From the NCBI RefSeq assembly GCF_900100655.1, contig NZ_FNCE01000007.1, forward strand, positions 62,001-126,000: DNA of 64,000 nt. Reading direction: 5' to 3'. Position numbers and translations under genes: made by a program. This document shows positions 1 to 64,000 of this stretch, in pieces. This DNA comes from Limimonas halophila (GTDB lineage Bacteria > Pseudomonadota > Alphaproteobacteria > Kiloniellales > Rhodovibrionaceae). The notes under the pieces were generated by a model, which made no database searches, was not told the DNA's origin, and saw nothing but the letters and a program-made list of their open reading frames with translations. Every line of letters begins with the position of its first letter. Within the stretch, counting starts at the first letter, position 1.

Positions 1-18
1 GCAACACAAGAGGGTGCC

Positions 19-513
19 ATGGCTGACGAAACGACCGCCGACGGCAGCGGCGACAACCGCAACGCCGTGCAGGACCAGGGAATCAACATCCACACGCAGT
101 ACATCAAGGATCTCTCGGTCGAGAACCCGAACAGCCCCGCCATCTTCATGGAGATGGAAGAGGGTCCCGAGGTGACCGTGAACCTCGACGTCGAGGCCGA
201 GCGCCTGCAGGATCGCGTCTACGAGGTCGCCATCAACGCCAACATCGGCGCCAAGGTGAACGACAAGACCGCGTTCCAGGTGGAACTGAAGTACGCCGGC
301 CTGATCTCCCTGGACGATCAGGTGGACGATCAGAAGCGCGACAACCTCGTGCTGATCGAGACGCCGCGCTACCTCTTCCCCTTCGCGCGCGACATCATCT
401 CCAAGGCCTCGCGCGACGCCGGCTATCCGCCGCTGCTGATCAACCCCGTGGACTTCGCCAAGCTCTACGAGCAGCAGAAGGCGCGCCAGACGGCGAGCCA
501 GGAGCAGCAATAA
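19..513 (+). CDS. secB: Protein-export chaperone SecB
   Basis: SecB is a cytosolic tetrameric chaperone that keeps precursor proteins unfolded and hands them to SecA for export. The 164-residue product has the family's normal length. Its central part (about residues 25-150) carries typical SecB sequence such as QYIKDLSVENPN near the start and the conserved LLINPVDFAKLY near the C terminus. The first 20 residues and the last 15 (Gln/Ala rich) are variable tails, as in other alphaproteobacteria. The ATG is preceded by AGAGGGTG, a fair ribosome binding site. It converges with dnaQ, and a strong terminator follows. In Caulobacter secB also lies beside dnaQ near the origin, so the context fits. 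Confidence 0.97.
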   Translation: MADETTADGSGDNRNAVQDQGINIHTQYIKDLSVENPNSPAIFMEMEEGPEVTVNLDVEAERLQDRVYEVAINANIGAKVNDKTAFQVELKYAGLISLDDQVDDQKRDNLVLIETPRYLFPFARDIISKASRDAGYPPLLINPVDFAKLYEQQKARQTASQEQQ

Positions 514-543
514 CGCCGGTCCCAAAGGGCCGTTGCGTCACGC

Positions 544-576
544 GCCGCCGCCGGTTCGCCCGGCGGCGGCTTTTTT
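544..576 (+). terminator. Rho-independent terminator of secB
   Basis: An 11-bp perfect GC stem (544-554 with 560-570) with a 5-nt loop is followed directly by six T residues (571-576). It lies 31 nt after the secB stop and ends secB transcription before the convergent dnaQ gene. Confidence 0.93.
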
Positions 577-606
577 GGTACGGGAACCTGAACGCCCGCA
601 TGCGGA

Positions 607-1281
607 TCACTGCGTCCACAGCGGGTTCTTGAGCGTTTCGCACATCGCGGCGTGGGCGGCCCGCTCCGCCTCGCTGGGCGCGTGGGGGCGCGGTTCGCGC
701 CGCGGGCGCTGGGCGATCTCGACGCGATCGCTGCCGCCGCCGGGGGTGTCGGTGAGCACGAGGCCCGGCTGCCGGCCGCCGCGAAGCTCCAGGTACACCT
801 CGGCGAGCAGCTGGCAGTCGAGCAGCGCCCCGTGCCAGTCGCGCTGGGTGTTGTCGACGGCGAAGCGCTTGCACAGCGCGTCCAGGTTGACCTGCGCGCC
901 CGGGAACCGCTGGCGGGCGAGGGCGAGCGTGTCCACGACGTTCTCGGTGGACAGCGCCGCGTGGCGCGCCCGGCGCAGCTCGTGGTTGAGGAAGCGCATG
1001 TCGAATTCGGCGTTGTGGATCACGAGGGTGTCGCCGCCGATGAAGGTCAGCAGCTCCGGCGCCACCTCGTGAAAGCGCGGGTACTGCGCCAGGAAGTCCC
1101 AGCCCAGGCCGTGGACCTTGTAGGCCTCCTCCGGCACCTCGCGGTCGGGGTTGATGTAGCGGTGGAAGGCGCGCCCCGTGGCGACGTGGTTCCACAGCTC
1201 CACGCACGCGACCTCGAGGATGCGGTGGCCCTGCTCCGGATCCAGGCCGGTCGTTTCCGTGTCCAGCACCAGTTCGCGCAC
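607..1281 (-). CDS. dnaQ: DNA polymerase III subunit epsilon (3'-5' proofreading exonuclease)
   Basis: Proofreading subunit of the replicative polymerase core. All DnaQ-type exonuclease motifs are visible: Exo I with D7 and E9 (LVLDTETTG), Exo II (IHNAEFDMRFLNHEL) and Exo III (RDWHGALLDCQLLAEVY) with the catalytic His and Asp. The C-terminal tail after about residue 180 would hold the alpha-subunit contact. I chose the GTG at 1281: it lies one base after the coaE stop codon and is preceded by AAGGGGAG at good spacing, and it gives the usual N terminus (VRELVLDTETTG). A longer in-frame start at 1314 would overlap coaE and lacks this support. Last gene of the maf-aroE-coaE-dnaQ run. Confidence 0.96.
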   Translation of the reverse strand: MRELVLDTETTGLDPEQGHRILEVACVELWNHVATGRAFHRYINPDREVPEEAYKVHGLGWDFLAQYPRFHEVAPELLTFIGGDTLVIHNAEFDMRFLNHELRRARHAALSTENVVDTLALARQRFPGAQVNLDALCKRFAVDNTQRDWHGALLDCQLLAEVYLELRGGRQPGLVLTDTPGGGSDRVEIAQRPRREPRPHAPSEAERAAHAAMCETLKNPLWTQ

Positions 1282-1282
1282 G

Positions 1283-1942
1283 TTATCGCTCCCCTTGGCC
1301 GCATCGCCCCGCATGAACGGGGAGACGATGCAGGATGGCGCGAAGCTGCCGCAAGGCCTCGCCGTGGCCCAGGCCCGTCTCGATCACGTGGTCGGCGCGG
1401 GCGCGCTTGACGGGGTCGGGCAGCTGCTGGCGGCGGATTTCCTGCATGCGCGCCTGCGTCATCCCGGGCCGGCGCAGCACGCGCCGCGCCTGCACGAAGG
1501 GCGGGGCGGAGACGACGATCACCGCGTCGCACAGGCGCTCGCCGCGCGTTTCGAACAGCAGCGGGATATCGAGCACGACCACGGGCGTGCGGCGCAGGCG
1601 GTGGCGGCGGATGAAGCGTTCGGCCGCGCGGCGCACGCGCGGATGCAGAATGCGCTCCAGCCGGCGCAACGCCGCGCGGTTGGCGAAGACGCGGTTGCCG
1701 AGCGCGCGCCGGTCGATGCCCGTGCCCGTCATCACCTCGGGAAATTCGGCGGCCACCGCCGCCTCGGCCTCGCCGCCGGGCTGGAGCATGGCGTGCACGG
1801 CGGCGTCGGCGTCGTGGACCGGGATGCCGAGACGGCGCAGCATCGCGGCGGCCGTGGACTTGCCCATCCCGATCGAGCCGGTGAGCCCGAGGACGATCGG
1901 GCGTGTGCCGCCGCGCGCCTCAGCCGCCGAGGACGTGCGCAC
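1283..1942 (-). CDS. coaE: Dephospho-CoA kinase
   Basis: Catalyses the last step of coenzyme A synthesis, ATP-dependent phosphorylation of the 3'-hydroxyl of dephospho-CoA. The P-loop GSIGMGKS is at residues 22-29, followed by the substrate-binding DADAAVHAM segment and the lid region rich in Arg (RRAAERFIRRHRLRR). At 219 residues it is slightly longer than E. coli CoaE because of an N-terminal extension and a basic C terminus. The start is a GTG inside the last codons of aroE (23-nt overlap), so the two are translationally linked, and dnaQ begins one base after its stop. Confidence 0.95.
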   Translation of the reverse strand: MRTSSAAEARGGTRPIVLGLTGSIGMGKSTAAAMLRRLGIPVHDADAAVHAMLQPGGEAEAAVAAEFPEVMTGTGIDRRALGNRVFANRAALRRLERILHPRVRRAAERFIRRHRLRRTPVVVLDIPLLFETRGERLCDAVIVVSAPPFVQARRVLRRPGMTQARMQEIRRQQLPDPVKRARADHVIETGLGHGEALRQLRAILHRLPVHAGRCGQGER

Positions 1943-2753
1943 GCAGCGCCTCCGTCACCGTGGGCTCGACGCCGAACCAGGCGGCGAAGCCGGGCCGCGC
2001 CTGGTGCAGCAGCATGCCCAGGCCGTCCACCACGGGATTGCCGCGCGCCCGCGCGTCCGAGAGCAGCTGGGTTTCCAGCGGGCGGTAGACGATGTCGTTG
2101 ACCACGGCCGAGGGCGGCAGCGCGTCAAGCTCGGCGGGCAGGGGCGGTTCGCCGGTCATGCCCAGGCTGGTGGTGTTGACCAGCAGCGCCGCGCCGTCGA
2201 GCGCGTCCGCCCAGCCATCCCAGGCGTGGACCGTGATGGGGCCGCCGAGCGTTTCGGCCAGGGTCTCCGCGCGCTCGCGCGTCCGGTTCATCAAGCGGAT
2301 CTCCGGCACGCCCGCGTCCATCAGCGCGACGATCACCGCGCGCGCGGCGCCGCCCGCGCCGAGCACGACCGCCGGGCCGTCCGCCGGGGACCACCGCGGC
2401 GCGCCCTGGCGCAGGTTGTCCAGAAAGCCGACGCCGTCGGTGTTGCGGCCGTGGATGCCGGCCGCGTCGAAGATCAGGGTGTTCACCGCGCCCAGCCGGC
2501 GGGCGTGATCGTCCACGCTGTCGCAGATCTCCAGGGCGCGTTCCTTGTGCGGCACGGTGACGTTGGCGCCGCGGAAATGCAGATCGCGCAGGGCGGGGAC
2601 GGCGGCGGCGAAGCGCTCCGGCGCGACGGCGAGCGGCACGTAGGCCCCGTCGATGCCGTGCTCTTCCAGCCAGTACCCGTGAACCTGCGGCGACTTGGAA
2701 TGCGCCACGGGCCAGCCGAGCACGCCCGCGAGCGCGGCCTTGCCAGTGAGCAT
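1920..2753 (-). CDS. aroE: Shikimate dehydrogenase (NADP+)
   Basis: Reduces 3-dehydroshikimate to shikimate in the aromatic amino acid pathway. Visible signatures are the shikimate-binding HSKSP (residues 18-22), the catalytic Lys in NVTVPHKE, the DGVGF segment with the second catalytic Asp, and the glycine-rich NADP-binding loop GAGGAARAV. The 277-residue length is normal. It overlaps coaE and follows maf after a 243-nt gap (2754-2996). That gap contains no gene and shares short stretches (for example TTCACGCACGAT) with the region after parB. Confidence 0.96.
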   Translation of the reverse strand: MLTGKAALAGVLGWPVAHSKSPQVHGYWLEEHGIDGAYVPLAVAPERFAAAVPALRDLHFRGANVTVPHKERALEICDSVDDHARRLGAVNTLIFDAAGIHGRNTDGVGFLDNLRQGAPRWSPADGPAVVLGAGGAARAVIVALMDAGVPEIRLMNRTRERAETLAETLGGPITVHAWDGWADALDGAALLVNTTSLGMTGEPPLPAELDALPPSAVVNDIVYRPLETQLLSDARARGNPVVDGLGMLLHQARPGFAAWFGVEPTVTEALRAHVLGG

Positions 2754-2996
2754 TAGCGCCTCGTCCTAGATGTTGTGATCATTGGCAGAACCGAAGGCAT
2801 GGACGACACCCCTCCTTCTTGCGTGCTAGCAGTTTCAACGCCGTTGGCGTTTACCGGCCTGCCGGCCGCTTCACGCACGATCAAGCGGAATCAGCGAGCA
2901 GGCTGCGACGCGTGGGCGCAACATACGGAAAAGCTCCCGGCCGCATGGATAAATGCGATCGTCAGGAACCTGCTGGTTCCGCTTGCCGGCGATCCG

Positions 2997-3653
2997 CTAG
3001 CGCTTGACCACCTTGTGATTGCGGAGCTGTTCGAGCAGCGGCAGCAGCGGCAGGCCGAGCACGGTGAAGTAGTCGCCGCGCACCCGCGCGAAGAGCTGCG
3101 CGCCCAGGCCCTCCAGCTGGTAGCCGCCCACGGAGCCCAGGGCGGCGTCGCCCACGGCGTCCAGATAGCCGGCGATGAAATCCTCGGACAGCGGACGCAC
3201 CATCAGCTCGGCGCTGTCCGTCTGGTGCCAGATGCGCGTGCCGTCCTTCACCAGCACGGCCGTGACGATCAGCCGGTGCGTGCGCCCCGAGAGCGCGCGC
3301 AGGTGCTCGCCCGCCTGCTCGCGCGAGCTGGGCTTGTCGTACCAGATGCCGTCGCATTCCAGCATCTGGTCGGCGCCCAGCACGAGCGCGCCGGGGTGAT
3401 AGGGGCTGATGCGCTGGGCCTTCACCTCGGCCAGGGATTCCGCGACCTCCTCGGCGCTCGCGCCCGCGTGCCGCATCGATGCCTTGATCTCGTCCTCGTC
3501 CACGCCGGCGGCCTGGATGGTCACGGGCACGCCGGCGCTCACCAGCATGTCGCGGCGCGAGGGGCTCTTGGAGGCGAGGACGAGCGGCGGCGCCTCGGGG
3601 TCGGGTGCGCCGATGCGGGTCGCCGGTTCGTGGGCGGTGGAACGCGCGGTCAT
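2997..3653 (-). CDS. maf: Maf/YceF-type nucleoside triphosphate pyrophosphatase
   Basis: Maf proteins hydrolyse non-canonical or modified nucleotides to monophosphates and have been linked to cell division arrest. The product has the signature LASKSPSRRDML near residue 25 and the catalytic GADQML motif near residue 90, in a 218-residue protein with a short variable N-terminal extension. The ATG overlaps the ppsR stop by four bases (ATGA), which fixes the start and indicates translational coupling. A much longer open frame upstream is only an artefact of GC-rich sequence. Confidence 0.94.
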   Translation of the reverse strand: MTARSTAHEPATRIGAPDPEAPPLVLASKSPSRRDMLVSAGVPVTIQAAGVDEDEIKASMRHAGASAEEVAESLAEVKAQRISPYHPGALVLGADQMLECDGIWYDKPSSREQAGEHLRALSGRTHRLIVTAVLVKDGTRIWHQTDSAELMVRPLSEDFIAGYLDAVGDAALGSVGGYQLEGLGAQLFARVRGDYFTVLGLPLLPLLEQLRNHKVVKR

Positions 3654-4474
3654 TGGGCCTCGGTGCGGTGCTGGGCGAAGTGGCTGAGGATGGTGGCGGC
3701 CGTTTCCTCGATGGAGCGGCGGGTGACGTCGATCACCGGCCAGTCGTGCTTGGCGAAGAGCTTGCGCGCTTCCGCGACCTCGCGGCGCACGCTGTTGAGG
3801 TCGACGTACTCGCTGTCCGCCATGCCGCCGGCTTCGGCGTTGACGCGCTGGCGGCGCACCTGCACGAGCTGCGCCGGGTCCTTCGTCAGCCCCACCACGA
3901 GGGCGCGTTTCACGTGGAACAGCTCGGTGGGCAGGGGAATGCCCGGCACGAAGGGCACGTTGGCGGCCTTGATGCCCCGGTTGGCCAGGTAGATGCAGGT
4001 CGGCGTCTTCGAGGTGCGCGAGACGCCGACGAGGATGACGTCGGCCTCCTTGAGCTGGCGCGCGGCCTGGCCGTCGTCGTGGCTGAGCGCATAGTTCATG
4101 GCGTCGATGCGCTCGAAGTAGTGGGAGTCCATCGCGTGCTGCAAGCCCGGCTGGCCCGTGATGGGCACGCCGAAGTGCGCGGCCAGCGCGTGCATCACCG
4201 GGTCCAGCACCGGGATGCAGGGCACGTTCATCTCCTGGCACGCCTCCACCAGCTTCGTGCGCAGGTCGTCGCGCATGACGGTGAAGAGCACCGGCCCCGG
4301 CGTGGCGCGGATGCCGTTGAGCACCTTGTCCATCTGCTTCGCCGAGCGGACCAGCGACCAGACGTGCTCGATGGGCTCGATGTCGCGGAACTGCACGAGG
4401 CAGGCCCGCGCGCAGGCGTTCACCGTCTCGCCGGTCGAGTCCGAAACCAGGTGAAGATGCACGGGGTCGGTCAT
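3650..4474 (-). CDS. ppsR: Pyruvate, phosphate dikinase regulatory protein (DUF299)
   Basis: Bifunctional serine/threonine kinase and pyrophosphorylase that switches pyruvate phosphate dikinase or PEP synthase off and on. The 274-residue product begins MTDPVHLHLVSDSTGETV, the standard DUF299 N terminus, and carries the P-loop-like GVSRTSKTPTCIYLANRG near the middle. It corresponds to the Rickettsia RP001 gene, which borders the chromosome origin together with hemE in Caulobacter and Rickettsia. It is the first gene of the leftward ppsR-maf-aroE-coaE-dnaQ run and reads away from the proposed origin. One parS-like site lies inside it (3906-3921). Confidence 0.95.
   Translation of the reverse strand: MTDPVHLHLVSDSTGETVNACARACLVQFRDIEPIEHVWSLVRSAKQMDKVLNGIRATPGPVLFTVMRDDLRTKLVEACQEMNVPCIPVLDPVMHALAAHFGVPITGQPGLQHAMDSHYFERIDAMNYALSHDDGQAARQLKEADVILVGVSRTSKTPTCIYLANRGIKAANVPFVPGIPLPTELFHVKRALVVGLTKDPAQLVQVRRQRVNAEAGGMADSEYVDLNSVRREVAEARKLFAKHDWPVIDVTRRSIEETAATILSHFAQHRTEAQ
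3906..3921. other. parS-like site 1 (weak)
   Basis: CGTTTCACGTGGAACA matches the parS consensus TGTTTCACGTGAAACA at 14 of 16 bases and keeps the central CACGTG. It lies in the ppsR coding region. It is the weakest of the six sites on its own and gains support from its position between the proposed origin and parAB. Confidence 0.45.
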
Positions 4475-4890
4475 CGCGCAGGTGCACAACCGGGGGAGGT
4501 GTTGGGGACGAACCCGGGACGGATCGTGCGCCGCGCGCCAGCCCCGCGAAGCGTCCCCGCAGAGGCCAACGCGCCGCACAGCAACGTGCCCAGGCGCCCG
4601 CAGCGTCCACGGGCGGTGGAGACAGTGGCAAACGGCTCCATCGGGAACAAGGTTTTCCGCGTTCTTCCACGCGGCCGCGCGACTCCTTGCGGACAAGCCG
4701 AGTCGGGGCCGCCGCCGGCGAGGATTCGTCCACAGGTGGGGATTTTGCGGGCCCACCTCGAACGGATCTGGGGACAACTTGGGGACGGCGTGGTGATCCC
4801 CATTGTCCACAGGCCCAACCGCCACTACCACCCTCTTTGATCAGAAAATATGGGGGTGTATGGGGGCGGTCCGTCATGTGGAGGAAAACC
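4475..4890. other. Candidate chromosomal replication origin (oriC)
   Basis: This 416-nt gap between divergent ppsR and hemE has no gene. The hemE/RP001(DUF299) gap is the mapped or proposed origin in Caulobacter and Rickettsia. DnaA-box-like nonamers are visible: TTGTCCACA at 4803-4811 (8 of 9 to TTATCCACA), TCGTCCACA at 4726-4734 (7 of 9), TGGGGACAA at 4769-4777 (7 of 9 in reverse). Related TGGGGA motifs start at 4503, 4737 and 4780. The most AT-rich stretch is 4837-4852 (TTTGATCAGAAAATAT), a possible unwinding element. Genes on both sides read away from it, and parAB with parS-like sites lies within 9 kb. Replication activity is inferred, not shown. Confidence 0.75.
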
Positions 4891-5955
4891 GTGGCCCAGC
4901 ACCCGACCGCCAAGCCGTTGCTCGCCGCTTACCGTTTTGAACGACAGGAAACGCCGCCGATTTGGTTCATGCGCCAGGCCGGTCGCTACCTTCCCGAATA
5001 CCGGGCCCTGCGCCAACGCGTGGGCAGCTTTCTGGAGCTGTGCCTGACCCCCGAACTGGCCAGCACGGTGACGTTGCAGCCCATCGAGCGCTTTCAGCTG
5101 GACGGCGCGATCATCTTCGCCGACATCCTGCTGGTGCCCTACGGCCTCGGGCAGGCACTCTGGTTCGAGGAGGGCGTGGGCCCGCAACTGGAGCCGCTGA
5201 AGGATCCCGGCGAGGTGGCCACCCGGCTGGACGGGACGCGCTTCCACGAAACGCTGGCGCCCATGTACGCGGCGCTGCGCGAGACGAAGGCGCAATTGCC
5301 CGCACAGACGGCGCTGATCGGCTTCGCCGGGGCCCCCTGGACGGTGGCCAGCTACATGATCGAAGGCCGCTCCAGCCGCGATTTTGCGCTTTCCAAGCAG
5401 TGGGCTTACGGCGACCCGGCGGGCTTCCAGCGCCTGATCGACCGCGTGGTCGAGACGACGATCGACTACCTCCTGGCCCAGATCGACGCCGGCGCCGAGG
5501 CGGTGCAGCTGTTCGATTCCTGGGCGGGGGCGCTGCCGGTCGCCGAGGCCGAGCGCTGGTCACTCGAACCGCTTCAGCGCATCGTCGCCGGCGTGAAGGC
5601 GCAGCACCCCGACGTCCCGGTGGTGGTCTTCCCGCGCGGCACGGGCGCCTTCTACGCCCGCATGGCGCGGGAGAGCGGCGCCGACGCCGTCAGCCTCGAC
5701 ACCGGCGTGCCGCTCGACTGGGCGCGCGGCGAGGTGCAGGCGCACGCCTGCGCGCAGGGCAATCTGGACCCGCAGCACGTGGTCGTGGGCGGCGAGTCCA
5801 TGCGCGCCGCGGCGCGCGAGATTGTTGACGGGCTTGCCGGCGGTCCGTTCGTGTTCAACCTGGGCCACGGCATCGTGCCGCAAACACCGCCCGAGCACGT
5901 CGCGGATCTCGTGGCGTGCGTGCGCAGCAGGGGACGACAGGGGGATCCGACGTAA
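4891..5955 (+). CDS. hemE: Uroporphyrinogen decarboxylase
   Basis: Decarboxylates the four acetate side chains of uroporphyrinogen III to give coproporphyrinogen III in heme synthesis. Signatures include PIWFMRQAGRYLPEYR near the N terminus (substrate-binding Arg residues), the FADI segment with the catalytic Asp, and FAGAPWTVASYMIEG. The GTG at 4891 is preferred because GGAGG lies at 4880-4884, six bases upstream; an in-frame ATG at 4876 is the alternative. The resulting 354 residues fit the family. The stop overlaps the hemJ start by one base (TAATG). hemE forms the right border of the proposed origin. Confidence 0.96.
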   Translation: MAQHPTAKPLLAAYRFERQETPPIWFMRQAGRYLPEYRALRQRVGSFLELCLTPELASTVTLQPIERFQLDGAIIFADILLVPYGLGQALWFEEGVGPQLEPLKDPGEVATRLDGTRFHETLAPMYAALRETKAQLPAQTALIGFAGAPWTVASYMIEGRSSRDFALSKQWAYGDPAGFQRLIDRVVETTIDYLLAQIDAGAEAVQLFDSWAGALPVAEAERWSLEPLQRIVAGVKAQHPDVPVVVFPRGTGAFYARMARESGADAVSLDTGVPLDWARGEVQAHACAQGNLDPQHVVVGGESMRAAAREIVDGLAGGPFVFNLGHGIVPQTPPEHVADLVACVRSRGRQGDPT

Positions 5956-6395
5956 TGGGTTGGCTTGGAGGCGCCTATCTGTGGGTGCAGGCGCTGCACG
6001 TGATTGCCGTCATCGCATGGATGGCGGGGATGCTCTACCTGCCGCGGCTGTACGTCTATCACGCCGGGGCGACGCCCGGCGGCGAGCTCTCGGAAACGCT
6101 GAAGGTGATGGAGCGCCGGCTGCTGCGCGCCATCGTCAATCCGGCGATGATCGCCAGCTGGGTGCTGGGCTTGGCGCTGTTCGTGCATCTGGGCGCCTGG
6201 GCCTTCGGCTGGATGCATGCCAAGCTGCTGCTGCTTGTGCTGCTTCAGGTCATGCACGCGGTCTTCGCGCGCTGGCGCAAGGACTTTGCGAACGACGCCA
6301 ACAAGCACGACGCCAAGGTCTACCGCATCGCCAACGAGGTGCCGACGCTGCTGCTCATCGGCATCGTCATCCTGGTGATTGTGAAGCCGTTCTGA
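5955..6395 (+). CDS. hemJ: Protoporphyrinogen IX oxidase, HemJ type (UPF0093)
   Basis: HemJ is the membrane protoporphyrinogen oxidase of many Gram-negative bacteria without HemG or HemY. The 146-residue product has four predicted membrane helices. Its conserved His-containing first helix (WVQALHVIAVIAWMAGM) is followed by LPRLYVYH, and a later segment reads MHAKLLLLVLLQVMH with the conserved Lys. The start codon shares its A with the hemE stop, so hemE and hemJ form a two-gene heme operon. A GC hairpin follows the stop. Confidence 0.94.
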   Translation: MGWLGGAYLWVQALHVIAVIAWMAGMLYLPRLYVYHAGATPGGELSETLKVMERRLLRAIVNPAMIASWVLGLALFVHLGAWAFGWMHAKLLLLVLLQVMHAVFARWRKDFANDANKHDAKVYRIANEVPTLLLIGIVILVIVKPF

Positions 6396-6426
6396 CGCGG
6401 TCACGACGGGGCAGGGCACACGAAAC

Positions 6427-6460
6427 GGGCCGGCGGAACGCTCCGCCGGCCCGGTCGTTT
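6427..6460. terminator. Hairpin terminator between hemJ and the convergent oxidoreductase
   Basis: An 11-bp perfect stem (6427-6437 with 6442-6452) with a 4-nt loop lies between convergent genes. Only a short T-rich tail (GGTCGTTT) follows on the plus strand, so its strength as an intrinsic terminator is uncertain. Confidence 0.65.
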
Positions 6461-6468
6461 CGCCGGAC

Positions 6469-6484
6469 GGTTTCACGGGAAACA
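6469..6484. other. parS-like site 2
   Basis: GGTTTCACGGGAAACA differs by one base from the site form TGTTTCACGGGAAACA seen at 8623 (reverse) and 13119. It is intergenic, just downstream of the hemJ terminator hairpin. Confidence 0.65.
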
Positions 6485-6490
6485 CCCGCG

Positions 6491-7471
6491 TCACGGCAGC
6501 AGGATGGTGGACCCCGTGGTGCGGCGGGCCTCCAGGTCGCGGTGGGCCTGGGCGGCTTCCGACAGGCTGTAGGTCTGGTTGATCTCCACGACCACGTCGC
6601 CGCGCTGGACCACCTCGAACAGCGCGTTGGCGCTGTCCAGCAGGTCCTGGCGGTCGGCCGTGTAGTCCATCAGCGTCGGCCGCGTCAGGAAGAGCGAGCC
6701 GCGCTTGGCCAGCTCGCCCGGGTTGAATTCCGTCACCGCGCCCGAGGCGTTGCCGAAGCTGACCATCATGCCGCGCCGGCGCAGGCAGGCCAGCGAGCCG
6801 TCCCAGGTGGCCGCGCCGACACCGTCGTAGACCACGGGCACGCCCTCGCCGCCGGTGATCTCGCGCACGCGCTCGGTGAAGTCTTCCTCGGTGTAGACGA
6901 TGGGATGGTGGCAGCCGTGCGCGCGCGCCGTGTCCGCCTTGTCGCGGCTGCCCACCGTGCCGATCACCGTGGCGCCGATGGCGTTGAGCCACTGGCAGGC
7001 GATCAGCCCGACGCCCCCGGCGGCGGCGTGGAAGAGCACGGGCATGCCCGGCTGCACCGGGAAGACGCGGCGGATGAGGTATTCCACCGTCATGCCCTGG
7101 AGCATCATCGCCGCGGCCTGGCGGTCGCTGATGCCGGTTGGAAGCGGCACGACGCGGTCGGCGGGCATGATGCGCGCGTCGGCGTAGGCGCCCAGCGGCG
7201 GCGCGGCGTAGGCGACGCGGTCGCCGGGGCAGACGTCGGTGACGTCGGGGCCGACCGCGGCGACCGTGCCCGCGGCCTCCATGCCGAGCGTGCACGGCAG
7301 CCCGGGAACGGGGTAGAGGCCCGTGCGGTGGTAGACGTCGATGTAGTTCAGGCCCACGGCGGTCTGGGCGAGGCGGACCTCGCCGGCGCCGGGATCGGGC
7401 ACGTCCACGGCCTCGTACGACAGAGCTTCCGGGCCGCCGTGCTGGTGGATGCGGACGGCGTGATGGGTCAT
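6491..7471 (-). CDS. NADPH:quinone oxidoreductase, zeta-crystallin type (MDR family)
   Basis: Zinc-free medium-chain reductase that reduces quinones with NADPH. The 326-residue protein has the GroES-like N-terminal half (GLNYIDVYHRTGLYP) and a Rossmann half with the NADPH loop AAAGGVGLIACQ near residue 150. It lacks the structural-zinc cysteine cluster of alcohol dehydrogenases, which places it with QOR/zeta-crystallin enzymes. Its start overlaps the stop of the upstream hydrolase by ATGA, so the two are co-transcribed. The physiological substrate cannot be told from sequence. Confidence 0.9.
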   Translation of the reverse strand: MTHHAVRIHQHGGPEALSYEAVDVPDPGAGEVRLAQTAVGLNYIDVYHRTGLYPVPGLPCTLGMEAAGTVAAVGPDVTDVCPGDRVAYAAPPLGAYADARIMPADRVVPLPTGISDRQAAAMMLQGMTVEYLIRRVFPVQPGMPVLFHAAAGGVGLIACQWLNAIGATVIGTVGSRDKADTARAHGCHHPIVYTEEDFTERVREITGGEGVPVVYDGVGAATWDGSLACLRRRGMMVSFGNASGAVTEFNPGELAKRGSLFLTRPTLMDYTADRQDLLDSANALFEVVQRGDVVVEINQTYSLSEAAQAHRDLEARRTTGSTILLP

Positions 7472-8160
7472 GTCAGGTGCTGCCGCAGGAAATCGAGGGT
7501 GCGCTTGTTGGCGAGTTCGGCGGCCTGCGGATCGTAGTGCTCACCGCCCTCGCGCGCGAAGGCGTGGTCGTTGCCCTCGTAGACGTAGATCGTGACGAAG
7601 GGGTGGTCCTGCAGGTTGTCCAGCATGGTCTGCTGGGCGTCCTTCGGCACGAAGCGGTCCTCGGTGGCCATGTGCATCAACAGCGGCCGGTTGATGTTGC
7701 TCGCCTCGCCGACGAGCTGATCGATGCCGACGCCGTAGTAGGCGACGTTGCAGTCGGCATCCGAGCGCGTGGCCATGAGGTAGGCCAGCTTGCCGCCGAG
7801 GCAGTAGCCCACGCTCCCGGCCAGCGCGGAGCAGCTCTCCATCCCGCGCAGATGGTGCAGCGTCGTCTTGAGATCCTCGACGCCCTGGTCGACGTCGAAG
7901 CGGCCCATGAGGTCGAAGGCCTTCTGCCACTCCGCGTCCGTCTTATCGGTGATCTGAACGTCGGGCTCCAGGCGCCAGAAGAGGTCGGGACAGATGGCCA
8001 CGTAGCCGCGCGCCGCGAACTGGTCGCAGAGATCGCGCATGACCTGGTTCACGCCGAAGATCTCCTGAATGACCAGCAGCCCGGGCGCGGGCGTGGCCTT
8101 GGGCTCGGCGACATACGCGCTGAACTGGCCGTCCGGGCCAGGCACCTTGATATCCGCCAT
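7468..8160 (-). CDS. Dienelactone hydrolase family protein
   Basis: Alpha/beta hydrolase of the carboxymethylenebutenolidase family. The nucleophile motif is GYCLGG (cysteine nucleophile), and the later EDRFVPKD and GNDHAFAR segments supply the catalytic Asp and His. The 230-residue length is typical and no signal peptide is visible, so the enzyme is cytosolic. It is translationally coupled to the quinone reductase (4-nt overlap). The pair may act on electrophilic or quinone-type compounds. No aromatic degradation genes are nearby, so a role in chlorocatechol catabolism is not supported. Confidence 0.9.
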   Translation of the reverse strand: MADIKVPGPDGQFSAYVAEPKATPAPGLLVIQEIFGVNQVMRDLCDQFAARGYVAICPDLFWRLEPDVQITDKTDAEWQKAFDLMGRFDVDQGVEDLKTTLHHLRGMESCSALAGSVGYCLGGKLAYLMATRSDADCNVAYYGVGIDQLVGEASNINRPLLMHMATEDRFVPKDAQQTMLDNLQDHPFVTIYVYEGNDHAFAREGGEHYDPQAAELANKRTLDFLRQHLT

Positions 8161-8263
8161 GGATCCCCCGTTTGCGGTCGGTGGTGCGGTTCGCGGTCGG
8201 GTTGGTCCCGCGAACGATACCGAGCGGCCGGGGGCCTGTCATCCAGGCGCGAGTCGGTGACCC

Positions 8264-10309
8264 TTACCGCAACAATTGGCGCAGTGCCTCCGGGTCGCTC
8301 ACGGGCTGCGAGCAGGTGGCGCCGTGGCAGACGTAGGCCGTGGGTCGGCCGTCCAGCTGCGCCTTGCCGGCGGCGGGGTGGCCGTCGGGCAGGGCGGCGT
8401 CCGGCGCCACCACCTGCAGCACGCGGTTGGGCAGGAGCGTCCGCTCCACGACGCGGATCAGGGCCTGGGTGTCGTCCCGCCCGCGGTCGCCGATGATCGC
8501 AATCTGCGTGGACGCGTTCAGCAACTCGACATTGGCGAGCAGCGTGCACAGCGGCACGAAGTTGCGCGACAGCTCCCCGGCGAAGGCGCGGGTGAGGGCG
8601 TGAGCGCGCTCGCGGTAGGCGGTGTTTCCCGTGAAACAGGCGAGGCGCGCGAGCACGCCGAGCGCCAGGCCGTTGCCCGAGGGCTGGGCGCTGTCGTGCG
8701 CGTGCTTGGGCCGCAGGATGACGTCGTCCACGTCGTCGGCTGTGATGAAGTAGCCGCCGTTCTCCGCGTCCCAGAAATGGCGGTCCAGGGTCGCCGCCCA
8801 GCGCTCGGCGTCGGCGAGGTAGGTCGGCTTGCCCGTGTGCTCGTGGAGGGTGAGGGCGGCGCGGGCCATGGCGGCGTAGTCGTCCAGCGTGCCGGCGTGC
8901 TGGGCCTGCCCGCGGCGCCAGGCGTGCAGCAAGCGGCCGTCGCGGTCCATGTTGTCGCGCACGAAGGAGAAGGCGCGCGCGGCGGCGTGCAGCCACGCGG
9001 TCTCGCCGAAGGCGGCGCCGGCCTCGGCGAGCGCGGCGATCGCCAGGCCGTTCCAGTCCGCCAGCACCTTGTCGTCCCACCCCGGGCGCACCCGGCGCTC
9101 GCGCACGGCGAAGAGGCGGGCGCGGCACGCCGCCAGCTTGGACTCCGCGCCCTCGCCGAGGCTGTTGGGCGCGTTGAGGCGGTTGAGGATGGTCTTGCCG
9201 TTCTCCCAGTTGCCTTCGCCCGAGACGTCGTAGACGCGCTTGAACAGCTCCGCGTCGCCGCCGAGCACGTGGTCGATCTCGGCTTCGGTCCAGACGTAGA
9301 ACTTGCCTTCCTCGCCCTCGCTGTCGGCGTCGAGCGAGGCGGCGAACGCGCCCGTGGGCTCGCCGTTTGCATCCAGCGCGATCATTTCGCGCAGCAGCCA
9401 GCCCACGGTGTCGTGGACGCGGCGGTGGAAGAGGGCGTCCCCCGTTTCCTGCCACGCCCAGGTCAGCGCTTCCAGCAGCTGCGCGTTGTCGTAGAGCATC
9501 TTCTCGAAGTGCGGGACCAGCCAGCGCTCGTCCACGGAATAGCGCGCGAAGCCGCCGCCGAGATGGTCGTAGATGCCGCCCTGGCTCATGCGGCGTAGGG
9601 TGAGGAGCGCGCCCTCGCGCGCCTGTTCGGTGCCGCTGCGCACCCAGCCGCGGAAGAGCATGGCGAGGATGGCCGGCTGCGGGAACTTGGGCTGCGTGCC
9701 GATGCCGCCGTGCGTGGGATCGACGGACTGGGCGAGGCGGTTCGCGGCTTCGTCCAGCATTGCGGGGTCGACGTCGCCGCCGCCCTGTGGCTGCGCCATG
9801 CCCTGCAGCGCGTCGCGCAGGCGCGTGACGTTGGTTTGGACCTTGTCCGGCTCCTGGTTCCAGACGTTGGCGATCGTCTCCAGCACGCGGGGCAGGCCGG
9901 CCATGCCGTAGCGGTCAAAGCGCGGGAAATAGGTGCCGCCCCAGAAGGGCTCGCCGTCGGGCGTGAGGAACATCGTCAGCGGCCAGCCGCCGTGCTGGCC
10001 GAGCAGGGCGATGGCGTTCTGGTAGATGTGGTCGAGGTCCGGGCGCTCCTCGCGGTCCACCTTGATGTTGATGAAGTGGCGGTTCATCACCTCGGCCACC
10101 TCGGGGTCCTCGAAGGACTCGTGCGCCATGACGTGGCACCAGTGGCAGGCCGCGTAGCCGACCGACAGCAGGATGGGCTTGTTCTCGCGCTTCGCCGCGT
10201 CCAGCGCCTCGCGGCCCCAGGGATGCCAGGCCACGGGATTGTCCTTGTGCTGAAGGAGGTAGGGCGAGGTTTCGCCGGCGAGGCGGTTGGCGCCGTGCTG
10301 CTCGGCCAT
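8264..10309 (-). CDS. Thioredoxin-domain DUF255 protein (YyaL/SPATA20 family)
   Basis: A 681-residue protein with an N-terminal thioredoxin-like domain (about 1-160) and a C-terminal (alpha/alpha)6-barrel domain. The thioredoxin part has the family hallmark [15 protein letters not shown], a CxxC-like redox site. Downstream are the conserved [20 protein letters not shown] and a barrel resembling N-acylglucosamine epimerases. Its function is not established. The ATG at 10309 has GGAGAG upstream; the much longer open frame continuing to 11785 is antisense to rsmG and parA. Where close relatives usually have mnmG beside rsmG, this gene is found instead. A parS-like site is embedded in it (8623-8638). 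Confidence 0.9.
8623..8638. other. parS-like site 3
   Basis: TGTTTCCCGTGAAACA is the exact reverse complement of the intergenic site at 13119-13134 and matches the parS consensus at 15 of 16 bases. It lies in the DUF255 coding sequence. Confidence 0.75.
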
Positions 10310-10364
10310 GACGGCTCTCCGAACGGGTGGTGGGGACGGGCTGTTTGGCATATGATGGCTGGCC

Positions 10365-11054
10365 ATGGCCGCACACAACCATAGCCGGGATGGGGGGATC
10401 GCCACCGCGCCGGCGGGCGTTTCACGTGAAACCGGGGCCTTCGACGCGGCGGCGTTCCAGCGCGCAACCGGCGTTTCACATGAAACGCTGGCGGCGTTGC
10501 AAACCCACCTCGATCTCCTGACGAAGTGGAACCGCGCGATCAACCTCGTCGGCAAGCGCACGCTGGCCGACGCCTGGCGCCGCCACGTGCTCGATTCCGC
10601 CCAGCTCGCCGATCTCCTGCCGCCCGCGCCCGAGGATCGGCCGCGCCGCATCGCCGACCTCGGCAGCGGGGCCGGGTTTCCCGGGCTTGTCCTGGCGATC
10701 CTGGGCTGCGGTGAGGTGCATCTCGTCGAATCCGACCAGCGCAAGGCCACCTTCCTGCGCGAAGTCATCCGGCGGACGGGCGCGAACGCCGTCGTCCACG
10801 CGCGCCGCATCGCGGACGCCGAGGTGCCGCCCGTCGATGTCGTTACCGCGCGGGCGCTGGCGCCGCTTTCCGAGTTGCTCACCCACGCCGCGCCGCTGCT
10901 GGCATCGGGCGGGGTTTGCCTCTTCCCGAAGGGCCGCGAGGCCGAGCGGGAATTGACCGAAGCCGCGTCGACGTGGAAGATCGCGGCGCAGCATGCGGCC
11001 AGCCGCAGCGATCCCGAGGCGTCCATCCTCCGCATCCAGGTGGGGCAGCCGTGA
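10365..11054 (+). CDS. rsmG: 16S rRNA (guanine527-N7)-methyltransferase
   Basis: RsmG (GidB) adds the m7G527 mark to 16S rRNA with S-adenosylmethionine; its loss gives low-level streptomycin resistance. The SAM-binding motif I is [17 protein letters not shown] near residue 95, followed by [17 protein letters not shown] (motif II). The 229-residue product has a divergent N-terminal segment of about 40 residues. Two parS-like sequences are embedded there, read as GVSRETG and GVSHETL. The gene overlaps parA by four bases (GTGA), the usual rsmG-parA-parB order. Unlike many relatives, mnmG and mnmE are not upstream. Confidence 0.95.
10418..10433. other. parS-like site 4 (in rsmG)
   Basis: CGTTTCACGTGAAACC contains a perfect 14-bp palindromic core GTTTCACGTGAAAC; only the two outer bases differ from the 16-bp consensus. 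It is about 630 bp upstream of parA, within the rsmG coding sequence. Confidence 0.85.
10472..10487. other. parS-like site 5 (in rsmG)
   Basis: CGTTTCACATGAAACG has the arms of parS but CACATG instead of CACGTG at the centre. It lies 54 bp after site 4 in the same gene, so the two could act as a tandem loading site. Confidence 0.6.
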
Positions 11055-11899
11055 CCGCGCAGAACACGCAGCAAACTGCCGACGGGACCCTGGCGAAGGC
11101 GACCACCGGCGACGCCCGCGTGCTCGCCATCGCCAACCAGAAGGGCGGGGTGGGCAAGACCACCACGGCCGTCAACCTGGGCACCGCGCTCGCGGCCTGC
11201 GAGTACCGCACGCTCATCGTGGACATGGACCCGCAGGGCAATGCCTCCACGGGCTTCGGGCTGACGCGCGGCGACCGCAAGCGCAACGTCTACGGCCCAC
11301 TGATGGACGGCGATCCGGTCGCCGACGTGATCGTGCCCACCGACGTGCCGGGGCTGGAGCTGGTGCCCTCCGCGGTCGATCTGGCCGGCGCCGAGGTCGA
11401 GCTGGTCGACGCCGAGGCGCGGGAAACGCGCCTGCGCTCGGCGCTGGCCCCCATCCTGGAGCGCTACGACTACATCCTCGTGGATTGCCCGCCGGCATTG
11501 GGGCTGCTGACGATCAACGCCTTCGTCGCCGGGCACGCCGCGCTCGTGCCCTTGCAGGCGGAGTTCTACGCGCTGGAGGGGCTGAGCCACCTGATGCGCA
11601 CGATCGAGCGCGTGCGCAAGGGCTTCAACCCGGACCTGGAGATCGAGGGCGTCGTGCTGACGATGTACGACCGGCGCAACAACCTCTGCGCCATGGTGGC
11701 GCAGGATGTGCGCGAGTACCTGAGCAACATCGTCTACGACACCGTGATCCCGCGCAACGTGCGGGTGTCCGAAGCGCCGTCGCACGGGAAACCCGTGATC
11801 GTCTACGACATGAAGTCCTCGGGCGCGAAGGCCTACATCAAGCTCGCCGGCGAACTGCTTCGCCGCGAGAAGGGCGGCGCGCCCGCCATGGCGAGCTGA
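11051..11899 (+). CDS. parA: Chromosome partitioning ATPase ParA
   Basis: ParA forms an ATP-dependent dimer on nucleoid DNA and drives ParB-parS complexes apart. The deviant Walker A KGGVGKTT is at residues 31-38. The Walker A' region reads [16 protein letters not shown], and [16 protein letters not shown] is the Walker B. I place the start at the GTG (11051) that overlaps the rsmG stop by four bases, giving 282 residues, which is normal for chromosomal alphaproteobacterial ParA. parB follows after eight bases. Being within about 7 kb of the proposed origin fits a chromosomal segregation system. Confidence 0.97.
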
Positions 11900-11907
11900 G
11901 GGGCACG

Positions 11908-12873
11908 ATGGCGGACGGCAAGCGCAATCTCGGCCGCGGGCTCGCGGCGCTCCTGGGCGACGACGAGGAAGCCGAGGCCGCGGTCTCGCCCGAGCCCGAC
12001 ACGGCGCCGGCGGCGGAACCGGCCGCCGCGCCGGCCGCGTCCGGGCAGGGGCGGCAGCACGTCGCCATCGACCGGCTGGCGCCCAACCCCTATCAGCCGC
12101 GCCGCGCGTTCGATGAGGAATCCATTGCCGCGCTGGCGGACTCCATCGCGGCCAACGGCATCTTCCAGCCGCTCTTGGTGCGGCCGGCCGGCGAGGGCGG
12201 CGAGGCGCAGTTCGAGATCATCGCCGGCGAGCGGCGCTGGCGCGCGGCACAGCGGGCGCAGCTGCACGAAGTGCCGGTGGTCGTCCGCGAGCTGTCGGAT
12301 GTTGCCGCGCTGGAGATCGCGATCGTCGAGAACGTCCAGCGCCGCGATCTCACGCCGCTGGAAGAGGCGCAGGGCTACCAGCGCCTGATGGACGAGTTCC
12401 AGCACACCCAGGAAGATCTGGCGCGCGCGGTGGGCAAGTCGCGCAGCCACATCGCCAACATGCTGCGCCTGCTCCAGCTACCCGAGCGCGTGAAGGTGCT
12501 GGTGCAGACCGGCGACATCTCCGCCGGCCACGCCCGCGCGCTGCTCAACGCCGACGACACCGAGGGCCTGGCGCGTCAGGTCGCCGAGCGCGGGCTGTCC
12601 GTGCGCGACACGGAAAAGCTCGCCCAGCAGGTCAAGGCCGCGAGCACGAACGGCGAGGGCGCCGGCGCGCAACGCCGCTCCAACGCGGCCGAGGCCAAGG
12701 ACGCCGACACGCGCGCGCTGGAAGATGACGTTGCCGCGCAGCTCGGGCTCAAGGTGAAGATCGCGCCGAAGGGCAAGGGCGGCACGGTGACGCTGCACTA
12801 CACCAGCCTGGATCAGCTGGACGACGTGGTGCACCGCCTGTGCCACGGCCCCGCCAAGACCGATCCGCATTAG
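11908..12873 (+). CDS. parB: Chromosome partitioning protein ParB
   Basis: ParB is a CTP-dependent clamp that loads at parS and spreads along DNA. The 321-residue protein starts with [13 protein letters not shown], the usual N terminus that contacts ParA. After a low-complexity Ala/Pro linker comes the ParB/Srx domain with GERRWRA at 107-113 (Arg-rich CTP-binding patch) and [14 protein letters not shown]. Next are the helix-turn-helix ([21 protein letters not shown]), which reads parS, and a C-terminal dimerisation domain. A GAGGGG ribosome binding site overlaps the parA stop region. Six parS-like sequences nearby are its probable targets. Confidence 0.97.
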
Positions 12874-13083
12874 AGCAGATCGCGGTAATGCGGAATCAGC
12901 TTGTTCGGGGTGTCACGCCCACGCCGCCGTGGCCGTCCCGGCGTGATTCCGCTTGCTCGTGCGTGGACAGCCACCAGGCTCCCGCGCCGCAGGCGCGGAA
13001 ACTGCTCGCACTGGAAAAATAGGACCATATACCGAAGTTTCCGGATCAGCCCGCAGACACGAATTCACGCACGATGCTCTAAT
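12869..13083. repeat. Possible small inverted-repeat element after parB
   Basis: The 9-mer ATTAGAGCA at 12869-12877 (containing the parB TAG stop) reappears inverted as TGCTCTAAT at 13075-13083, bounding about 215 bp without a gene. Related fragments (GCGGAATCAGC, TTCACGCACGAT) also occur in the maf-aroE gap near 2872-2905. This could be a non-autonomous repeat or a shared intergenic motif. Nothing coding is seen in 12874-13157. Confidence 0.35.
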
Positions 13084-13118
13084 CCGCCACGAGCTGGTCC
13101 GCGCGGCCGTGTGTCCCC

Positions 13119-13134
13119 TGTTTCACGGGAAACA
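13119..13134. other. parS-like site 6
   Basis: TGTTTCACGGGAAACA matches the parS consensus at 15 of 16 bases. It is intergenic between parB and the convergent holA, 246 bp after the parB stop. Confidence 0.8.
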
Positions 13135-13157
13135 CCGACTGATCAAAACTGTGGCGC

Positions 13158-14174
13158 TCAGGTGCGCCGGGGCTTGGGCGCGCGGCGCGCGATGCTGATG
13201 AGCACCCGCGAGGCGACGGATTCCTGCGGATAACCCGTGGATTTCACGCGCACCTCCGCCTCCAGCAAATCGCCCAGGGCGCGGCCCAGCGCGGATGCAT
13301 CCCAGGCGGTCGCCTGGGCCTTGAAGCGCGTCTTGTGCTTCCAGAACACCGGTGGGCGCAGGCTCTCCACCGCCGCGTCCGCGTCGCCGTGTGCCGCGAC
13401 GTGATGCAGGCGCTGCACGTGCCGCGCCACGGTGCGCAGGATCTGCACCGGGTTGGCACCCTCCGCCACCGCGCGGCCGAACGCCCGCTCCAATTCCGCC
13501 GGCTTGCCCTCGCAGCAGGCGAACGCGATGTCGTCCAGCGACAGCGCCGCGTTGTCGCCCACGCACGCCTGCGCGTCGTCCAGCTCCACCCGGCCGCTGC
13601 CCGTGTAGAGCGCGAGTTTTTCCAGCTCCCGCCGCGTCACCATGCGGTCCGCGCCCAGGTGTTCCGCGAGATAGCGCGCGGCCTCGCGGGACACGTCCAG
13701 GCCGTGTTCGCGCAGTGTCTCGCTCACCACGGTCTGCAGGCTCGCGGTGTCGTCGCGGTAACAGGGCAGGGCGGCGCCCACGCCCGCGCGCTCGAACGCC
13801 TGGCGCAGCTTGGACTTGGGCGTCAGATCGCCCGCGCTCACCACGACGAAGCCGTCGCCCGCCGGCTCGTCCAGAAATGCCTTCAGCGCCTTCACCGTGC
13901 TGTCGTCCGCGTTGCGCATCATCACGACGCGCCGGCCGCCGCCGAACGCCAGCGCCGCGGCCTCGTCCGCGATCAGCGCCGGCTCCTTCGCCACCTGCGT
14001 CGGCGTTACCTCCACCACGCGGAAGGGATCCGTGGGATCGTCCACGACCGAGCGCACCAGCGCGTCCATGCGCTCGCGCACCAGTCCCGAATCCGGACCG
14101 TACACCAGCACCGCCCGGACCCCCGCGTCCGGCCGCCGCGCAAACGTCTCCGCTCTCGCCGCCTTGATCTTCAT
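13158..14174 (-). CDS. holA: DNA polymerase III subunit delta
   Basis: Clamp-loader subunit that opens the beta sliding clamp. The 338-residue protein has the HolA N-terminal domain (KIKAARAETF, VLVYGPDSGLVRERMDAL, typical of alphaproteobacterial delta) and the C-terminal collar domain. The true ATG is at 14174, from the start MKIKAARAETF; longer frames upstream read through a repeat. A perfect 6-bp hairpin (14175-14190) touches the start codon, so no normal ribosome binding site is present. This is odd for an essential gene and may mean an unusual leader. In relatives lptE commonly lies between leuS and holA, but none is visible here. Confidence 0.93.
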   Translation of the reverse strand: MKIKAARAETFARRPDAGVRAVLVYGPDSGLVRERMDALVRSVVDDPTDPFRVVEVTPTQVAKEPALIADEAAALAFGGGRRVVMMRNADDSTVKALKAFLDEPAGDGFVVVSAGDLTPKSKLRQAFERAGVGAALPCYRDDTASLQTVVSETLREHGLDVSREAARYLAEHLGADRMVTRRELEKLALYTGSGRVELDDAQACVGDNAALSLDDIAFACCEGKPAELERAFGRAVAEGANPVQILRTVARHVQRLHHVAAHGDADAAVESLRPPVFWKHKTRFKAQATAWDASALGRALGDLLEAEVRVKSTGYPQESVASRVLISIARRAPKPRRT

Positions 14175-14190
14175 AAACTGAGGCCAGTTT
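14175..14190. repeat. Palindromic repeat hairpin abutting the holA start codon
   Basis: AAACTGAGGCCAGTTT forms a 6-bp stem with a 4-nt loop directly next to the holA ATG. The stem sequence is the same as in the repeat copies at 14576-14591, 49442-49458 and 49584-49600, so it belongs to the mosaic repeat family of this window. Confidence 0.75.
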
Positions 14191-14192
14191 AA

Positions 14193-14357
14193 TCGCGTCT
14201 GTTCGCCATCGACGGGGGCGCGTCGGGCACCAGGCCCTTTCACCGCTGGTGTAGCGGATGGATTGGGGCAAGAACAGGGTCCAGCTTAACCGCTTGTGTT
14301 CGCCATCAGTGGGGGCACGCCGGGCACCAGACCCCTTCACCGCCGGTGTAGCGAACG
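14193..14357. repeat. Two imperfect direct repeats upstream of holA
   Basis: A unit of about 68 nt is present twice, beginning near 14193 and 14290. Both contain GTTCGCCATC, then a G run, then GGGCACCAG and CACCGC-GGTGTAGCG. No coding function is supported. The whole 14175-14592 gap is repeat sequence with no recognisable gene. Confidence 0.7.
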
Positions 14358-14503
14358 GGTCGGTTCGAGGCTGGCAAGCAGCTAAAACGCGTGCGCTCGA
14401 AGATGGCCACCCGGCGTATTCCCTCTTTTCGTCAGTCCACGTAAGCCCAGGGAAACCGCCTCACGTTTCATCGCATCTACTCAGCGGTGGCTGCAGACGG
14501 TCC

Positions 14504-14591
14504 CGGCCGGCATCTTCCCCAAGACAGCCCCGCAACCGCGTTTGGATGGCGTCCGGCAGCCTGACGCACGGGATCAAACTGCCCTCAGTTT
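14504..14591 (-). repeat. Mosaic palindromic repeat at the 3' end of leuS
   Basis: Read on the minus strand, the hairpin AAACTG-AGGG-CAGTTT begins two bases after the leuS stop and is followed by GATCCCGTGCGTCAG, CCGGACGCC and CTTGGGGAAG. The same order (hairpin, CCCCATCAGTCAG, CCGGACGCC, CTTGGGGAA) occurs at 49442-49680 on the plus strand after the aldo/keto reductase gene. It could act as a transcription end or 3' mRNA stabiliser. Confidence 0.75.
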
Positions 14592-14592
14592 G

Positions 14593-17151
14593 TTATGCCA
14601 CCACGTTCACGATTTTGTTCGGCACGACGATGATCTTTCGCGGGGCTTTGTCGCCGAGGGCGCGTTGGACGCCGGGTTCGGCGAGCGCGGCTTCCTTGGC
14701 CTGATCCTCTTCGGCGTCGCGAGGCAGCTCGACCGTGGCGCGCTTTTTGCCGTTCACCTGGATGGCGACGGTCACGCGCTCGTCCACGGTGAGCGCCGGA
14801 TCGGCCTGCGGCCACGGCGTGTCGGCGAGCATCGTCGTGTTGCCGAGCATCTCCCACAGCTCCTCGGCGAGATGCGGCATCATCGGCCCGACCATGCGCA
14901 CGAGCATCGCCGCGGCTTCGGCCTGCGCCCAGCGGTCCGCGGCGTCCTTGGGCTGGAAGCTGCTGAGCTGATTGGTCAGCTCGTACAGCCGCGCCACGCT
15001 GCGGTTGAAGTGGAAGTTTTCCACGTCGTGCGTGACGTTGGCGACCGTCTTGTGCGCCGCCCGGCGCAGATCCATCGCCGCGTTGGAGAAGGCGTCGGGC
15101 TTGGCCGCGTCGGCGGCCGGCAGGTCCGCGCTCATCTCGCTGACCAGGCGGTAGAGGCGATGGACGTAGCGGTAGGCGCCTTCCACGCCGGCCTCGGTCC
15201 ACTCCATGTCGCGGTCCGGCGGGCTGTCGGACAGCATGAACCAGCGCGCCGTGTCCGCCCCGTAGGCCTGAATGATCTCGGTGGGATCGATGGTGTTGCG
15301 CTTGGACTTGCTCATCTTCTCCACGCGCCCGCGCGTCACGGGGCGGCCGTGGGGGTCGACGAGCGTGCCGTCCTCGCCGGGCTTCACCTCGTCCGGCGAG
15401 AGCCAGTTGCCCTCCATGTCCTTGAAGGTCTCGTGGCCGATCATGCCCTGGGTGAAGAGCCCGGCGAAGGGCTCGGCCACGTCGACGTAGCCGAGGTGCT
15501 GGAGTGCGCGCGTGAAGAAGCGCGCGTAGAGCAGGTGCAGAACCGCGTGCTCGATGCCGCCGATGTACTGGTCCACCGGCAGCCAGTAGCGCGCGGCCTC
15601 GCGGTCGATGCCCACCTCGCTCTGGGGCGAGCAGAAGCGCGCGAAGTACCAGGAGGACTCCATGAAGGTGTCGAAGGTGTCCGTCTCGCGCTCGGCCTCG
15701 CCGCCGCACCGCGGGCAGGTCGTGTGCTTCCAGGTGGGGTGGCGGTCCAGCGGGTTGCCGGGGGTGGAGAGGTCCACGTCCTCCGGCAGCGTCACCGGCA
15801 GATCCGATTTCGGAACCGGAACGATCCCGCACGCGCCGCAGTGGATCACCGGGATGGGCGCGCCCCAGTAGCGCTGGCGGCTCACGCCCCAGTCGCGCAG
15901 GCGGAACTGAACCGTGCCCTCGCCGCTGCCGTCGGCTTCCAGGCGCTCGATGATGCGGCGCTTGGCGCTATCGACATCCAGCCCGTTCAGGAAGTCGGAA
16001 TTGATGAGCGTGCCGTCGCCCGTGTAGGCCGTGCCGCCCACGGCGAACCCGGCCGCGTCCTCGCCCTCGGGCAGGATGACGGGGGTGACGCGCAGGCCGT
16101 AGGCGCGGGCGAAATCCAGGTCGCGCTGGTCGTGGGCGGGGCAGCCGAAGATGGCGCCCGTGCCGTACTCCATGAGGATGAAGTTGGCGACGTAGAGCGG
16201 CAGCTGCTCGCCCGTCACCGGGTGCGTGCAGTGCAGCCCGGTGAAGTAGCCCTTCTTCTCCGCGCGCTCGATCGCCTCCTCGCTGGTGCCCAGCTGCTCG
16301 CACTCGCGCCGGAAGGCCTCCAGCTGCTCGTCATGCTGGGCCAGCTCCTCGGTCAGCGGGTGGTGGGGCGAGAGCGCGCAGAAGGACGCGCCGTAGAGCG
16401 TGTCGGGGCGGGTGGTGAAGACCTCAAGGCTGTCGCCGCGCTCGGCGACGGGGAAATGGATGCGCGCGCCCTCGGAGCGGCCGATCCAGTTGCGCTGCAT
16501 CGAGCGCACCTTGTCCGGCCAGCGGTCCAGCTCGTCCAGCGCGGACAGCAGCTCCTCGGAAAACGCGGTGATGCGCAGCATCCACTGCGGCAGCTTGCGC
16601 TGCTCCACGGGCGCGCCGGAGCGCCAGCCCTTGCCGTTTTCCACCTGCTCGTTGGCCAGCACGGTCTGGTCCACCGGGTCCCAGTTGACCCAGGCTTCCT
16701 TGCGGTAGGCCAGCCCGGCGTCCAGCAGATCCAGGAACATGGCCTGTTCGTGCTGGTAGTACTCGGGATCGCAGGTGGCGATCTCGCGCGACCAGTCGAT
16801 GGACAGGCCCATCGCCTTCAGCTGATCGCGCATCTTGTCGATGTTGCCGTGCGTCCACTGCTTGGGGTGGACGCCGCGGTCGATGGCCGCGTTCTCGGCG
16901 GGCAGGCCGAAGGCGTCCCAGCCCATGGGGTGCAGGACGTTGTAGCCCTGCGCGCGCTTGTAGCGCGCCACCACGTCGCCGATCGTGTAGTTGCGCAGGT
17001 GGCCCATGTGGATGTTCCCCGAGGGATAGGGGAACATTTCGAGGACGTAATACTTGTCCCGGCCGGGGTCCTGGTGAACCTCGAAACAGCGCGCGCCGTC
17101 CCAGGCGCGCTGCCACTTCGCCTCGGTCTCCTTGACGTTGTAGCGGCTCAT
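14593..17151 (-). CDS. leuS: Leucyl-tRNA synthetase
   Basis: Class I aminoacyl-tRNA synthetase of 852 residues, a normal length for bacterial LeuRS. HMGH lies at residues 48-51 and KMSKS (VEKMSKSKRN) at roughly 610. Between them are the zinc-ribbon region (CPRCGGEAERE) and the editing domain (TTRPDTLYGASF, with the universally conserved Thr-rich start). The C-terminal anticodon-binding domain ends in RKIIVVPNKIVNVVA, the usual LeuRS tail. It is followed two bases after its stop by a palindromic repeat and preceded by a DUF3576 lipoprotein gene. Confidence 0.98.
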   Translation of the reverse strand: MSRYNVKETEAKWQRAWDGARCFEVHQDPGRDKYYVLEMFPYPSGNIHMGHLRNYTIGDVVARYKRAQGYNVLHPMGWDAFGLPAENAAIDRGVHPKQWTHGNIDKMRDQLKAMGLSIDWSREIATCDPEYYQHEQAMFLDLLDAGLAYRKEAWVNWDPVDQTVLANEQVENGKGWRSGAPVEQRKLPQWMLRITAFSEELLSALDELDRWPDKVRSMQRNWIGRSEGARIHFPVAERGDSLEVFTTRPDTLYGASFCALSPHHPLTEELAQHDEQLEAFRRECEQLGTSEEAIERAEKKGYFTGLHCTHPVTGEQLPLYVANFILMEYGTGAIFGCPAHDQRDLDFARAYGLRVTPVILPEGEDAAGFAVGGTAYTGDGTLINSDFLNGLDVDSAKRRIIERLEADGSGEGTVQFRLRDWGVSRQRYWGAPIPVIHCGACGIVPVPKSDLPVTLPEDVDLSTPGNPLDRHPTWKHTTCPRCGGEAERETDTFDTFMESSWYFARFCSPQSEVGIDREAARYWLPVDQYIGGIEHAVLHLLYARFFTRALQHLGYVDVAEPFAGLFTQGMIGHETFKDMEGNWLSPDEVKPGEDGTLVDPHGRPVTRGRVEKMSKSKRNTIDPTEIIQAYGADTARWFMLSDSPPDRDMEWTEAGVEGAYRYVHRLYRLVSEMSADLPAADAAKPDAFSNAAMDLRRAAHKTVANVTHDVENFHFNRSVARLYELTNQLSSFQPKDAADRWAQAEAAAMLVRMVGPMMPHLAEELWEMLGNTTMLADTPWPQADPALTVDERVTVAIQVNGKKRATVELPRDAEEDQAKEAALAEPGVQRALGDKAPRKIIVVPNKIVNVVA

Positions 17152-17227
17152 GCCCCGCGACCGACTCCCGTGTTTGCGTCCTGTCCGGCCGGCGGCGTCG
17201 TGCGCGCCGGCTCCGGCGTCGTGTGGC

Positions 17228-17770
17228 TCAGCTCTGCTTGCGCTTGGTCACGCGCATCTCCCGCGCCCGCGAGAGGATGGCGTTTTCCAGGCGGGTCGCC
17301 GTGTCCTCGCTCACCTCGGCATCGACCCACTCGCCGTCCTCGCGCACCTGGCGGAAGACCGAGGCGCGCAGGGCGTTGGCGCGCAGCTCGCGGCTGAGGA
17401 TGAAGACGTTGACCTTGATGCGCTCGCCCTCGGCGTCGGCGGGCGAATACCAGTCGGTGATGATGACGCCGCCGAAGGGGTCCGCCTGGGCCAGCGGCAT
17501 GAAGGATACGGTGTCCAGCGAGGCGCGCCACAGGAAGCTGTTCACGGCCACGCCGGAACCGCCGCCTTCGGCGTCATCCTCGTCGTCGGCGAACAGCCCG
17601 CTCAGGCCGCCGCCGGTGACGCTACCCGTGTCACGCCCGGAAGGGTTGCTTCCGCCGCGAGTCTTTTCCTGGGGAAGGGGCTCATCCGGGTTCTGCGGCG
17701 GACCGCAGCCAGCCGCGACGGCTCCCGCCACGCCCAGGAGCACCAAGCCGGTGATCAAACGCGCCATCAT
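17228..17770 (-). CDS. DUF3576 domain lipoprotein
   Basis: An approximately 180-residue exported lipoprotein of unknown function. The N terminus has a short basic region, a hydrophobic stretch and the lipobox VAAGC. A low-complexity Gly/Asp/Pro linker follows, then the DUF3576 core (VNSFLWRASLDTVSFMPLAQADPFGGVIITDW) and a C-terminal basic end. I use the first of two adjacent ATG codons (17770), with AAAGG upstream. The gene next to leuS is typical of Rhodospirillales and Rhizobiales and is likely in the envelope. No enzymatic motif is visible. Confidence 0.85.
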   Translation of the reverse strand: MMARLITGLVLLGVAGAVAAGCGPPQNPDEPLPQEKTRGGSNPSGRDTGSVTGGGLSGLFADDEDDAEGGGSGVAVNSFLWRASLDTVSFMPLAQADPFGGVIITDWYSPADAEGERIKVNVFILSRELRANALRASVFRQVREDGEWVDAEVSEDTATRLENAILSRAREMRVTKRKQS

Positions 17771-17845
17771 GCAACCTTTGCAGCCGAGAATCCGCACGCG
17801 GCTTAGCAAGGCTGCGACGGCACGGCAAGCCGCGAGCGCACCCTC

Positions 17846-18988
17846 TTACCTCGGCCAGCCGAAGCGATCGAGGATCGCATCCCCGATCACGCGCCGCGCG
17901 CGTTCCTGCTGCGCCTGGGTGAGGACCTCGCGCCATTCGTCGGTGCGCCCCTGGCGCAGATGCCCGTCCTCGGAGGCCACATTGGCCGCGTCCGCCCCGG
18001 CGTCCGCGCCGTAGAAGGACAGCACGCGCTGCATGTAGGTGTCGGGGTCGGCTTTGAAGTCCTCGAAGGTCGTGAAGAGAACCGAGAGGCCCGAGCTGTC
18101 ATCCTCGGCAATCTGCTGCCAGCCCTGGATGAAGTCGACGACGAGGGGGATGTAGCTGTCCACGGCCCAGTCCATCAGCGCCTCGAAGGAGCCGTGCAGC
18201 ACCGGCAGGGGCGGACAGGTGTCGCGCCACAGCGGGCCCGTGGGCATCGTGGCGATGTGATCGCGCACGAAGTGCGCCCAGGACAGCGCCACCTGCCGCG
18301 GATCGCGCAGGTGCACGACCAGCCGCTCGACGCCCGACTCCGCAAGCGTTTTCACGTTGAAGGCCGTCGGCGCCAGGTGCTCCTTGCTGGCGATGCCGCC
18401 GGCGCCGAGCTCCGCCACGCGCAGCGGCACGGCCATGCAGTTGGGAAACAGCCCGATCGACACCTGGCACTGCGCCATGTCCAGGCTGTCGGCCAGGCGG
18501 TTCCAGATGCTCTCGCTGGCGGACTTGGGGATGGTGTTGATGAGCACCGGCGGGTGCCCGGCCTCGTAGGCGGCGCGGCGGCGGCGGTTGAATTCCGTGG
18601 CGTCGTGGCGGAAGGGGTTGAGGCCGAGCCGCAACGCGGACGCCTGGTGCTCCGCTTCGTGTACCCGGCCTGCCGCCAGCAGCAGGTTCACATACCCCGT
18701 CAGCGGCGGCAGCACCCCCGGGTTCGCTGCCACCGCCTCGCCAAAGCTTTCGATTGCCTTGTCCCGGTAGACGTCCGCGTGAGTCACGTTGCCCTCGAGA
18801 TATTCCACGGAGGCCAGCATCTGCAACGCGACCGGGTGGCGCGGGATGGCCGTCAGCACGCGTTCGTACAGGCGCCGAGCCTCGCCGCGGTCGCCCTGAT
18901 CGTGCGCGCGCACGCCCTGGCGAAGGGTTTCCTCGGGGTGCTGATCGCGGGTGACGCTCGCGCGGTGAGCTTTCGACATCGCGTCCAT
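17846..18988 (-). CDS. TPR-sulfotransferase family protein
   Basis: A protein of about 380 residues with N-terminal tetratricopeptide-like helices (about 15-120, for example GEARRLYERVLTAIPRHPVAL) and a C-terminal sulfotransferase domain. The PAPS-binding loop is IPKSASESIWNRL, and the 3'-phosphate-binding segment is HLRDPRQVALSWAHF. PAPS would be the sulfate donor; the acceptor is unknown, probably a polysaccharide or envelope component. The ATG at 18988 is close behind GGAGG and the ATG at 18979 is an alternative. A second sulfotransferase lies 1.6 kb away on the other side of the porin gene. Confidence 0.82.
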   Translation of the reverse strand: MDAMSKAHRASVTRDQHPEETLRQGVRAHDQGDRGEARRLYERVLTAIPRHPVALQMLASVEYLEGNVTHADVYRDKAIESFGEAVAANPGVLPPLTGYVNLLLAAGRVHEAEHQASALRLGLNPFRHDATEFNRRRRAAYEAGHPPVLINTIPKSASESIWNRLADSLDMAQCQVSIGLFPNCMAVPLRVAELGAGGIASKEHLAPTAFNVKTLAESGVERLVVHLRDPRQVALSWAHFVRDHIATMPTGPLWRDTCPPLPVLHGSFEALMDWAVDSYIPLVVDFIQGWQQIAEDDSSGLSVLFTTFEDFKADPDTYMQRVLSFYGADAGADAANVASEDGHLRQGRTDEWREVLTQAQQERARRVIGDAILDRFGWPR

Positions 18989-19329
18989 TTTCCTCCGGCT
19001 GCGGCGTGGGCGAGAGGCTAGGCGGCGCACGCGCGCTCGGGCAAGCGGCGAGCCAGGCGCCGCCACCAACCGGCGGCCTCCGCGTCAGCGGTGTTGCACA
19101 AACGCCACGCATGACGAGGATTTGCCACAGGTCACCGAAGGGCTTCTTGACCAAGCCCCCGGCAATGCTTGATTTCGTCTCATGCCGGTTACGGATCGCA
19201 TCGGCGCGTCGCGGGGGGCTTCATCGACAACACGACGTCGCGGCGGGCGATCGCACGCGCCGCGAAGGAATGCGAAGCGCTTCCGCGAAGCGATCGTGCG
19301 GGGCAACGACACGGAGAGGGAAAAATCCA

Positions 19330-20454
19330 ATGACCATGAAGAAGAGTCTCTACGCGACGACCGCGCTGCTCGGCGTGGCCACGGTCGCGAACGGCGCGCA
19401 CGCCGAGGGCATCAACCTGGATGTCGGCGGCTTTTTCAACTTCTATCAGTCTGTGGGTGATCCGCACGGCGGATTCGGCGTCGACGATACCCAGACCTTC
19501 CAGGACGCTGAGATCAGCTTCTCCGGCTCCTACACCCTGGACAATGGCATCGAGGCCGGTGTCAGCATCACCACCGAGATCGCCAACCCGAACAGCGACT
19601 TCCAGCAGGGTGTCGAGGCCGACGGCGTCTACGGCTACATGAAGGGCTCCTTCGGTACCGTGCAGCTCGGCTCGCAGAACTCCGCCGCGTACGCGCAGTC
19701 CTGGGGCGCCGGCCCGCTGTGGAGCTACACGCTGGTTCCGATCAACACCGGCTGGCAGAGCTACTTCACCGGCGGCACGAGCGCGAACGCCGGCAACTTC
19801 TACAACGTTGGCGGTTCGACGCACCTGGACTTCGCCAACGACGCCCAGCGGATCGCCTACTACACGCCGCGCGTCGCCGGCTTCAAGTTCGGCGCCAGCT
19901 GGGCGCCCGAGATTCAGGGCAACAACACGCAGCAGTTCGGTTTCCAGGATTCGGACACCACAGCCAGCGATGGCCTGTCCGCTAGCGTGAGCTGGAGCCA
20001 GGACTTCCAGCAGGTCGGTTTGTCGGCCTACGCCGGTGTGAACACCGCCCAGGCGGCTGATGGCAGCGGCAACGAGGACCCCGAGCACTACATGGCCGGT
20101 GTCCGCGCGAACTTCGCCGGCTTTGGCGTTGGCTACGCCTTCGCCGAGGCCGACAACCCGGATGCTGTGAGCGCCGCGCAGGGCGACTCGCCTGATGATG
20201 GCCGTGCGCACGGCTTCGACGTCGTCTACAGCACCGGGCCCTTCACCTTCCAGGCCGAGGCGCTGATCTCCCGCACCGACGGTAACTCCGCCACGCCGGA
20301 TGCCGACCAGGAGACCTACAAGGGCGCTGTCGGCTACAACCTCGGCCCCGGGATCAACCTCAGCGGCGGCGTGATCTTCGACAACCAGGAGAACAACGCC
20401 GGCGTCGACTCCGACGCGGTTTCGGGCGTCATCGGCACGACGATGTTCTTCTAA
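19330..20454 (+). CDS. Outer-membrane porin (Gram-negative porin family)
   Basis: A 374-residue trimeric-type beta-barrel porin. It has a Sec signal peptide (MKKSLYATTALLGVATVANGAHA, split here only by an extra MT at the start) with cleavage after AHA. The mature part is Gly/Asn/Asp/aromatic rich with alternating beta strands (VGGFFNFYQSV, YGYMKGSFGTVQLG) and ends in Phe (GTTMFF), the Omp85 recognition signature. GGAGAGGG stands upstream of the ATG at 19330. Codon use and the strong terminator suggest high expression. Substrate selectivity cannot be inferred. Confidence 0.92.
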   Translation: MTMKKSLYATTALLGVATVANGAHAEGINLDVGGFFNFYQSVGDPHGGFGVDDTQTFQDAEISFSGSYTLDNGIEAGVSITTEIANPNSDFQQGVEADGVYGYMKGSFGTVQLGSQNSAAYAQSWGAGPLWSYTLVPINTGWQSYFTGGTSANAGNFYNVGGSTHLDFANDAQRIAYYTPRVAGFKFGASWAPEIQGNNTQQFGFQDSDTTASDGLSASVSWSQDFQQVGLSAYAGVNTAQAADGSGNEDPEHYMAGVRANFAGFGVGYAFAEADNPDAVSAAQGDSPDDGRAHGFDVVYSTGPFTFQAEALISRTDGNSATPDADQETYKGAVGYNLGPGINLSGGVIFDNQENNAGVDSDAVSGVIGTTMFF

Positions 20455-20480
20455 ACCCTCACCAAACGGTGTTGGTTTGG

Positions 20481-20510
20481 AGAGGGGGCCGTCCGGCCCC
20501 CTCTCTTTTG
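20481..20510 (+). terminator. Rho-independent terminator of the porin gene
   Basis: A 10-bp perfect stem (20481-20490 with 20495-20504) is followed by CTTTTG. A second small hairpin (CCAAAC with GTTTGG, about 20462-20480) lies just upstream. Both fall within 56 nt of the porin stop. Confidence 0.93.
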
Positions 20511-20573
20511 TTCGGGCCATTCCCCACCTATTTTGCCGCGACAACGGCAACGACAGGGTGGGCCAAACGCGCC

Positions 20574-21431
20574 ATGGCGGGCATTCTCTGGCTGAGTTCG
20601 TACCCCAAGTCCGGCAACACCTGGCTGCGCTCCTTCCTGGCGACCTACTTCCGAAACCCCGACGAACCGCTCGACATCAACGAGCTGCACAAGTTCGCCT
20701 ACGGCGACGGCTTCCTGGTGCTCTACGAAGCCGCGAGCGGGTGTTCGCGCGAGGAGCTGACGTCCGACGACGTTAGCCGCCTGCGCCCCGTCATGCACCG
20801 CATGCTCGCCAGCCATCCCCAGGAAACGGTCTTCGTGAAGACCCACAGCGTCGTGGGCTTCGACGACAGCGGGATCCCCTTCATCACGCCGGATGCCACG
20901 GCCGGGGCGATCTACGTCGTGCGCAATCCGTTGGATGTCGCGGTGTCCCTGGCGCACCACCTGGATGTCAGCTTCGATCAGGCCGTGACCTTCATGTGCA
21001 CGAAGGACCAGATCATGGCCGGCGATCCCAGCGTGCAGCTGCCCGGTGTCGTCGGCACCTGGACGCAGCACGTGGAAAGCTGGCTGAAGGCGCCGGGCCT
21101 GAAACTTCACGTGATGCGCTACGAGGACATGCAGACCAAGCCGGGCCCGACCTTCCGCGCCCTGGTCAACTTCCTGCAACTGCCGCTTCACACCAAGCGG
21201 CTGCGCAAGGCCATCGACTTCACCAGTTTCGACGTGCTCTCGCGCCAGGAAAAGCAGCGCGGCTTCAACGAAGCGCGGCCCGACGGCTCGCAGCAGTTCT
21301 TCCGGCGCGGCCAGGTGGGCCAGTGGCGCGAAACCCTGACCGAAGACCAGGTTCAGCGCCTGATCGACACGCACGCCGAAACCATGCGCACGCACGGCTA
21401 TCTGGACAAACGCGGCAACCCGGTGTTCTGA
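20574..21431 (+). CDS. Sulfotransferase domain protein
   Basis: A 285-residue cytosolic sulfotransferase. The PAPS 5'-phosphosulfate loop is SSYPKSGNTWLRSFL at residues 8-22, the catalytic/3'-phosphate segment is AIYVVRNPLDVAVSLAHH, and RRGQVGQWRE near the C terminus is the typical substrate-binding GxxGxW-like region. I start at the ATG at 20574, directly before the conserved motif; the longer frame runs through the porin terminator. It is followed eight bases later by yggS. The acceptor is unknown. Confidence 0.87.
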   Translation: MAGILWLSSYPKSGNTWLRSFLATYFRNPDEPLDINELHKFAYGDGFLVLYEAASGCSREELTSDDVSRLRPVMHRMLASHPQETVFVKTHSVVGFDDSGIPFITPDATAGAIYVVRNPLDVAVSLAHHLDVSFDQAVTFMCTKDQIMAGDPSVQLPGVVGTWTQHVESWLKAPGLKLHVMRYEDMQTKPGPTFRALVNFLQLPLHTKRLRKAIDFTSFDVLSRQEKQRGFNEARPDGSQQFFRRGQVGQWRETLTEDQVQRLIDTHAETMRTHGYLDKRGNPVF

Positions 21432-21439
21432 AGCCAGCC

Positions 21440-22117
21440 ATGAGCGAAACCACCCCCGACATCGCTGCCAACCTCGCGGCCATCCACGACCGCATCGCCG
21501 ACGCCTGCCGCGCGGTGGGCCGCGATCCGCGGCAGGTCGAGCTCGTTGCGGTGTCGAAAAAACACCCGGCCGAGCGCGTGCAGCAAGCGCTCGCGGCCGG
21601 CCACCGCGTGTTCGGGGAAAACCGCGTTCAGGAAGCCCAGGGCAAGTATCCGGCGCTGCGCCAAGCGCATCCCGATCTCAGGCTCCACCTCGTCGGGCCC
21701 TTGCAGACCAACAAGGTCGAGGACGCCGTCGCCACCTTCGACGTGATCCAGACCGTGGACCGCGAGCGGCTCGCCCGCGCGCTCGCCAAGGCAGCGGCGA
21801 AGACGGGCCACACGCCCACGGTCTACGTCCAGGTCAACACGGGCGAGGAGCCGCAGAAAGCCGGCGTCGCGCCCGGCGACGCGGATGCGCTGGTGGCGCT
21901 GTGCCGGGAGCTGGGGCTCCCCGTCGCCGGGCTGATGTGCATCCCCCCATTGGACGAGGAGCCCGCGCCGCACTTCGCGCTCCTGGCCGAAATCGCGGCG
22001 CGGCTGGAGCTGCCCGCGCTGTCCATGGGGATGAGCGGCGATTACGAGACGGCCCTTCGCCTGGGTGCGACCTGCGTCCGCGTGGGCACCGCGGTCTTCG
22101 GCGAACGACCCGAATAA
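21440..22117 (+). CDS. yggS: YggS family pyridoxal-phosphate homeostasis protein
   Basis: A 225-residue PLP-binding protein without known catalysis that buffers PLP and affects amino acid pools. The PLP Lys is K40 in VELVAVSKK. HRVFGENRVQEAQGK, LHLVGPLQTNK and the C-terminal LSMGMSGDYETALRLGATCVRVGTAVFG are family signatures. The ATG is eight bases after the sulfotransferase stop, so the two are probably co-transcribed, though no functional link is obvious. Confidence 0.94.
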   Translation: MSETTPDIAANLAAIHDRIADACRAVGRDPRQVELVAVSKKHPAERVQQALAAGHRVFGENRVQEAQGKYPALRQAHPDLRLHLVGPLQTNKVEDAVATFDVIQTVDRERLARALAKAAAKTGHTPTVYVQVNTGEEPQKAGVAPGDADALVALCRELGLPVAGLMCIPPLDEEPAPHFALLAEIAARLELPALSMGMSGDYETALRLGATCVRVGTAVFGERPE

Positions 22118-22132
22118 GGGCAGATCGCTCGC

Positions 22133-22705
22133 CTACATCATGTCGCCGCCCACGCCGTTGCCCGCGATGTTCTCAGGCTCCGAGAAGAGGTCATAGCCAA
22201 CGTTGCGGAAAAGCTGGCGCACGCCCGCGGGTTCGGTGGCATCCGCGCCCACTTGGCGGGCGACGACCCAGCGCATCGGGCGCTCGCCACGGCACAACGT
22301 GACCGCCACGCGCAGGCCTCGGTCGGACGGTTCGACCCCCGGCTGATCCGGTTTGCTGCACAGCTGTTCGGGGCGCGCGTTGGAGGCGGCGTTGAAAAGG
22401 ACCACGGCGCGCATGCCGTTGGTCCCGTCCGCGTCATTCGTGGGGAAGGCGACATCGTAGACCGAACGATGGCTCTGTTGAAATGCACGCTCGATGGTGT
22501 CGCCGACCTCGGCCGCCCGGGCCGAATCGAACGGGCTGTTGCGCAGATCGAGGCGCACGCCCTTCCCGTCCGCGGCGGCGCGCAGGTAGGATTCCGAGTA
22601 GGTTCCGTTGTCCGTCTTGAAATCGACGACGGTGTAGCCGCCGGCGCATCCGGCGACCAGGACACTCATGGCGACGGCTGCGGAAACGCCCGGTTTTGCG
22701 CGCAT
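22133..22705 (-). CDS. Uncharacterised lipoprotein
   Basis: A 190-residue predicted lipoprotein. The signal sequence ends in the lipobox LVAGC at about residue 20 (MRAKPGVSAAVAMSVLVAGC). The mature part has no family I recognise; it is rich in charged residues and has one later Cys pair region (EQLCSKPDQ, VTLCRGERPM). I chose the ATG at 22705 because GGGGAGA lies at proper spacing; ATGs at 22711 and 22723 also exist. It follows the L,D-transpeptidase gene on the same strand, which hints at an envelope role. Confidence 0.7.
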   Translation of the reverse strand: MRAKPGVSAAVAMSVLVAGCAGGYTVVDFKTDNGTYSESYLRAAADGKGVRLDLRNSPFDSARAAEVGDTIERAFQQSHRSVYDVAFPTNDADGTNGMRAVVLFNAASNARPEQLCSKPDQPGVEPSDRGLRVAVTLCRGERPMRWVVARQVGADATEPAGVRQLFRNVGYDLFSEPENIAGNGVGGDMM

Positions 22706-22806
22706 CTGCATTCTCCCCGGCATGACGTTCGTTGTGCTGGGCGGGCAGATGGGTCGCCTGCGCCGGCGGACAAGCGGGTGCGACACGGCGCACCCGGGCC
22801 GGCGCA

Positions 22807-23316
22807 TCACGATTGGATCACAATCCGGGAGCCCGGCCGCAACGCGCGGACAACCGCCGCCAGCGCCGCCGGTTCGAGGGCCACGCACCCCTCGGTTGGG
22901 GCGCCATCGGGCCGCATGCGATGCAGGAAGATCGCGCTGCCCGCGCCGGGCGTTGGCGGGTCGTCGTTGTGGCCGAGCACGACCACGAGGTCGTAGAGGC
23001 CGTCGTCTCGCCACAGCACCTCGTGCCCGCCGTCGAACGGCAGCTTGACGGGCCGGTTGTAGTGCGGGTTCGCCGGGTCGTCGCACCAGCCATCGTCGGG
23101 CGCGATCGCCGACAACGGCAGGCTCGTTTCGGGTTCGGAAAGCCGGTCGGGGCGGTAGAGCACCCGCCGGACGGGCCATGCGCCGAGCGGCGTGGCGCCG
23201 TCGCCCTCCGCCTTCGTTGCGGTCGTGCCGCTCCGACCGATCACGCACGGCCACACGCGGCCGTCGTCCAGCCGCGCGCGCCACCCGTCCGCCGTGGGAA
23301 AAACCGTCAGGTCCAT
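22807..23316 (-). CDS. L,D-transpeptidase (YkuD) family protein
   Basis: A 169-residue protein made almost only of a YkuD-type catalytic domain. The active-site motif is IFLHRMRPDGAPTEGCVAL: His, then about 13 residues to TEGC with the catalytic Cys. Earlier GATPLGAWPVRRV is the family's substrate-loop pattern. No signal peptide is visible, which is unusual for an enzyme of periplasmic peptidoglycan but is known for this short subgroup. It sits in a minus-strand row with the upstream low-complexity protein (31-nt gap) and the downstream lipoprotein. Confidence 0.82.
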   Translation of the reverse strand: MDLTVFPTADGWRARLDDGRVWPCVIGRSGTTATKAEGDGATPLGAWPVRRVLYRPDRLSEPETSLPLSAIAPDDGWCDDPANPHYNRPVKLPFDGGHEVLWRDDGLYDLVVVLGHNDDPPTPGAGSAIFLHRMRPDGAPTEGCVALEPAALAAVVRALRPGSRIVIQS

Positions 23317-23347
23317 GCGGCGAGGGTATCAGCGCGCGCGGCGGCGA

Positions 23348-24703
23348 TCACTGCGCCTGCTGCATGGCCCGGTACTTGTCCAGGGCGTTCTTCATGCGCT
23401 CGGCAAAATTCTCCGGCATGCCCTGGGTTTCGGGCGTGGGCAGGGGTTCGTTCCCGCTGGCGGAGCTGGCCGTCCGGCGCTGCTGCTGACCCGCATCCGG
23501 CGCGGACTCGCCCGTTTTGTACGCCGTCGCGGCATCCGCCTCCTGGCCCGGAACGGCCTCGGTGTTGGCCGCCGCTTCCAGCCGCTGTGCGGCATCGCGC
23601 GCGTTCTGCTCCGCCGAATGCGTGTAGTGCCGGTCCTTGATCTGGAAGAAGTCGGAATCCGACGGCACGTCGGCGGCGCGCGCCGTCTGGGTCTGCGTCG
23701 GCGAGGGCTGCTCACCGCGCGTGGCTGTGTCGCCGGCCTGGGCGCCGCCGGACGCCTGTGCATTTGTGTTCGCCGTGCCGCCCTGACGCAGATCGTTCGC
23801 CAGTTGCGACAGCGCCGCGTCCCCGCGCGCCACACCGTTGCCGTTGCCGTCCGTCGAGCCCTGAGCCGCTGTCGCCTGAGCGCTTGCCCCCTGACGTTGC
23901 GCCTGATCCGCCTGTCCGCCGCCCTGACGCAGATCTTGCGCCACCTTGGCGAGGGCATTGTCACCGGTGGCCACGCCGTTGGCCTGGGGCGCGCCGTCGG
24001 TGGCCGTGGCGGCGGTGCTCGCCTGCCGTCCGGTGGTGCCGGTGCTGGCGGCGGCGATGTGGACGCCTCGATCCTGCGGCTGCTGCCCGTCGGTGCTGGC
24101 CGCTGCCTGCTGGGACGGCTGGGACGCGAGCTCGACGGCCTTGGTGGTGGAGCTGGTGCGCGCGATCGTGGCCTCCGAGGCCGGGGGCTGGCCCTGCGGA
24201 TCGCCCGAACCGGACGCCAGCCGCGTGTCGCCGGCGCTTTCCGGCTCCTTCATGCCCAGCGCCGCCAGGGTGTGCCCGCCCACGTCGTCGCCCGTGGCCT
24301 CGTCGATGATGGCGTTCGCCGCGCCGCCGATGAGGCCGATCGGCCCGCCGTAGAGCGTGCTGCCCACGACCTGGGAGGCGCCCTTGATCTCGTCGCCCGT
24401 GACCTCCTGGTAGACCGAGGCCACGCCGGGGATGTGCTGCAGCGGGTTCACCACGTCGACCAGGTCGGCGAAGCTGTACTCCGGCGTACCTTCCGGCGGC
24501 GGCGTGAAGTGCGCCCCGTCCGCCTTGCCGGGCGGCCGGTCGCTGGGCGCGGGGCGGTTCGGGTCGGTGTTGGCGGCCGGGGCGCCCCGCCCGGCTTCCG
24601 CCGCGCGGTCGGTGCGCGACGCCGAGCGCAGCGCGGCTTCCTGGGCGCGGACGCGCTGGGCCTGATCCGATTGCGGTTCCGTCGGGGCCTGGCTCACCGG
24701 CAT
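23348..24703 (-). CDS. Low-complexity Ala/Gln/Gly-rich hypothetical protein
   Basis: A 451-residue protein with a perfect ribosome binding site (GGAGG five bases before the ATG at 24703). Most of it is low complexity (Ala, Gln, Gly, Thr, Ser). Around residues 75-155 there is an ordered segment (FADLVDVVNPLQHIPGVASV and GGPIGLIGGAANAIIDEATG) that could form a membrane-active or hydrophobic hairpin. Two internal repeats share GDxALxxxAxDLRQGG, starting near residues 250 and 310. The C terminus (FAERMKNALDKYRAMQQAQ) is helical. I do not recognise a function. It is divergent from the response regulator gene. Confidence 0.75.
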   Translation of the reverse strand: MPVSQAPTEPQSDQAQRVRAQEAALRSASRTDRAAEAGRGAPAANTDPNRPAPSDRPPGKADGAHFTPPPEGTPEYSFADLVDVVNPLQHIPGVASVYQEVTGDEIKGASQVVGSTLYGGPIGLIGGAANAIIDEATGDDVGGHTLAALGMKEPESAGDTRLASGSGDPQGQPPASEATIARTSSTTKAVELASQPSQQAAASTDGQQPQDRGVHIAAASTGTTGRQASTAATATDGAPQANGVATGDNALAKVAQDLRQGGGQADQAQRQGASAQATAAQGSTDGNGNGVARGDAALSQLANDLRQGGTANTNAQASGGAQAGDTATRGEQPSPTQTQTARAADVPSDSDFFQIKDRHYTHSAEQNARDAAQRLEAAANTEAVPGQEADAATAYKTGESAPDAGQQQRRTASSASGNEPLPTPETQGMPENFAERMKNALDKYRAMQQAQ

Positions 24704-24931
24704 CGTCGCCTCCGTGCTCGCGACCACGTCGCCGGCAACGATTACGCAAACAGCGTGCCACAATCCGGGCCGTCTTCGGCTGGAGTCGCGGTCGCCCCGA
24801 TGCACCGCCGCCGCCATTCCGGGCGGCAAGCTTTGCCGTGACGCCAGCTTGAACGCCATCCTGGCGGCTGCTATTGCGGATAGCGGTCCCAAGGGGGATC
24901 CGCATACCAACGCGCCGACGATGGGGAGGCC

Positions 24932-25627
24932 ATGGCGTCCGTTCAGGGCAAGAAAATCCTGCTGGTGGACGACGACGAAACCCTGCGCGAGTCCCTGGCC
25001 GAGCAGCTGGGACTGCACGAGGAATTCGCCACCCTCGGCGCCGGCACGGGCAGCGACGCGATCGAGATCGCGAAGTCGCAACACGTGGACGCGATCCTGC
25101 TGGACGTGGGGTTGCCGGACATGGACGGGCGCGAGGTGTGCCGCGTCCTGCGCCGCAACAACGTGTCGTGCCCCATCGTGATGCTGACGGCGGCGGAATC
25201 CGATGCCGACACCATCCTCGGCCTGGATGCCGGTGCCAACGACTACGTCACCAAGCCCTTCCGCCTGGGCGTGCTGCTGGCCCGCCTGCGCGCGCAGCTG
25301 CGCCAGCACGAGCAGAGCGAGGACGCCGTCTTCACCATCGGCCCCTACACCTTCCGCCCGAGCGCGAAGCTGCTGGTGGCCGACGACAGCGGCAAGAAGA
25401 TCCGCCTGACCGAGAAGGAAACGGCGATCCTCAAGTACCTCTACCGCAGCGGCGACACCGTGGTCAGCCGCGAAACCCTGCTGGGCGAGGTATGGGGCTA
25501 CAACGCGGGCGTCACCACGCACACCCTGGAAACGCACGTCTACCGGCTGCGCCAGAAGGTGGAGGAAGACCCCGCCAACGCGGAGCTGCTGATCACCGAG
25601 CCCGGCGGCTACCGGCTGGTTCCCTGA
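24932..25627 (+). CDS. OmpR-family response regulator
   Basis: A 231-residue transcription factor with an N-terminal receiver domain and a C-terminal winged helix. The receiver has the acidic pocket at D13-D14, the phosphoacceptor D58 (ILLDVGLPDMDG) and K108 (TKPF). The DNA-binding part includes LTEKETAILKYLYRSG and THTLETHVYRLRQKVE. No histidine kinase gene is adjacent, so its partner is encoded elsewhere. A membrane adenylate cyclase gene follows on the same strand after 97 nt. Confidence 0.93.
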   Translation: MASVQGKKILLVDDDETLRESLAEQLGLHEEFATLGAGTGSDAIEIAKSQHVDAILLDVGLPDMDGREVCRVLRRNNVSCPIVMLTAAESDADTILGLDAGANDYVTKPFRLGVLLARLRAQLRQHEQSEDAVFTIGPYTFRPSAKLLVADDSGKKIRLTEKETAILKYLYRSGDTVVSRETLLGEVWGYNAGVTTHTLETHVYRLRQKVEEDPANAELLITEPGGYRLVP

Positions 25628-25724
25628 CCGCGCGCCCTCGGCGCACGCCCGGTCCCCGGGGTCACGCCCGCGTCACCACATCCTGATCGCCGGGATCGGC
25701 GGCGTTCATGGCACACTGGCCGGC

Positions 25725-27080
25725 ATGTCGGATCGCAGCCTGCCCTCGATCCTCCTGAGCCTGCCGGCGCGGCTGCGCTCCAGCCCGCGCAAGCAGCTGC
25801 CCGCGCGTGTGCTGGCCCAGGTGCGCGAGCAGCAGGACGCCACGGAACGGCTCATCGGCGCCGTCCAGCTCGCCGTCGTGGTGATCTTCGCCGTTCTCTA
25901 CACGCTCGCGCCCAAGACCTTTGGCGAGGACGCCAGCTTCGCGCCGGTGCCCTTCGCACTGGCCGCCTATTTCGGCTTCACGCTCTTCCGCCTGGGGCTG
26001 GCGTTCCGCGTGCGCCTGCCCGACTGGTTCCTCTACCTGTCGATCGTCATCGACATGGCCCTGCTGTTCGGGCTGATCTGGTCGTTCCATCTGCAATACG
26101 AGCAGCCGGCGGGCTTCTACCTCAAGGCGCCGACGCTGCTCTACGTCTTCATCTTCATCGCCCTGCGCGCGCTGCGCTTCGAGGCGCGCTTCGTCGTGGT
26201 CGCGGGGCTGACGGCGGCGGCGGGATGGCTGGTGCTGGTCGGCTACGTCCTGCTGCCCGCGGGCATGACGATGGTGACGCGCGATTACGTCACCTACATC
26301 ACCTCCAACAAGATCCTGCTGGGCGCGGAGTTCGACAAGGTGATCTCCATCCTGGTGGTCACCGCGATCCTGGCGACGGCGATCGTGCGTGCCCGCGCCC
26401 TGCTCGTCAGCGCGGTGGCGGAGCGCACGGCGGCGCGCGAGTTGGCGCGCTTCTTCTCCCCGGCCGTGGCCCAGCGCATCGTGGAAGCGGAAAGCCTCGA
26501 GGTCGGGGTGGGTGAATGGCGCCACGCCGCGATCGTCACCTTCGACCTGCGCGGCTTCACCGGGATCGCCGAACGTTGTCCGCCGGACGCCGTGATGCGG
26601 CTGCTCGCCGACTATCAGGCCACCCTGGTGCCCATCGTTCGCAGCCACGGCGGCAGCATCGACAAGTTCCTGGGCGACGGCATCCTGGCGACCTTCGACG
26701 ACGTGCACGCCCCCGGCAGCTACGCCGCCGACGCGCTGCGCTGCGTGGACGCGGCGATCGAAGGGGCGGCGGCGTGGCAGCGCAACCGGGCCGAGCGCGG
26801 CGTGCCGGCGCCGACGGTGAACGCCGCCGCGGCCAGCGGACGCGTCGTCTTCGGGGCGGTGGGCGAGCGCGACCGCCTCGAATACACTGTGATCGGGGAC
26901 GCGGTGAACGTCGCCAGCAAGGTGGAAAAGCACAATGCCGTGGCGGGCACGCGCGCGCTCGCGGCGCAGGAAACCTACCACCTCGCGCAGCAGCAGGGCT
27001 ACGCCGGGACCGGGACGCAGCGCCCCGGAACCCCGGTGGCGGGGATCAACCATCCGGTCGATCTGGTGGCGCTCGCGTGA
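25725..27080 (+). CDS. Membrane-bound class III adenylate/guanylate cyclase
   Basis: A 451-residue protein with six predicted membrane segments (about residues 45-225) followed by a class III cyclase domain. Metal-binding aspartates are D274 (VTFDLRGFTGI) and D318 (LGDGILATF). DRLEYTVIGDAVNVASKVE carries the transition-state Asn, and K314 in SIDKFLGDG is compatible with ATP as substrate. It therefore probably makes cAMP in response to a membrane signal. A linker helix (VAERTAARELARFFSPAVAQRIV) of the usual type joins the two parts. No cAMP receptor gene is next to it. Confidence 0.9.
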   Translation: MSDRSLPSILLSLPARLRSSPRKQLPARVLAQVREQQDATERLIGAVQLAVVVIFAVLYTLAPKTFGEDASFAPVPFALAAYFGFTLFRLGLAFRVRLPDWFLYLSIVIDMALLFGLIWSFHLQYEQPAGFYLKAPTLLYVFIFIALRALRFEARFVVVAGLTAAAGWLVLVGYVLLPAGMTMVTRDYVTYITSNKILLGAEFDKVISILVVTAILATAIVRARALLVSAVAERTAARELARFFSPAVAQRIVEAESLEVGVGEWRHAAIVTFDLRGFTGIAERCPPDAVMRLLADYQATLVPIVRSHGGSIDKFLGDGILATFDDVHAPGSYAADALRCVDAAIEGAAAWQRNRAERGVPAPTVNAAAASGRVVFGAVGERDRLEYTVIGDAVNVASKVEKHNAVAGTRALAAQETYHLAQQQGYAGTGTQRPGTPVAGINHPVDLVALA

Positions 27081-27108
27081 TGCGTCGTTTCGCCCACGGA
27101 ATGGTGGC

Positions 27109-27903
27109 TCACGCGAGGTCCACCACCACGGGCACGTGGTCGGAGGGCTTCTGCCAGCCGCGCGTCTGCGACCACACGGCGTGGCGGTCCAGGTGCGCGC
27201 TGAGCGGCGGCGTCACCCAGACGTGGTCCAGGCGCCAGCCGTAGTTCTTCTGGAAGGACTGCGGGTGGCGGTAGCCCCACCAGGTGTAGAGGTGCTGGTC
27301 CGGCGGCACGAAATGGCGCCCCACGTCCGTGAAACCGCCGGCCTCGCGCAGGCCCGCCATGCGCTCGCACTCCCGCGGGGTGTGGCCGACCTGGCGCTTG
27401 ATGCGCTGGTGGTTCCACACGTCCGTCTCCAGCGGCGCCACGTTCAGGTCGCCCAGGATCATGACGCTGCGGTCGGCGAGGCGGTCGTCGCGCGCCCAGG
27501 CCGTCATCTCGTCGATGAAGCCGAGCTTGTGGGCGAACTTGGGGTTGGCGTCCACGTCCGCCTCCGGGCCGCCCGAGGGCACGTAGAAGCAGTGCAGCTC
27601 CAGCCGCGGCTCGGCGTCCGGCACCACGGCCAGGTGGCGCGCGTCCGGCTGACCCCACCAGTCCCACTGCCAGTGTGTGGCGAAGGGGCGGTCGGCCAGG
27701 ATGGCGACGCCGTTGCGGCCCTTCTCGCCACGCACGGCGCGGTGGGGAAAGCCCAGCTCGTCCATCGCCGCCGCCGGAAACTGCGGGTCGGCGACCTTGG
27801 TTTCCTGCAGGCAGACAACGTTCGGCCGCGCCGCGGCGACGAAGGCGGCGAAATGCTCCAGCCGGGCGCGGATGGAGTTCACGTTCCAGGTGGCGATGCG
27901 CAT
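27109..27903 (-). CDS. xthA: Exodeoxyribonuclease III (AP endonuclease)
   Basis: Repairs abasic sites and 3'-blocked ends. The 264-residue sequence shows the Exo III/APE1 active-site set: ATWNVNSIRAR (Asn), VCLQETK (Glu, metal), VMILGDLNVAP (Asp and Asn) and the final KPSDHVPVVVDL with the catalytic His. It converges with the adenylate cyclase. Its upstream region (27904-28198) holds a strong terminator belonging to the next gene but no further coding sequence. Confidence 0.96.
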   Translation of the reverse strand: MRIATWNVNSIRARLEHFAAFVAAARPNVVCLQETKVADPQFPAAAMDELGFPHRAVRGEKGRNGVAILADRPFATHWQWDWWGQPDARHLAVVPDAEPRLELHCFYVPSGGPEADVDANPKFAHKLGFIDEMTAWARDDRLADRSVMILGDLNVAPLETDVWNHQRIKRQVGHTPRECERMAGLREAGGFTDVGRHFVPPDQHLYTWWGYRHPQSFQKNYGWRLDHVWVTPPLSAHLDRHAVWSQTRGWQKPSDHVPVVVDLA

Positions 27904-27969
27904 GGGCGGGGGAGCTACAAAACGCGGCCGGTCAACGCAACGTTCGGCTTATCCGCGGCCCTTTCCAGG

Positions 27970-28016
27970 GCGCACAAAAAAGAGGAACGCCCGGTCGGGG
28001 GGAGGCCGGGCGTTCC
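27970..28016 (-). terminator. Rho-independent terminator (minus strand)
   Basis: An 11-bp perfect stem (27984-27994 with 28006-28016) with an 11-nt loop is followed on the minus strand by CTCTTTTTTG. It ends minus-strand transcription coming from the glutamine amidotransferase gene, about 180 nt past its stop. The rest of 28017-28198 shows nothing convincing. Confidence 0.9.
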
Positions 28017-28198
28017 GAATCTCCGCGGAGACGCGGCAGGGTGGCAGGGGACGACACCCAACCGCTGAGTCCGGTCCATTGCAGACCAGCACTTACCCGC
28101 GATGTGGGACGCTTCGGCCTTCAATCAATACCACCAACCCGGAACATTTCATGCACCGACGGCATACCCCGCATGAACATCGTCCCGAACGCCCGGGA

Positions 28199-28963
28199 TC
28201 AAACCGACTCCCGGACGAGACCGGCGCGATACTGGCGCGCGGCCTCGCCGAAGGCGCCGAGAATGGCGCGCGAGGTGGGGTTGGCCGCCGCCTCGTATTC
28301 CGGGTGCCACTGCACGCCCAGCACGAAGCCCCGCGCATCCGGCAGGCTCATCGCCTCGATCGTGCCGTCCTCGGCCGTGGCCTCGACCGCCAGCGTGCGC
28401 GCGGGCTCGGCGACGCCCTGCCAATGAAGCGAATTCACCCACAGCTCCTCGCCGCCCACGAGGCGGGCGAGCACACCGCCGGGCGTCAGCGCGATGCGGT
28501 GCTTGGGGCCGTAGCGCGTGTCCAGATCGCCCTCGGGCTTGCGGTGGTCGTGGCGGCCCGGCACCTCGTGGACGCGCGCATACAGCGTGCCGCCGAAGGC
28601 GACGTTCAGCTCCTGCATGCCGCGGCAGATCGCCAGCAGCGGCACGCCGCGCGCCACGGCGGCGCGGATCAGCGGCAGCGTCGTGGCGTCGCGGGCGACA
28701 TCGTAGGGCTCGGCCTTTTCGTGCGCCGCTGCGCCGTAGGCCTCGGGATGGACGTTGGAGGGGCTGCCGGTGAGCACGATGCCGTCGACGCGCGCCAGGA
28801 TCTCGGTGGGGTCAACGGCATCGGCCAGCGAGGGCAGCATCACGGGCAGCGCGTCCGCGGCCTCCGCCACGGCGCGCACGTACTTGTCCCCGATGGTGTG
28901 GAAGGTCAGCCCGTCCGCCGTCATGCGGCAGGCGGGCAGGGCGATCAGCGGCTTCGCGGTCAT
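28199..28963 (-). CDS. Class I glutamine amidotransferase-like hydrolase (peptidase C26, PuuD type)
   Basis: A 254-residue gamma-glutamyl hydrolase-like enzyme. The catalytic Cys is in LLAICRGMQELN, and the His/Glu pair is in GVQWHPEYEA. The family includes gamma-glutamyl-GABA hydrolase of putrescine breakdown. No other putrescine genes are nearby, so the substrate is uncertain. The start at 28963 (MTAKPLIALPACRM) is set by homology; no strong ribosome binding site is present. A terminator lies downstream. Confidence 0.88.
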   Translation of the reverse strand: MTAKPLIALPACRMTADGLTFHTIGDKYVRAVAEAADALPVMLPSLADAVDPTEILARVDGIVLTGSPSNVHPEAYGAAAHEKAEPYDVARDATTLPLIRAAVARGVPLLAICRGMQELNVAFGGTLYARVHEVPGRHDHRKPEGDLDTRYGPKHRIALTPGGVLARLVGGEELWVNSLHWQGVAEPARTLAVEATAEDGTIEAMSLPDARGFVLGVQWHPEYEAAANPTSRAILGAFGEAARQYRAGLVRESV

Positions 28964-29019
28964 GGCCGTAAGGTGGCGTGCCGGTTGGCGCGCTCCAAGA
29001 GGTGCGTCCGCTGTGGGGC

Positions 29020-29709
29020 CTACTTCTGTCGCCCCTGCTTCGGCAGGTCCAGGGCGTTGAAGTCGAACTTCTCGGCGGCGATGGCGACGCCGCGCTGCAC
29101 GCCCGCCAGATCGACCACGGTGACCGTGCCCTGCTGGTCCACCAGCCGCCAGCGGGTCAGCGCCAGCGGGTCGTCGGTGAAGTACAGCTCCAGCGAGCCC
29201 GGCTCGCCCGGTTTGGCGCCGCCGCGCACCACGGTCACGCGGATGCGGTCGTTGGCGCGGGTGACCCTGGCCACGGCGAAGTCCTGCTTGCCCAGGATGT
29301 CGACGTCCGCCTTCAGCAAGGGCCACAGCGGCGTCTCGCTCACGGGCACGTAGCTGGTCTGCTCCAGCCGGCGGTTGAAGTAGAGCAGCCACGAGCCGTC
29401 GGCGATCATGACGATGTCGGTGGGCGGATCGTATTCGAATCGCACCTTGCCGGGGCGGTCGATCCACACCGTGCCCGTGGCTTCCGTGCCGTTCGAGGAG
29501 CGCTGGCGGAATTCGGCCCGCAGGGTGTCGATGCCCTCGATGTAGGTCTGGATGCGCTCGACCGTGGCGCGGTCGCGCTCGGACAGCGCCGTGCCGTTGC
29601 TCTCGGCGGCGGCATACGGCGCGGTCCCGGCGAGCAGCAGGCCGGCGGTCAGCAGGGCGGCGCTCAACAAGGCGGCGGGGCCGCGCCGTAGCGGGCGGTC
29701 GGGGCGCAT
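29020..29709 (-). CDS. lolA: Outer-membrane lipoprotein carrier protein LolA
   Basis: Periplasmic chaperone that carries lipoproteins from the LolCDE complex to the outer membrane. The 229-residue precursor has a signal peptide with a hydrophobic stretch (ALLSAALLTAGLLLAG) and cleavage near AAA-ES. The mature part has the LolA fold pattern (IQTYIEGIDTLRAEFRQRS, GTVWIDRPGKVRFEYDPP, LLYFNRRLEQTSYVPVSETP). It lies directly downstream of ftsK, the usual order in Rhodospirillales. I start at the ATG at 29709; the longer frame lacks a signal sequence. Confidence 0.94.
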   Translation of the reverse strand: MRPDRPLRRGPAALLSAALLTAGLLLAGTAPYAAAESNGTALSERDRATVERIQTYIEGIDTLRAEFRQRSSNGTEATGTVWIDRPGKVRFEYDPPTDIVMIADGSWLLYFNRRLEQTSYVPVSETPLWPLLKADVDILGKQDFAVARVTRANDRIRVTVVRGGAKPGEPGSLELYFTDDPLALTRWRLVDQQGTVTVVDLAGVQRGVAIAAEKFDFNALDLPKQGRQK

Positions 29710-29807
29710 GGTCGGCGTCTCCGTGTGGTTCGTCGCGCAGGCTGCGCGCGGGACGTGGCGTGGATGTGGCGCGGGCGTGGGCGATCGGCGGCGGCGCACG
29801 CGGGCAA

Positions 29808-32324
29808 TCACCGCTCCGCCTGGGATTCGATCAGGATCTCGCGCTTGCCGACATGGTTCGCCGGGCTGACCACGCCTTCGCCCTCCATCTTCTCGATCAG
29901 CCGGGCGGCGCGGTTGTAGCCGATCTGGAGCTGGCGCTGCACGAAGGAGGTCGAGGCCTTACGGTGCTGGAGCACCACGGCCACGGCCTTCTCGTAGAGG
30001 TCCCCCTCGCCGCCGTCGCCGCCGTTGCCGCCGCCGGGCACGAGGTCCTGGGCGCCGCCGCCCTCGCCGTCCTCCTCGGTGACGGCTTGGTCGTACTCCG
30101 GCGCGCCCTGCGCCTTGAGGTGGGCGACCACGCCCTCGACCTCGTCGTCCGAGACCAGCGGCCCGTGCACGCGCGTCACGCGGCCGCCGTGGGCCATGTA
30201 GAGCATGTCGCCCTTGCCGAGCAGCTGCTCCGCGCCCGTCTCCCCCAGGATGGTGCGGCTGTCCACCTTCGAGGTGACGTGGAAGGAGATGCGCGTGGGG
30301 AAGTTGGCCTTGAGCGTGCCGGTGATGACGTCCACCGAGGGGCGCTGCGTGGCCATGATCAGGTGGATGCCCGCCGCCCGCGCCATCTGCGCCAGGCGCT
30401 GGGCGGCCATCTCGATGTCCTTGCCGGCCACCTGCATGAGGTCGGCCATCTCGTCGACCACTACCACGATGTAGGGCAGCGGCCGCATGTCGACGTCCTG
30501 CTCCTCGTAGACCGGCGCGCCGCTGTCCGGGTCGAAGCCGGTCTGCACGCGGCGGGTGAGGATCTCGCCGTTGGCGTTGGCCTCGTGGATGCGGGCGTTG
30601 TAGCCGTCGATGTTGCGCACGCCCAGGCGCGCCATCTTGCGGTAGCGGTCCTCCATCTCCCGCACGGTCCACTTGAGCGCCGTGACCGCCTTCTTGGGGT
30701 CGGTGACGACCGGCGCCATGAGGTGCGGGATGTCCTCGTAGACCGACAGCTCCAGCATCTTGGGGTCGATCAGGATCATCCGGCACTGCTCGGGCGGCAG
30801 GCGGTACATCAACGAGAGCAGCATGGCGTTGATGGCCACGGACTTCCCCGAGCCCGTGGTGCCGGCCACCAGCAGGTGCGGCATCTTCGCCAGATCGACC
30901 ACCGTGGGCGAGCCGGAGATGTCCTTGCCCAGGGTGAGCGGGAGGCTGCCGCCCTTCTCCACATACTCGCGCGAGGCCAGCAGCTCGCGCAGGAAGACGA
31001 TCTCGCGCTCGGCGTTGGGCAGCTCGATGCCGATGACGCTCGTGCCCGGCACCACGGCGACGCGGACCGACACCGCGGCCATGGCGCGGGCGATGTCGCC
31101 AGCCAGGCCGATGACGCGGCTGTTCTTCGTGCCCGGGGCGGGCTCCAGGTCGTAGCGCGTCACCACGGGGCCGGGGCGGACCTTCACGATCTCGCCCTTC
31201 ACGCCGAAGTCGCCCAGCACCTTTTCCAGCTGGCGCGCGGTGTCCTGCAGCTCGTCCTCGTCGGCGCCGCCCTTGCCCGATTGCTCCGGCTCTGTGAGCA
31301 GCTTGAGCGGCGGCATCTCGAAGTCCTCGGCCTGCGAGACCGAGCCGCCGCCGGTTCTGGCCGGGGGTTCGGGCGCCGCGCGCGGCTCCACCGCCGCGGT
31401 GCGTTCCGCTTCCGTGTCGCTCTCCGGTTCGGGCTCGGCTTTCGTGGCGGCCTTCTTCGCCTTCTTGGCCGGTTCCGGCTCGGGGTCCGCGGCGGGCGCT
31501 GGCGCCGCCTCCGCCTCGGTCTCGGGCTCGCCACCCCCCACCAACACGGGTTCGCGGCGCTGTTTGCCACGGGCCTCGCGGTCCTGCTTGCGGGTGTCGC
31601 GCTTGGCCTGCCGCATGGCCTTGCGCTCGGCGCGGCGTTCGGCGCGCTCGGCCCTGCGGGCCTCGCGGTTGGCCTTGCGTTCGGCCTTGGTTTCCGCGTC
31701 GGCCGGCTGGACCGTCCCCAAGCCGCGCGCGCTCACCCAGGCGGCGGCGCGGCCGACGGCGGCCCATTCCGCGCGCGACCAGCCGAGCGCGTAGCCCGCG
31801 AGCGCCACGCCGGAGATGCCGGAGATCAGCGCCGTCAGCCAGCCCGGCCAGGGCAGCGCGGCGGCGGTGTTGGCGAAGGTCAGGTGCCCGGCGGCGCCGC
31901 CCAGGCCGTCGCTCATGGGCCAGGAGGTCGGGTTGGGCAGGGCGGCCAGCCCCGTCGCCAGCAACAGCAGGGCCGGCGGCAGCACGGCCGCGCGCAGCCA
32001 CGACCGCGACGGCAGCCCGGCGCGCACGAGGCGCCACGACCACCCGGCCAGGACCGGCACCAACACGAAGGCGGCCATCCCCAGCGCGCGCAGCAGCACG
32101 TCGGCGACGATGGCGCCCGGCTGACCCAGCAGGTTGCTCACCGGGGCGTCGCTGGCGACGTTCAGGCTCGGGTCGGCGGGGTTGTAGGTGATCAGCGCCA
32201 CCGCCAGGGCTGCCGCGATGCCCCCGGGCGCCGCGATGCCGACGCGGCGCAGGAGGCGGCGCGCCAGTCCGGCGAGGCTGGCCGTCAGGCCCTGCAGGCT
32301 GAGGCTGTCGGCTCGCTCGCTCAT
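29808..32324 (-). CDS. ftsK: DNA translocase FtsK
   Basis: Septum-anchored DNA pump that clears and resolves chromosome ends at division. The 838-residue protein has four predicted membrane helices in the first 190 residues and a charged linker with a Lys/Arg/Glu stretch and a Pro/Glu-rich part (about 200-350). The RecA-like motor follows, with Walker A GTTGSGKS and Walker [12 protein letters not shown]. The C-terminal gamma winged helix ([24 protein letters not shown]) reads polar guide sequences. The ATG at 32324 overlaps the stop of the upstream aminotransferase gene (ATGA). Confidence 0.97.
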
Positions 32325-33544
32325 GCGTGCGCGGCCCCCGTGCCGTCGCCCCACAGCACCGCGCCCAGGCGCGCCAGCACCGGCTCCAGGAAGGCCGGCT
32401 CGTGCACCAGCGCCACGCGGATGTGGGCGGCCCCGGGGTTGGCGCCGTCATCGTCGGGCACGCTCATGTAGGCCCCGGGCAGCACGCGGATGCCGGCCTC
32501 GCGCCACAGGCGCACGGCCGCGGCCTCGCTGTCGCCCACGTCCAGCCACAGGAAGAAGCCGGCCGCCGGGCGCGCCACGCGTTCGCCCAGCGCGCGCTCG
32601 GCGGCGGCGAAGGCGGCGTCGTAGCGCTCGCGGTTGCGCGCCGCGTGGTCGTCGTCGCCCCACAGCGCCGTTCCCGCGTTCAGGATGGGCAGCGGCACCC
32701 CGGCCCCGCCCACGCGCAGCGTGGCGTCCAGCGCGTCCAGCCACGCCCGGTCGCCGGCGACGAAGCCGCAGCGCAGCCCCGGCGCGCTGGAGCGCTTGGA
32801 CAGCGAGTGGAAGACGAGCACGTTCGCCAGCTCCGCGCCCAGCTCTGCCGCGGCGTCCAGCCCGCCCGGCGGCGTGGTGCCCGCGTGGATGTCGGCGTAG
32901 CACTCGTCCAGCGCCAGGACGAAATCGTGCCGGCGGGCCAGGGCGATCATATCGCGAAGCCGTTCCGCATCCGCAACGGATCCCTGCGGATTGGACGGTG
33001 AGTTCAGATAGGCCAGGGCGGCGCGGTTCAGCGTCGCCGCGTCCAGCGCCTCGTAGGCCGGCTGGAAGCCCGTGGCCTCGGTGGCCGGCACGAACACCGG
33101 CGTCATCTCGGCCGCCACGGCGGCGCCCGCGTAGACGTGATAGAAGGGGTTGGGCAGCAGCACGACGTCGCGACCCGGCCTGCGCGCGGCCAGCGCGGCG
33201 AAGAACAGCCCCTCGCGCGTGCCCGGCACCGGCAGGATCTGCGTTTCCGGGTCCACCAGCTGCGCGCCCCGGGGATAGCGCCGCGCCAGCCAGCCGTGGC
33301 AGGCGGCGCGGTAGGCCTCGGTCCCGCGCGGCGGCGGGTAGCGGTTCCAACCGCCGTGGCCGGCCACGCGGTCGTCGATCCAGGCGGGCGGATCGTTTTG
33401 CGGCTCGCCGATCTGCAACGCCACGGGCGCGCCGTCCGGCGCCGGGGACGGGCCCGGCGGAACCTCGGCCAGGAGCGCGTTGAGCTTGCTGAAGGGGTGG
33501 TAGGCGCGCACCTCGCGCGCCGTGCCGGCAACGGCCTTAACCAT
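32321..33544 (-). CDS. Aminotransferase class I/II, probable succinyldiaminopimelate transaminase
   Basis: A 407-residue fold-type I PLP enzyme. The PLP Lys is in [17 protein letters not shown], and SPSNPQGSV and [10 protein letters not shown] are further aminotransferase signatures. Position directly before ftsK is typical for the DapC-like enzyme of lysine and diaminopimelate synthesis in Rhodospirillales, which is the basis of the specific call. Aspartate or another aminotransferase activity cannot be excluded. The start (ATG 33544, [18 protein letters not shown]) is the first in the conserved frame. It overlaps ftsK by four bases. Confidence 0.85.
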
Positions 33545-33722
33545 GTGCGTGGTCCGTTCGTGTCCGCGTCCTGCGCGCGCCGCTGTGCGAATGGCCCCCA
33601 TCCGGATGACAGGGACGCGCCGCGATCGCGCGCAAGGGTAGGGAGGCCGGGGCCGGTCCCGCAAGGCGCGTCGCTGTGACCGCCGTGCGACCACCCGCCG
33701 GTTAAGGCAGGCCGTCGCCGCC

Positions 33723-33759
33723 AAAAACGAAAAGGCCCGGACGGCGGGGCCGTCCGGGC
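33723..33759 (-). terminator. Rho-independent terminator of amtB
   Basis: A 10-bp perfect stem (33735-33744 with 33750-33759) is followed on the minus strand by CCTTTTCGTTTTTGG. It lies about 48 nt after the amtB stop and separates amtB from the aminotransferase-ftsK genes. Confidence 0.92.
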
Positions 33760-33806
33760 AAAGGCTCGCCGAGCGAGCCGAACGGGGAGGGGTCAGGTGG
33801 CGGGCA

Positions 33807-35165
33807 TTACACCACCTGGGAGCCGCGGCCGAACTCCGGGTACGCTTCCAGCCCCAGCTCCGCCTGATCGAGGCCGTTGGCCTCGGTCTCCTCGTCGGGC
33901 CGCAGCCCGATGGTGTACTTCAGCGCCAGCCAGACGACGGCGCTGGTGACGATCATGAAGGCGCCCACGGCGACCACGCCGATCAGCTGGACGACGAAGC
34001 TGACGCCGGGGTTGAAGATGCCCACGGCCAGCGTGCCCCACACGCCGGCGACCAGGTGGGCCGGGATGGCGCCCACGACGTCGTCGATGCGCAGCTTGTC
34101 CAGCACCGGCACGCTCACGACCATGAGCACGCCGCCGATGGCGCCGATCAGGATCGCCAGCAGGTGGTTCTGCACGTCCGGGCCGGCCGTGATCGAAACC
34201 AGGCCCGCGATGGCGCCGTTCAGAACCACGGTCAGGTCCAGCTTGCCGTAGTACAGCTGCGTCGCCGCCATCGCCGCGACCACGCCGGCCGCCGCCGCAA
34301 GGTTGGTGTTCACGTAGACGATCGCCATCGCCGAAGCATCCAGGGCCGAGCCCAGGGCGAGCTGCGAGCCGCCGTTGAAGCCGAACCAGCCGAACCACAG
34401 GATGAAGGTGCCGAGCGTGGCCAGCGGCAGGTTGGCGCCGGGCATCGGGTTCACGCGGCCATCCTTGCCGTACTTGCCGCGCCGCGGGCCGATGATGAAC
34501 GCCCCCGTGAGCGCGGCGAAGCCGCCCACGGCGTGCACGATCGTGGAGCCGGCGAAGTCGGCGAAGCCCATCGCGGTGAGCCAGCCGCCGCCCCAGGTCC
34601 ATGCGGCCTGAACCGGATAGAGAACGCCGGTCAGCACCACCACGAAGATCATGAAGGGCCAGACCTTCACGCGCTCCGCCACGGTGCCCGAGACGATCGA
34701 GGCCGCCGTCGCCACGAAGACCATCTGGAAGAACCAGTCGGACATCGAGGCGTAGCCGCTGTCGCTGACCGTCTTGACCTGCTCCGCCGTCGCCTCGGCG
34801 GCGTTGATCAGCGCCAGCTCGGCGTCGGCCGGGTTGTAGAGCAGGCTGAGCGAGCCGATGAACGAGCCCACGTCGACGTACATCAGGTTGTAGCCGATCA
34901 GGTAGTACATCAGCCCCGCCACGGAGTAGAGGGCGATGTTCTTCGTGCAGATCATCGCGGTGTTCTTGGACCGCACCAGCCCGGATTCCAGCATGGCGAA
35001 CCCGGCGGCCATGAACATGACCAGCACGCCGTGGATCAGAAACGAAAACGAGTTGAAGACGTAAGTGGCTTCGTTGCTGACCGCCGCCTGCGCCGGCGCG
35101 GCGGCGACCCATGCCGCCGACGCCGCGATCGCGCAGAGGGGCAGCTTGCGGATGGCACCCCGCAT
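33807..35165 (-). CDS. amtB: Ammonium transporter AmtB
   Basis: Trimeric inner-membrane ammonium channel of 452 residues with a cleaved signal peptide (AAPAQA) and eleven membrane helices. The pore twin-histidines are visible (STIVHAVGGFAAL and IPAHLVAGVWG), as are the external gate region (DWFFQMVF) and LESGLVRSKN. A perfect GGAGGT lies seven bases before the ATG at 35165. A sigma-54-like promoter is 64 nt upstream, as expected for a nitrogen-controlled gene. The PII gene glnK, usually co-transcribed with amtB, is absent next to it. Confidence 0.97.
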   Translation of the reverse strand: MRGAIRKLPLCAIAASAAWVAAAPAQAAVSNEATYVFNSFSFLIHGVLVMFMAAGFAMLESGLVRSKNTAMICTKNIALYSVAGLMYYLIGYNLMYVDVGSFIGSLSLLYNPADAELALINAAEATAEQVKTVSDSGYASMSDWFFQMVFVATAASIVSGTVAERVKVWPFMIFVVVLTGVLYPVQAAWTWGGGWLTAMGFADFAGSTIVHAVGGFAALTGAFIIGPRRGKYGKDGRVNPMPGANLPLATLGTFILWFGWFGFNGGSQLALGSALDASAMAIVYVNTNLAAAAGVVAAMAATQLYYGKLDLTVVLNGAIAGLVSITAGPDVQNHLLAILIGAIGGVLMVVSVPVLDKLRIDDVVGAIPAHLVAGVWGTLAVGIFNPGVSFVVQLIGVVAVGAFMIVTSAVVWLALKYTIGLRPDEETEANGLDQAELGLEAYPEFGRGSQVV

Positions 35166-35228
35166 GACCCGGACCTCCTCTTGGCTGAACCCACGCACGG
35201 CCCAGCGGCCGTTTGCCGCGCTGCACAC

Positions 35229-35244
35229 CTCAAGAAGCGTGCCA
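35229..35244 (-). promoter_or_regulatory. Sigma-54 type promoter of amtB
   Basis: On the minus strand TGGCACG-CTTC-TTGAG matches the sigma-54 consensus TGGCACG-N4-TTGCA with a perfect -24 element and one altered base in the -12 GC (GA here). It is 64 nt before the amtB start in the divergent amtB/ubiH gap (35166-35469), which contains no gene. No NtrC site was identified with confidence. Confidence 0.7.
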
Positions 35245-35469
35245 TTTCGATCATTCGGCATTTTCAATGGGTTACATGATCGCCCGACTCGGGTATGCCC
35301 AAAGCGTGAGCAGCAGCTGACGGCTGCCTAGCCAACGGGCAGAGGGCGCGTCGCGCTCGCCACGGCGGCGCCGGGGGTGCGGCGCGATGCCCGCCGGCCG
35401 CCGGTGCCACTGGACAGGCGCGCGTGCGCGCCCGATCCTCCGCGCGAGGCAGCGATGCGGGGGCCTTCC

Positions 35470-36729
35470 ATGACGGATGCGGGCGGCGAAACCCTGGACG
35501 TCGAGGTGCTGATCGTCGGCGGCGGCCTTGTCGGCGCGACGCTCGCGGCCGCGCTGGCGGTCAACGGCGTGACGGTGGCGCTGATCGACCGCGAGGATCC
35601 GAAGACGGTGCTGGACGCCGGCTTCGACGGCCGCGCCTCCGCCGTCGCCGCGGGCGCGCGCCACATGCTGCAGGCCATCGGCATGTGGGCGGAGATCGAC
35701 CCCCACGCCCAGCCCATCCGGTGGATCACCGTCAGCGACGGCAAGGTCGACCGCGGCGCCGGCCCCTGCAAGCTGCACTACGACAGCCGCGACGTCGGCG
35801 AGCCCTTCGGCCACATCGTGGAAAACCGCGAACTGCGCCGTGCCCAGCAGCGCTTCCTCGCCGGGTTGGACGCCAACCTCGTCCACCTCGCCCCCATGGG
35901 CGTCGAGCGCGTCGTCCGCCGCCCGCACGAGGTTGTCGCCGACCTCGCCGACGGCCGCCACGTCCGCGCCCGCCTCGTCGCCGCCTGCGACGGCCGCAAC
36001 TCCCGCCTGCGCCGCGAGGCGGAGATCGAGGTGCGCAGCTGGGGCTACGAGCAGGCCGCCATCGTGGGCACGCTCACCCACGAGCGCGCGCACCGCGGGG
36101 TCGCCTACGAGCACTTCCTGCCCGCCGGCCCCTTCGCCATGCTGCCCATGGTCGACGGCCCCGACGGCGAGCACCGCTCCTCGATCGTGTGGACGGAAAA
36201 CCGCGACCTCGCGGACCGCGCCGTCGAGCTGTCGCCCGAGGCCTTCGCCGAGCAGATCCACCGCCGCTTCGGCGACACCCACGGCGCCGTCACGCCCGTC
36301 GGCCCGCGCTTCCGCTACCCGCTCTCGGCGCTGCACGCCACGCGCTACACCGCGCAGCGGCTGGCGCTGGTGGGCGATTCCGCCCACGCCATCCACCCCA
36401 TCGCCGGCCAGGGGCTCAACATGGGCTTCCGCGACGTCGCGGCCTTCGCCCAATGCATCGTGGAGCAGCGCCGCCTGGGCCTCGACGTCGGCAGCCCCGA
36501 GGTGTTGCAGCGCTACGAGCGCTGGCGCCGGCTGGACAACACCACGCTCGTCGCCGCCACCGACGGCCTCAACCGCCTCTTCGCCACCGACCTGCCGCCC
36601 GTCCGCCTCGCCCGCGACCTGGGGCTGAGCGCCGTGGACCGCATGGACCCGCTGAAAAAGGTCTTCATGCGCCACGCCATGGGCATGGTCGGCGAGCTGC
36701 CCCGGCTGCTGCGCGCACAACCGTTGTGA
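35470..36729 (+). CDS. UbiH/UbiF/VisC-family FAD-dependent hydroxylase
   Basis: A 419-residue aromatic-ring monooxygenase of the ubiquinone-synthesis family. The N-terminal dinucleotide fold is VLIVGGGLVGATLAAALA. The mid-protein motif AACDGRNSRLRR is the DG motif, and LALVGDSAHAIHPIAGQGLNMGFRDV is the second FAD motif with the UbiH-type Gly-Gln-Gly. Which ring position it hydroxylates is not decidable. I start at the ATG at 35470 after a G-rich leader; an in-frame ATG at 35455 is possible. It is divergent from amtB, a known neighbourhood in this order. Confidence 0.9.
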   Translation: MTDAGGETLDVEVLIVGGGLVGATLAAALAVNGVTVALIDREDPKTVLDAGFDGRASAVAAGARHMLQAIGMWAEIDPHAQPIRWITVSDGKVDRGAGPCKLHYDSRDVGEPFGHIVENRELRRAQQRFLAGLDANLVHLAPMGVERVVRRPHEVVADLADGRHVRARLVAACDGRNSRLRREAEIEVRSWGYEQAAIVGTLTHERAHRGVAYEHFLPAGPFAMLPMVDGPDGEHRSSIVWTENRDLADRAVELSPEAFAEQIHRRFGDTHGAVTPVGPRFRYPLSALHATRYTAQRLALVGDSAHAIHPIAGQGLNMGFRDVAAFAQCIVEQRRLGLDVGSPEVLQRYERWRRLDNTTLVAATDGLNRLFATDLPPVRLARDLGLSAVDRMDPLKKVFMRHAMGMVGELPRLLRAQPL

Positions 36730-36814
36730 CGACCTTCCCCGCCGCTACCTTTCCTTAACGGATGCCGGGGTATCCTCCACCATCGCCAGCGGCGGCGATC
36801 CGAGGGGGTGTGCG

Positions 36815-37585
36815 ATGGACGACGCGCTTCAGCAGCAGCTCAGGACCGAGTTTCTGGAAGACGCCGGCGAGCGGCTCGACAGCATCCAAGCCGCCATCGA
36901 CGGCATCGTCGACGGCAGCCGCGCGCCCGCCGAAGCCCTGACGGCCGTGCGCCGCGAAACCCACGCCATCAAGGGTCAGGCCGGCAACTTCGGCTTCCCG
37001 CTCGTTTCCACGATCGCGCACCGCCTGGAGGACTTCGTCGACGGCGAGGAAACCCTCACGGCCGAGCTCGCGCGCAACGTCCAGGTCTTCGCCGACACCG
37101 TGCGCGAGATCGTGGAAACCGGCCGCGAGCCCGGCCAGAAGGAAGGCGACGAGCTGCTACGCGGCCTGCCCGCCAAGCAGGCGGCGCAAGACCTGGAAAT
37201 CACGGTGCTCGACGTCGAGGTGCTGCTCGGCACGCCCTCGCGCACCTCCGCCCGCATGGTCCGCGACGTGCTCCAGAACTGCGGCTACCGGGTCGTGCGC
37301 GCGGAAACCGGCATCGACTGCTTCACTCTCGCCATGCGCTCCAGGCCCGACGCCATGCTCCTCGCCTTCACCCTCGAAGAAGTCTCCGGCGGCGAACTCG
37401 TGCGCGCCTTCAACGCCATGCCCTCCATGGCCCAGATCCCAATGGCCATCCTCACAAGCTTCGAGCCCGGCCACCCCCAGCTCGCCCAGCTCCCCGGCGG
37501 CGTCTCCGTCGTGCGCACCAAGAAAGCCCACTTCGACGACGACATGGGCGCCTTCCTCGCCCGCATCCAAGCCGAAGCCCTTTAA
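36815..37585 (+). CDS. Hpt domain protein with degenerate receiver-like domain
   Basis: A 256-residue signalling protein. Residues 1-100 form a histidine phosphotransfer domain with phosphoacceptor H50 in HAIKGQAGNFGFP. Residues 125-255 have a receiver-like pattern starting ITVLDVEVLLG. The expected phosphoacceptor Asp region reads MLLAFTLEEVSGGE, so the Asp is missing, and the later Lys region (VVRTKK) is only partly kept. The second domain is therefore probably a binding or pseudo-receiver module. No kinase gene is adjacent. A palindromic repeat begins two bases after its stop. Confidence 0.82.
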   Translation: MDDALQQQLRTEFLEDAGERLDSIQAAIDGIVDGSRAPAEALTAVRRETHAIKGQAGNFGFPLVSTIAHRLEDFVDGEETLTAELARNVQVFADTVREIVETGREPGQKEGDELLRGLPAKQAAQDLEITVLDVEVLLGTPSRTSARMVRDVLQNCGYRVVRAETGIDCFTLAMRSRPDAMLLAFTLEEVSGGELVRAFNAMPSMAQIPMAILTSFEPGHPQLAQLPGGVSVVRTKKAHFDDDMGAFLARIQAEAL

Positions 37586-37586
37586 T

Positions 37587-37800
37587 AAACGCGAGGGCGT
37601 TTAATCCCATCAATCATTCGACATCGGCGTCGCGCGGCGGTGAATGGGTCTCTCACGACCAAGGATGATCCTTGGAACCATCAATCACCCGACACCGGCG
37701 TAAACGCTGGGGCGTTTAATCCCGTCAATCACTCGACACCGGCGTCGCGCGGCGATGAATGGGTCTCTCACGACCGGCTGCGGAAACGGCAGCGCGTTTC
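37587..37800 (+). repeat. Mosaic palindromic repeat cluster A
   Basis: Short hairpins alternate with a conserved linker. Hairpins: AAACGC-GAGG-GCGTTT (37587-37602), CCAAGGATGATCCTTGG (37659-37675), AAACGC-TGGG-GCGTTT (37702-37717). Linker: ATCCCATCAATCATTCGACA then CCGGCGTCGCGCGGCG, GATGAATGGGTCTCTCACGA. The same architecture is repeated after the SpoVR gene at 46958-47215 with covarying stems. The block starts two bases after the Hpt gene stop. Up to the GNAT gene at 37888 no coding sequence is seen. Confidence 0.85.
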
Positions 37801-37887
37801 ATCCCAGAATGAAAGGGCCTCTCGATCCAAAGCCGTGGCTGCGAACGCCACCTTCGACGTCCTGCACGCACAAGCCGGGAGGGAAAC

Positions 37888-38598
37888 GTGAGCGACACCA
37901 ACAGCCTCGGACAGCCCGTGGGCGATCCCCTGCCGGACTGGACGCCCCGGCGAGTGCCCGAGCCAGCGCCGCTGTACGGCCGCTGGTGCCGGCTGGAGCC
38001 GTTGTCGGCAGCGCGGCACGCGGATGCGCTCTTCGATGCCAACGCGGCCGACCGCGACGGCGCCATGTGGACCTACATGCCGTACGGCCCCTTCCCCGAC
38101 CGCGAACGGTACCGCGCCTGGGCAGCCGATGCGGCGGCGGGGGATGATCCGCTCTTCGTCACGGTGATCCCGGCTGCGGTCGGAACGCCGGCCGGTGTTG
38201 CGGCCTTCATGCGCATCACGCCCGCCCACGGCGTTCTGGAAATCGGCAACATCGCGTTCGCCCCGCTTCTCCAGGGTAGCGCCGCCGCCACGGAAGCCAT
38301 GTCCCTGATGCTGGGACATGCGTTCGATGCGCTCGGCTATCGCCGTGTGGAATGGAAGTGCGACGCGCTCAACGCCGCATCGCGCCGCGCCGCCTTGCGC
38401 CTCGGCTTCAGCTTCGAAGGCGTCTTCCGCCGGCACATGGTCGTGAAAGGCCGCAACCGGGACACGGCGTGGTACGCCATAACGGACACGGACTGGCCCG
38501 GACTGCGCGATGCCCATACCCGCTGGCTCGACCCGGCCAATTTCGACGCGGCCGGTCACCAGCGCACGCGGCTGAGCGATTTGACGGCGTCCGCCTGA
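37888..38598 (+). CDS. GNAT family N-acetyltransferase (RimJ/RimL type)
   Basis: A 236-residue acetyl-CoA-dependent acetyltransferase of the RimJ/RimL-like GNAT class. Features are LYGRWCRLEPL at the start of the fold, the acetyl-CoA loop region around LEIGNIAFAPLLQGSAAATEA, and DALNAASRRAALRLGFSFEGVFRRHM (motif B). The start is a GTG with GGGAGGG upstream. The substrate is unknown; enzymes of this subgroup acetylate protein N termini, antibiotics or small amines. Confidence 0.87.
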   Translation: MSDTNSLGQPVGDPLPDWTPRRVPEPAPLYGRWCRLEPLSAARHADALFDANAADRDGAMWTYMPYGPFPDRERYRAWAADAAAGDDPLFVTVIPAAVGTPAGVAAFMRITPAHGVLEIGNIAFAPLLQGSAAATEAMSLMLGHAFDALGYRRVEWKCDALNAASRRAALRLGFSFEGVFRRHMVVKGRNRDTAWYAITDTDWPGLRDAHTRWLDPANFDAAGHQRTRLSDLTASA

Positions 38599-38695
38599 AT
38601 GCGCCCCGGTTCGTGCCCCGACGCACCGCCCATGCTTGTTGCCGCCCGCCCGCACGCGTAGGACATGGATAAGGGCATCACACGGGAGGCGTAGC

Positions 38696-39343
38696 GTGCG
38701 ACGTCGCTTGGGCATTCTGGCAACGGCCGCGCTGCTGGGCGCGGCGCAGCTTCAAACCGGATGCGTCGCGGGGGTCGCCGCGGGCGGTGCCGCGACGGCG
38801 GGCGTGCTCGGCGCGCAGGAGCGCAGCTTCGCCCAGGCCGCCAGCGACGCCAAGATCCGCGCTCAGATCAACGACGCTTGGTTGCGCGCGGACGAGCGCA
38901 TGTACCGCCTGACATCGTTGCAGGTGTGGAACGGCCGCGTCCTCGTTTCGGGCGTCGTCCCCAACGAGGACATGCGCGTCCTGGCCATCGAGAAGGCCTG
39001 GACCGCCGAGGGCGTCAAAGAGGTCATCAACGAGATCCGCGTTGGCGAAACCGGCGGCGCGGGCGCCTTTACGGGCGACGCCTGGATCACCGCCAAGCTC
39101 AAGACCAAGCTGACCTTCGACAAGGAGGTCAACGCCGCCAACTACTCCATCGACACGGTGCACGACGTCATCTATCTGCTCGGCACCGCGCACGGCCGCG
39201 ACGAGCTCCAGCGCGTGATCGACCACGCGCGCAACGTCTCGGGTGTCGAGCGCGTCGTCAGCCACGTGCGCGTGCGCGACAGCGGCGATCAAAAGCCGGC
39301 GCGGCCGGCGGTGCCGGCCGACGGCGCGCAGACGGGCACCTGA
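38696..39343 (+). CDS. BON-domain lipoprotein (OsmY/DolP type)
   Basis: A 215-residue envelope lipoprotein with two BON domains. The signal peptide ends in the lipobox LQTGC with Cys23. The first BON domain (about 60-120, SLQVWNGRVLVSGVVPNEDM) is followed by the second (about 135-200, YSIDTVHDVIYLLGTAHGRDELQRVI). DolP/YraP-type proteins guard outer-membrane integrity. The GTG at 38696 has GGGAGG six bases upstream and gives a clean signal peptide; longer frames do not. Confidence 0.9.
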   Translation: MRRRLGILATAALLGAAQLQTGCVAGVAAGGAATAGVLGAQERSFAQAASDAKIRAQINDAWLRADERMYRLTSLQVWNGRVLVSGVVPNEDMRVLAIEKAWTAEGVKEVINEIRVGETGGAGAFTGDAWITAKLKTKLTFDKEVNAANYSIDTVHDVIYLLGTAHGRDELQRVIDHARNVSGVERVVSHVRVRDSGDQKPARPAVPADGAQTGT

Positions 39344-39376
39344 AACCCCCGGCGCGACACGAAGGGAACGCGGACG

Positions 39377-40342
39377 ATGAGCCTGGCCGTCGCCTTCCAG
39401 ATGGACCCGCTGGAGAGCATCGACGTCACCGCGGACAGCAGCTACGCGCTCGCCCTGGAAGCCCAGCGCCGCGGGCACGCCCTGTACCACTACCTGCCCC
39501 ACGCGCTGACGCTGCGCGACGGCCGTGTCCAGGCGCACGCGCGCCCCGTCACCTTCAGCCGCCACCCCGAGCAGCCCTTCGCCTACGGCGGATGGACGCA
39601 CCTGGACCTGGCGGGCCTCGACGTCGTGATGATGCGCCAGGATCCGCCCTTCGACATGGCCTACATCACGGCCACGCACCTGCTGGAAAAGGTGCACCCC
39701 GAGACCCTGGTGGTGAACGACCCCGTCTCGGTGCGCAACGCGCCGGAAAAGCTCTTCGTCACGCGCTTTCCGGACCTCATGCCGCCCACGCTGATCACCT
39801 CCGACAAGGCGGAGATCGCCGCCTTCCGCGCGGAGCACGAGGACATCATCCTCAAGCCGCTGTTCGGCAACGGCGGCGCCGACATCTTTCGCGTGCAGCC
39901 GAACGACGAGAACCTGAACGCCCTTGTGGAGATGTTCACCCGCGTCTACCGCGAGCCCATCATGGTGCAGGCGTATCTCCCGGAGATCCGCGAGGGCGAC
40001 AAGCGCATCATCCTCGTCGAGGGCGAGCCCGTGGGCGCGGTCAACCGCGTGCCGCCGCAGGGCGATGCGCGCGCCAACTTCCACGCCGGCGGCTACGCCG
40101 AGCGCGCGCCGCTGACCGAGCACGACCGCCGCGTGTGCGAGGCTGTGGGCCCCGCCCTGGTCGAGCGCGGCCTGCTCTTCGCCGGCATCGACCTCATCGG
40201 CGGCTACCTGACCGAGATCAACGTCACCTCGCCGACGGGGTTGCAGGAGGTCGACCGCCTCGACGGCGTGCACCTGGAAGCCACGATCTGGGACGCCATC
40301 GAGCGCCGTGTGGCCACCCGGCACCCCGAACCCGACGCGTGA
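39377..40342 (+). CDS. gshB: Glutathione synthetase
   Basis: ATP-grasp enzyme that joins gamma-glutamylcysteine and glycine. The 321-residue protein opens with the family's VAFQMDPLESIDVTADSSYA, has MMRQDPPFDMAYITATHLLE for substrate binding, the ATP-grasp Lys in DIILKPLFGNGGADIFRV, and the metal-binding end GIDLIGGYLTEINVTSPTG. It lies 33 nt after the BON lipoprotein gene and is likely co-transcribed with it. A glutathione-based redox buffer also fits the aerobic metabolism suggested by other genes. Confidence 0.97.
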   Translation: MSLAVAFQMDPLESIDVTADSSYALALEAQRRGHALYHYLPHALTLRDGRVQAHARPVTFSRHPEQPFAYGGWTHLDLAGLDVVMMRQDPPFDMAYITATHLLEKVHPETLVVNDPVSVRNAPEKLFVTRFPDLMPPTLITSDKAEIAAFRAEHEDIILKPLFGNGGADIFRVQPNDENLNALVEMFTRVYREPIMVQAYLPEIREGDKRIILVEGEPVGAVNRVPPQGDARANFHAGGYAERAPLTEHDRRVCEAVGPALVERGLLFAGIDLIGGYLTEINVTSPTGLQEVDRLDGVHLEATIWDAIERRVATRHPEPDA

Positions 40343-40541
40343 CGCCCGCCCAACGGCGGTCTACCCCAAAAGATTGTGTATCGAAACTGTGGACACGCAG
40401 CACGCGATGGTGTGACCGTGCTCTCGGTTGACGCTGGCGCGCACGGCGGGCTACGACCCTTGGTGGTCGCGCGCCACGCCCCGCCTGCGACCGTGGACGC
40501 CAAGACGACGCCGACCGGCCCAGCGCGTTGGAGGGCTTGTG

Positions 40542-41729
40542 GTGGCTGAGCTGAGCGGGCGCGACCCTGCGGCCGAGGTCCAGGCTTTCGTCGACTTCGT
40601 CGGCAAGACCACGCGCGGCGGCCGGCCCGGCGTGTCCGTCATCACCGTGTCGGTGCGCGAGCTGGAGCCCGCCACCGACATGGCCGCCGCTCGCGCCGAA
40701 CTCGTGCGGCGCCTGAACGAAACCGCGGACACCATCGGGGCGCGGCTGTTCAACCTCAACGATCGCTTTCTGGTCCTGGTGCCGCCGCAGGACGAGCTGA
40801 ACTTCGTGAACCACGTCTATCAGGTGCGCATGCGCGTGATCGAGGTGGTTGGCCGCCAGGCCTCCGAGCTGGGCCTGAACCCGGCGGAGTTCACGGACGT
40901 CCTGCACACCAAGCGCGACGCGCAGAAGCTGGCGACGCTCGCCCAGGCGGCCGCGGGCGAGCCCACCGCCGCCTCGTCGACTCCTGCGGGGCCGTTGTCG
41001 CAGGAACACATCGAATCGGTGGTCGAGCACGCGCGCGCCTGCGGTCCGCGCGACTTCGTCCAGACCTACGGCCGCTACCAGGCCCTCGCCCGCTTCGAGC
41101 GCGACGGCCGCGTCAGATGCGTCGCGCGCGAGCTGCACATCGCCATGGCGGAGCTGCGCGCCCGGCTCCTGCCCGGCGTGGACCTGATGGCCAACCCGAA
41201 CCTATTCCGCGAGCTGACGCGCAAGCTGGACGAGATCGTGCTGGCCTCCCTGGCCGAGTCGCGCATGCTCCAGGGCCACATCTCGGTGAACCTCAACATC
41301 GCCAGCATGGAAGAGGACACCTTCGAGCGCATCGCCGAGCGCGTGCGCGAGCGCGACAACACCTCGCTGTGGGTGGAAATGGACGTTTCCGACGTCCTGG
41401 CGAATCTGGCGCGCTACCGGCGCATCCGCCGGATCATGGACCGCAACCGCATTCACGCCATCGCCGACGGCGTCAACGCGGAGTTGGTTGCGGCGGCGGA
41501 GAACGCCGAGCTGGGCATGACGGGCTACAAGTTCATTGCGCCCCGCGATCTGAACGACATCGGCAACCTGCGTATCGCGGCGGAACAGGCCGTGCACGCG
41601 GGCAAGACGGCGATCCTGTCGCGAGTCGAGGACGCCAGCACGATCGAGATCGGTCAGCGCATGGGGATCGGGGTTTTCCAGGGCTTTTACATCGACGACC
41701 TCTTGCGCGCCCACGCTTCGGCCGGGTAA
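40542..41729 (+). CDS. Degenerate EAL-domain protein
   Basis: A 395-residue protein with an N-terminal region of unknown fold (1-150) and a C-terminal half resembling a c-di-GMP phosphodiesterase EAL domain. The helix and strand pattern is kept (NLFRELTRKLDEIVLASL, GHISVNLNIASMEEDTFERI, MGIGVFQGFYIDDLL). The ExL signature, the metal-binding Asp pair (IADGVN in place of a DDFG-like motif) and the catalytic Glu are missing. It is thus probably a non-catalytic binding or regulatory protein. Start GTG 40542 with GGAGGG at 40530; GTG 40539 is an alternative. Confidence 0.75.
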   Translation: MAELSGRDPAAEVQAFVDFVGKTTRGGRPGVSVITVSVRELEPATDMAAARAELVRRLNETADTIGARLFNLNDRFLVLVPPQDELNFVNHVYQVRMRVIEVVGRQASELGLNPAEFTDVLHTKRDAQKLATLAQAAAGEPTAASSTPAGPLSQEHIESVVEHARACGPRDFVQTYGRYQALARFERDGRVRCVARELHIAMAELRARLLPGVDLMANPNLFRELTRKLDEIVLASLAESRMLQGHISVNLNIASMEEDTFERIAERVRERDNTSLWVEMDVSDVLANLARYRRIRRIMDRNRIHAIADGVNAELVAAAENAELGMTGYKFIAPRDLNDIGNLRIAAEQAVHAGKTAILSRVEDASTIEIGQRMGIGVFQGFYIDDLLRAHASAG

Positions 41730-42073
41730 GCGACTCGGACGGCTGAAGGGGCGTCGCGCGGCGATCATGCATGCGGCGCAGTTGACGCGCCGGGCCGCGA
41801 AGCCATTTCATATCGAGAGAAAACCGGGATCGATATGACGGCGCAACGATCGCTGGAAGCGCCGGGCCGCGTAAGGCGTTTTGAAAAACGCGGCAGAGAT
41901 TTTGAAAACGACGCCGCCGTTAAACGCAAGGGCTAGGATACCAACGATCGCTTTCAAAACGTGTGGACCACGGCCGATTCATTAAGTTATCGTTCATTGT
42001 ACGGCAGTAAAACGGTGGGTGGCGTCCAACGCCCGTCCGGCACTGCCGGCGTAACCGCGCTGGAGGTTGAGAC
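41730..42073. other. Leader region of the prkA operon
   Basis: This 344-nt gap is richer in A and T than the flanking genes, especially 41880-42010, and contains no gene. It presumably carries the promoter(s) and leader of the prkA-yeaH-spoVR operon. I see no clear sigma-54 or extracytoplasmic-sigma consensus. GGAGG lies just before the prkA ATG. Confidence 0.6.
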
Positions 42074-44017
42074 ATGAGCGCGTCCGACGTTTTCGAAAAT
42101 TTCCGTAGCCGATACAGTGATCGGCAAAATTACGAGATGAGTATCGAAGAATACTTAAACGCATGTTCCTCCGACCCGATGGCGTACGCCGGGGCGGCTG
42201 AGCGCATGTTGGCGGCGATCGGCGAGCCGGAGGTCATCGACACCTCGCGGCACGAGCGCCTGGGCCGTATTTTTCAAAATCGCACGATCAAACGCTATCC
42301 CGCTTTCGCGGATTTTTACGGCATGGAAGAGACGATCGAGCGCATCGTCAGTTTCTTCCAGCACGCGGCGCAGGGCCTGGAGGAGCGCAAGCAGATCCTC
42401 TACCTGCTCGGCCCCGTCGGCGGCGGCAAGTCCTCGCTGGCCGAGCGTCTGAAGGAGTTGATGGAGGAATACCCCATCTACGTCCTCAAGGCCGGGGATG
42501 AGGTGAGCCCCATCTACGAGAGCCCGCTGGGGCTGTTCGACGCCGAGCGCGACGGCGCCGTGCTGGAGCGCAATTACGGCATCCCGCAGCGCCGCCTGCC
42601 CGGGATGTGCTCGGCGTGGGCGGTCAAGCGCCTGGACGAGTTCGGCGGCGACCTTTCCAAGTTCTCCGTCGTGCGCATCCACCCGTCCAAGCTGCGCCAG
42701 ATCGCCATCGCCAAGACCGAGCCCGGCGACGAGAACAACCAGGACATCTCCTCCCTGGTCGGCAAGCCGGACATCCGCAAGCTGGAGTTCTACAGCCAGG
42801 AAGACCCGGACGCCTACGCCTACTCCGGCGGGCTGAACCTGACGACCCAGGGCATCCTGGAGTTCGTCGAGATGTTCAAGGCGCCGCTGAAGATGCTGCA
42901 CCCGCTGCTCACGGCGACGCAGGAGAAGAACTACGTGGGCTCGGAAAACCTGGGCGCGCTACCGCACCAGGGCATCATCCTGGCCCACTCCAACGAGGCC
43001 GAGTGGCGCAACTTCAAGGCCAACCGCAACAACGAGGCCTTCCTCGACCGCATCAGCGTCATCCGCGTGCCCTACTGCCTGCGCGTGACCGAGGAGACGA
43101 AGATCTACGACAAGCTCCTCCAGCAGTCCGAGCTGGGCGCGGCCACCTGCGCTCCGGGCACGCTGGACATGATGGCGAAGTTCTCCGTGCTCACGCGCCT
43201 GAAGCCGCACGAGAACTCCTCGCTCTACGCCAAGATGCGGGTCTACGACGGCGAAAGCCTGCGCGGCAGCGACCCGCACGCCAAAACGGTGCAGGAGTAC
43301 CGCGACGCCGCCGGTGTGGACGAGGGCATGGACGGCATGTCCACGCGCTTCGCCTACAAGGTGCTCTCCGAGACCTTCAACTTCGACACCGAGGAGGTCG
43401 CCGCCGACCCGGTCCACCTGATGTACGTGCTGGAACAGGCGATCCGGCGCGAGCAGTACGACGAGGAAACCGAGCGCAAGTACCTCGCCTTCATCAAGGA
43501 GGAGCTGGCCCCCCGCTACGCCGAGTACATCGGCAAGGAGATCCAGAAGGCCTATCTGGAATCCTACGACGACTACGGCCAGAACCTCTTCGACCGCTAC
43601 ATCGCCTACGCGGACGCCTGGGTGGAGAACCAGGACTACAAGGACCCGGACACGGGCCAGATCATGGACCGGCAGGCGCTCGACCGCGAACTGGCCAAGA
43701 CCGAAAAGCCCGCGGGCATCGCCAACCCCAAGGACTTCCGCAACGAGGTGGTCAAGTTCGCCCTGCGCCAGCGGGCCCAGCACCAGGGCCACAACCCGCG
43801 CTGGACGTCCTACGAGAAGATCCGCGAAGTCATCGAGCAGCGCATGTTCGCGCAGATCGAGGAACTGCTGCCGGTGATCTCCTTCGGCACCAAGAAGGAC
43901 AGCGACAGCGAAGAGAAGCACCAGGCGTTCCTGGAGCGCATGGTGGAGCACGGCTACACCGAGCGGCAGGTCCGCCGGCTGGTCGAGTGGTACATGCGCG
44001 TGCGCGAGTCCGGGTGA
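42074..44017 (+). CDS. prkA: PrkA family serine protein kinase
   Basis: A 647-residue AAA-type serine protein kinase (YeaG in E. coli) linked to nutrient and nitrogen stress. Residues 1-350 include the AAA part with Walker A GPVGGGKSSLAERL near residue 115. The C-terminal PrkA domain (about 380-645) contains YKVLSETFNFDTEEVAADPV and ends with the family's RMVEHGYTERQVRRLVEWYMRVRES. The ribosome binding site GGAGG is seven bases before the ATG. It is first in the conserved prkA-yeaH-spoVR trio. Confidence 0.96.
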   Translation: MSASDVFENFRSRYSDRQNYEMSIEEYLNACSSDPMAYAGAAERMLAAIGEPEVIDTSRHERLGRIFQNRTIKRYPAFADFYGMEETIERIVSFFQHAAQGLEERKQILYLLGPVGGGKSSLAERLKELMEEYPIYVLKAGDEVSPIYESPLGLFDAERDGAVLERNYGIPQRRLPGMCSAWAVKRLDEFGGDLSKFSVVRIHPSKLRQIAIAKTEPGDENNQDISSLVGKPDIRKLEFYSQEDPDAYAYSGGLNLTTQGILEFVEMFKAPLKMLHPLLTATQEKNYVGSENLGALPHQGIILAHSNEAEWRNFKANRNNEAFLDRISVIRVPYCLRVTEETKIYDKLLQQSELGAATCAPGTLDMMAKFSVLTRLKPHENSSLYAKMRVYDGESLRGSDPHAKTVQEYRDAAGVDEGMDGMSTRFAYKVLSETFNFDTEEVAADPVHLMYVLEQAIRREQYDEETERKYLAFIKEELAPRYAEYIGKEIQKAYLESYDDYGQNLFDRYIAYADAWVENQDYKDPDTGQIMDRQALDRELAKTEKPAGIANPKDFRNEVVKFALRQRAQHQGHNPRWTSYEKIREVIEQRMFAQIEELLPVISFGTKKDSDSEEKHQAFLERMVEHGYTERQVRRLVEWYMRVRESG

Positions 44018-44067
44018 GCCGTTCAGGCGGCTCACCCGCCGTCGTGTGACGTGGTCAAGGAAGGTTC

Positions 44068-45381
44068 ATGCGTATCGTCGATCGCCGCCTCAATCCCCAG
44101 GGCAAGAACCTCGGCAACCGCCAGCGGTTCATCAAACGCGCCCGCTCCCAGGTCCGCGAGGCCGTCAAGCGCAACATCCGCGACCGCAGCGTCACCGACA
44201 ACGAATCCGGCGAAACCGTCTCCATCCCCGCCGACGGCATCCACGAGCCCCAGTTCGAGCCGGACACCCAAATCGGCCGGCGGGACCGCGTCTTCACCGG
44301 CAATCGCGAGTTCCGCGAGGGCGACCGCATTCCCCGCCCGGAGGGCGGTGGCGGTGGTGGCGGCGGCCAGGCCAGCGAGGACGGCGAGGGCGAGGACTCC
44401 TTCGTCTTCACCCTCACCCGCGACGAATTCCTCGACATGCTGTTCGAGGACCTGGAGCTGCCGGACATGATCAAGCAGCAGCTCACGGCCGAGGACAGCC
44501 CCAAGCTTCAGCGGGCGGGCTACGCCACCACGGGCCCGCCCAACCGCCTGAACATGGTCAACACGCTGCGCCGCTCCCTGGTCCGCCGAAAGGCGCTGGG
44601 ACGGCCCAACCAGGCCGCCATCGAGCAGATGGAGCGCGAGCTGGAGCGGCTGAAGAGCGGGGAGATCACGCCCGCCGACGGCCAGCCGGCCGAAAAGCGC
44701 ATCGAAGAGCTGGAGGAAACCATCCGCCGGGCGCGCGAAAAGCGCGGGCGCGTGCCCTACATCGACCCCATGGACCTGCGCTTCAACCGCTACGAGCGCG
44801 TCCCCCAGCCCATCGCCCAGGCCGTGATGTTCTGCCTGATGGACGTCTCGGCCTCGATGGACGAAACCAAGAAGGACCTCGCCAAGCGCTTCTTCATGCT
44901 GCTCCACCTCTTCCTGGAGCGGCGCTACGACAAGGTGGACGTCGTCTTCATCCGCCACACCAACCAGGCCTGCGAGGTGGACGAGGAAACCTTCTTCCAC
45001 GGCCGCCAGACGGGCGGAACCATCGTCTCTTCCGCGCTGCGCGAGATGCTGCGCGTGGTGGACGAGCGCTACCCGCTGGACGCCTGGAACGTCTACGTCG
45101 CCCAGGCCTCCGACGGCGACGACGTCCCCGCCGACGTGCCCGTGTGCTCGCAGCTGCTCGCCGAGCGCGTGCTGCCGATGACGCAGTACATGGCCTACAT
45201 CGAGGTGGGCGCGAGTCCCGACGACCGCCCCGGCTTCCACGCCGGCCCCAGCGATCTGTGGAAGGGCTACGCCCAGGTCGCGGAGATCGACGCGCGCCTG
45301 CAGATGCGCCGCGTCGAGGATGCGCGCGACATCTACCCCGTCTTCCGCGGCCTGTTCAGCACCGAGGAGACCGCGTCGTGA
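44068..45381 (+). CDS. yeaH: YeaH/YhbH family protein (DUF444)
   Basis: A 437-residue protein of the DUF444 family with a von Willebrand A-like C-terminal domain. The MIDAS-like motif is MDVSASMDETKKDLAKRF near residue 260. The N-terminal part has the family's RIVDRRLNPQGKNLGNRQRF and a poly-Gly linker near residue 95. It is the middle gene of the PrkA operon and may be a partner or substrate of the kinase. Its stop overlaps the SpoVR start (GTGA), which shows translational coupling. Confidence 0.95.
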   Translation: MRIVDRRLNPQGKNLGNRQRFIKRARSQVREAVKRNIRDRSVTDNESGETVSIPADGIHEPQFEPDTQIGRRDRVFTGNREFREGDRIPRPEGGGGGGGGQASEDGEGEDSFVFTLTRDEFLDMLFEDLELPDMIKQQLTAEDSPKLQRAGYATTGPPNRLNMVNTLRRSLVRRKALGRPNQAAIEQMERELERLKSGEITPADGQPAEKRIEELEETIRRAREKRGRVPYIDPMDLRFNRYERVPQPIAQAVMFCLMDVSASMDETKKDLAKRFFMLLHLFLERRYDKVDVVFIRHTNQACEVDEETFFHGRQTGGTIVSSALREMLRVVDERYPLDAWNVYVAQASDGDDVPADVPVCSQLLAERVLPMTQYMAYIEVGASPDDRPGFHAGPSDLWKGYAQVAEIDARLQMRRVEDARDIYPVFRGLFSTEETAS

Positions 45382-46967
45382 CGACCGATCCCCGCACCGA
45401 CGACACCGCGGCCGCGACGGCGCCCGAACCGGCGGCGCCGGCCAGCGGTCTGCTCTACGAGGGCCCGGAGTGGGACTTCCCCACGGTCCGGCGCGCCTTC
45501 GACGCCATCGAAAAGATCGGCCACGAGGAGTTGGGTCTCAGCCTCTACCCCACGCGGCTGGAGGTCATCAACGCCGAGCAGATGCTGGACGCCTACGCCA
45601 GCGTGGGCATGCCCACGATGTACCGCCACTGGGCCTTCGGGAAGCGCTTCGTCCAGCACGAAACCATGTACCGCCGCGGCTTCTCCGGGCTGGCGCTGGA
45701 AATCGTCATCAATTCCAACCCCAGCCTGTGCTACATCATGGAAGAAAACACCATGACGATGCAGGCCACCGTCATGGCGCACGCGGCCGTCGGCCACAAC
45801 CACTTCTTCAAGAACAACCGCCTGTTTCAGGAATGGACCGACCCCGAGGCCATTCTGGACTACCTCAGCTTCGCCAAGAGCTACATCGCCGCCTGCGAGG
45901 AAAAGTACGGCGTCGACGCCGTCGAGCGCACCCTTGATGCTGCTCACGCCCTTCAGGGCCAGGGCGTCGACCGCTCCACGGGCCGCGGCCGGCGCATGAA
46001 CGCGCTCGCCGAGCAGGAGCGCGTCTCCGAGATGAACCGCCGCAACCGCGAGGGCGAGCAGGACCTCTGGCTGCGCACCGTTCCCGTCAGGCGCGACCTC
46101 GTCGCCGGCGATGCCGAGGACCTGGAGCGCGCCGCCGAAGCCCGCTCGATGGGCCTGCCCGAGGAAAACCTGCTCTACTTCCTGGAAAAGCACGCCCCGC
46201 GCCTGCGCGAATGGCAGCGCGAATTGCTGCGCATCGTGCGCAACATCGCCACCTACTTCGAGCCCCAAAAGCAGACCAAGATGATGAACGAGGGCTGCGC
46301 GTGCTGGTGCCACTACACCATCATGAACATGCTGCACGACCGCGGCCTGATCGATGACGCCTCCTTCATGGAGTTCCTGCACCTCCACGCCAACGTCATC
46401 ACGCAGCCCGACTACGACGACCGCCGCTACTCCGGCATCAACCCCTACGCGCTCGGCTTCGCCATGACCCGCGACATCGAGCGCATCTGCACCGAGCCCA
46501 CGGACGAGGACCGCGAGTGGTTCCCGCAGATCGCCGGCAACCAGAAGCCCGTGGAAACGCTGTGCGAGGCCTGGGCGGGCTACCGCGACGAAAGCTTCAT
46601 CCGCCAGTACCTCTCGCCCAAGCTCATCCGCGACTTCCGCTTCTTCCGCCTGGACGACGACAGCGAGGAACCGGAAATCGTCGTCGATTCCATCCACGAC
46701 GAGCGCGGCTACCGCCGCATCCGCCAGGGCCTCGCCAACCTCTACGACCCGGCCTGCACCGAACCCCGCATCGAGGTCGTCGGCGCCGACATTCACGGCG
46801 ACCGCACGCTCACGCTCCAGCACACCGTGCGCGAAGGCCGCCTGCTCGATGCCCTGGAAACCCGGCGCACCCTCCGCCACCTGACCTGGCTGTGGGGCTA
46901 CCACGTGCGCCTGACCGAAGTGGACGCCGAAACCGGCCACGTCTACGCGGAACACGAAAACCTCTAG
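45378..46967 (+). CDS. SpoVR family protein (YcgB type)
   Basis: A 529-residue protein of the SpoVR/YcgB family of unknown biochemical role, found with PrkA and YeaH in many proteobacteria. Family segments are YPTRLEVINAEQMLDAYASVG, INSNPSLCYIMEENTMTMQ, TKMMNEGCACWCHYTIMN and INPYALGFAMTRDIERI. The GTG at 45378 overlaps the yeaH stop by four bases. At the 3' end the stop codon TAG forms the loop of a 7-bp hairpin (46958-46975), the first unit of repeat cluster B. Confidence 0.95.
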   Translation: MTTDPRTDDTAAATAPEPAAPASGLLYEGPEWDFPTVRRAFDAIEKIGHEELGLSLYPTRLEVINAEQMLDAYASVGMPTMYRHWAFGKRFVQHETMYRRGFSGLALEIVINSNPSLCYIMEENTMTMQATVMAHAAVGHNHFFKNNRLFQEWTDPEAILDYLSFAKSYIAACEEKYGVDAVERTLDAAHALQGQGVDRSTGRGRRMNALAEQERVSEMNRRNREGEQDLWLRTVPVRRDLVAGDAEDLERAAEARSMGLPEENLLYFLEKHAPRLREWQRELLRIVRNIATYFEPQKQTKMMNEGCACWCHYTIMNMLHDRGLIDDASFMEFLHLHANVITQPDYDDRRYSGINPYALGFAMTRDIERICTEPTDEDREWFPQIAGNQKPVETLCEAWAGYRDESFIRQYLSPKLIRDFRFFRLDDDSEEPEIVVDSIHDERGYRRIRQGLANLYDPACTEPRIEVVGADIHGDRTLTLQHTVREGRLLDALETRRTLRHLTWLWGYHVRLTEVDAETGHVYAEHENL

Positions 46968-47215
46968 CGAGGTTTATCGCACCTGTCACTCGACACCGGC
47001 GTAAACGGTAGGCCGTTTAATCCCTCGTGTCATTCGACACCGGCGTCGCGGCGAAATGATTGGGTCACTCACGACCAAAGATGATCTTTGGAAACATCAG
47101 TCACGCAACACCGGCGTTAAACGGTAGGCCGTTTAATCCCATCCATCATTCGACACCGGCGCTGCGTCGAAATGATTGGGTCTCTCACGACCGATCGTGA
47201 ACACGAGGGCGTTAA
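46958..47215 (+). repeat. Mosaic palindromic repeat cluster B
   Basis: Hairpins: AAACCTC-TAGC-GAGGTTT (46958-46975, loop contains the SpoVR stop), AAACGG-TAGG-CCGTTT (47003-47018), CCAAAGATGATCTTTGG (47075-47091) and a second AAACGG-TAGG-CCGTTT (47119-47134). They are joined by the linker TCATTCGACACCGGCG and by ATGATTGGGTCTCTCACGAC. Stems covary with cluster A at 37587 (GC to CG, GC to AT pairs). From 47216 to the desaturase gene nothing else is recognised. Confidence 0.87.
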
Positions 47216-47387
47216 ACCCCATCCGACACGCCACGCGCCGTTTGCGCGCCCGGTACATACCTAGGTTAGTGCGAGCCTCCCGCGGCTGCGCGACGATCGG
47301 GGCGATCTGAACCACCGAGCGCGACGCGGGCGCACCGGACGTGCGTGCGCTCGCTGGCGGGATGTCCCCCGCGCGGCGCCCGAAAGG

Positions 47388-48431
47388 ATGCCCATCGCCA
47401 TGACCGCCGAGACGGCCGACGCCGACCCCATTACCGACACGGCGGCCCTGCGCCGGGCCGTCGCCGAGCACCAGGGCCCCATCCTGCGCCACAGCCTGAG
47501 CCAGATCGCCTCCTCCTTCGGCGGCTTCGCGGGGGTGTGCGCGGCGATGTACCTGCTGCTGGACGTGTCGGTCTGGCTCGCGCTGCCGCTGGCGCCGCTG
47601 GCCGCGGGCTTTCTCGTGCGCATCTTCATCATCCAGCACGATTGCGGCCACGGCGCCTTCTTCCGCTCGCGGCGCGCCAACGACCACCTGGGCCGCATCT
47701 GCAGCCTGCTCACGCTGACGCCCTATTCCAGCTGGCGCCGCCAGCACGCCGGCCACCACGGCATCTGGAACGACCTGGACCGCCGGGACACGGGCGCGGA
47801 CATCTATTCCGACTGTTTAACGGTTGCGGAGTACCGCGCCCTCACCCCGCGCCAGCGCTTCTGGCACCGTGCGGTCCGGCATCCGCTGGTGGCGCATATC
47901 CTGATCCCGCCGCTGGTGTTCCTCGTCCTCTACCGCGTGCCCTTCGACACGCCGAAGGCCCGCAAGCGCGAGCGCCGGGGCGTCTACCTCACCGATCTGG
48001 CGCTGCTCGTCGGCTACGGCGGCCTCGGCGCGCTGGTCGGCTTCGGGCCGATGGCGGCGGTGCAGGGGCCGGTGATGGCCGTTGGCGCGATCGTCGGCGT
48101 GTGGCTGTTCTCCGTCCAGCACCGCTTCGAGGAGACGTGGTGGGCGCGCAACGACGACTGGAGCTTCGGCAAGGCCGCACTGCACGGCTCCTCCTTCCTG
48201 CGGCTGCCGCGCGTCTTGCAGTGGTTCACGGGCAACATCGGCTACCACCACGTCCACCACCTGAACCCGCGCGTGCCCAACTACCGCCTGGAAGCGGCCC
48301 ACAACCGCATCGCGGCCGATTGCACCGTGCCCGAGCTGACCCTGCGCGACGGCCTGCTCGCCCCGCGCCACGTGCTGTGGGACGAGGAGAACGACCGCAT
48401 GGTCCCCTTCCGCGCCGCGTCCACCGCCTGA
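47388..48431 (+). CDS. Membrane fatty acid desaturase
   Basis: A diiron desaturase of 347 residues (343 if the second ATG at 47400 is used). The three His boxes are present: HDCGHG, RRQHAGHH and HHVHH (GYHHVHHLNP). Hydrophobic pairs of helices lie between them. It would introduce double bonds into membrane acyl chains, possibly for adaptation to salt or cold. It stands alone after repeat cluster B, without a reductase or ferredoxin neighbour. Ribosome binding signals are weak for both starts. Confidence 0.9.
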   Translation: MPIAMTAETADADPITDTAALRRAVAEHQGPILRHSLSQIASSFGGFAGVCAAMYLLLDVSVWLALPLAPLAAGFLVRIFIIQHDCGHGAFFRSRRANDHLGRICSLLTLTPYSSWRRQHAGHHGIWNDLDRRDTGADIYSDCLTVAEYRALTPRQRFWHRAVRHPLVAHILIPPLVFLVLYRVPFDTPKARKRERRGVYLTDLALLVGYGGLGALVGFGPMAAVQGPVMAVGAIVGVWLFSVQHRFEETWWARNDDWSFGKAALHGSSFLRLPRVLQWFTGNIGYHHVHHLNPRVPNYRLEAAHNRIAADCTVPELTLRDGLLAPRHVLWDEENDRMVPFRAASTA

Positions 48432-48512
48432 CGCCCGAAGCGGGTTTTGACAGCCAGCCTCGGTGCAGCCGACCATTCGCATGCACCTCACGCATGGCCG
48501 GGAGCCGCGCGC

Positions 48513-49448
48513 ATGACCCGCTTCACCCCAAGCCGCCGCCGTGTGCTTCAGGGCGCGGGCGCCATGGCGCTCGCCGCCGCCGTGCCGGGTGGCCGCCGCG
48601 CCGTCGCGGCCGCCGGCGGCATGACCACGCGCGCCATCCCCGCCAGCGGCGAAGAGGTGCCGGTCATCGGCCTGGGCACGGCGCGCACCTTCAACGTCTC
48701 CCCGGCCGGCGACCTCGCGCCGCAGCGCGGCGTGCTGGAAGCCTTCCACGCCGAGGGCGGCCGGCTGGTGGACACCTCGCCCATGTACGGCCGCGCCGAG
48801 GACGTCGTCGGCAAGCTGGCGGCGGACCTCGGCATCACCGGCGACCTCTTCATGGCCACCAAGGTCTGGACCAACGGCGAGCAGGCCGGGATCGAGCAGA
48901 TGCAGCGCTCGGAAGAGCGCCTGGGCGTCGAGCGCCTGGACCTCAACCAGGTCCACAACCTGCGCGACCTGCGCACGCACCTGAACACCCTCAAGCGCTG
49001 GCGCGAGGACGGCCGCGTGCGCTACATCGGCGTCACGCACTACACGGACTCCGCCCACGACGACCTGGCCCGCGTGGTGCGCGAGGAGCCCATCGACTTC
49101 GTGCAGTTCAACTACAACATCGCCGCCCGCAACGCCGAGGCCGAGCTGCTCCCCGCCGTGGCGGACAAGGGCGTCGCCACCCTCATCAACGAGCCGTTCG
49201 AGAGCGGGCGCCTCTTTTCCCGCGTCGGCAACCGGTCCGTGCCCGAATGGATGCGCGACGAGCTGGGGATCGAAAGCTGGGCGCAGGTCTTCCTCACGTT
49301 CATCGCCGGGCACCCGGCCGTCACCTGCGCCATCCCCGCCACCAGCGACCCCGAGCACGCGCGCGACAACACCCGCGCCGGCCACGGCCCCATGCCCGAC
49401 GCCAAACAGCGCCAGCGCATGGCCAAGGCGTTCGAGGCGCCAAACTGA
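48513..49448 (+). CDS. Tat-exported aldo/keto reductase
   Basis: A 311-residue aldo/keto reductase with an N-terminal twin-arginine signal (SRRRVLQGAGAMALAAAVPG), suggesting export in folded form. The TIM-barrel enzyme keeps the catalytic Asp (VDTSPMYGRAED), Tyr, Lys (FMATKVW) and a His near QVHN. The start ATG 48513 (GGGAG upstream) gives an intact Tat signal. The stop codon TGA lies within the palindromic repeat AAACTG-ATAGG-CAGTTT. Its NAD(P)H supply in the periplasm is unclear. Confidence 0.85.
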   Translation: MTRFTPSRRRVLQGAGAMALAAAVPGGRRAVAAAGGMTTRAIPASGEEVPVIGLGTARTFNVSPAGDLAPQRGVLEAFHAEGGRLVDTSPMYGRAEDVVGKLAADLGITGDLFMATKVWTNGEQAGIEQMQRSEERLGVERLDLNQVHNLRDLRTHLNTLKRWREDGRVRYIGVTHYTDSAHDDLARVVREEPIDFVQFNYNIAARNAEAELLPAVADKGVATLINEPFESGRLFSRVGNRSVPEWMRDELGIESWAQVFLTFIAGHPAVTCAIPATSDPEHARDNTRAGHGPMPDAKQRQRMAKAFEAPN

Positions 49449-49680
49449 TAGGCAGTTTGACCCCATCAGTCAGTCAACCGGACGCCTTCCAAACGCGATG
49501 TTTGCGTCAATCTTGGGGAAGGGTGCGGCCCCACCGTCGCGTCGAGACGTAGGGCGGATTCGCCGCGTAAGCGGCAATCCGCCAAACTGATAGGCAGTTT
49601 GACCCCATCAGTCAGTCGACCGGACGCTTTCCAAACACGATGTTTGCGTCAATCTTGGGGAAAGTGCCGGCCCCGCAGGG
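49442..49680 (+). repeat. Two copies of the mosaic palindromic repeat (group C)
   Basis: Copies start at 49442 and 49584. Each has hairpin AAACTG-ATAGG-CAGTTT, then GACCCCATCAGTCAGTC, ACCGGACG, a second hairpin (CAAAC with GTTTG around a variable centre, for example 49490-49504) and CAATCTTGGGGAA. They are nearly identical and separated by a GCGGATTCGCC / AAGCGGCAATCCGCC inverted stretch. The same parts occur inverted at 14504-14591. Confidence 0.85.
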
Positions 49681-49683
49681 CGG

Positions 49684-50010
49684 ATGATACCGCCGAGTTG
49701 ACGAAATCATCGACCCCAACCCCCTCTATGATCTCCCACTTGCACGCCACAGGCGTGCCACTGCGTGTGGCGCGCCTGTGGCGCGCGAGGCGAGCAAAGC
49801 TCGCCTGTCCCCCTCCACGGCAAGGGGGAGATGGGTTTGGGGGGTCAGCCCGAAACCCAGAGGGGGATGGGGCCATGCTCTCGCACGTATGATACCGCCG
49901 AGTTGATGAAGTCATAAGCCTCATCCCCCTCTGCCTTTCGCGCAGGTTTGCGCGAAAGCCATCTCCCCCTTCTCCTTCAGGAGAAGGGGGAGATTATAGA
50001 GGGGGTTGAG
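49684..50010. repeat. RIME-like palindromic intergenic elements
   Basis: Dense perfect inverted repeats are present: GCACGCC/GGCGTGC at 49742-49758, AGGCGAGC/GCTCGCCT at 49788-49806, CTTTCGCGCA/TGCGCGAAAG at 49934-49957, and a 14-bp stem at 49961-49974 with 49979-49992 (loop TTCA). Direct repeats ATGATACCGCCGAGTTGA begin near 49685 and 49888. The arrangement resembles rhizobial RIME-type palindromic elements. The gap 49449-50174 holds no gene. Confidence 0.75.
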
Positions 50011-50174
50011 GCCGTCACGATGACCAAGTCATGTCATTGGCTCGATCGTATGATTTCATTGGCTCGCTGGTATAAGCCGCGTAAGCGGCAATCCGCCGAA
50101 ACCCAGCACACCCTCCCCAACCGGCCGCCGGTTTGCTACCCTCGCGCGTGCATACGCCATCGCGGAGGATGCCC

Positions 50175-50585
50175 ATGATCCCCGGCCTCGGCCCCGCCAC
50201 GAGCGGCCTTCAAGCCGCGCAGACGCGCTTGCAGACCTCGGCGGCCAACGTCGCCAACACGCGCAGCGTGGGCGCCGAAGACGCGGACGGCCCGGCGCGG
50301 ACGGAGCAGGGCCGCAACGCCTTCCGCCCGCAGCGCGTGGTGCAACAGGCGAGCGAAACCGGCGGCGTGCGCACCGACACCGCGCCCGTGCGCCCCACCT
50401 CCGTCCAGCAGTTCCAGCCGGACGCGCCGAGCGCGAACGATCAGGGCCTCGTCAACCGCCCGAACGTCAGCTTCGTGCAGGAAACCGTCACCCAGATCGA
50501 AGCCCGCGCCCAATTCTCCGCCAACCTCACAACCATCGACCGCGCCACTGAAATGCGCGACAGCCTGTTGGATATCGAGCTATAG
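50175..50585 (+). CDS. Short flagellar-rod-like protein
   Basis: A 136-residue protein whose N terminus (GLQAAQTRLQTSAANVANTRS) resembles the conserved start of flagellar rod and hook proteins. Its C terminus (NVSFVQETVTQIEARAQFSA then NLTTIDRA) resembles their conserved end, with a shortened low-complexity centre. Such FlgC-like proteins assemble in the axial structure, but no flagellar gene is nearby and the size matches only a minimal rod subunit. GGAGG at 50164 selects the ATG at 50175. It could be a stray flagellar component or a repurposed coiled coil. Confidence 0.72.
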   Translation: MIPGLGPATSGLQAAQTRLQTSAANVANTRSVGAEDADGPARTEQGRNAFRPQRVVQQASETGGVRTDTAPVRPTSVQQFQPDAPSANDQGLVNRPNVSFVQETVTQIEARAQFSANLTTIDRATEMRDSLLDIEL

Positions 50586-50787
50586 GCCCCGCCCTACAGC
50601 AGCCTCGTCTCCTTCCTTATGGCGAAACGCAGAATCAAAGCCCTGACATAATTCTATACCCCACTTTCAAGAGACCTCTGGCGAACTCCCGATCGTGATT
50701 GACACCGGTGATACCCCTAGCACTTGCAACCGCGCCCGCATTCTTTAGGATGGTAGAGAACCACATAGAGCGGCGACACTCCAAGCT

Positions 50788-51750
50788 TTGACTGACCCTA
50801 AAGAGATATCAAACTTACTCCACGATTTAGCGCGCGGCAGAGCCGCAGACATAGAAAGCGTCCTTAAACCTGTCACGCGGGATGACCATGTTTACGGGAC
50901 CAGAGTATTAACTCATTGCCACTGCCTCCAACTCGACGGCAATGGAAGGCCAAGAGTTAATGACCTAGCGGAAAAGATCGCCCATAATGTTATCGAATAT
51001 TGCATTCCTAGAACAAAAATAAATAAAGCATACGAGAAAATGCATAAATATGGAGACGCATCGGAATTCGTTCGATTGACTCGACGAGCTACAAACCTTT
51101 TTACTCCTTTGGAGAAAAGTGGCGAGGGCGGTGAGCTCTTACTGTTCACATTTGCAGAACGAGTACTTAAACTACCACAGCTGCTATGCAAAATGGATCT
51201 CAAGACTAACAGCAACATGCACATACATGGCGCGGACGGGGTCCATTGCGGAGTCTCCGATGATAAAAGACGTCTTTTGTTGTACTGGGGAGAATCCAAG
51301 ATCTATCAAGATTTTTCTACTGCTTGCAACGATTGCCTAGAAAGTCTCGCCAAACTCCTTCTGTCCCGTTCCAGCGCCGACGGTGAAATCGCGCGAGATC
51401 TACAACTGTTAAGTGGGCGGCTTAATGTAGCGAATGAAGAACTGGAACTGGCGTTGCAAAGCTTCTTAGATCCAGATGAACCGGGCTGGAATGACACCGA
51501 GATGAGTGGTCTTTGCCTAGTCGGATTCGATTATGAGAACTATCCTGCTGGCCCAAACGAATCGACACTAAACGACATATCGAGACAAATTCGACAAAAT
51601 ATCCCAGACTGGAAAAGTCACATAAGTCGCTCTGCGGATAAAAAACACGTAACGGAATTCAATATACATTTCATATTAGTTCCGCTGAACTCTGCTGAAC
51701 AGTTTCGTCAATCGTTCAAACGCACGTTGGGCTTGAGAAATGACAAATAA
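50788..51750 (+). CDS. hamA: Hachiman anti-phage system nuclease subunit HamA (DUF1837)
   Basis: A 320-residue DUF1837 protein. The PD-(D/E)xK-like nuclease set is visible: E116 (GEGGELLLFTFAERV), D150 in HIHGADGVH (147-153) and E169-x-K171 in WGESKIY. HamA is a DNase held inactive by HamB until activated by damaged or phage DNA. The only plausible start in frame is a TTG (50788) after a stop at 50746, with a weak ribosome binding site. The gene is much richer in A and T than its neighbours, a sign of transfer. It overlaps hamB by 11 nt. The AbpA protein of E. coli belongs to the same broad family. Confidence 0.88.
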   Translation: MTDPKEISNLLHDLARGRAADIESVLKPVTRDDHVYGTRVLTHCHCLQLDGNGRPRVNDLAEKIAHNVIEYCIPRTKINKAYEKMHKYGDASEFVRLTRRATNLFTPLEKSGEGGELLLFTFAERVLKLPQLLCKMDLKTNSNMHIHGADGVHCGVSDDKRRLLLYWGESKIYQDFSTACNDCLESLAKLLLSRSSADGEIARDLQLLSGRLNVANEELELALQSFLDPDEPGWNDTEMSGLCLVGFDYENYPAGPNESTLNDISRQIRQNIPDWKSHISRSADKKHVTEFNIHFILVPLNSAEQFRQSFKRTLGLRNDK

Positions 51751-54340
51751 AATTGCAAAATATATCTGGGATCACGAAACGTTTCAGACGGATTTTCGTA
51801 CTATCTGCGACTGGTTGGTGTTGTCTGAATTTACCACAGTTACCAAAAATGAATCATGTGATATAAAATTGTCATGGAATAAGCTACTAAATTATGCGCA
51901 AATTTTCTCTGCTACTGAAGACCAAAAACTCTTAGATGCTTCGCTTCGAATTGTTCAAGCGGCGTTGAAATTCTCGGGAAATCGGCCCGAAATTCAAGCG
52001 GGTGCGGCTTATGTATTGAACCACATGTGGAATCGCCCGACAATTGATCTTGCGCAGAGTAAAAAACTGTTGCCCGACGATGTTGGTCAGATGCTGCCAG
52101 GACCGGCACGTTATGATTGGATTTATTTTGAAGAGTCACAGTCAATACACATTGAAGGCCGCGGAGATTTGCGTGTAAACAAATTTCAAAATGAGCTTTG
52201 GGGTATGTTGCAGGACTACGAATGGATTAGCTTTTCAGCCCCAACGAGTGCAGGGAAATCGTTCATATTATATCAGTGGGTTATAAATAAATTGAAAAAT
52301 AAAAAGTACGGCGATATAGTTATAATTGTCCCGACACGTGCATTGATAACACAATGTTCAAATGATTTACGCGAATTGATAAGCAAATCAGGCTTAAAAA
52401 ACGAAGTTTTTAATGTTCCAGGAGAATTTGACTCGAGTGGTGCAAATTGTGTCTACGTATACACGCAGGAACGCCTATATCAACATATGGTGCATACCCG
52501 TAGCCAGTCTGGTTTTTCTCTGATTATCGTCGATGAAGCACATAAAGTGTCTGATGCCCAAAGAGGGGTGTTTCTGCAGTTAACGTTAGAGCGCGTAATA
52601 ACATCAAATAAACGAGCGCAATTCGTATTTTCTAGCCCGTTAACGGACAATCCGGGTAAGTTACTCCGGTCGGCCCCGACCGGTGCGACTGCCGAAAGTA
52701 TGACAGGATATATAAATACGGTTAATCAGAATTTGGTTTGGGTCGCTCAAGTCGAGCGTAAACCAACGCGTTGGAAACTGTTAAATGTTGCAGACGATGA
52801 AGTTAGAGATATCGGCCGGCTAGAGTTGGATTATGGGCCTAGAAAACCGCGTGATCGCTTTGCGAGTGTTGCTTATAAACTTGGAGGTGGGCGCCCGGGG
52901 AATGTTGTGTATGTCAATGGGCCGAACGAGGCTGAGCAGATTTCACATTTGTTAGTTTTGCAAATTGGTGGGCAAGTTGAAGAAACAGACGAGTTGATTA
53001 ATCTTAGCAACGCAATAAGGAAGACAATACACCCAAATTATATGCTAGCGCGCTTTGTGCGCAGCGGTGTTGCATTTCATTATGGAGTTATACCACAAAA
53101 TATTCGTGACGAGATTGAACGCTTGTTTAGGAACGGACAGATAAAGTACTTGGTAGCAACGTCGACGTTGGTTGAAGGAGTGAATCTGGCTTGCCGCAAC
53201 ATTTTTCTTCGGGGCCCGAAGACGGGCAACGAACCGATGGGACCGGGCGACTTTTGGAATTTGGCGGGTAGAGCCGGAAGATGGGGGAAGGAGTTCCAAG
53301 GAAATATTATTTGCGTTGATCCGTATTGGACAGGCCTTTGGGCCGAAGGAGAACCGCCGAGAGAACGGACGAAATTTAGTATATATCCGAAGGCTGAGGT
53401 GTTACTCCGAGATCCAACTCGGATAATTGATTTTATCGATAAAGGGGGCATTGCGAGGAGGGTTGGTGATAAAGACGCAGAGAGTGTTTGGCATTATCTC
53501 TGTGCGCAATATATTGAGTTTGGAGATTTAGATAAGTCGTTCGCGGGGTTATACTTGCGTGAGGGATGGGCGGAAACTTTACAGGAGAGGGTTTCGGCTA
53601 CCCTAACGAGTTGCGCGGTGAGTTGGGCCAACATTCTGCGGAACCCTGGGATTTCTGTTAATGCAATGGATGAGATATATCAGTGGTTCGTTTTGGAGGT
53701 TCGGGAAGGGAGGTCAGAGGAATTGATTCCGCCGCCTCCGACGAGTGATGATGCGGTGCGAAACTACGCAAGGCTGTTTAATATTATGAAAAGGAGGATG
53801 GGGGCGGTTAATATTAGTTCAGGGAGTAGGGAGCCCGGGGATAAAGACAACAGGGCTATGCAGGTTGCGATATTGTCGGCGAATTGGATGCAGGGTATGT
53901 CGTTGCCTAACATTATTGACCGGAAGATCAAGTATGAAAAGAGACGGAAACGAAAGGTTGACGAAAATAGCACTATACGTGATACTATGAAGGATATCGA
54001 ACAATGTGTTCGGTTCGAGGTTCCGAAGTATCTTAGTGCCTACGTGGACATTTTATATCAGTGTTTTCAGGACTATGGCGTTGAGATTGAGGATATGAGG
54101 TTAGATGACTTGTCGGAAAGGTTAGAGTTTGGTGTGGCGACTAAGACGGAGTTGTCATTGATTGCATTAGGGGCTTCTCGAAGCGCTGCCATGATGGCAG
54201 CGCCGTATTTGCGTGCGGAAGAATTGGGGAAAGAAGAAGTCCGTGACGCTCTTCGGAAGATTGATTGGCGAATTACGGATATTCCGGAGCTTATTCGGCG
54301 GGAGATTGTTGAAGTTGTTTGGGGACATGAAGGCGAATGA
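51740..54340 (+). CDS. hamB: Hachiman anti-phage system helicase subunit HamB
   Basis: An 866-residue superfamily 2 helicase. An N-terminal domain (1-140) precedes the motor with Walker A APTSAGKS at 167-174, motif Ia IVPTRALITQ, and motif II DEAH at 265-268 (LIIVDEAHKVSDAQRG). Motif III FSSPL, motif V VATSTLVEGVNL and motif VI NLAGRAGRWGKEFQG follow. The C-terminal 300 residues are specific to the family. HamB senses DNA and controls HamA. The ATG overlaps hamA by 11 nt, so production is coupled. Low GC and different codon use mark it as acquired. The 289-nt gap after it has no clear gene. Confidence 0.9.
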   Translation: MTNKIAKYIWDHETFQTDFRTICDWLVLSEFTTVTKNESCDIKLSWNKLLNYAQIFSATEDQKLLDASLRIVQAALKFSGNRPEIQAGAAYVLNHMWNRPTIDLAQSKKLLPDDVGQMLPGPARYDWIYFEESQSIHIEGRGDLRVNKFQNELWGMLQDYEWISFSAPTSAGKSFILYQWVINKLKNKKYGDIVIIVPTRALITQCSNDLRELISKSGLKNEVFNVPGEFDSSGANCVYVYTQERLYQHMVHTRSQSGFSLIIVDEAHKVSDAQRGVFLQLTLERVITSNKRAQFVFSSPLTDNPGKLLRSAPTGATAESMTGYINTVNQNLVWVAQVERKPTRWKLLNVADDEVRDIGRLELDYGPRKPRDRFASVAYKLGGGRPGNVVYVNGPNEAEQISHLLVLQIGGQVEETDELINLSNAIRKTIHPNYMLARFVRSGVAFHYGVIPQNIRDEIERLFRNGQIKYLVATSTLVEGVNLACRNIFLRGPKTGNEPMGPGDFWNLAGRAGRWGKEFQGNIICVDPYWTGLWAEGEPPRERTKFSIYPKAEVLLRDPTRIIDFIDKGGIARRVGDKDAESVWHYLCAQYIEFGDLDKSFAGLYLREGWAETLQERVSATLTSCAVSWANILRNPGISVNAMDEIYQWFVLEVREGRSEELIPPPPTSDDAVRNYARLFNIMKRRMGAVNISSGSREPGDKDNRAMQVAILSANWMQGMSLPNIIDRKIKYEKRRKRKVDENSTIRDTMKDIEQCVRFEVPKYLSAYVDILYQCFQDYGVEIEDMRLDDLSERLEFGVATKTELSLIALGASRSAAMMAAPYLRAEELGKEEVRDALRKIDWRITDIPELIRREIVEVVWGHEGE

Positions 54341-54629
54341 GGGTGATGTCGTCAGGGGCTGAGTGTAGATGTCGTCGGAAATTGGTACAATGTGTTGCGT
54401 GGTTGGGGGGGTTTTGGAGAAGCGACTATGCTGGGAGGAAGTGCGTGCGGTGCCGAGGTCGGTTCGGAGCATGCTCACGCTTGCGGTTCATGGTAACGCC
54501 GCCAGGGTGCCCTACCACCCCGGCGGCGCGGAGCAGTCTGAACCTATGGGTGGTTGGAGACTGCCAAATTCAGGGTAAGTGACCGCCGGTTGTGGTCAAA
54601 GGGAGCGCTGATCGTGGCGCTCTCGGCGG

Positions 54630-54989
54630 TTACGACGCGCGCAGGACGCGGGCGATCTTGGTGAGCCGGCGGATGGTGTCGGGGTCGGCGGGGCGCAGGG
54701 TTTTGATGTGGTCGCGCAGGGCGCGGCGGTGTTCGGTGTCGCGGCTGGGCTGGTCGGCCAGGTCCAGCAGGTCGGCGACCGTGATCTCGAAATAGGCGGC
54801 GATGCGGACCAGTTCCGGCAGGGGCGCGGCGTTGCGGCCGTGCTCGATCTTCTGCACGCGCTCGCGTGACTTGCCCAGGCCCGCCGCCAGCTCTTCCTGC
54901 GTGAGGCCCGCGTGCTCGCGCAGTTCCCGCACGCGCGCGCCGAAGGCGCGCCGTATGGCTGCGTCATCGATCTCGTCTACCTGACTCAT
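54630..54989 (-). CDS. XRE-family transcriptional regulator
   Basis: A 119-residue repressor-like protein with a Cro/C1-type helix-turn-helix in its first half (RVRELREHAGLTQEELAAGL then GKSRERVQKIEHGRN, about residues 17-52). The C-terminal half is charged and helical. It is convergent with hamB and divergent from the 55146 gene. It is GC-rich like the chromosome rather than like hamAB, so it may not belong to the insert. The divergent spacer holds a palindrome that could be its operator. Confidence 0.88.
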   Translation of the reverse strand: MSQVDEIDDAAIRRAFGARVRELREHAGLTQEELAAGLGKSRERVQKIEHGRNAAPLPELVRIAAYFEITVADLLDLADQPSRDTEHRRALRDHIKTLRPADPDTIRRLTKIARVLRAS

Positions 54990-55063
54990 GCCGCAAGCCT
55001 CGCCCACGCGGGCCGGGCGGGAGAACGTCAATCTCGGCGCGAATCTGGACGAATCAACGGGAA

Positions 55064-55084
55064 ACGCGTAGAAAAAATACGCGT
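55064..55084. promoter_or_regulatory. Candidate operator palindrome in the divergent spacer
   Basis: ACGCGTA-GAAAAAA-TACGCGT is a perfect inverted repeat with 7-bp arms and a 7-nt A-rich centre. It lies between the divergent XRE regulator (start 54989) and the 55146 gene, a typical place for an autoregulatory operator. Confidence 0.6.
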
Positions 55085-55145
55085 ACAGGTGGTAGGTTGA
55101 GCGAAATACGTCGCATGAGAGGCACAGCGCGGAGTTACAGTTCGC

Positions 55146-55586
55146 ATGCCGGTTGATCAGGACAACGCGCGGCCGGTTCTGCCCGAAACGCGGCGCGTCG
55201 CGGCCGTGATCGCGCGGGTGCGCGTGGACGCCGGCCTCTCGCCCGACCGCGCGGCCGAGGTCACGGACGCCGACCCCGATGCCGTCCGCGCCTACGAGGC
55301 CGGCATGCGCGGCGTTCCGGCGACCTACGTGTACGCCCTGCTGCGCGCCTGCGGCACGCCCTTCCCGACCTTCCTCGACATGCTCTTCGCGTCTGCCGAT
55401 TGGGGCGAGGACGCGGGCGACCCGGCGCCCCTGCCGCCCGATGCCACGCTGCTGGAAAGCGCGCTGCGCATGTGGCGGCTGCAGCCCGAGGGCATCGAGG
55501 CACACCTGCGCGGGATCGTGGACGAAACGCTCGCGGCCGGGGGCCATCCCGCGAGCGGCCCGGCGCTGGCGCTCATCCGCTCCTGA
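55146..55586 (+). CDS. Hypothetical protein with degenerate HTH-like N terminus
   Basis: A 146-residue protein. The first 75 residues (RRVAAVIARVRVDAGLSPDR then AAEVTDADPDAVRAYEAG) have the spacing of an XRE-like helix-turn-helix but weak consensus. The rest contains a helical stretch (LESALRMWRLQPEGIEAHLR). I do not recognise a named family. It is divergently transcribed from the XRE regulator and may be its regulated partner. The following 55587-55848 gap has an 8-bp perfect inverted repeat (55732-55753, arms CCACCGGA and TCCGGTGG). Confidence 0.65.
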   Translation: MPVDQDNARPVLPETRRVAAVIARVRVDAGLSPDRAAEVTDADPDAVRAYEAGMRGVPATYVYALLRACGTPFPTFLDMLFASADWGEDAGDPAPLPPDATLLESALRMWRLQPEGIEAHLRGIVDETLAAGGHPASGPALALIRS

Positions 55587-55848
55587 CCGCCGCACGCCTC
55601 GAAACACGCCGCCGCGACTGCTACAGCATCGGACGATTGTTCGTGGTTAAGAACGTGGATGCGCGCAACGGTGTGCGCGCATGACGCAACGGGGAAATCC
55701 GCACCGTCATGTCATGGCCGCCCGCCGCCTGCCACCGGACCGCGATCCGGTGGTCGCGGCCATTCACACCTATTCACACCTGTTTCTGAAAAGCTGTCCG
55801 GTGCTCTAGCCTCCGGGGCCGGTTCAGCATTCCGGCCCGCGAGGCAGC

Positions 55849-57147
55849 ATGGCGACGACGGCCGAGGCCCCCGCCCGCGACGACACCACGCTTTCCGCCG
55901 CCGCCAGGCTTTGGGCGCTTCTCTTCGGCATGGGCTTGTTGCTGGTCGGCAACGGCCTGCAATCCAGCCTGCTGGGTGTGCGCGCCGACGCCGAGGCCTT
56001 CGGCGGCTTCGTCACCGGGCTGGTGATGTCCGGCTACTTCCTGGGCTTTTTCGCCGGCTCGCTGCTCACCCCGCGCTTCGTCCGCCGCGTGGGGCACGTG
56101 CGCGTCTTCGCGGCGCTGGCTTCGCTCGCCTCGATCGCCATTCTGGTGCACAGCGTGCTCGTGATCCCGGCGGTGTGGGCGGTGATGCGCCTGCTGACGG
56201 GCTTCGCCTTCGCCGGGCTCTACATCGTCTCGGAGTCCTGGCTGAACGACAGCGCCAGCAACACGCTGCGCGGCAGCCTGCTGGCGCTCTACATGGTGAT
56301 CAGCTACCTGGGCCTCGCGGGCGGGCAGTTGATGCTGAACGTCGCGGGGCCGGAGCAGCACACGCTCTTCATCCTGTGCTCGATCCTGATTTCCTTTGCC
56401 CTCGTGCCCATCCTGCTCTCCTCCACGCGCCAGCCCTCGGCGGACACGCCCGAGCCCATGAGCCTCGCGCGCCTCTACACCGTCTCGCCCCTGGGCGCGG
56501 TGGGCTGTTTCGGCACCGGAATCGCCAACGGCGTGATCCTCGGCATGGGCGCGGTCTACGCCCGCCAGACGGGGCTGAGCGTGGCCGAGGTGTCGATCTT
56601 CATGACCGCGCTGGTGCTCGGCGGCGCCATCCTGCAGTGGCCCATCGGCAAGCTGTCCGACCACCTGGACCGGCGCACCGTCATCACGGGCGTCGCGGTC
56701 CTGGCCGCGCTGGCGGCGGGCGGCGTGCACCTGGCGGGTGCGGTGTCGGACCTGGCGGTGCTGGCGACGGCGGCGCTGATGGGCGGGGCGGTGCTGAGCC
56801 TGTATCCGCTCTTCCTCGCCTACACCAACGACCACCTGGACCCGCGCCAGATGGTGGCGGCCAGCAGCGCGCTGGTGCTGTCCTACGGCGGGGGCGCGGT
56901 GCTCGGCCCCTCGGGCGCGGGGTGGCTGATGGACCTGATGGGGCCCGAGGGCTTTCTCTTCTACCTGGGGCTGATCCACGTCGCGATCGCGGGATTCGGC
57001 GTCTACCGCATGACGCGCCGCCCCGCGCCCACGGATCAGTACCCGCACATCCTCACGCCCTCGCAGGCCTCGCCCGTCAGCGCCTCCTGGGCGGAGGAGA
57101 GCTACGAGGCCGCGGCGGCCGAGGAAGCCGACGCCGAGACGCGGTGA
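55849..57147 (+). CDS. MFS transporter (YcaD type)
   Basis: A 432-residue major facilitator protein with twelve predicted membrane helices. The signature between helices 2 and 3 is RFVRRVGHVRVFAALA, and the second-half counterpart is GKLSDHLDRRTVITGVAVLA. Similarity of the first helices (GLQSSLLGVRADAEAF) and SWLNDSASNTLRGSLLALY fits the YcaD-like group. The substrate is unknown. A Glu/Ala-rich C-terminal tail extends into the cytoplasm. The stop lies three bases from the end of the convergent alcohol dehydrogenase gene. Confidence 0.88.
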   Translation: MATTAEAPARDDTTLSAAARLWALLFGMGLLLVGNGLQSSLLGVRADAEAFGGFVTGLVMSGYFLGFFAGSLLTPRFVRRVGHVRVFAALASLASIAILVHSVLVIPAVWAVMRLLTGFAFAGLYIVSESWLNDSASNTLRGSLLALYMVISYLGLAGGQLMLNVAGPEQHTLFILCSILISFALVPILLSSTRQPSADTPEPMSLARLYTVSPLGAVGCFGTGIANGVILGMGAVYARQTGLSVAEVSIFMTALVLGGAILQWPIGKLSDHLDRRTVITGVAVLAALAAGGVHLAGAVSDLAVLATAALMGGAVLSLYPLFLAYTNDHLDPRQMVAASSALVLSYGGGAVLGPSGAGWLMDLMGPEGFLFYLGLIHVAIAGFGVYRMTRRPAPTDQYPHILTPSQASPVSASWAEESYEAAAAEEADAETR

Positions 57148-57150
57148 GCC

Positions 57151-58194
57151 TTACCCGAACGACGTGATGACGGCGATGCCGGCGTCGGGCGTGCGGTCCA
57201 TCGCCATCAGGCGCTCCGCCCCCTCGGCCAGCGAAACGTGCCGGGAAATCAGCGCCGCCGGGTCCAGCCGCCCCGTTTCGATCAGGCGGAAGAGCGTGGG
57301 GAAGCGGTGCCCGGCCATGCCGTGACTGCCGCGCAGCTCCAGCTCGCGCGCGATCACCTCGTCCATGGGCAGCGGCGGCGCGGCGTGCTCCCCGGTCAGC
57401 AGCCCCACCTGGACGTGCCGGCCCTGCTGGCGCAGGCCCCGGATGGAGTTCCGGCAGGTCGCGGTGTGGCCGAGCGCGTCCAGGCTCACGTGCGCGCCGC
57501 CGTTCGAGGCATCGCGCACCGCCTCGGCCACGTCGGCGGCGGTGGCGGCGTTCACGCTCGCGCTTGCGCCCAGCGCCCGTGCCCGGTCCAGCGCCGCGGC
57601 GTTGACGTCCACCGCGACGACGTGCGCGCCCGCCGCCACGGCGATCATCACCGCCGACAGCCCCACGCCGCCGCAGGCGTGCACCGCCACCCACTCGCCC
57701 GTCTGCAGGCGCCCCTGCTCGATTAGCGCGCGGTAGGCCGTGGTGAAGCGGCAGCCCAGGCTGGCGGCGGCGGGATAGCCGAGGTTCTCCGGCAGGCGCA
57801 CGAGGTTGCTGGCGGCGTTGGGGACGGCGACGTACTCGGCGAAGGCGCCCCACTGCGTGAAGCCGGGCTGGCGCTGGTGCTCGCAGATCTGCTGCTGGCC
57901 GGACCAGCAGCTCGGGCAGCTGCCGCAGGCCATGACGAAGGGCACGGTCACACGGTCTCCGGCCCGGAATGCCGGGCAGTCCGGGCCGGTCGCGACGACC
58001 TCGCCGGCCAGCTCGTGCCCGGGCACGTGGGGCAGGCGGACGTTGGGGTCGTGGCCCTGCCAGGCGTGCCAGTCCGAGCGGCAGATGCCGTTGGCGTGGA
58101 CGCGCACCACCGCGCCGTCGCGCGGCGGCTCTGGGTCGGGAACGCTGCGCACGCCGATGGGGCCGGCGAAGGTGTCGAACTGGGCCGCGCGCAT
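57151..58194 (-). CDS. Zinc-dependent alcohol dehydrogenase
   Basis: A 347-residue medium-chain dehydrogenase. The catalytic zinc site is GICRSDWHAWQGHD with VPGHELAG, and the structural zinc site has four Cys in ACGSCPSCWSGQQQICEH. The nucleotide loop is ACGGVGLSAVMIA, followed by VDVNAAALDRARALGA with the Asp selecting NAD. The real substrate cannot be decided. The upstream gap 58195-58391 contains a small palindrome (TTTCTCC-TTTA-GGAGAAA, 58334-58351) without a T run. Confidence 0.9.
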   Translation of the reverse strand: MRAAQFDTFAGPIGVRSVPDPEPPRDGAVVRVHANGICRSDWHAWQGHDPNVRLPHVPGHELAGEVVATGPDCPAFRAGDRVTVPFVMACGSCPSCWSGQQQICEHQRQPGFTQWGAFAEYVAVPNAASNLVRLPENLGYPAAASLGCRFTTAYRALIEQGRLQTGEWVAVHACGGVGLSAVMIAVAAGAHVVAVDVNAAALDRARALGASASVNAATAADVAEAVRDASNGGAHVSLDALGHTATCRNSIRGLRQQGRHVQVGLLTGEHAAPPLPMDEVIARELELRGSHGMAGHRFPTLFRLIETGRLDPAALISRHVSLAEGAERLMAMDRTPDAGIAVITSFG

Positions 58195-58391
58195 GCCGCT
58201 CTCCCGTGGCCGGTTTCAGCGCCGGTGGTACGCGCCGCGGCGGGCCGCCGGCAAGACGGTCTTCTCCCAACACGCAGTCAGCGGAACGACCCAGACCACA
58301 CGCGTTTAGCGGCGGCATATCGGCTAGGGTCCTTTCTCCTTTAGGAGAAAGACAGAATGAGGCCATGCCTTTAGCTGTTTAAGTCACCCGC

Positions 58392-59306
58392 TTACAGCCG
58401 CACCGCCACCAGCGCCGCCGTCACCACCAGCGGCGCCAGCAGGGTGGAGACGAAGACGATGGCCGAGGCCAGCTCCTCCTTGGCCTGGTACTCCACGGCG
58501 AAGATCGCCAGCAGGATGCCGGCGGGCGCGCAGGTGCTCACCAGCAGCAGGGCGCGCAGCTCCGCCGGGAAGGGCAGCAGGAACACGGCCGCCGCCGTCA
58601 GCAACGGCGCCGCCAGCAGGCGCAGTCCCACGGCCGTGGCCGTCTCCCGCGCCGGAATCCGAAGGCCGCTGCGCGCCAGTTGCGCCCCCAGGCTGACCAG
58701 CGCCAGGCCGACGTAGGCCTTGCCGAAGGTGTGCATGGGGGTGCGCAGCACCTCGGGGATCGACCAGTCCAGCGCGTTGAGGCCGAGGCCGATGGCGACC
58801 GCCGGCAGCATGGGCGTTTCCACCAGCGCCTTGGCGTGGCCCAGCACGCTCGTCCGCCCCTGGGCGTAGACCAGCGGCACCACCAACAGCAGCAGGACGG
58901 TGTGGATGGAAACGATCACCACCTGGTGCGTCACCAGATCGCCGCCGAACGCCAGCTCGATCAGCGGGATGCCGAAGTTGCCGCCGTTGGGAAAGGCGCA
59001 CGCCAGCGCCACCAGCGGCCGGCCCTCGTCGCCAAGGCCCGCCGCGCGGGCGGCCCACCAGCCCACCGCCAGCAGCACGCCGAACTGGACGACGGTGAAC
59101 AGCGCCGTCCCCTGCACCTGGCTGAGCGGGATGCGCGCCTCCGCCAGGGTGACGATGATGAAGCAGGGAAACGCGCCGTAGACCAGCAGGCGGTTCAGCG
59201 TCGCCACGTCGAAGCGCAGGTGCTTTTGCAGCCCGTAGCCGCCCAGCGCCAGCAGCACGATGGGCAGCGTGATCCCGACGACGACGTCCTGAAGGATGGC
59301 GAGCAT
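58392..59306 (-). CDS. AEC family transporter (auxin efflux carrier-like)
   Basis: A 304-residue membrane protein with about ten predicted helices in two halves. Family features are ALACAFPNGGNFGIPLIELAF in the first half and STCAPAGILLAIFAVEYQ in the second, both around the central crossing. Bacterial AEC proteins export or exchange malonate, malate or other carboxylates; the substrate here is unknown. The ATG at 59306 gives an immediate hydrophobic start (MLAILQDVVVGITLPIVLLA). Confidence 0.87.
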   Translation of the reverse strand: MLAILQDVVVGITLPIVLLALGGYGLQKHLRFDVATLNRLLVYGAFPCFIIVTLAEARIPLSQVQGTALFTVVQFGVLLAVGWWAARAAGLGDEGRPLVALACAFPNGGNFGIPLIELAFGGDLVTHQVVIVSIHTVLLLLVVPLVYAQGRTSVLGHAKALVETPMLPAVAIGLGLNALDWSIPEVLRTPMHTFGKAYVGLALVSLGAQLARSGLRIPARETATAVGLRLLAAPLLTAAAVFLLPFPAELRALLLVSTCAPAGILLAIFAVEYQAKEELASAIVFVSTLLAPLVVTAALVAVRL

Positions 59307-59632
59307 GCGCGTGGGCTCCGAAGCGGCGGCTGTGATGCGGCGCGACAGGCTGCATCTGCGCCCGCGCGGTGCAAGGAGCGGGGTGATACGGCGTGCAGTC
59401 CCGGTCGCCGCGCCGGTTGCGGCGAATTGCGGACACTCATCGCCGGGATTTCGCAGCTTTATTTCGCAATCGCCTTTGGGCGTGCTACCGTCGCGCCGTG
59501 AATTCGGATCGAGGCGACATGATCTCGACCGGATGTTTGGCTTTCCGATTTTGGCAAACGCCAAGCGTCGGCGCTCGTTCAGGCGCCGCGTTCATGAAGA
59601 AACACGACCGGAACGACAGGGAGAGAGGCTTC

Positions 59633-60529
59633 ATGGTCAAACACAGCATCCGCGCGCTCGCCATGGCCGCGGCCGTCGCGGTTGGGTTCGCGCCGGCCGC
59701 CGGTGCGCAAGCCATCACGGTGGGCGGCAAGAACTTCACCGAGCAGCTGCTGCTCAGCGACATGACGGGGCAGTACCTGGACGCGCACGGCTTCGACGCG
59801 GACGTGCGCAACGGCATGGGCAGCACCGTGCTGCGCCGCGCCCAGCTCAACGGCCAGGTCGACCTCTACTGGGAGTACGTCGGGACCTCGCTGATCACCT
59901 ACAACAAGGTGGAAGGCGGCGCGAAGATGTCGCGCCAGGAAGCCTACGAGAAGGTGAAGAAGCTGGACGCCGAGAAGGGCCTCGTCTGGCTCAAGCCCTC
60001 GCAGGCCAACAACACCTACGCCATCGCGATGGAGGAGGAAGACGCCGAGAAGCGCGGCGTTGAGACCATCAGCGATCTGGCGAAGCTGGTCGAGGGCGGC
60101 AAGGAGCTGACCTTCGCCACGGACGCCGAGTTCGCCTCGCGCCCCGACGGCCTGCCGGGGTTGCAGGAGCACTACGGCTTCTCCTTCCCCCGCGCGCAGG
60201 TGAAGCGCATGGACGCCGGCCTCGTCTACAAGGCGCTGAACGAGGACGAGGTGAACTCGGCCATGGTGTTCGCCACCGACGGCCGCAACGCCGCCTTCGA
60301 CTTCCGCGTGCTGGAGGACGACCAGAACTTCTTCCCCAACTACGCCATCACGCCCGTGGTGCGCGAGGACGTGCTGAAGAAGCACCCCAAGCTGCGCGAG
60401 CTGATGAACGAGCTGTCCAGCAAGCTGGACGACGCCACGATGCAGCGCCTGAACAAGCAGGTGGACGTGGAAAAGAAATCCGTCTCCCAGGTCGCCGAGA
60501 CCTTCCTCAAGGAGAACGGGCTGATCTAA
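59633..60529 (+). CDS. Quaternary-amine ABC transporter substrate-binding protein (OsmF/OpuBC type)
   Basis: A 298-residue periplasmic binding protein. The signal peptide ends AGAQA. The mature protein begins ITVGGKNFTEQLLLSDMTGQ, the hallmark of glycine betaine/choline-binding OpuAC-like proteins. LYWEYVGTSL and the C-terminal FFPNYAITPVVREDVL are also typical. No permease or ATPase gene lies next to it, so it is an orphan that must use a transporter encoded elsewhere. Start ATG 59633 with GAGAGG upstream; an in-frame ATG at 59594 is less likely. Confidence 0.9.
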   Translation: MVKHSIRALAMAAAVAVGFAPAAGAQAITVGGKNFTEQLLLSDMTGQYLDAHGFDADVRNGMGSTVLRRAQLNGQVDLYWEYVGTSLITYNKVEGGAKMSRQEAYEKVKKLDAEKGLVWLKPSQANNTYAIAMEEEDAEKRGVETISDLAKLVEGGKELTFATDAEFASRPDGLPGLQEHYGFSFPRAQVKRMDAGLVYKALNEDEVNSAMVFATDGRNAAFDFRVLEDDQNFFPNYAITPVVREDVLKKHPKLRELMNELSSKLDDATMQRLNKQVDVEKKSVSQVAETFLKENGLI

Positions 60530-60557
60530 CGCCCCTCCACCCGCTACACCTGCTTTT

Positions 60558-60586
60558 GGGGGCCGCCATCCGGCGGCCCCCTTTTT
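60558..60586 (+). terminator. Rho-independent terminator after the betaine-binding protein gene
   Basis: A 10-bp perfect stem (60558-60567 with 60572-60581) with loop ATCC is followed by five T residues. It separates this gene from the comM remnant. Confidence 0.94.
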
Positions 60587-60688
60587 GTGCGGAGGTTCGG
60601 TGACGGTCAGGGCGTTTTCCCGCTTGCGTTACACGCGTCTGGTGTGGTCGGTGCACACCATCGTGCCCGCCAGCACAGGGGAGCCGGC

Positions 60689-61759
60689 ATGGTCGCGCGC
60701 GTGGCTACCGTCGCCTTCCGCGGCATCGAGGCCGTGGACGTCGAGGTTCAGGTGCAGATGTCGCAGGGCCTGCCCGCCTTCCAGATCGTGGGCCTGCCCA
60801 ACAAGGCCGTGGACGAAAGCAAGGAGCGCGTGCGCGCCGCCCTGGGCGCGCTGGGCCTCTCGCTGCCGCCCAAGCGCATCACGGTGAACCTCGCCCCCGC
60901 CGACCTCGCCAAGGAGGGCAGCCACTTCGACCTGCCCATCGCGCTGGCGGTGCTGGTGGCGATGGAGGCCGTGCCGGCGGAGGACGCGAGAACCTACCTC
61001 GCGCTCGGGGAACTCGGACTCGACGGGCGGCTGGCCGACGTGGCGGGCGCGCTGCCGGCCGCGATCCACGCCAACGGCCGCGACCTTGGCCTGATCTGCC
61101 CGGCGAACCAGGGCCCGGAAGCCGCCTGGGCGGGCGAGGACGTGGAGGTGCTAGCCCCCGACAGCCTTATCGCCCTGGTGAACCACTTCAAGGGCTCGCA
61201 GATCCTCACCCCGCCGGCGGCGCAGGTCGCCACCGCGGACGGCCGCGCCCCCGACCTCGCCGACATCAAGGGCCAGGAAACGGCCAAGCGCGCGCTGGAG
61301 ATCGCCGCCGCCGGCGGGCACAACATGCTGATGATCGGCCCGCCGGGCGCCGGCAAGTCCATGCTGGCCGCGCGCATGCCGGGGCTGATGCCGCCCCTGG
61401 ACGCCCGCGAGGCCCTGGAGGTCTCGATGGTGCACTCCGTGGCCGGCGGCCTGCCCGACGGCAAGCTGATCAGCCAGCGCCCGTACAGAGATCCGCACCA
61501 CAGCGCGTCCCTGCCGTCATTGACGGGTGGCGGTGTGAATTACATTAGTTCCTGCGACAAAACATCGGTCAATGCGACTCGCGTGCCTAGCAAGCGTGAG
61601 GGCGGTACGAAGGCTGGACCTGCTGCGTACCCTTGTCACGCTAGGTCTTCTTGCACGCCGCCCGGCGCGCGACTGGATTGGCGTGGCGGGGTGGCGCACC
61701 GCCTGGCCGCGCGATGTCCGCGTGCGGCCGGGGCCGGCCGGGCCGGGTTCGTGCTCTGA
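60689..61759 (+). pseudogene. comM: Truncated ComM/YifB Mg-chelatase-like ATPase
   Basis: The intact family has about 510 residues and helps branch migration during natural transformation. Here residues 1-281 are typical: VATVAFRGIEAVDVEVQ, VGLPNKAVDESKERVRAAL, Walker A GPPGAGKSMLAAR, and RPYRDPHHSAS. After GGG at about 61532 the sequence changes to unrelated residues and ends at 61759. The expected PGEISLAHNG/FLDELPEF Walker B half and the C-terminal domain are missing. The break coincides with the edge of a foreign AT-rich segment, so an insertion in comM is likely. Start ATG 60689 has AGGGGAG upstream. Confidence 0.88.
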
Positions 61760-61926
61760 GGAACCTATCCCCGAGGCAACGCTCCTCGCCGCGTGCCACC
61801 GGCCGGACGCACCCCAAAATACGGCGACGAGCCGGGACCATGAGGACACGGCCAAGGTATTAATTAACGCAGCTCACTGCCGAACCTTGGCACGAATCCG
61901 GGTAATTAAGAGAAGCCAAACAGGAT
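61533..61926. other. Junction region of the insert in comM
   Basis: Immediately after the last comM-like codons the sequence begins TGTGAATTACATTAGTTCCT and continues with small repeats (CCTAGC-AA-GCGTGA near 61591, inverted TCACGCTAGG at 61637). A short GC-rich stretch (61650-61820) is followed by AT-rich insert DNA. comM is the known insertion gene of AbaR/Tn6022-type Tn7-like elements in Acinetobacter, so this could be an element end. No transposase is present in the window. Confidence 0.5.
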
Positions 61927-62151
61927 CTAGCTGTTATCGCCACGCAATAGTTTCTTGACTCTCTGTTCTATATTTGGGCCAATGTTACGATATGTCTCTT
62001 CAACACTCTGAACCCGCTCAAGAACCCATTGCGCGTCTCCCTCGCTAAAATCCACATCCTTGGTAAAATATTCCTGACCTGAGGGGGTTTCCTGCCGCAG
62101 CGCAACGGTCGTAACGTTCGACTGCTCATCGTGGCTCGGATTAGTGACCAT
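61927..62151 (-). CDS. Small hypothetical protein paired with the patatin-GAF gene
   Basis: A 74-residue charged protein that I do not recognise (MVTNPSHDEQSNVTTVALRQ near the start, VKKLLRGDNS at the end). It is mostly hydrophilic with a helical C-terminal half (DAQWVLERVQSVEETYRN). The ATG at 62151 lies inside the last codons of the patatin gene (11-nt overlap) and is preceded by GGAGG, which strongly supports a real coupled gene. It could regulate or neutralise the patatin protein, but this is inference from position only. Confidence 0.7.
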   Translation of the reverse strand: MVTNPSHDEQSNVTTVALRQETPSGQEYFTKDVDFSEGDAQWVLERVQSVEETYRNIGPNIEQRVKKLLRGDNS

Positions 62152-63853
62152 TGCCTCCACCTCCCAGCGCCTCAGAAAGAATCGATGAGAATACCATAGC
62201 ATAAGCACCAAACAAACGCATAAACACTCTATCTATGTACTCCCGCCACAGATCCTCACTGCTGTCAATGGATACCACGCCCAACGGCTTCATCCCTGTG
62301 GACGTGCCAGCGGCCGTGCCCGTTGGCGACCAGACGGGAAGTGCTATGATGGATTGCAAATTCGGAGAAACCATCGCCATTTCATACTTCGTCATGTAAA
62401 GTGACCTACGACTATTGCGGCTAACATTCAGATAAACTGCTTTCCGTTTGTGAAATGCTGCAGGGGCCCCTGCATTTCGGGAATCGATCATTAGGGCGTC
62501 ATCAGGGTCGCTACTCGCCAGTCCACTCGAGGCAACAATCTTGAACGAAAACCGACCACTGCCGACCGGTTGTATGAACATCGCCCTTAAGGTTACGGGC
62601 TGGAGCGTATCGTCGCTTGCGCGAATTTCGCTGCTTCGGTTTTCGAGAGCAACGCGAAGCTCGTGAAGAAACCGCGTCAACTGCCCCTTCATGTGGCAAT
62701 CGAAATCAAAAGTTTCCCGCGCCCTGCTATATCCTTCTCGATAGGCCTCGGATGCTTTCTCAGCAGACATATCAAGATCAAATGGCGCAATTGACGGGCT
62801 CAGTGAAACAACATACAAATCGCTTAATAGTTCATCGGTGATGCGCTGGTTACCGAAAATTCCAGCTTTGCCCACTTCCGTACAGAAATGAGAAAACGCG
62901 GCAATATTTCGGACTGATGGCCTATTCAGAAAAAATGATTTTACACATTCAGTCATGTAGCTGCGGTCAGACCGCCTTGTTGGAGTGAATTTGCTTTCAC
63001 CCCCGTCGAGTTCGAATGCCAACAAAGGAACACGATCTTGTATTTGACGCTCAATGTAACGTTTCTCGTCTGAGAAAACCCATGCCGGGAGATTGCCAAC
63101 TAAGCCGCCGTCTAAAAAGCAACGTGAAGAAGAGTCGTAGGAATGCTGTTGGCTGGAATGCTGCTTATTTGCCTCTTGTACGTCGACCGGCGAAAAAACG
63201 AACGGTATTGAGATAGACGCTAAAACAGCATCGGCTATGACTACGTCGGGAGTGTGGTGGCCGAATACCACAGGCCGACGATTGATGACGTCAGTCGCAA
63301 CAATTTTTAGAAAAGCGGCCCAATTATGATCTAATGGGTCTATGTCGCGAAAACAAACCCAATCTGGCAAAGACTCGTCATCGTTTGGGACTCCGAGATT
63401 ACTTGCCAACTTTACGCGAATTATGTAATTAATTCGTTCACGTAGCGAAGATATATCTATATAATAAAAATTTTCAATAATCGACTTCTGAACCGTGTGG
63501 GAACTCGGAACAATTCGACCAACGTGGCGGCCGAAATTCAGCATCAGAAATGCATAAATATTACTTTGAGCACTGGCTTTACGGAATGTTCGCCACTTTT
63601 TATGACCGAATACGGTGATCGGATCGGCCGCATAATTGGTTAATATATTGGAGGAGGGAGAGGCAGGATCAATAAGGTCGTCGGATCGATATCCAATTGC
63701 GACTAGGGTGGCGACTAATGCACCAGCCGAGGCGCCGGCTACACCGCGGAATACATAACCTTCCTCCTCCGCAGCTTTGAGTGCTCCGGCGTGAGCCACG
63801 CCCATTGCGCCACCGCCTTGGAAGACGCCCAGTGCAGTTGTCACGATGGCCAT
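62141..63853 (-). CDS. Patatin-like phospholipase with C-terminal GAF-like domain
   Basis: A 570-residue protein. The patatin domain (about 5-300) has the oxyanion loop GGGAMG (13-18), nucleophile S42 in GASAG (40-44) and catalytic D248 in FLDGGLVGNLPAW, so it is predicted active on phospholipid. The last 150 residues look like a GAF sensory domain (FSFKIVASSGLASS, LQSIIALPVWS, KPLGVVSIDSSEDLW). A phospholipase with a ligand-binding domain is reminiscent of signal-activated effectors such as CapV, but no nucleotide cyclase gene is seen. Low GC marks it as foreign. The small gene downstream overlaps it. Confidence 0.85.
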   Translation of the reverse strand: MAIVTTALGVFQGGGAMGVAHAGALKAAEEEGYVFRGVAGASAGALVATLVAIGYRSDDLIDPASPSSNILTNYAADPITVFGHKKWRTFRKASAQSNIYAFLMLNFGRHVGRIVPSSHTVQKSIIENFYYIDISSLRERINYIIRVKLASNLGVPNDDESLPDWVCFRDIDPLDHNWAAFLKIVATDVINRRPVVFGHHTPDVVIADAVLASISIPFVFSPVDVQEANKQHSSQQHSYDSSSRCFLDGGLVGNLPAWVFSDEKRYIERQIQDRVPLLAFELDGGESKFTPTRRSDRSYMTECVKSFFLNRPSVRNIAAFSHFCTEVGKAGIFGNQRITDELLSDLYVVSLSPSIAPFDLDMSAEKASEAYREGYSRARETFDFDCHMKGQLTRFLHELRVALENRSSEIRASDDTLQPVTLRAMFIQPVGSGRFSFKIVASSGLASSDPDDALMIDSRNAGAPAAFHKRKAVYLNVSRNSRRSLYMTKYEMAMVSPNLQSIIALPVWSPTGTAAGTSTGMKPLGVVSIDSSEDLWREYIDRVFMRLFGAYAMVFSSILSEALGGGGNGH

Positions 63854-63906
63854 TCTACTTCATTGGGGAACATGGATGTTGATAGGGTGGGGCAACCATA
63901 TCTGGG

Positions 63907-64000
63907 ATGCAAGCGGAAAATGTGGAAGTAAGACACCGGAACACGTTAAGCGGGTGGGGTGAAAGCCCCTTGGAGATACATGGGGACTCGGCGCGGGCAA
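63907..64000 (+). CDS. Possible start of a gene running off the window edge
   Basis: An open frame from ATG 63907 (MQAENVEVRHRNTLSGWGES) continues without a stop to the last base, divergent from the patatin gene. It is only about 31 codons long, its ribosome binding site is weak, and I recognise no family. Confidence 0.25.
   Translation, partial: MQAENVEVRHRNTLSGWGESPLEIHGDSARA

Follow-up and report, generated by a model that had tools for sequence, protein, structure and literature searches.

An apparent Tn6022-like Tn7 transposon with a short TnsF interrupts comM in the alphaproteobacterium Limimonas halophila

The comM gene of Limimonas halophila is split into two halves, and the 25,114 bp inserted into it are very probably a Tn6022-like, comM-homing Tn7 transposon. 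The split gene, the matched ends, the target duplication, the TnsABC-TniQ set and TnsF together argue for such an element in a host other than Acinetobacter. The kind is known; this element is a variant of it in having a short TnsF, a LuxR-LuxI pair and cargo that flanks the tns genes on either side. The window, that is, the whole stretch of 64,000 nucleotides that was analyzed, corresponds to positions 62,001 to 126,000 of contig NZ_FNCE01000007.1 (C7), so that a window-equivalent number is the C7 coordinate minus 62000. The gene halves and the borders of the element were mapped as follows.

Window 60689 to 61533, plus strand: comM 5' half, 281 codons, taking in the left copy of the target duplication
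Window 61529 to 61533 (C7:123529-123533): target-site duplication GGCGG, left copy
Window 61534 to 61759, plus strand: chance read-through of comM into the element, running to a stop codon
C7:123534-148647, 25,114 bp: Tn6022-like element; the part in the window is 61534 to 64000
Window 61534 to 61541, plus strand: left terminal repeat TGTGAATT, the first bases of the element
Window 61541 to 61582, plus strand: left-end TnsB-like sites, two 22-mers that point inward and begin at 61541 and 61561
C7 148512-148640, inward-facing: three TnsB-like sites of the right end; the right border of the element is 148647
C7:148648-148652, beyond the window: target-site duplication GGCGG, right copy
C7:148654-149331, beyond the window, same strand as the 5' half and 25.1 kb downstream of it: comM 3' half

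ComM homology extended from window position 60689 to 61533, ending with the residues SLTGGG, and the frame 60689-61759 consists of this 5' half followed by the chance read-through. The Walker A motif (GPPGAGKS) is in the 5' half and the Walker B stretch (GVLFLDE) in the 3' half, just as the original prediction, which had read the locus as comM interrupted at the edge of a foreign segment, had placed the break. In Pfam, the 5' half matched ChlI (5.1e-40) and Mg_chelatase (2e-38), the latter match being cut at profile position 96 of 207. The rest of comM had been expected beyond 64 kb and flanked by a short target duplication, and it was found there as the single genome match to the 3' part of a relative's ComM (77% identical). 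When the flanks were joined with one GGCGG, they gave an open ComM of 508 aa. Its identity to the intact ComM of G002, which belongs to the same family as the host, is 76% over 505 residues. An intact second copy of comM in the host can be rejected, since each half had one match in the genome (E <= 0.001). An uninterrupted comM, which the original prediction had suggested comparing in a sister strain, was observed in relatives. In a search of 28 genomes, host included, ComM was matched in 25 and had no match in 3, and in 23 the gene was uninterrupted, with open frames of 509-635 codons; the comM of G027 is cut by a contig end and thus falls outside these 23. Identity of the host ComM half was 69% with Methylorubrum (Alphaproteobacteria), 50% with Halomonas and 46% with Acinetobacter, in line with an alphaproteobacterial host.

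Because Walker A and Walker B now lie in separate reading frames 25 kb apart, ComM function has almost certainly been lost in this host. ComM acts in recombination of incoming DNA (as cited in Faure et al. 2023, PMC10293859), which the split would be expected to reduce. The host encodes a ComEC-family protein; the same search was also positive in 10 of 14 control genomes, so this match does not demonstrate competence.

The termini of the element match: it begins with TGTGAATT and finishes with AATTCACA. TGT...ACA ends and a 5-bp target duplication are present, as in Tn7-like transposons, and GGCGG was the sole word of at least five bases common to both junctions. Five inward 22-mers, two at the left end and three at the right, carry TGCGAC; counting both strands, the entire element contains this word 16 times. 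These putative TnsB-like end sites scored 19.7-25.0, as opposed to a best score of 16.2 in 20 one-strand shuffles, values that are high by construction since the matrix was made from the same five sites. One further strong TnsB-like site (C7:143851-143872; score 19.3 against the shuffle best of 16.2) lies directly before tnsA in the orientation of the right-end sites. It might mark a duplicate of the right end next to tnsA, and inspection by eye found no terminal repeat at the true-end spacing there; the site is as likely to be a TnsB-controlled tnsA promoter site as such a duplicate. The GC content of the element is 0.62, compared with 0.68 in window positions 1-60688. The description of the inserted DNA as soon becoming AT-rich was right in part: the first two 1.5-kb bins have a GC of 0.535 and 0.514, and other bins reach up to 0.70.

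Between the comM halves lie the genes expected of an AbaR/Tn6022-type Tn7-like element, TnsA, TnsB, TnsC and TniQ being matched there beside a TnsF-type selector.

C7 143167-143832, minus strand: TnsA (PF08722, 2.2e-14)
C7 141218-143170, minus strand: TnsB (Mu-transpos_C, 1.6e-11; rve, 7.5e-8)
C7 140331-141218, minus strand: TnsC (TniB, PF05621, 2.6e-65)
C7 139162-140334, minus strand: TniQ, 390 aa (PF06527, 1.3e-24)
C7 137933-139165, minus strand: TnsF, 410 aa, overlapping tniQ by four bases

All five frames are open, and successive frames overlap by one to four bases. The acidic triad of TnsB (D242, D326 and E362) is kept and was invariant in nine sequences. A tnsE gene was not recognised in the element, where a ClpP-like open reading frame (ORF) occupies its place. 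In G680, a genome of the same phylum, a 612-aa ORF stands at the tnsE place. Place and length made it a candidate TnsE; Pfam gave no match to it, so it is no proven TnsE, and it had no match in our element at E <= 1.

The 410-aa TnsF-like ORF is diverged and had no Pfam or NCBIfam match; the G680 TnsF likewise lacks a Pfam match. It was found directly by the TnsF of G680 (30% identical over ORF residues 150-407, E of 1.6e-24), and it adjoins TniQ, as in the Tn6022 family. A profile of 31 distinct relatives that are TnsF or TnsF-like, including two Tsy-like ones, from which this protein and the Methylorubrum one had been left out, matched it with an E of 2.4e-63 over positions 132-479 of 485; since the 31 sequences were gathered by an iterative search seeded with this protein and the G680 TnsF, the profile is not wholly independent. 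The N-terminal zinc-finger part (profile positions 1-131) is absent, and by eye the frame upstream of the start contained no zinc-finger-like cysteine pairs. In the passages of Faure et al. on Tn6022, membership is not made conditional on this part. The profile match begins at position 132 in this TnsF and at 137 in that of Methylorubrum zatmanii (L096), whereas the other TnsF proteins, the builders of the profile, begin at position 9 or before, apart from L099 (62) and fragments.

Both trees pair the two elements, that of TnsB with an SH-aLRT of 84 (quick method) and that of TnsF with 84/68 (careful method; L096 on a long branch), which makes one origin of both short TnsF proteins plausible, if weakly supported. 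In the description of TnsF by Faure et al. (PMC10293859), the first 199 aa hold several zinc fingers, and tandem core-binding domains in the rest of the protein are predicted to contact DNA. That TnsF proteins without most of the zinc-finger part are encoded by elements still located at comM suggests that the fingers are dispensable for reading comM. TnsF was found in 1 of 385 genomes of the class sample, the host itself, and in 7 of 398 of the phylum sample, host included; there, the match in G692 contains stops, and those in G445 and G423 look like Tsy.

The element resembles the Tn6022/AbaR type of Acinetobacter (AjTn6022, PMC10293859) in its comM target at the same codons and its 5-bp duplication. 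As in Acinetobacter loci L134, L137, L141-L143 and L150-L152, the tnsA side faces the comM 3' half. Adjoining and overlapping tniQ and tnsF are a further resemblance to Tn6022. The element differs in the lengths of TnsF (410 aa, as opposed to 498 in the published Tn6022) and TniQ (390 versus 369; PMC10293859). A tnsE, carried on the opposite strand by the published Tn6022, was not recognised here. Compared with the Acinetobacter loci, TnsB is 38-41% identical, about 4.8 kb separate tnsA from comM, and the insertion lies one base further upstream. M. zatmanii, likewise an alphaproteobacterium, has the sister TnsB in the tree, the same comM site and a TnsF that also lacks the N-terminal part (389 aa, profile 137-483). 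Its TnsB is 47% identical to ours; its tnsA-comM distance is 332 bp, and approximately 5 kb lie between its tnsB and tnsC. In G680, whose TnsB is 49% identical, tnsABC-tniQ-tnsF adjoins the comM 3' half, and the contig also carries the 5' half. There, however, TnsF (497 aa) and TniQ (369 aa) are near the published Tn6022 lengths (498 and 369; PMC10293859), and the 612-aa ORF without a Pfam match stands where Tn6022 has tnsE.

We evaluated how TnsF and the comM site go together among 80 loci from named organisms, the best 80 of 244 recovered by a genome scan with a TnsB alignment. The comM 3' half adjoined tnsA in 29 of 33 loci with TnsF and in 12 of 47 loci without detected TnsF; these are given as counts because the rows are related and some contigs end early. 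Of the four loci with TnsF that did not adjoin comM, two are short contigs (L082 and L108) and one, L144, is an Acinetobacter plasmid; the fourth is L086. The 12 comM-adjoining loci without detected TnsF include short contigs (L109, L122, L145 and L157) where TnsF may be cut off. Given these 12, position in comM alone is no proof of targeting by TnsF. Eight loci (L104, L131, L139, L140, L146, L153, L154 and L160) are comM-inserted Tn7-like elements in which no TnsF was detected. The TniQ frame is long (519-547 aa) in L131, L140 and L160; in the remaining five, all from Bacteroidota, it is short (326-372 aa), and no partner was evident. Other selectors may thus reach the same comM site. Among the 35 loci with neither TnsF nor an adjoining 3' half, 3 kb separate tnsA from a comM 3' piece in L123, and in L147 (Planctobacterium marinum; 8353-9201 and 9340 onward) the comM 5' half stands beside tnsA, in the opposite orientation and at about the same codons.

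The distance between tnsA and comM was 55-332 bp in 39 of the 41 comM-adjoining relatives among these 80, and 683 and 843 bp in the remaining two, with the 843 bp counted from tnsB. In two loci, L133 and L146, no tnsA was matched and tnsB served as the reference. As to the approximately 4.8 kb found here, either the cargo in them may have been gained inside the right end, or the site at C7:143851-143872 may be retained to control tnsA. The insertion lies in comM near the Walker B codons, as in the Tn6022 family, and the right ends of relatives mostly end in ACA before the same glycine codons. Counted by eye, 17 nt separate ACA from the PGE codons in the Acinetobacter rows and 18 nt here, so the insertion site is the same to within one base. 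In Methylorubrum, Halomonas sp. JB37 and Acinetobacter beijerinckii, whose 3' halves adjoin tnsA, the comM 5' half matched up to the query's end, and its open frames have only 344, 291 and 308 codons, respectively; since the query itself ends at the insertion point, this establishes the interruption in the three genomes and not its exact 5' border.

Two further loci stood apart. L067 (G756, 2516-4564) is a TnsABC-TniQ element beside a comM cut at a different place, near ComM residue 74-79, and a piece matching ComM residues 7-79, with one internal stop, lies 49 kb away. L092, from a record titled Bacillus subtilis, is close to the Pseudomonadota elements and has a comM 3' half 50% identical to the G002 ComM; it possibly represents contamination or a mislabelled genome. 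Among 72,556 plasmid records, 3404 contained TnsB relatives (E <= 1e-60), all of them below 60% identity (48% for the first listed). A pattern scan of viral contigs gave 62 pattern matches and no relative of the element.

Since TnsF is common to Tn6022 and to Tsy (PMC10293859), we considered whether a Tsy-type tyrosine-recombinase element, rather than a Tn7 element, might have split comM. ZooTsy, as presented in that paper, also splits comM using a TnsF homologue; it differs in having an active tyrosine recombinase and no Tn7 genes. TnsABC and TniQ are present here, as are inverted ends with a 5-bp duplication, and the Tsy-like loci of G445 and G423 keep comM homology through Walker B, up to residue 24 of the 3' half, and encode TnsF-like proteins of 639-640 aa. 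We therefore regard a Tsy origin as extremely improbable. (In these two loci, L036 and L037, comM is split after the Walker B codons and no Tn7 gene was matched within the 20 kb examined, which fits Tsy.) A mis-assembly joining comM to unrelated sequence could be suspected in a 3.04-Mb draft genome of 26 contigs. Both halves lie on one contig, however, and the same 5-bp direct repeat and matched ends stand exactly at both junctions, which leaves this explanation scarcely credible.

A less distant alternative, in fact a special case of the favored one, is that the element arrived as a comM-homing Tn7 transposon and is now immobile, its TnsF having decayed. The missing zinc-finger part, the lack of a recognised tnsE and an SNase-like cargo gene split between two frames speak for decay. 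Against it, TnsF is shortened in the same way in Methylorubrum, whose element likewise sits at this point beside the comM 3' half, and the five tns frames are open and tightly overlapping, with the TnsB triad kept. On balance, we consider present immobility unlikely.

For the Tn6022-like transposon that we favor, transposition can be presumed to follow the tested Tn6022 of Acinetobacter johnsonii. That element requires each of TnsA, TnsB, TnsC, TniQ and TnsF; its TnsF binds comM, for which 10 bp within Walker B are essential, and TniQ is the proposed hub (PMC10293859). By that analogy, TnsF would bind comM around the Walker B codons and TniQ would bridge it to TnsC. TnsA and TnsB would then cut the element out and join it approximately 45-60 bp upstream of these codons, and gap repair would produce the 5-bp duplication.

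The cargo occupies both sides of the tns genes, with the approximately 4.8 kb between tnsA and comM including a CBASS-type cyclase.

Window 62141 to 63853, minus strand: patatin-like phospholipase, 570 aa (Pfam Patatin, 8.8e-24)
C7 126245-127258, plus strand: Tle1-like lipase (PF09994, 1.9e-67)
C7 127283-128380, plus strand: second patatin (2.7e-21)
C7 128377-129771, plus strand: M19 dipeptidase (4.8e-35)
C7 130128-130883, minus strand: LuxI-type synthase (PF00765, 2.5e-35)
C7 130900-131814, minus strand: LuxR-type regulator (PF03472, 3e-29)
C7 around 132200-132810 (L023 11201-11808), plus strand: SNase/Excalibur-like gene, split between two frames
C7 132841-133128, minus strand: ribbon-helix-helix protein (5.1e-17)
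C7 133173-136406 (L023 12174-15407), minus strand: MkoC-like helicase (PADLOC, 3.8e-248)
C7 136597-137700 (L023 15598-16701), plus strand: ClpP-like ORF (best 8.8e-6; PF01972 weak, 1.8e-5)
C7 144030-144452, plus strand: SLATT-like ORF (4.9e-5, under its cut-off)
C7 144484-145353, plus strand: CBASS-type cyclase (PADLOC, 7.8e-97)
C7 145397-145951, minus strand: ORF without a family
C7 146127-147227, plus strand: DUF4062 protein (1.3e-21)
C7 147426-148475, plus strand: ORF without a family

The helicase matched the profile of MkoC, a Mokosh defence protein, up to position 965 of 1136 and lacks the C-terminal 171 positions. The LuxI-type gene was considered as the host's only source of an acyl-homoserine lactone (AHL) synthase and rejected as such: elsewhere, the genome contains a second PF00765 match, not recovered when the element's own protein was the query (E <= 1e-8), and two further matches to PF03472. 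A comparison (E <= 1e-8) of the cargo with the ORFs found in 91 other loci yielded a relative for the second patatin only (L085, 35%). Thus, neither LuxI-LuxR nor CBASS is shared cargo in the stretches compared. AHL quorum-sensing terms were absent from the main text of the survey of Tn7-like cargo by Benler et al. (PMC8649781; word search), and no report of AHL cargo on Tn7-like elements was found in searches of an open-access library. At L024 (8339-9274), the comM 3' half is followed immediately by a gene on the opposite strand for a 311-aa SDH-type ClpP-like protease (PF01972, 4.5e-24), the family that the ClpP-like cargo ORF matched weakly.

The CBASS-type, Mokosh-like and lipase genes and the LuxR-LuxI pair probably pay for their carriage as defence and signalling. 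A more speculative proposal, less likely than not, is that comM-homing Tn7 elements have a branch in Alphaproteobacteria whose TnsF functions devoid of N-terminal zinc fingers, comM being recognized by the recombinase-like part alone, and that the LuxR-LuxI circuit of this member could switch cargo or transposition genes by cell density. The two short TnsF proteins are apparent natural deletions and could help to locate the region of the selector that reads comM. The element extends the range of comM-homing Tn7 elements beyond Acinetobacter to an alphaproteobacterial host, within one base of the place of insertion seen there. It brings quorum sensing together with defence-like genes, and its position should disable a gene for recombination of DNA taken up by the cell.
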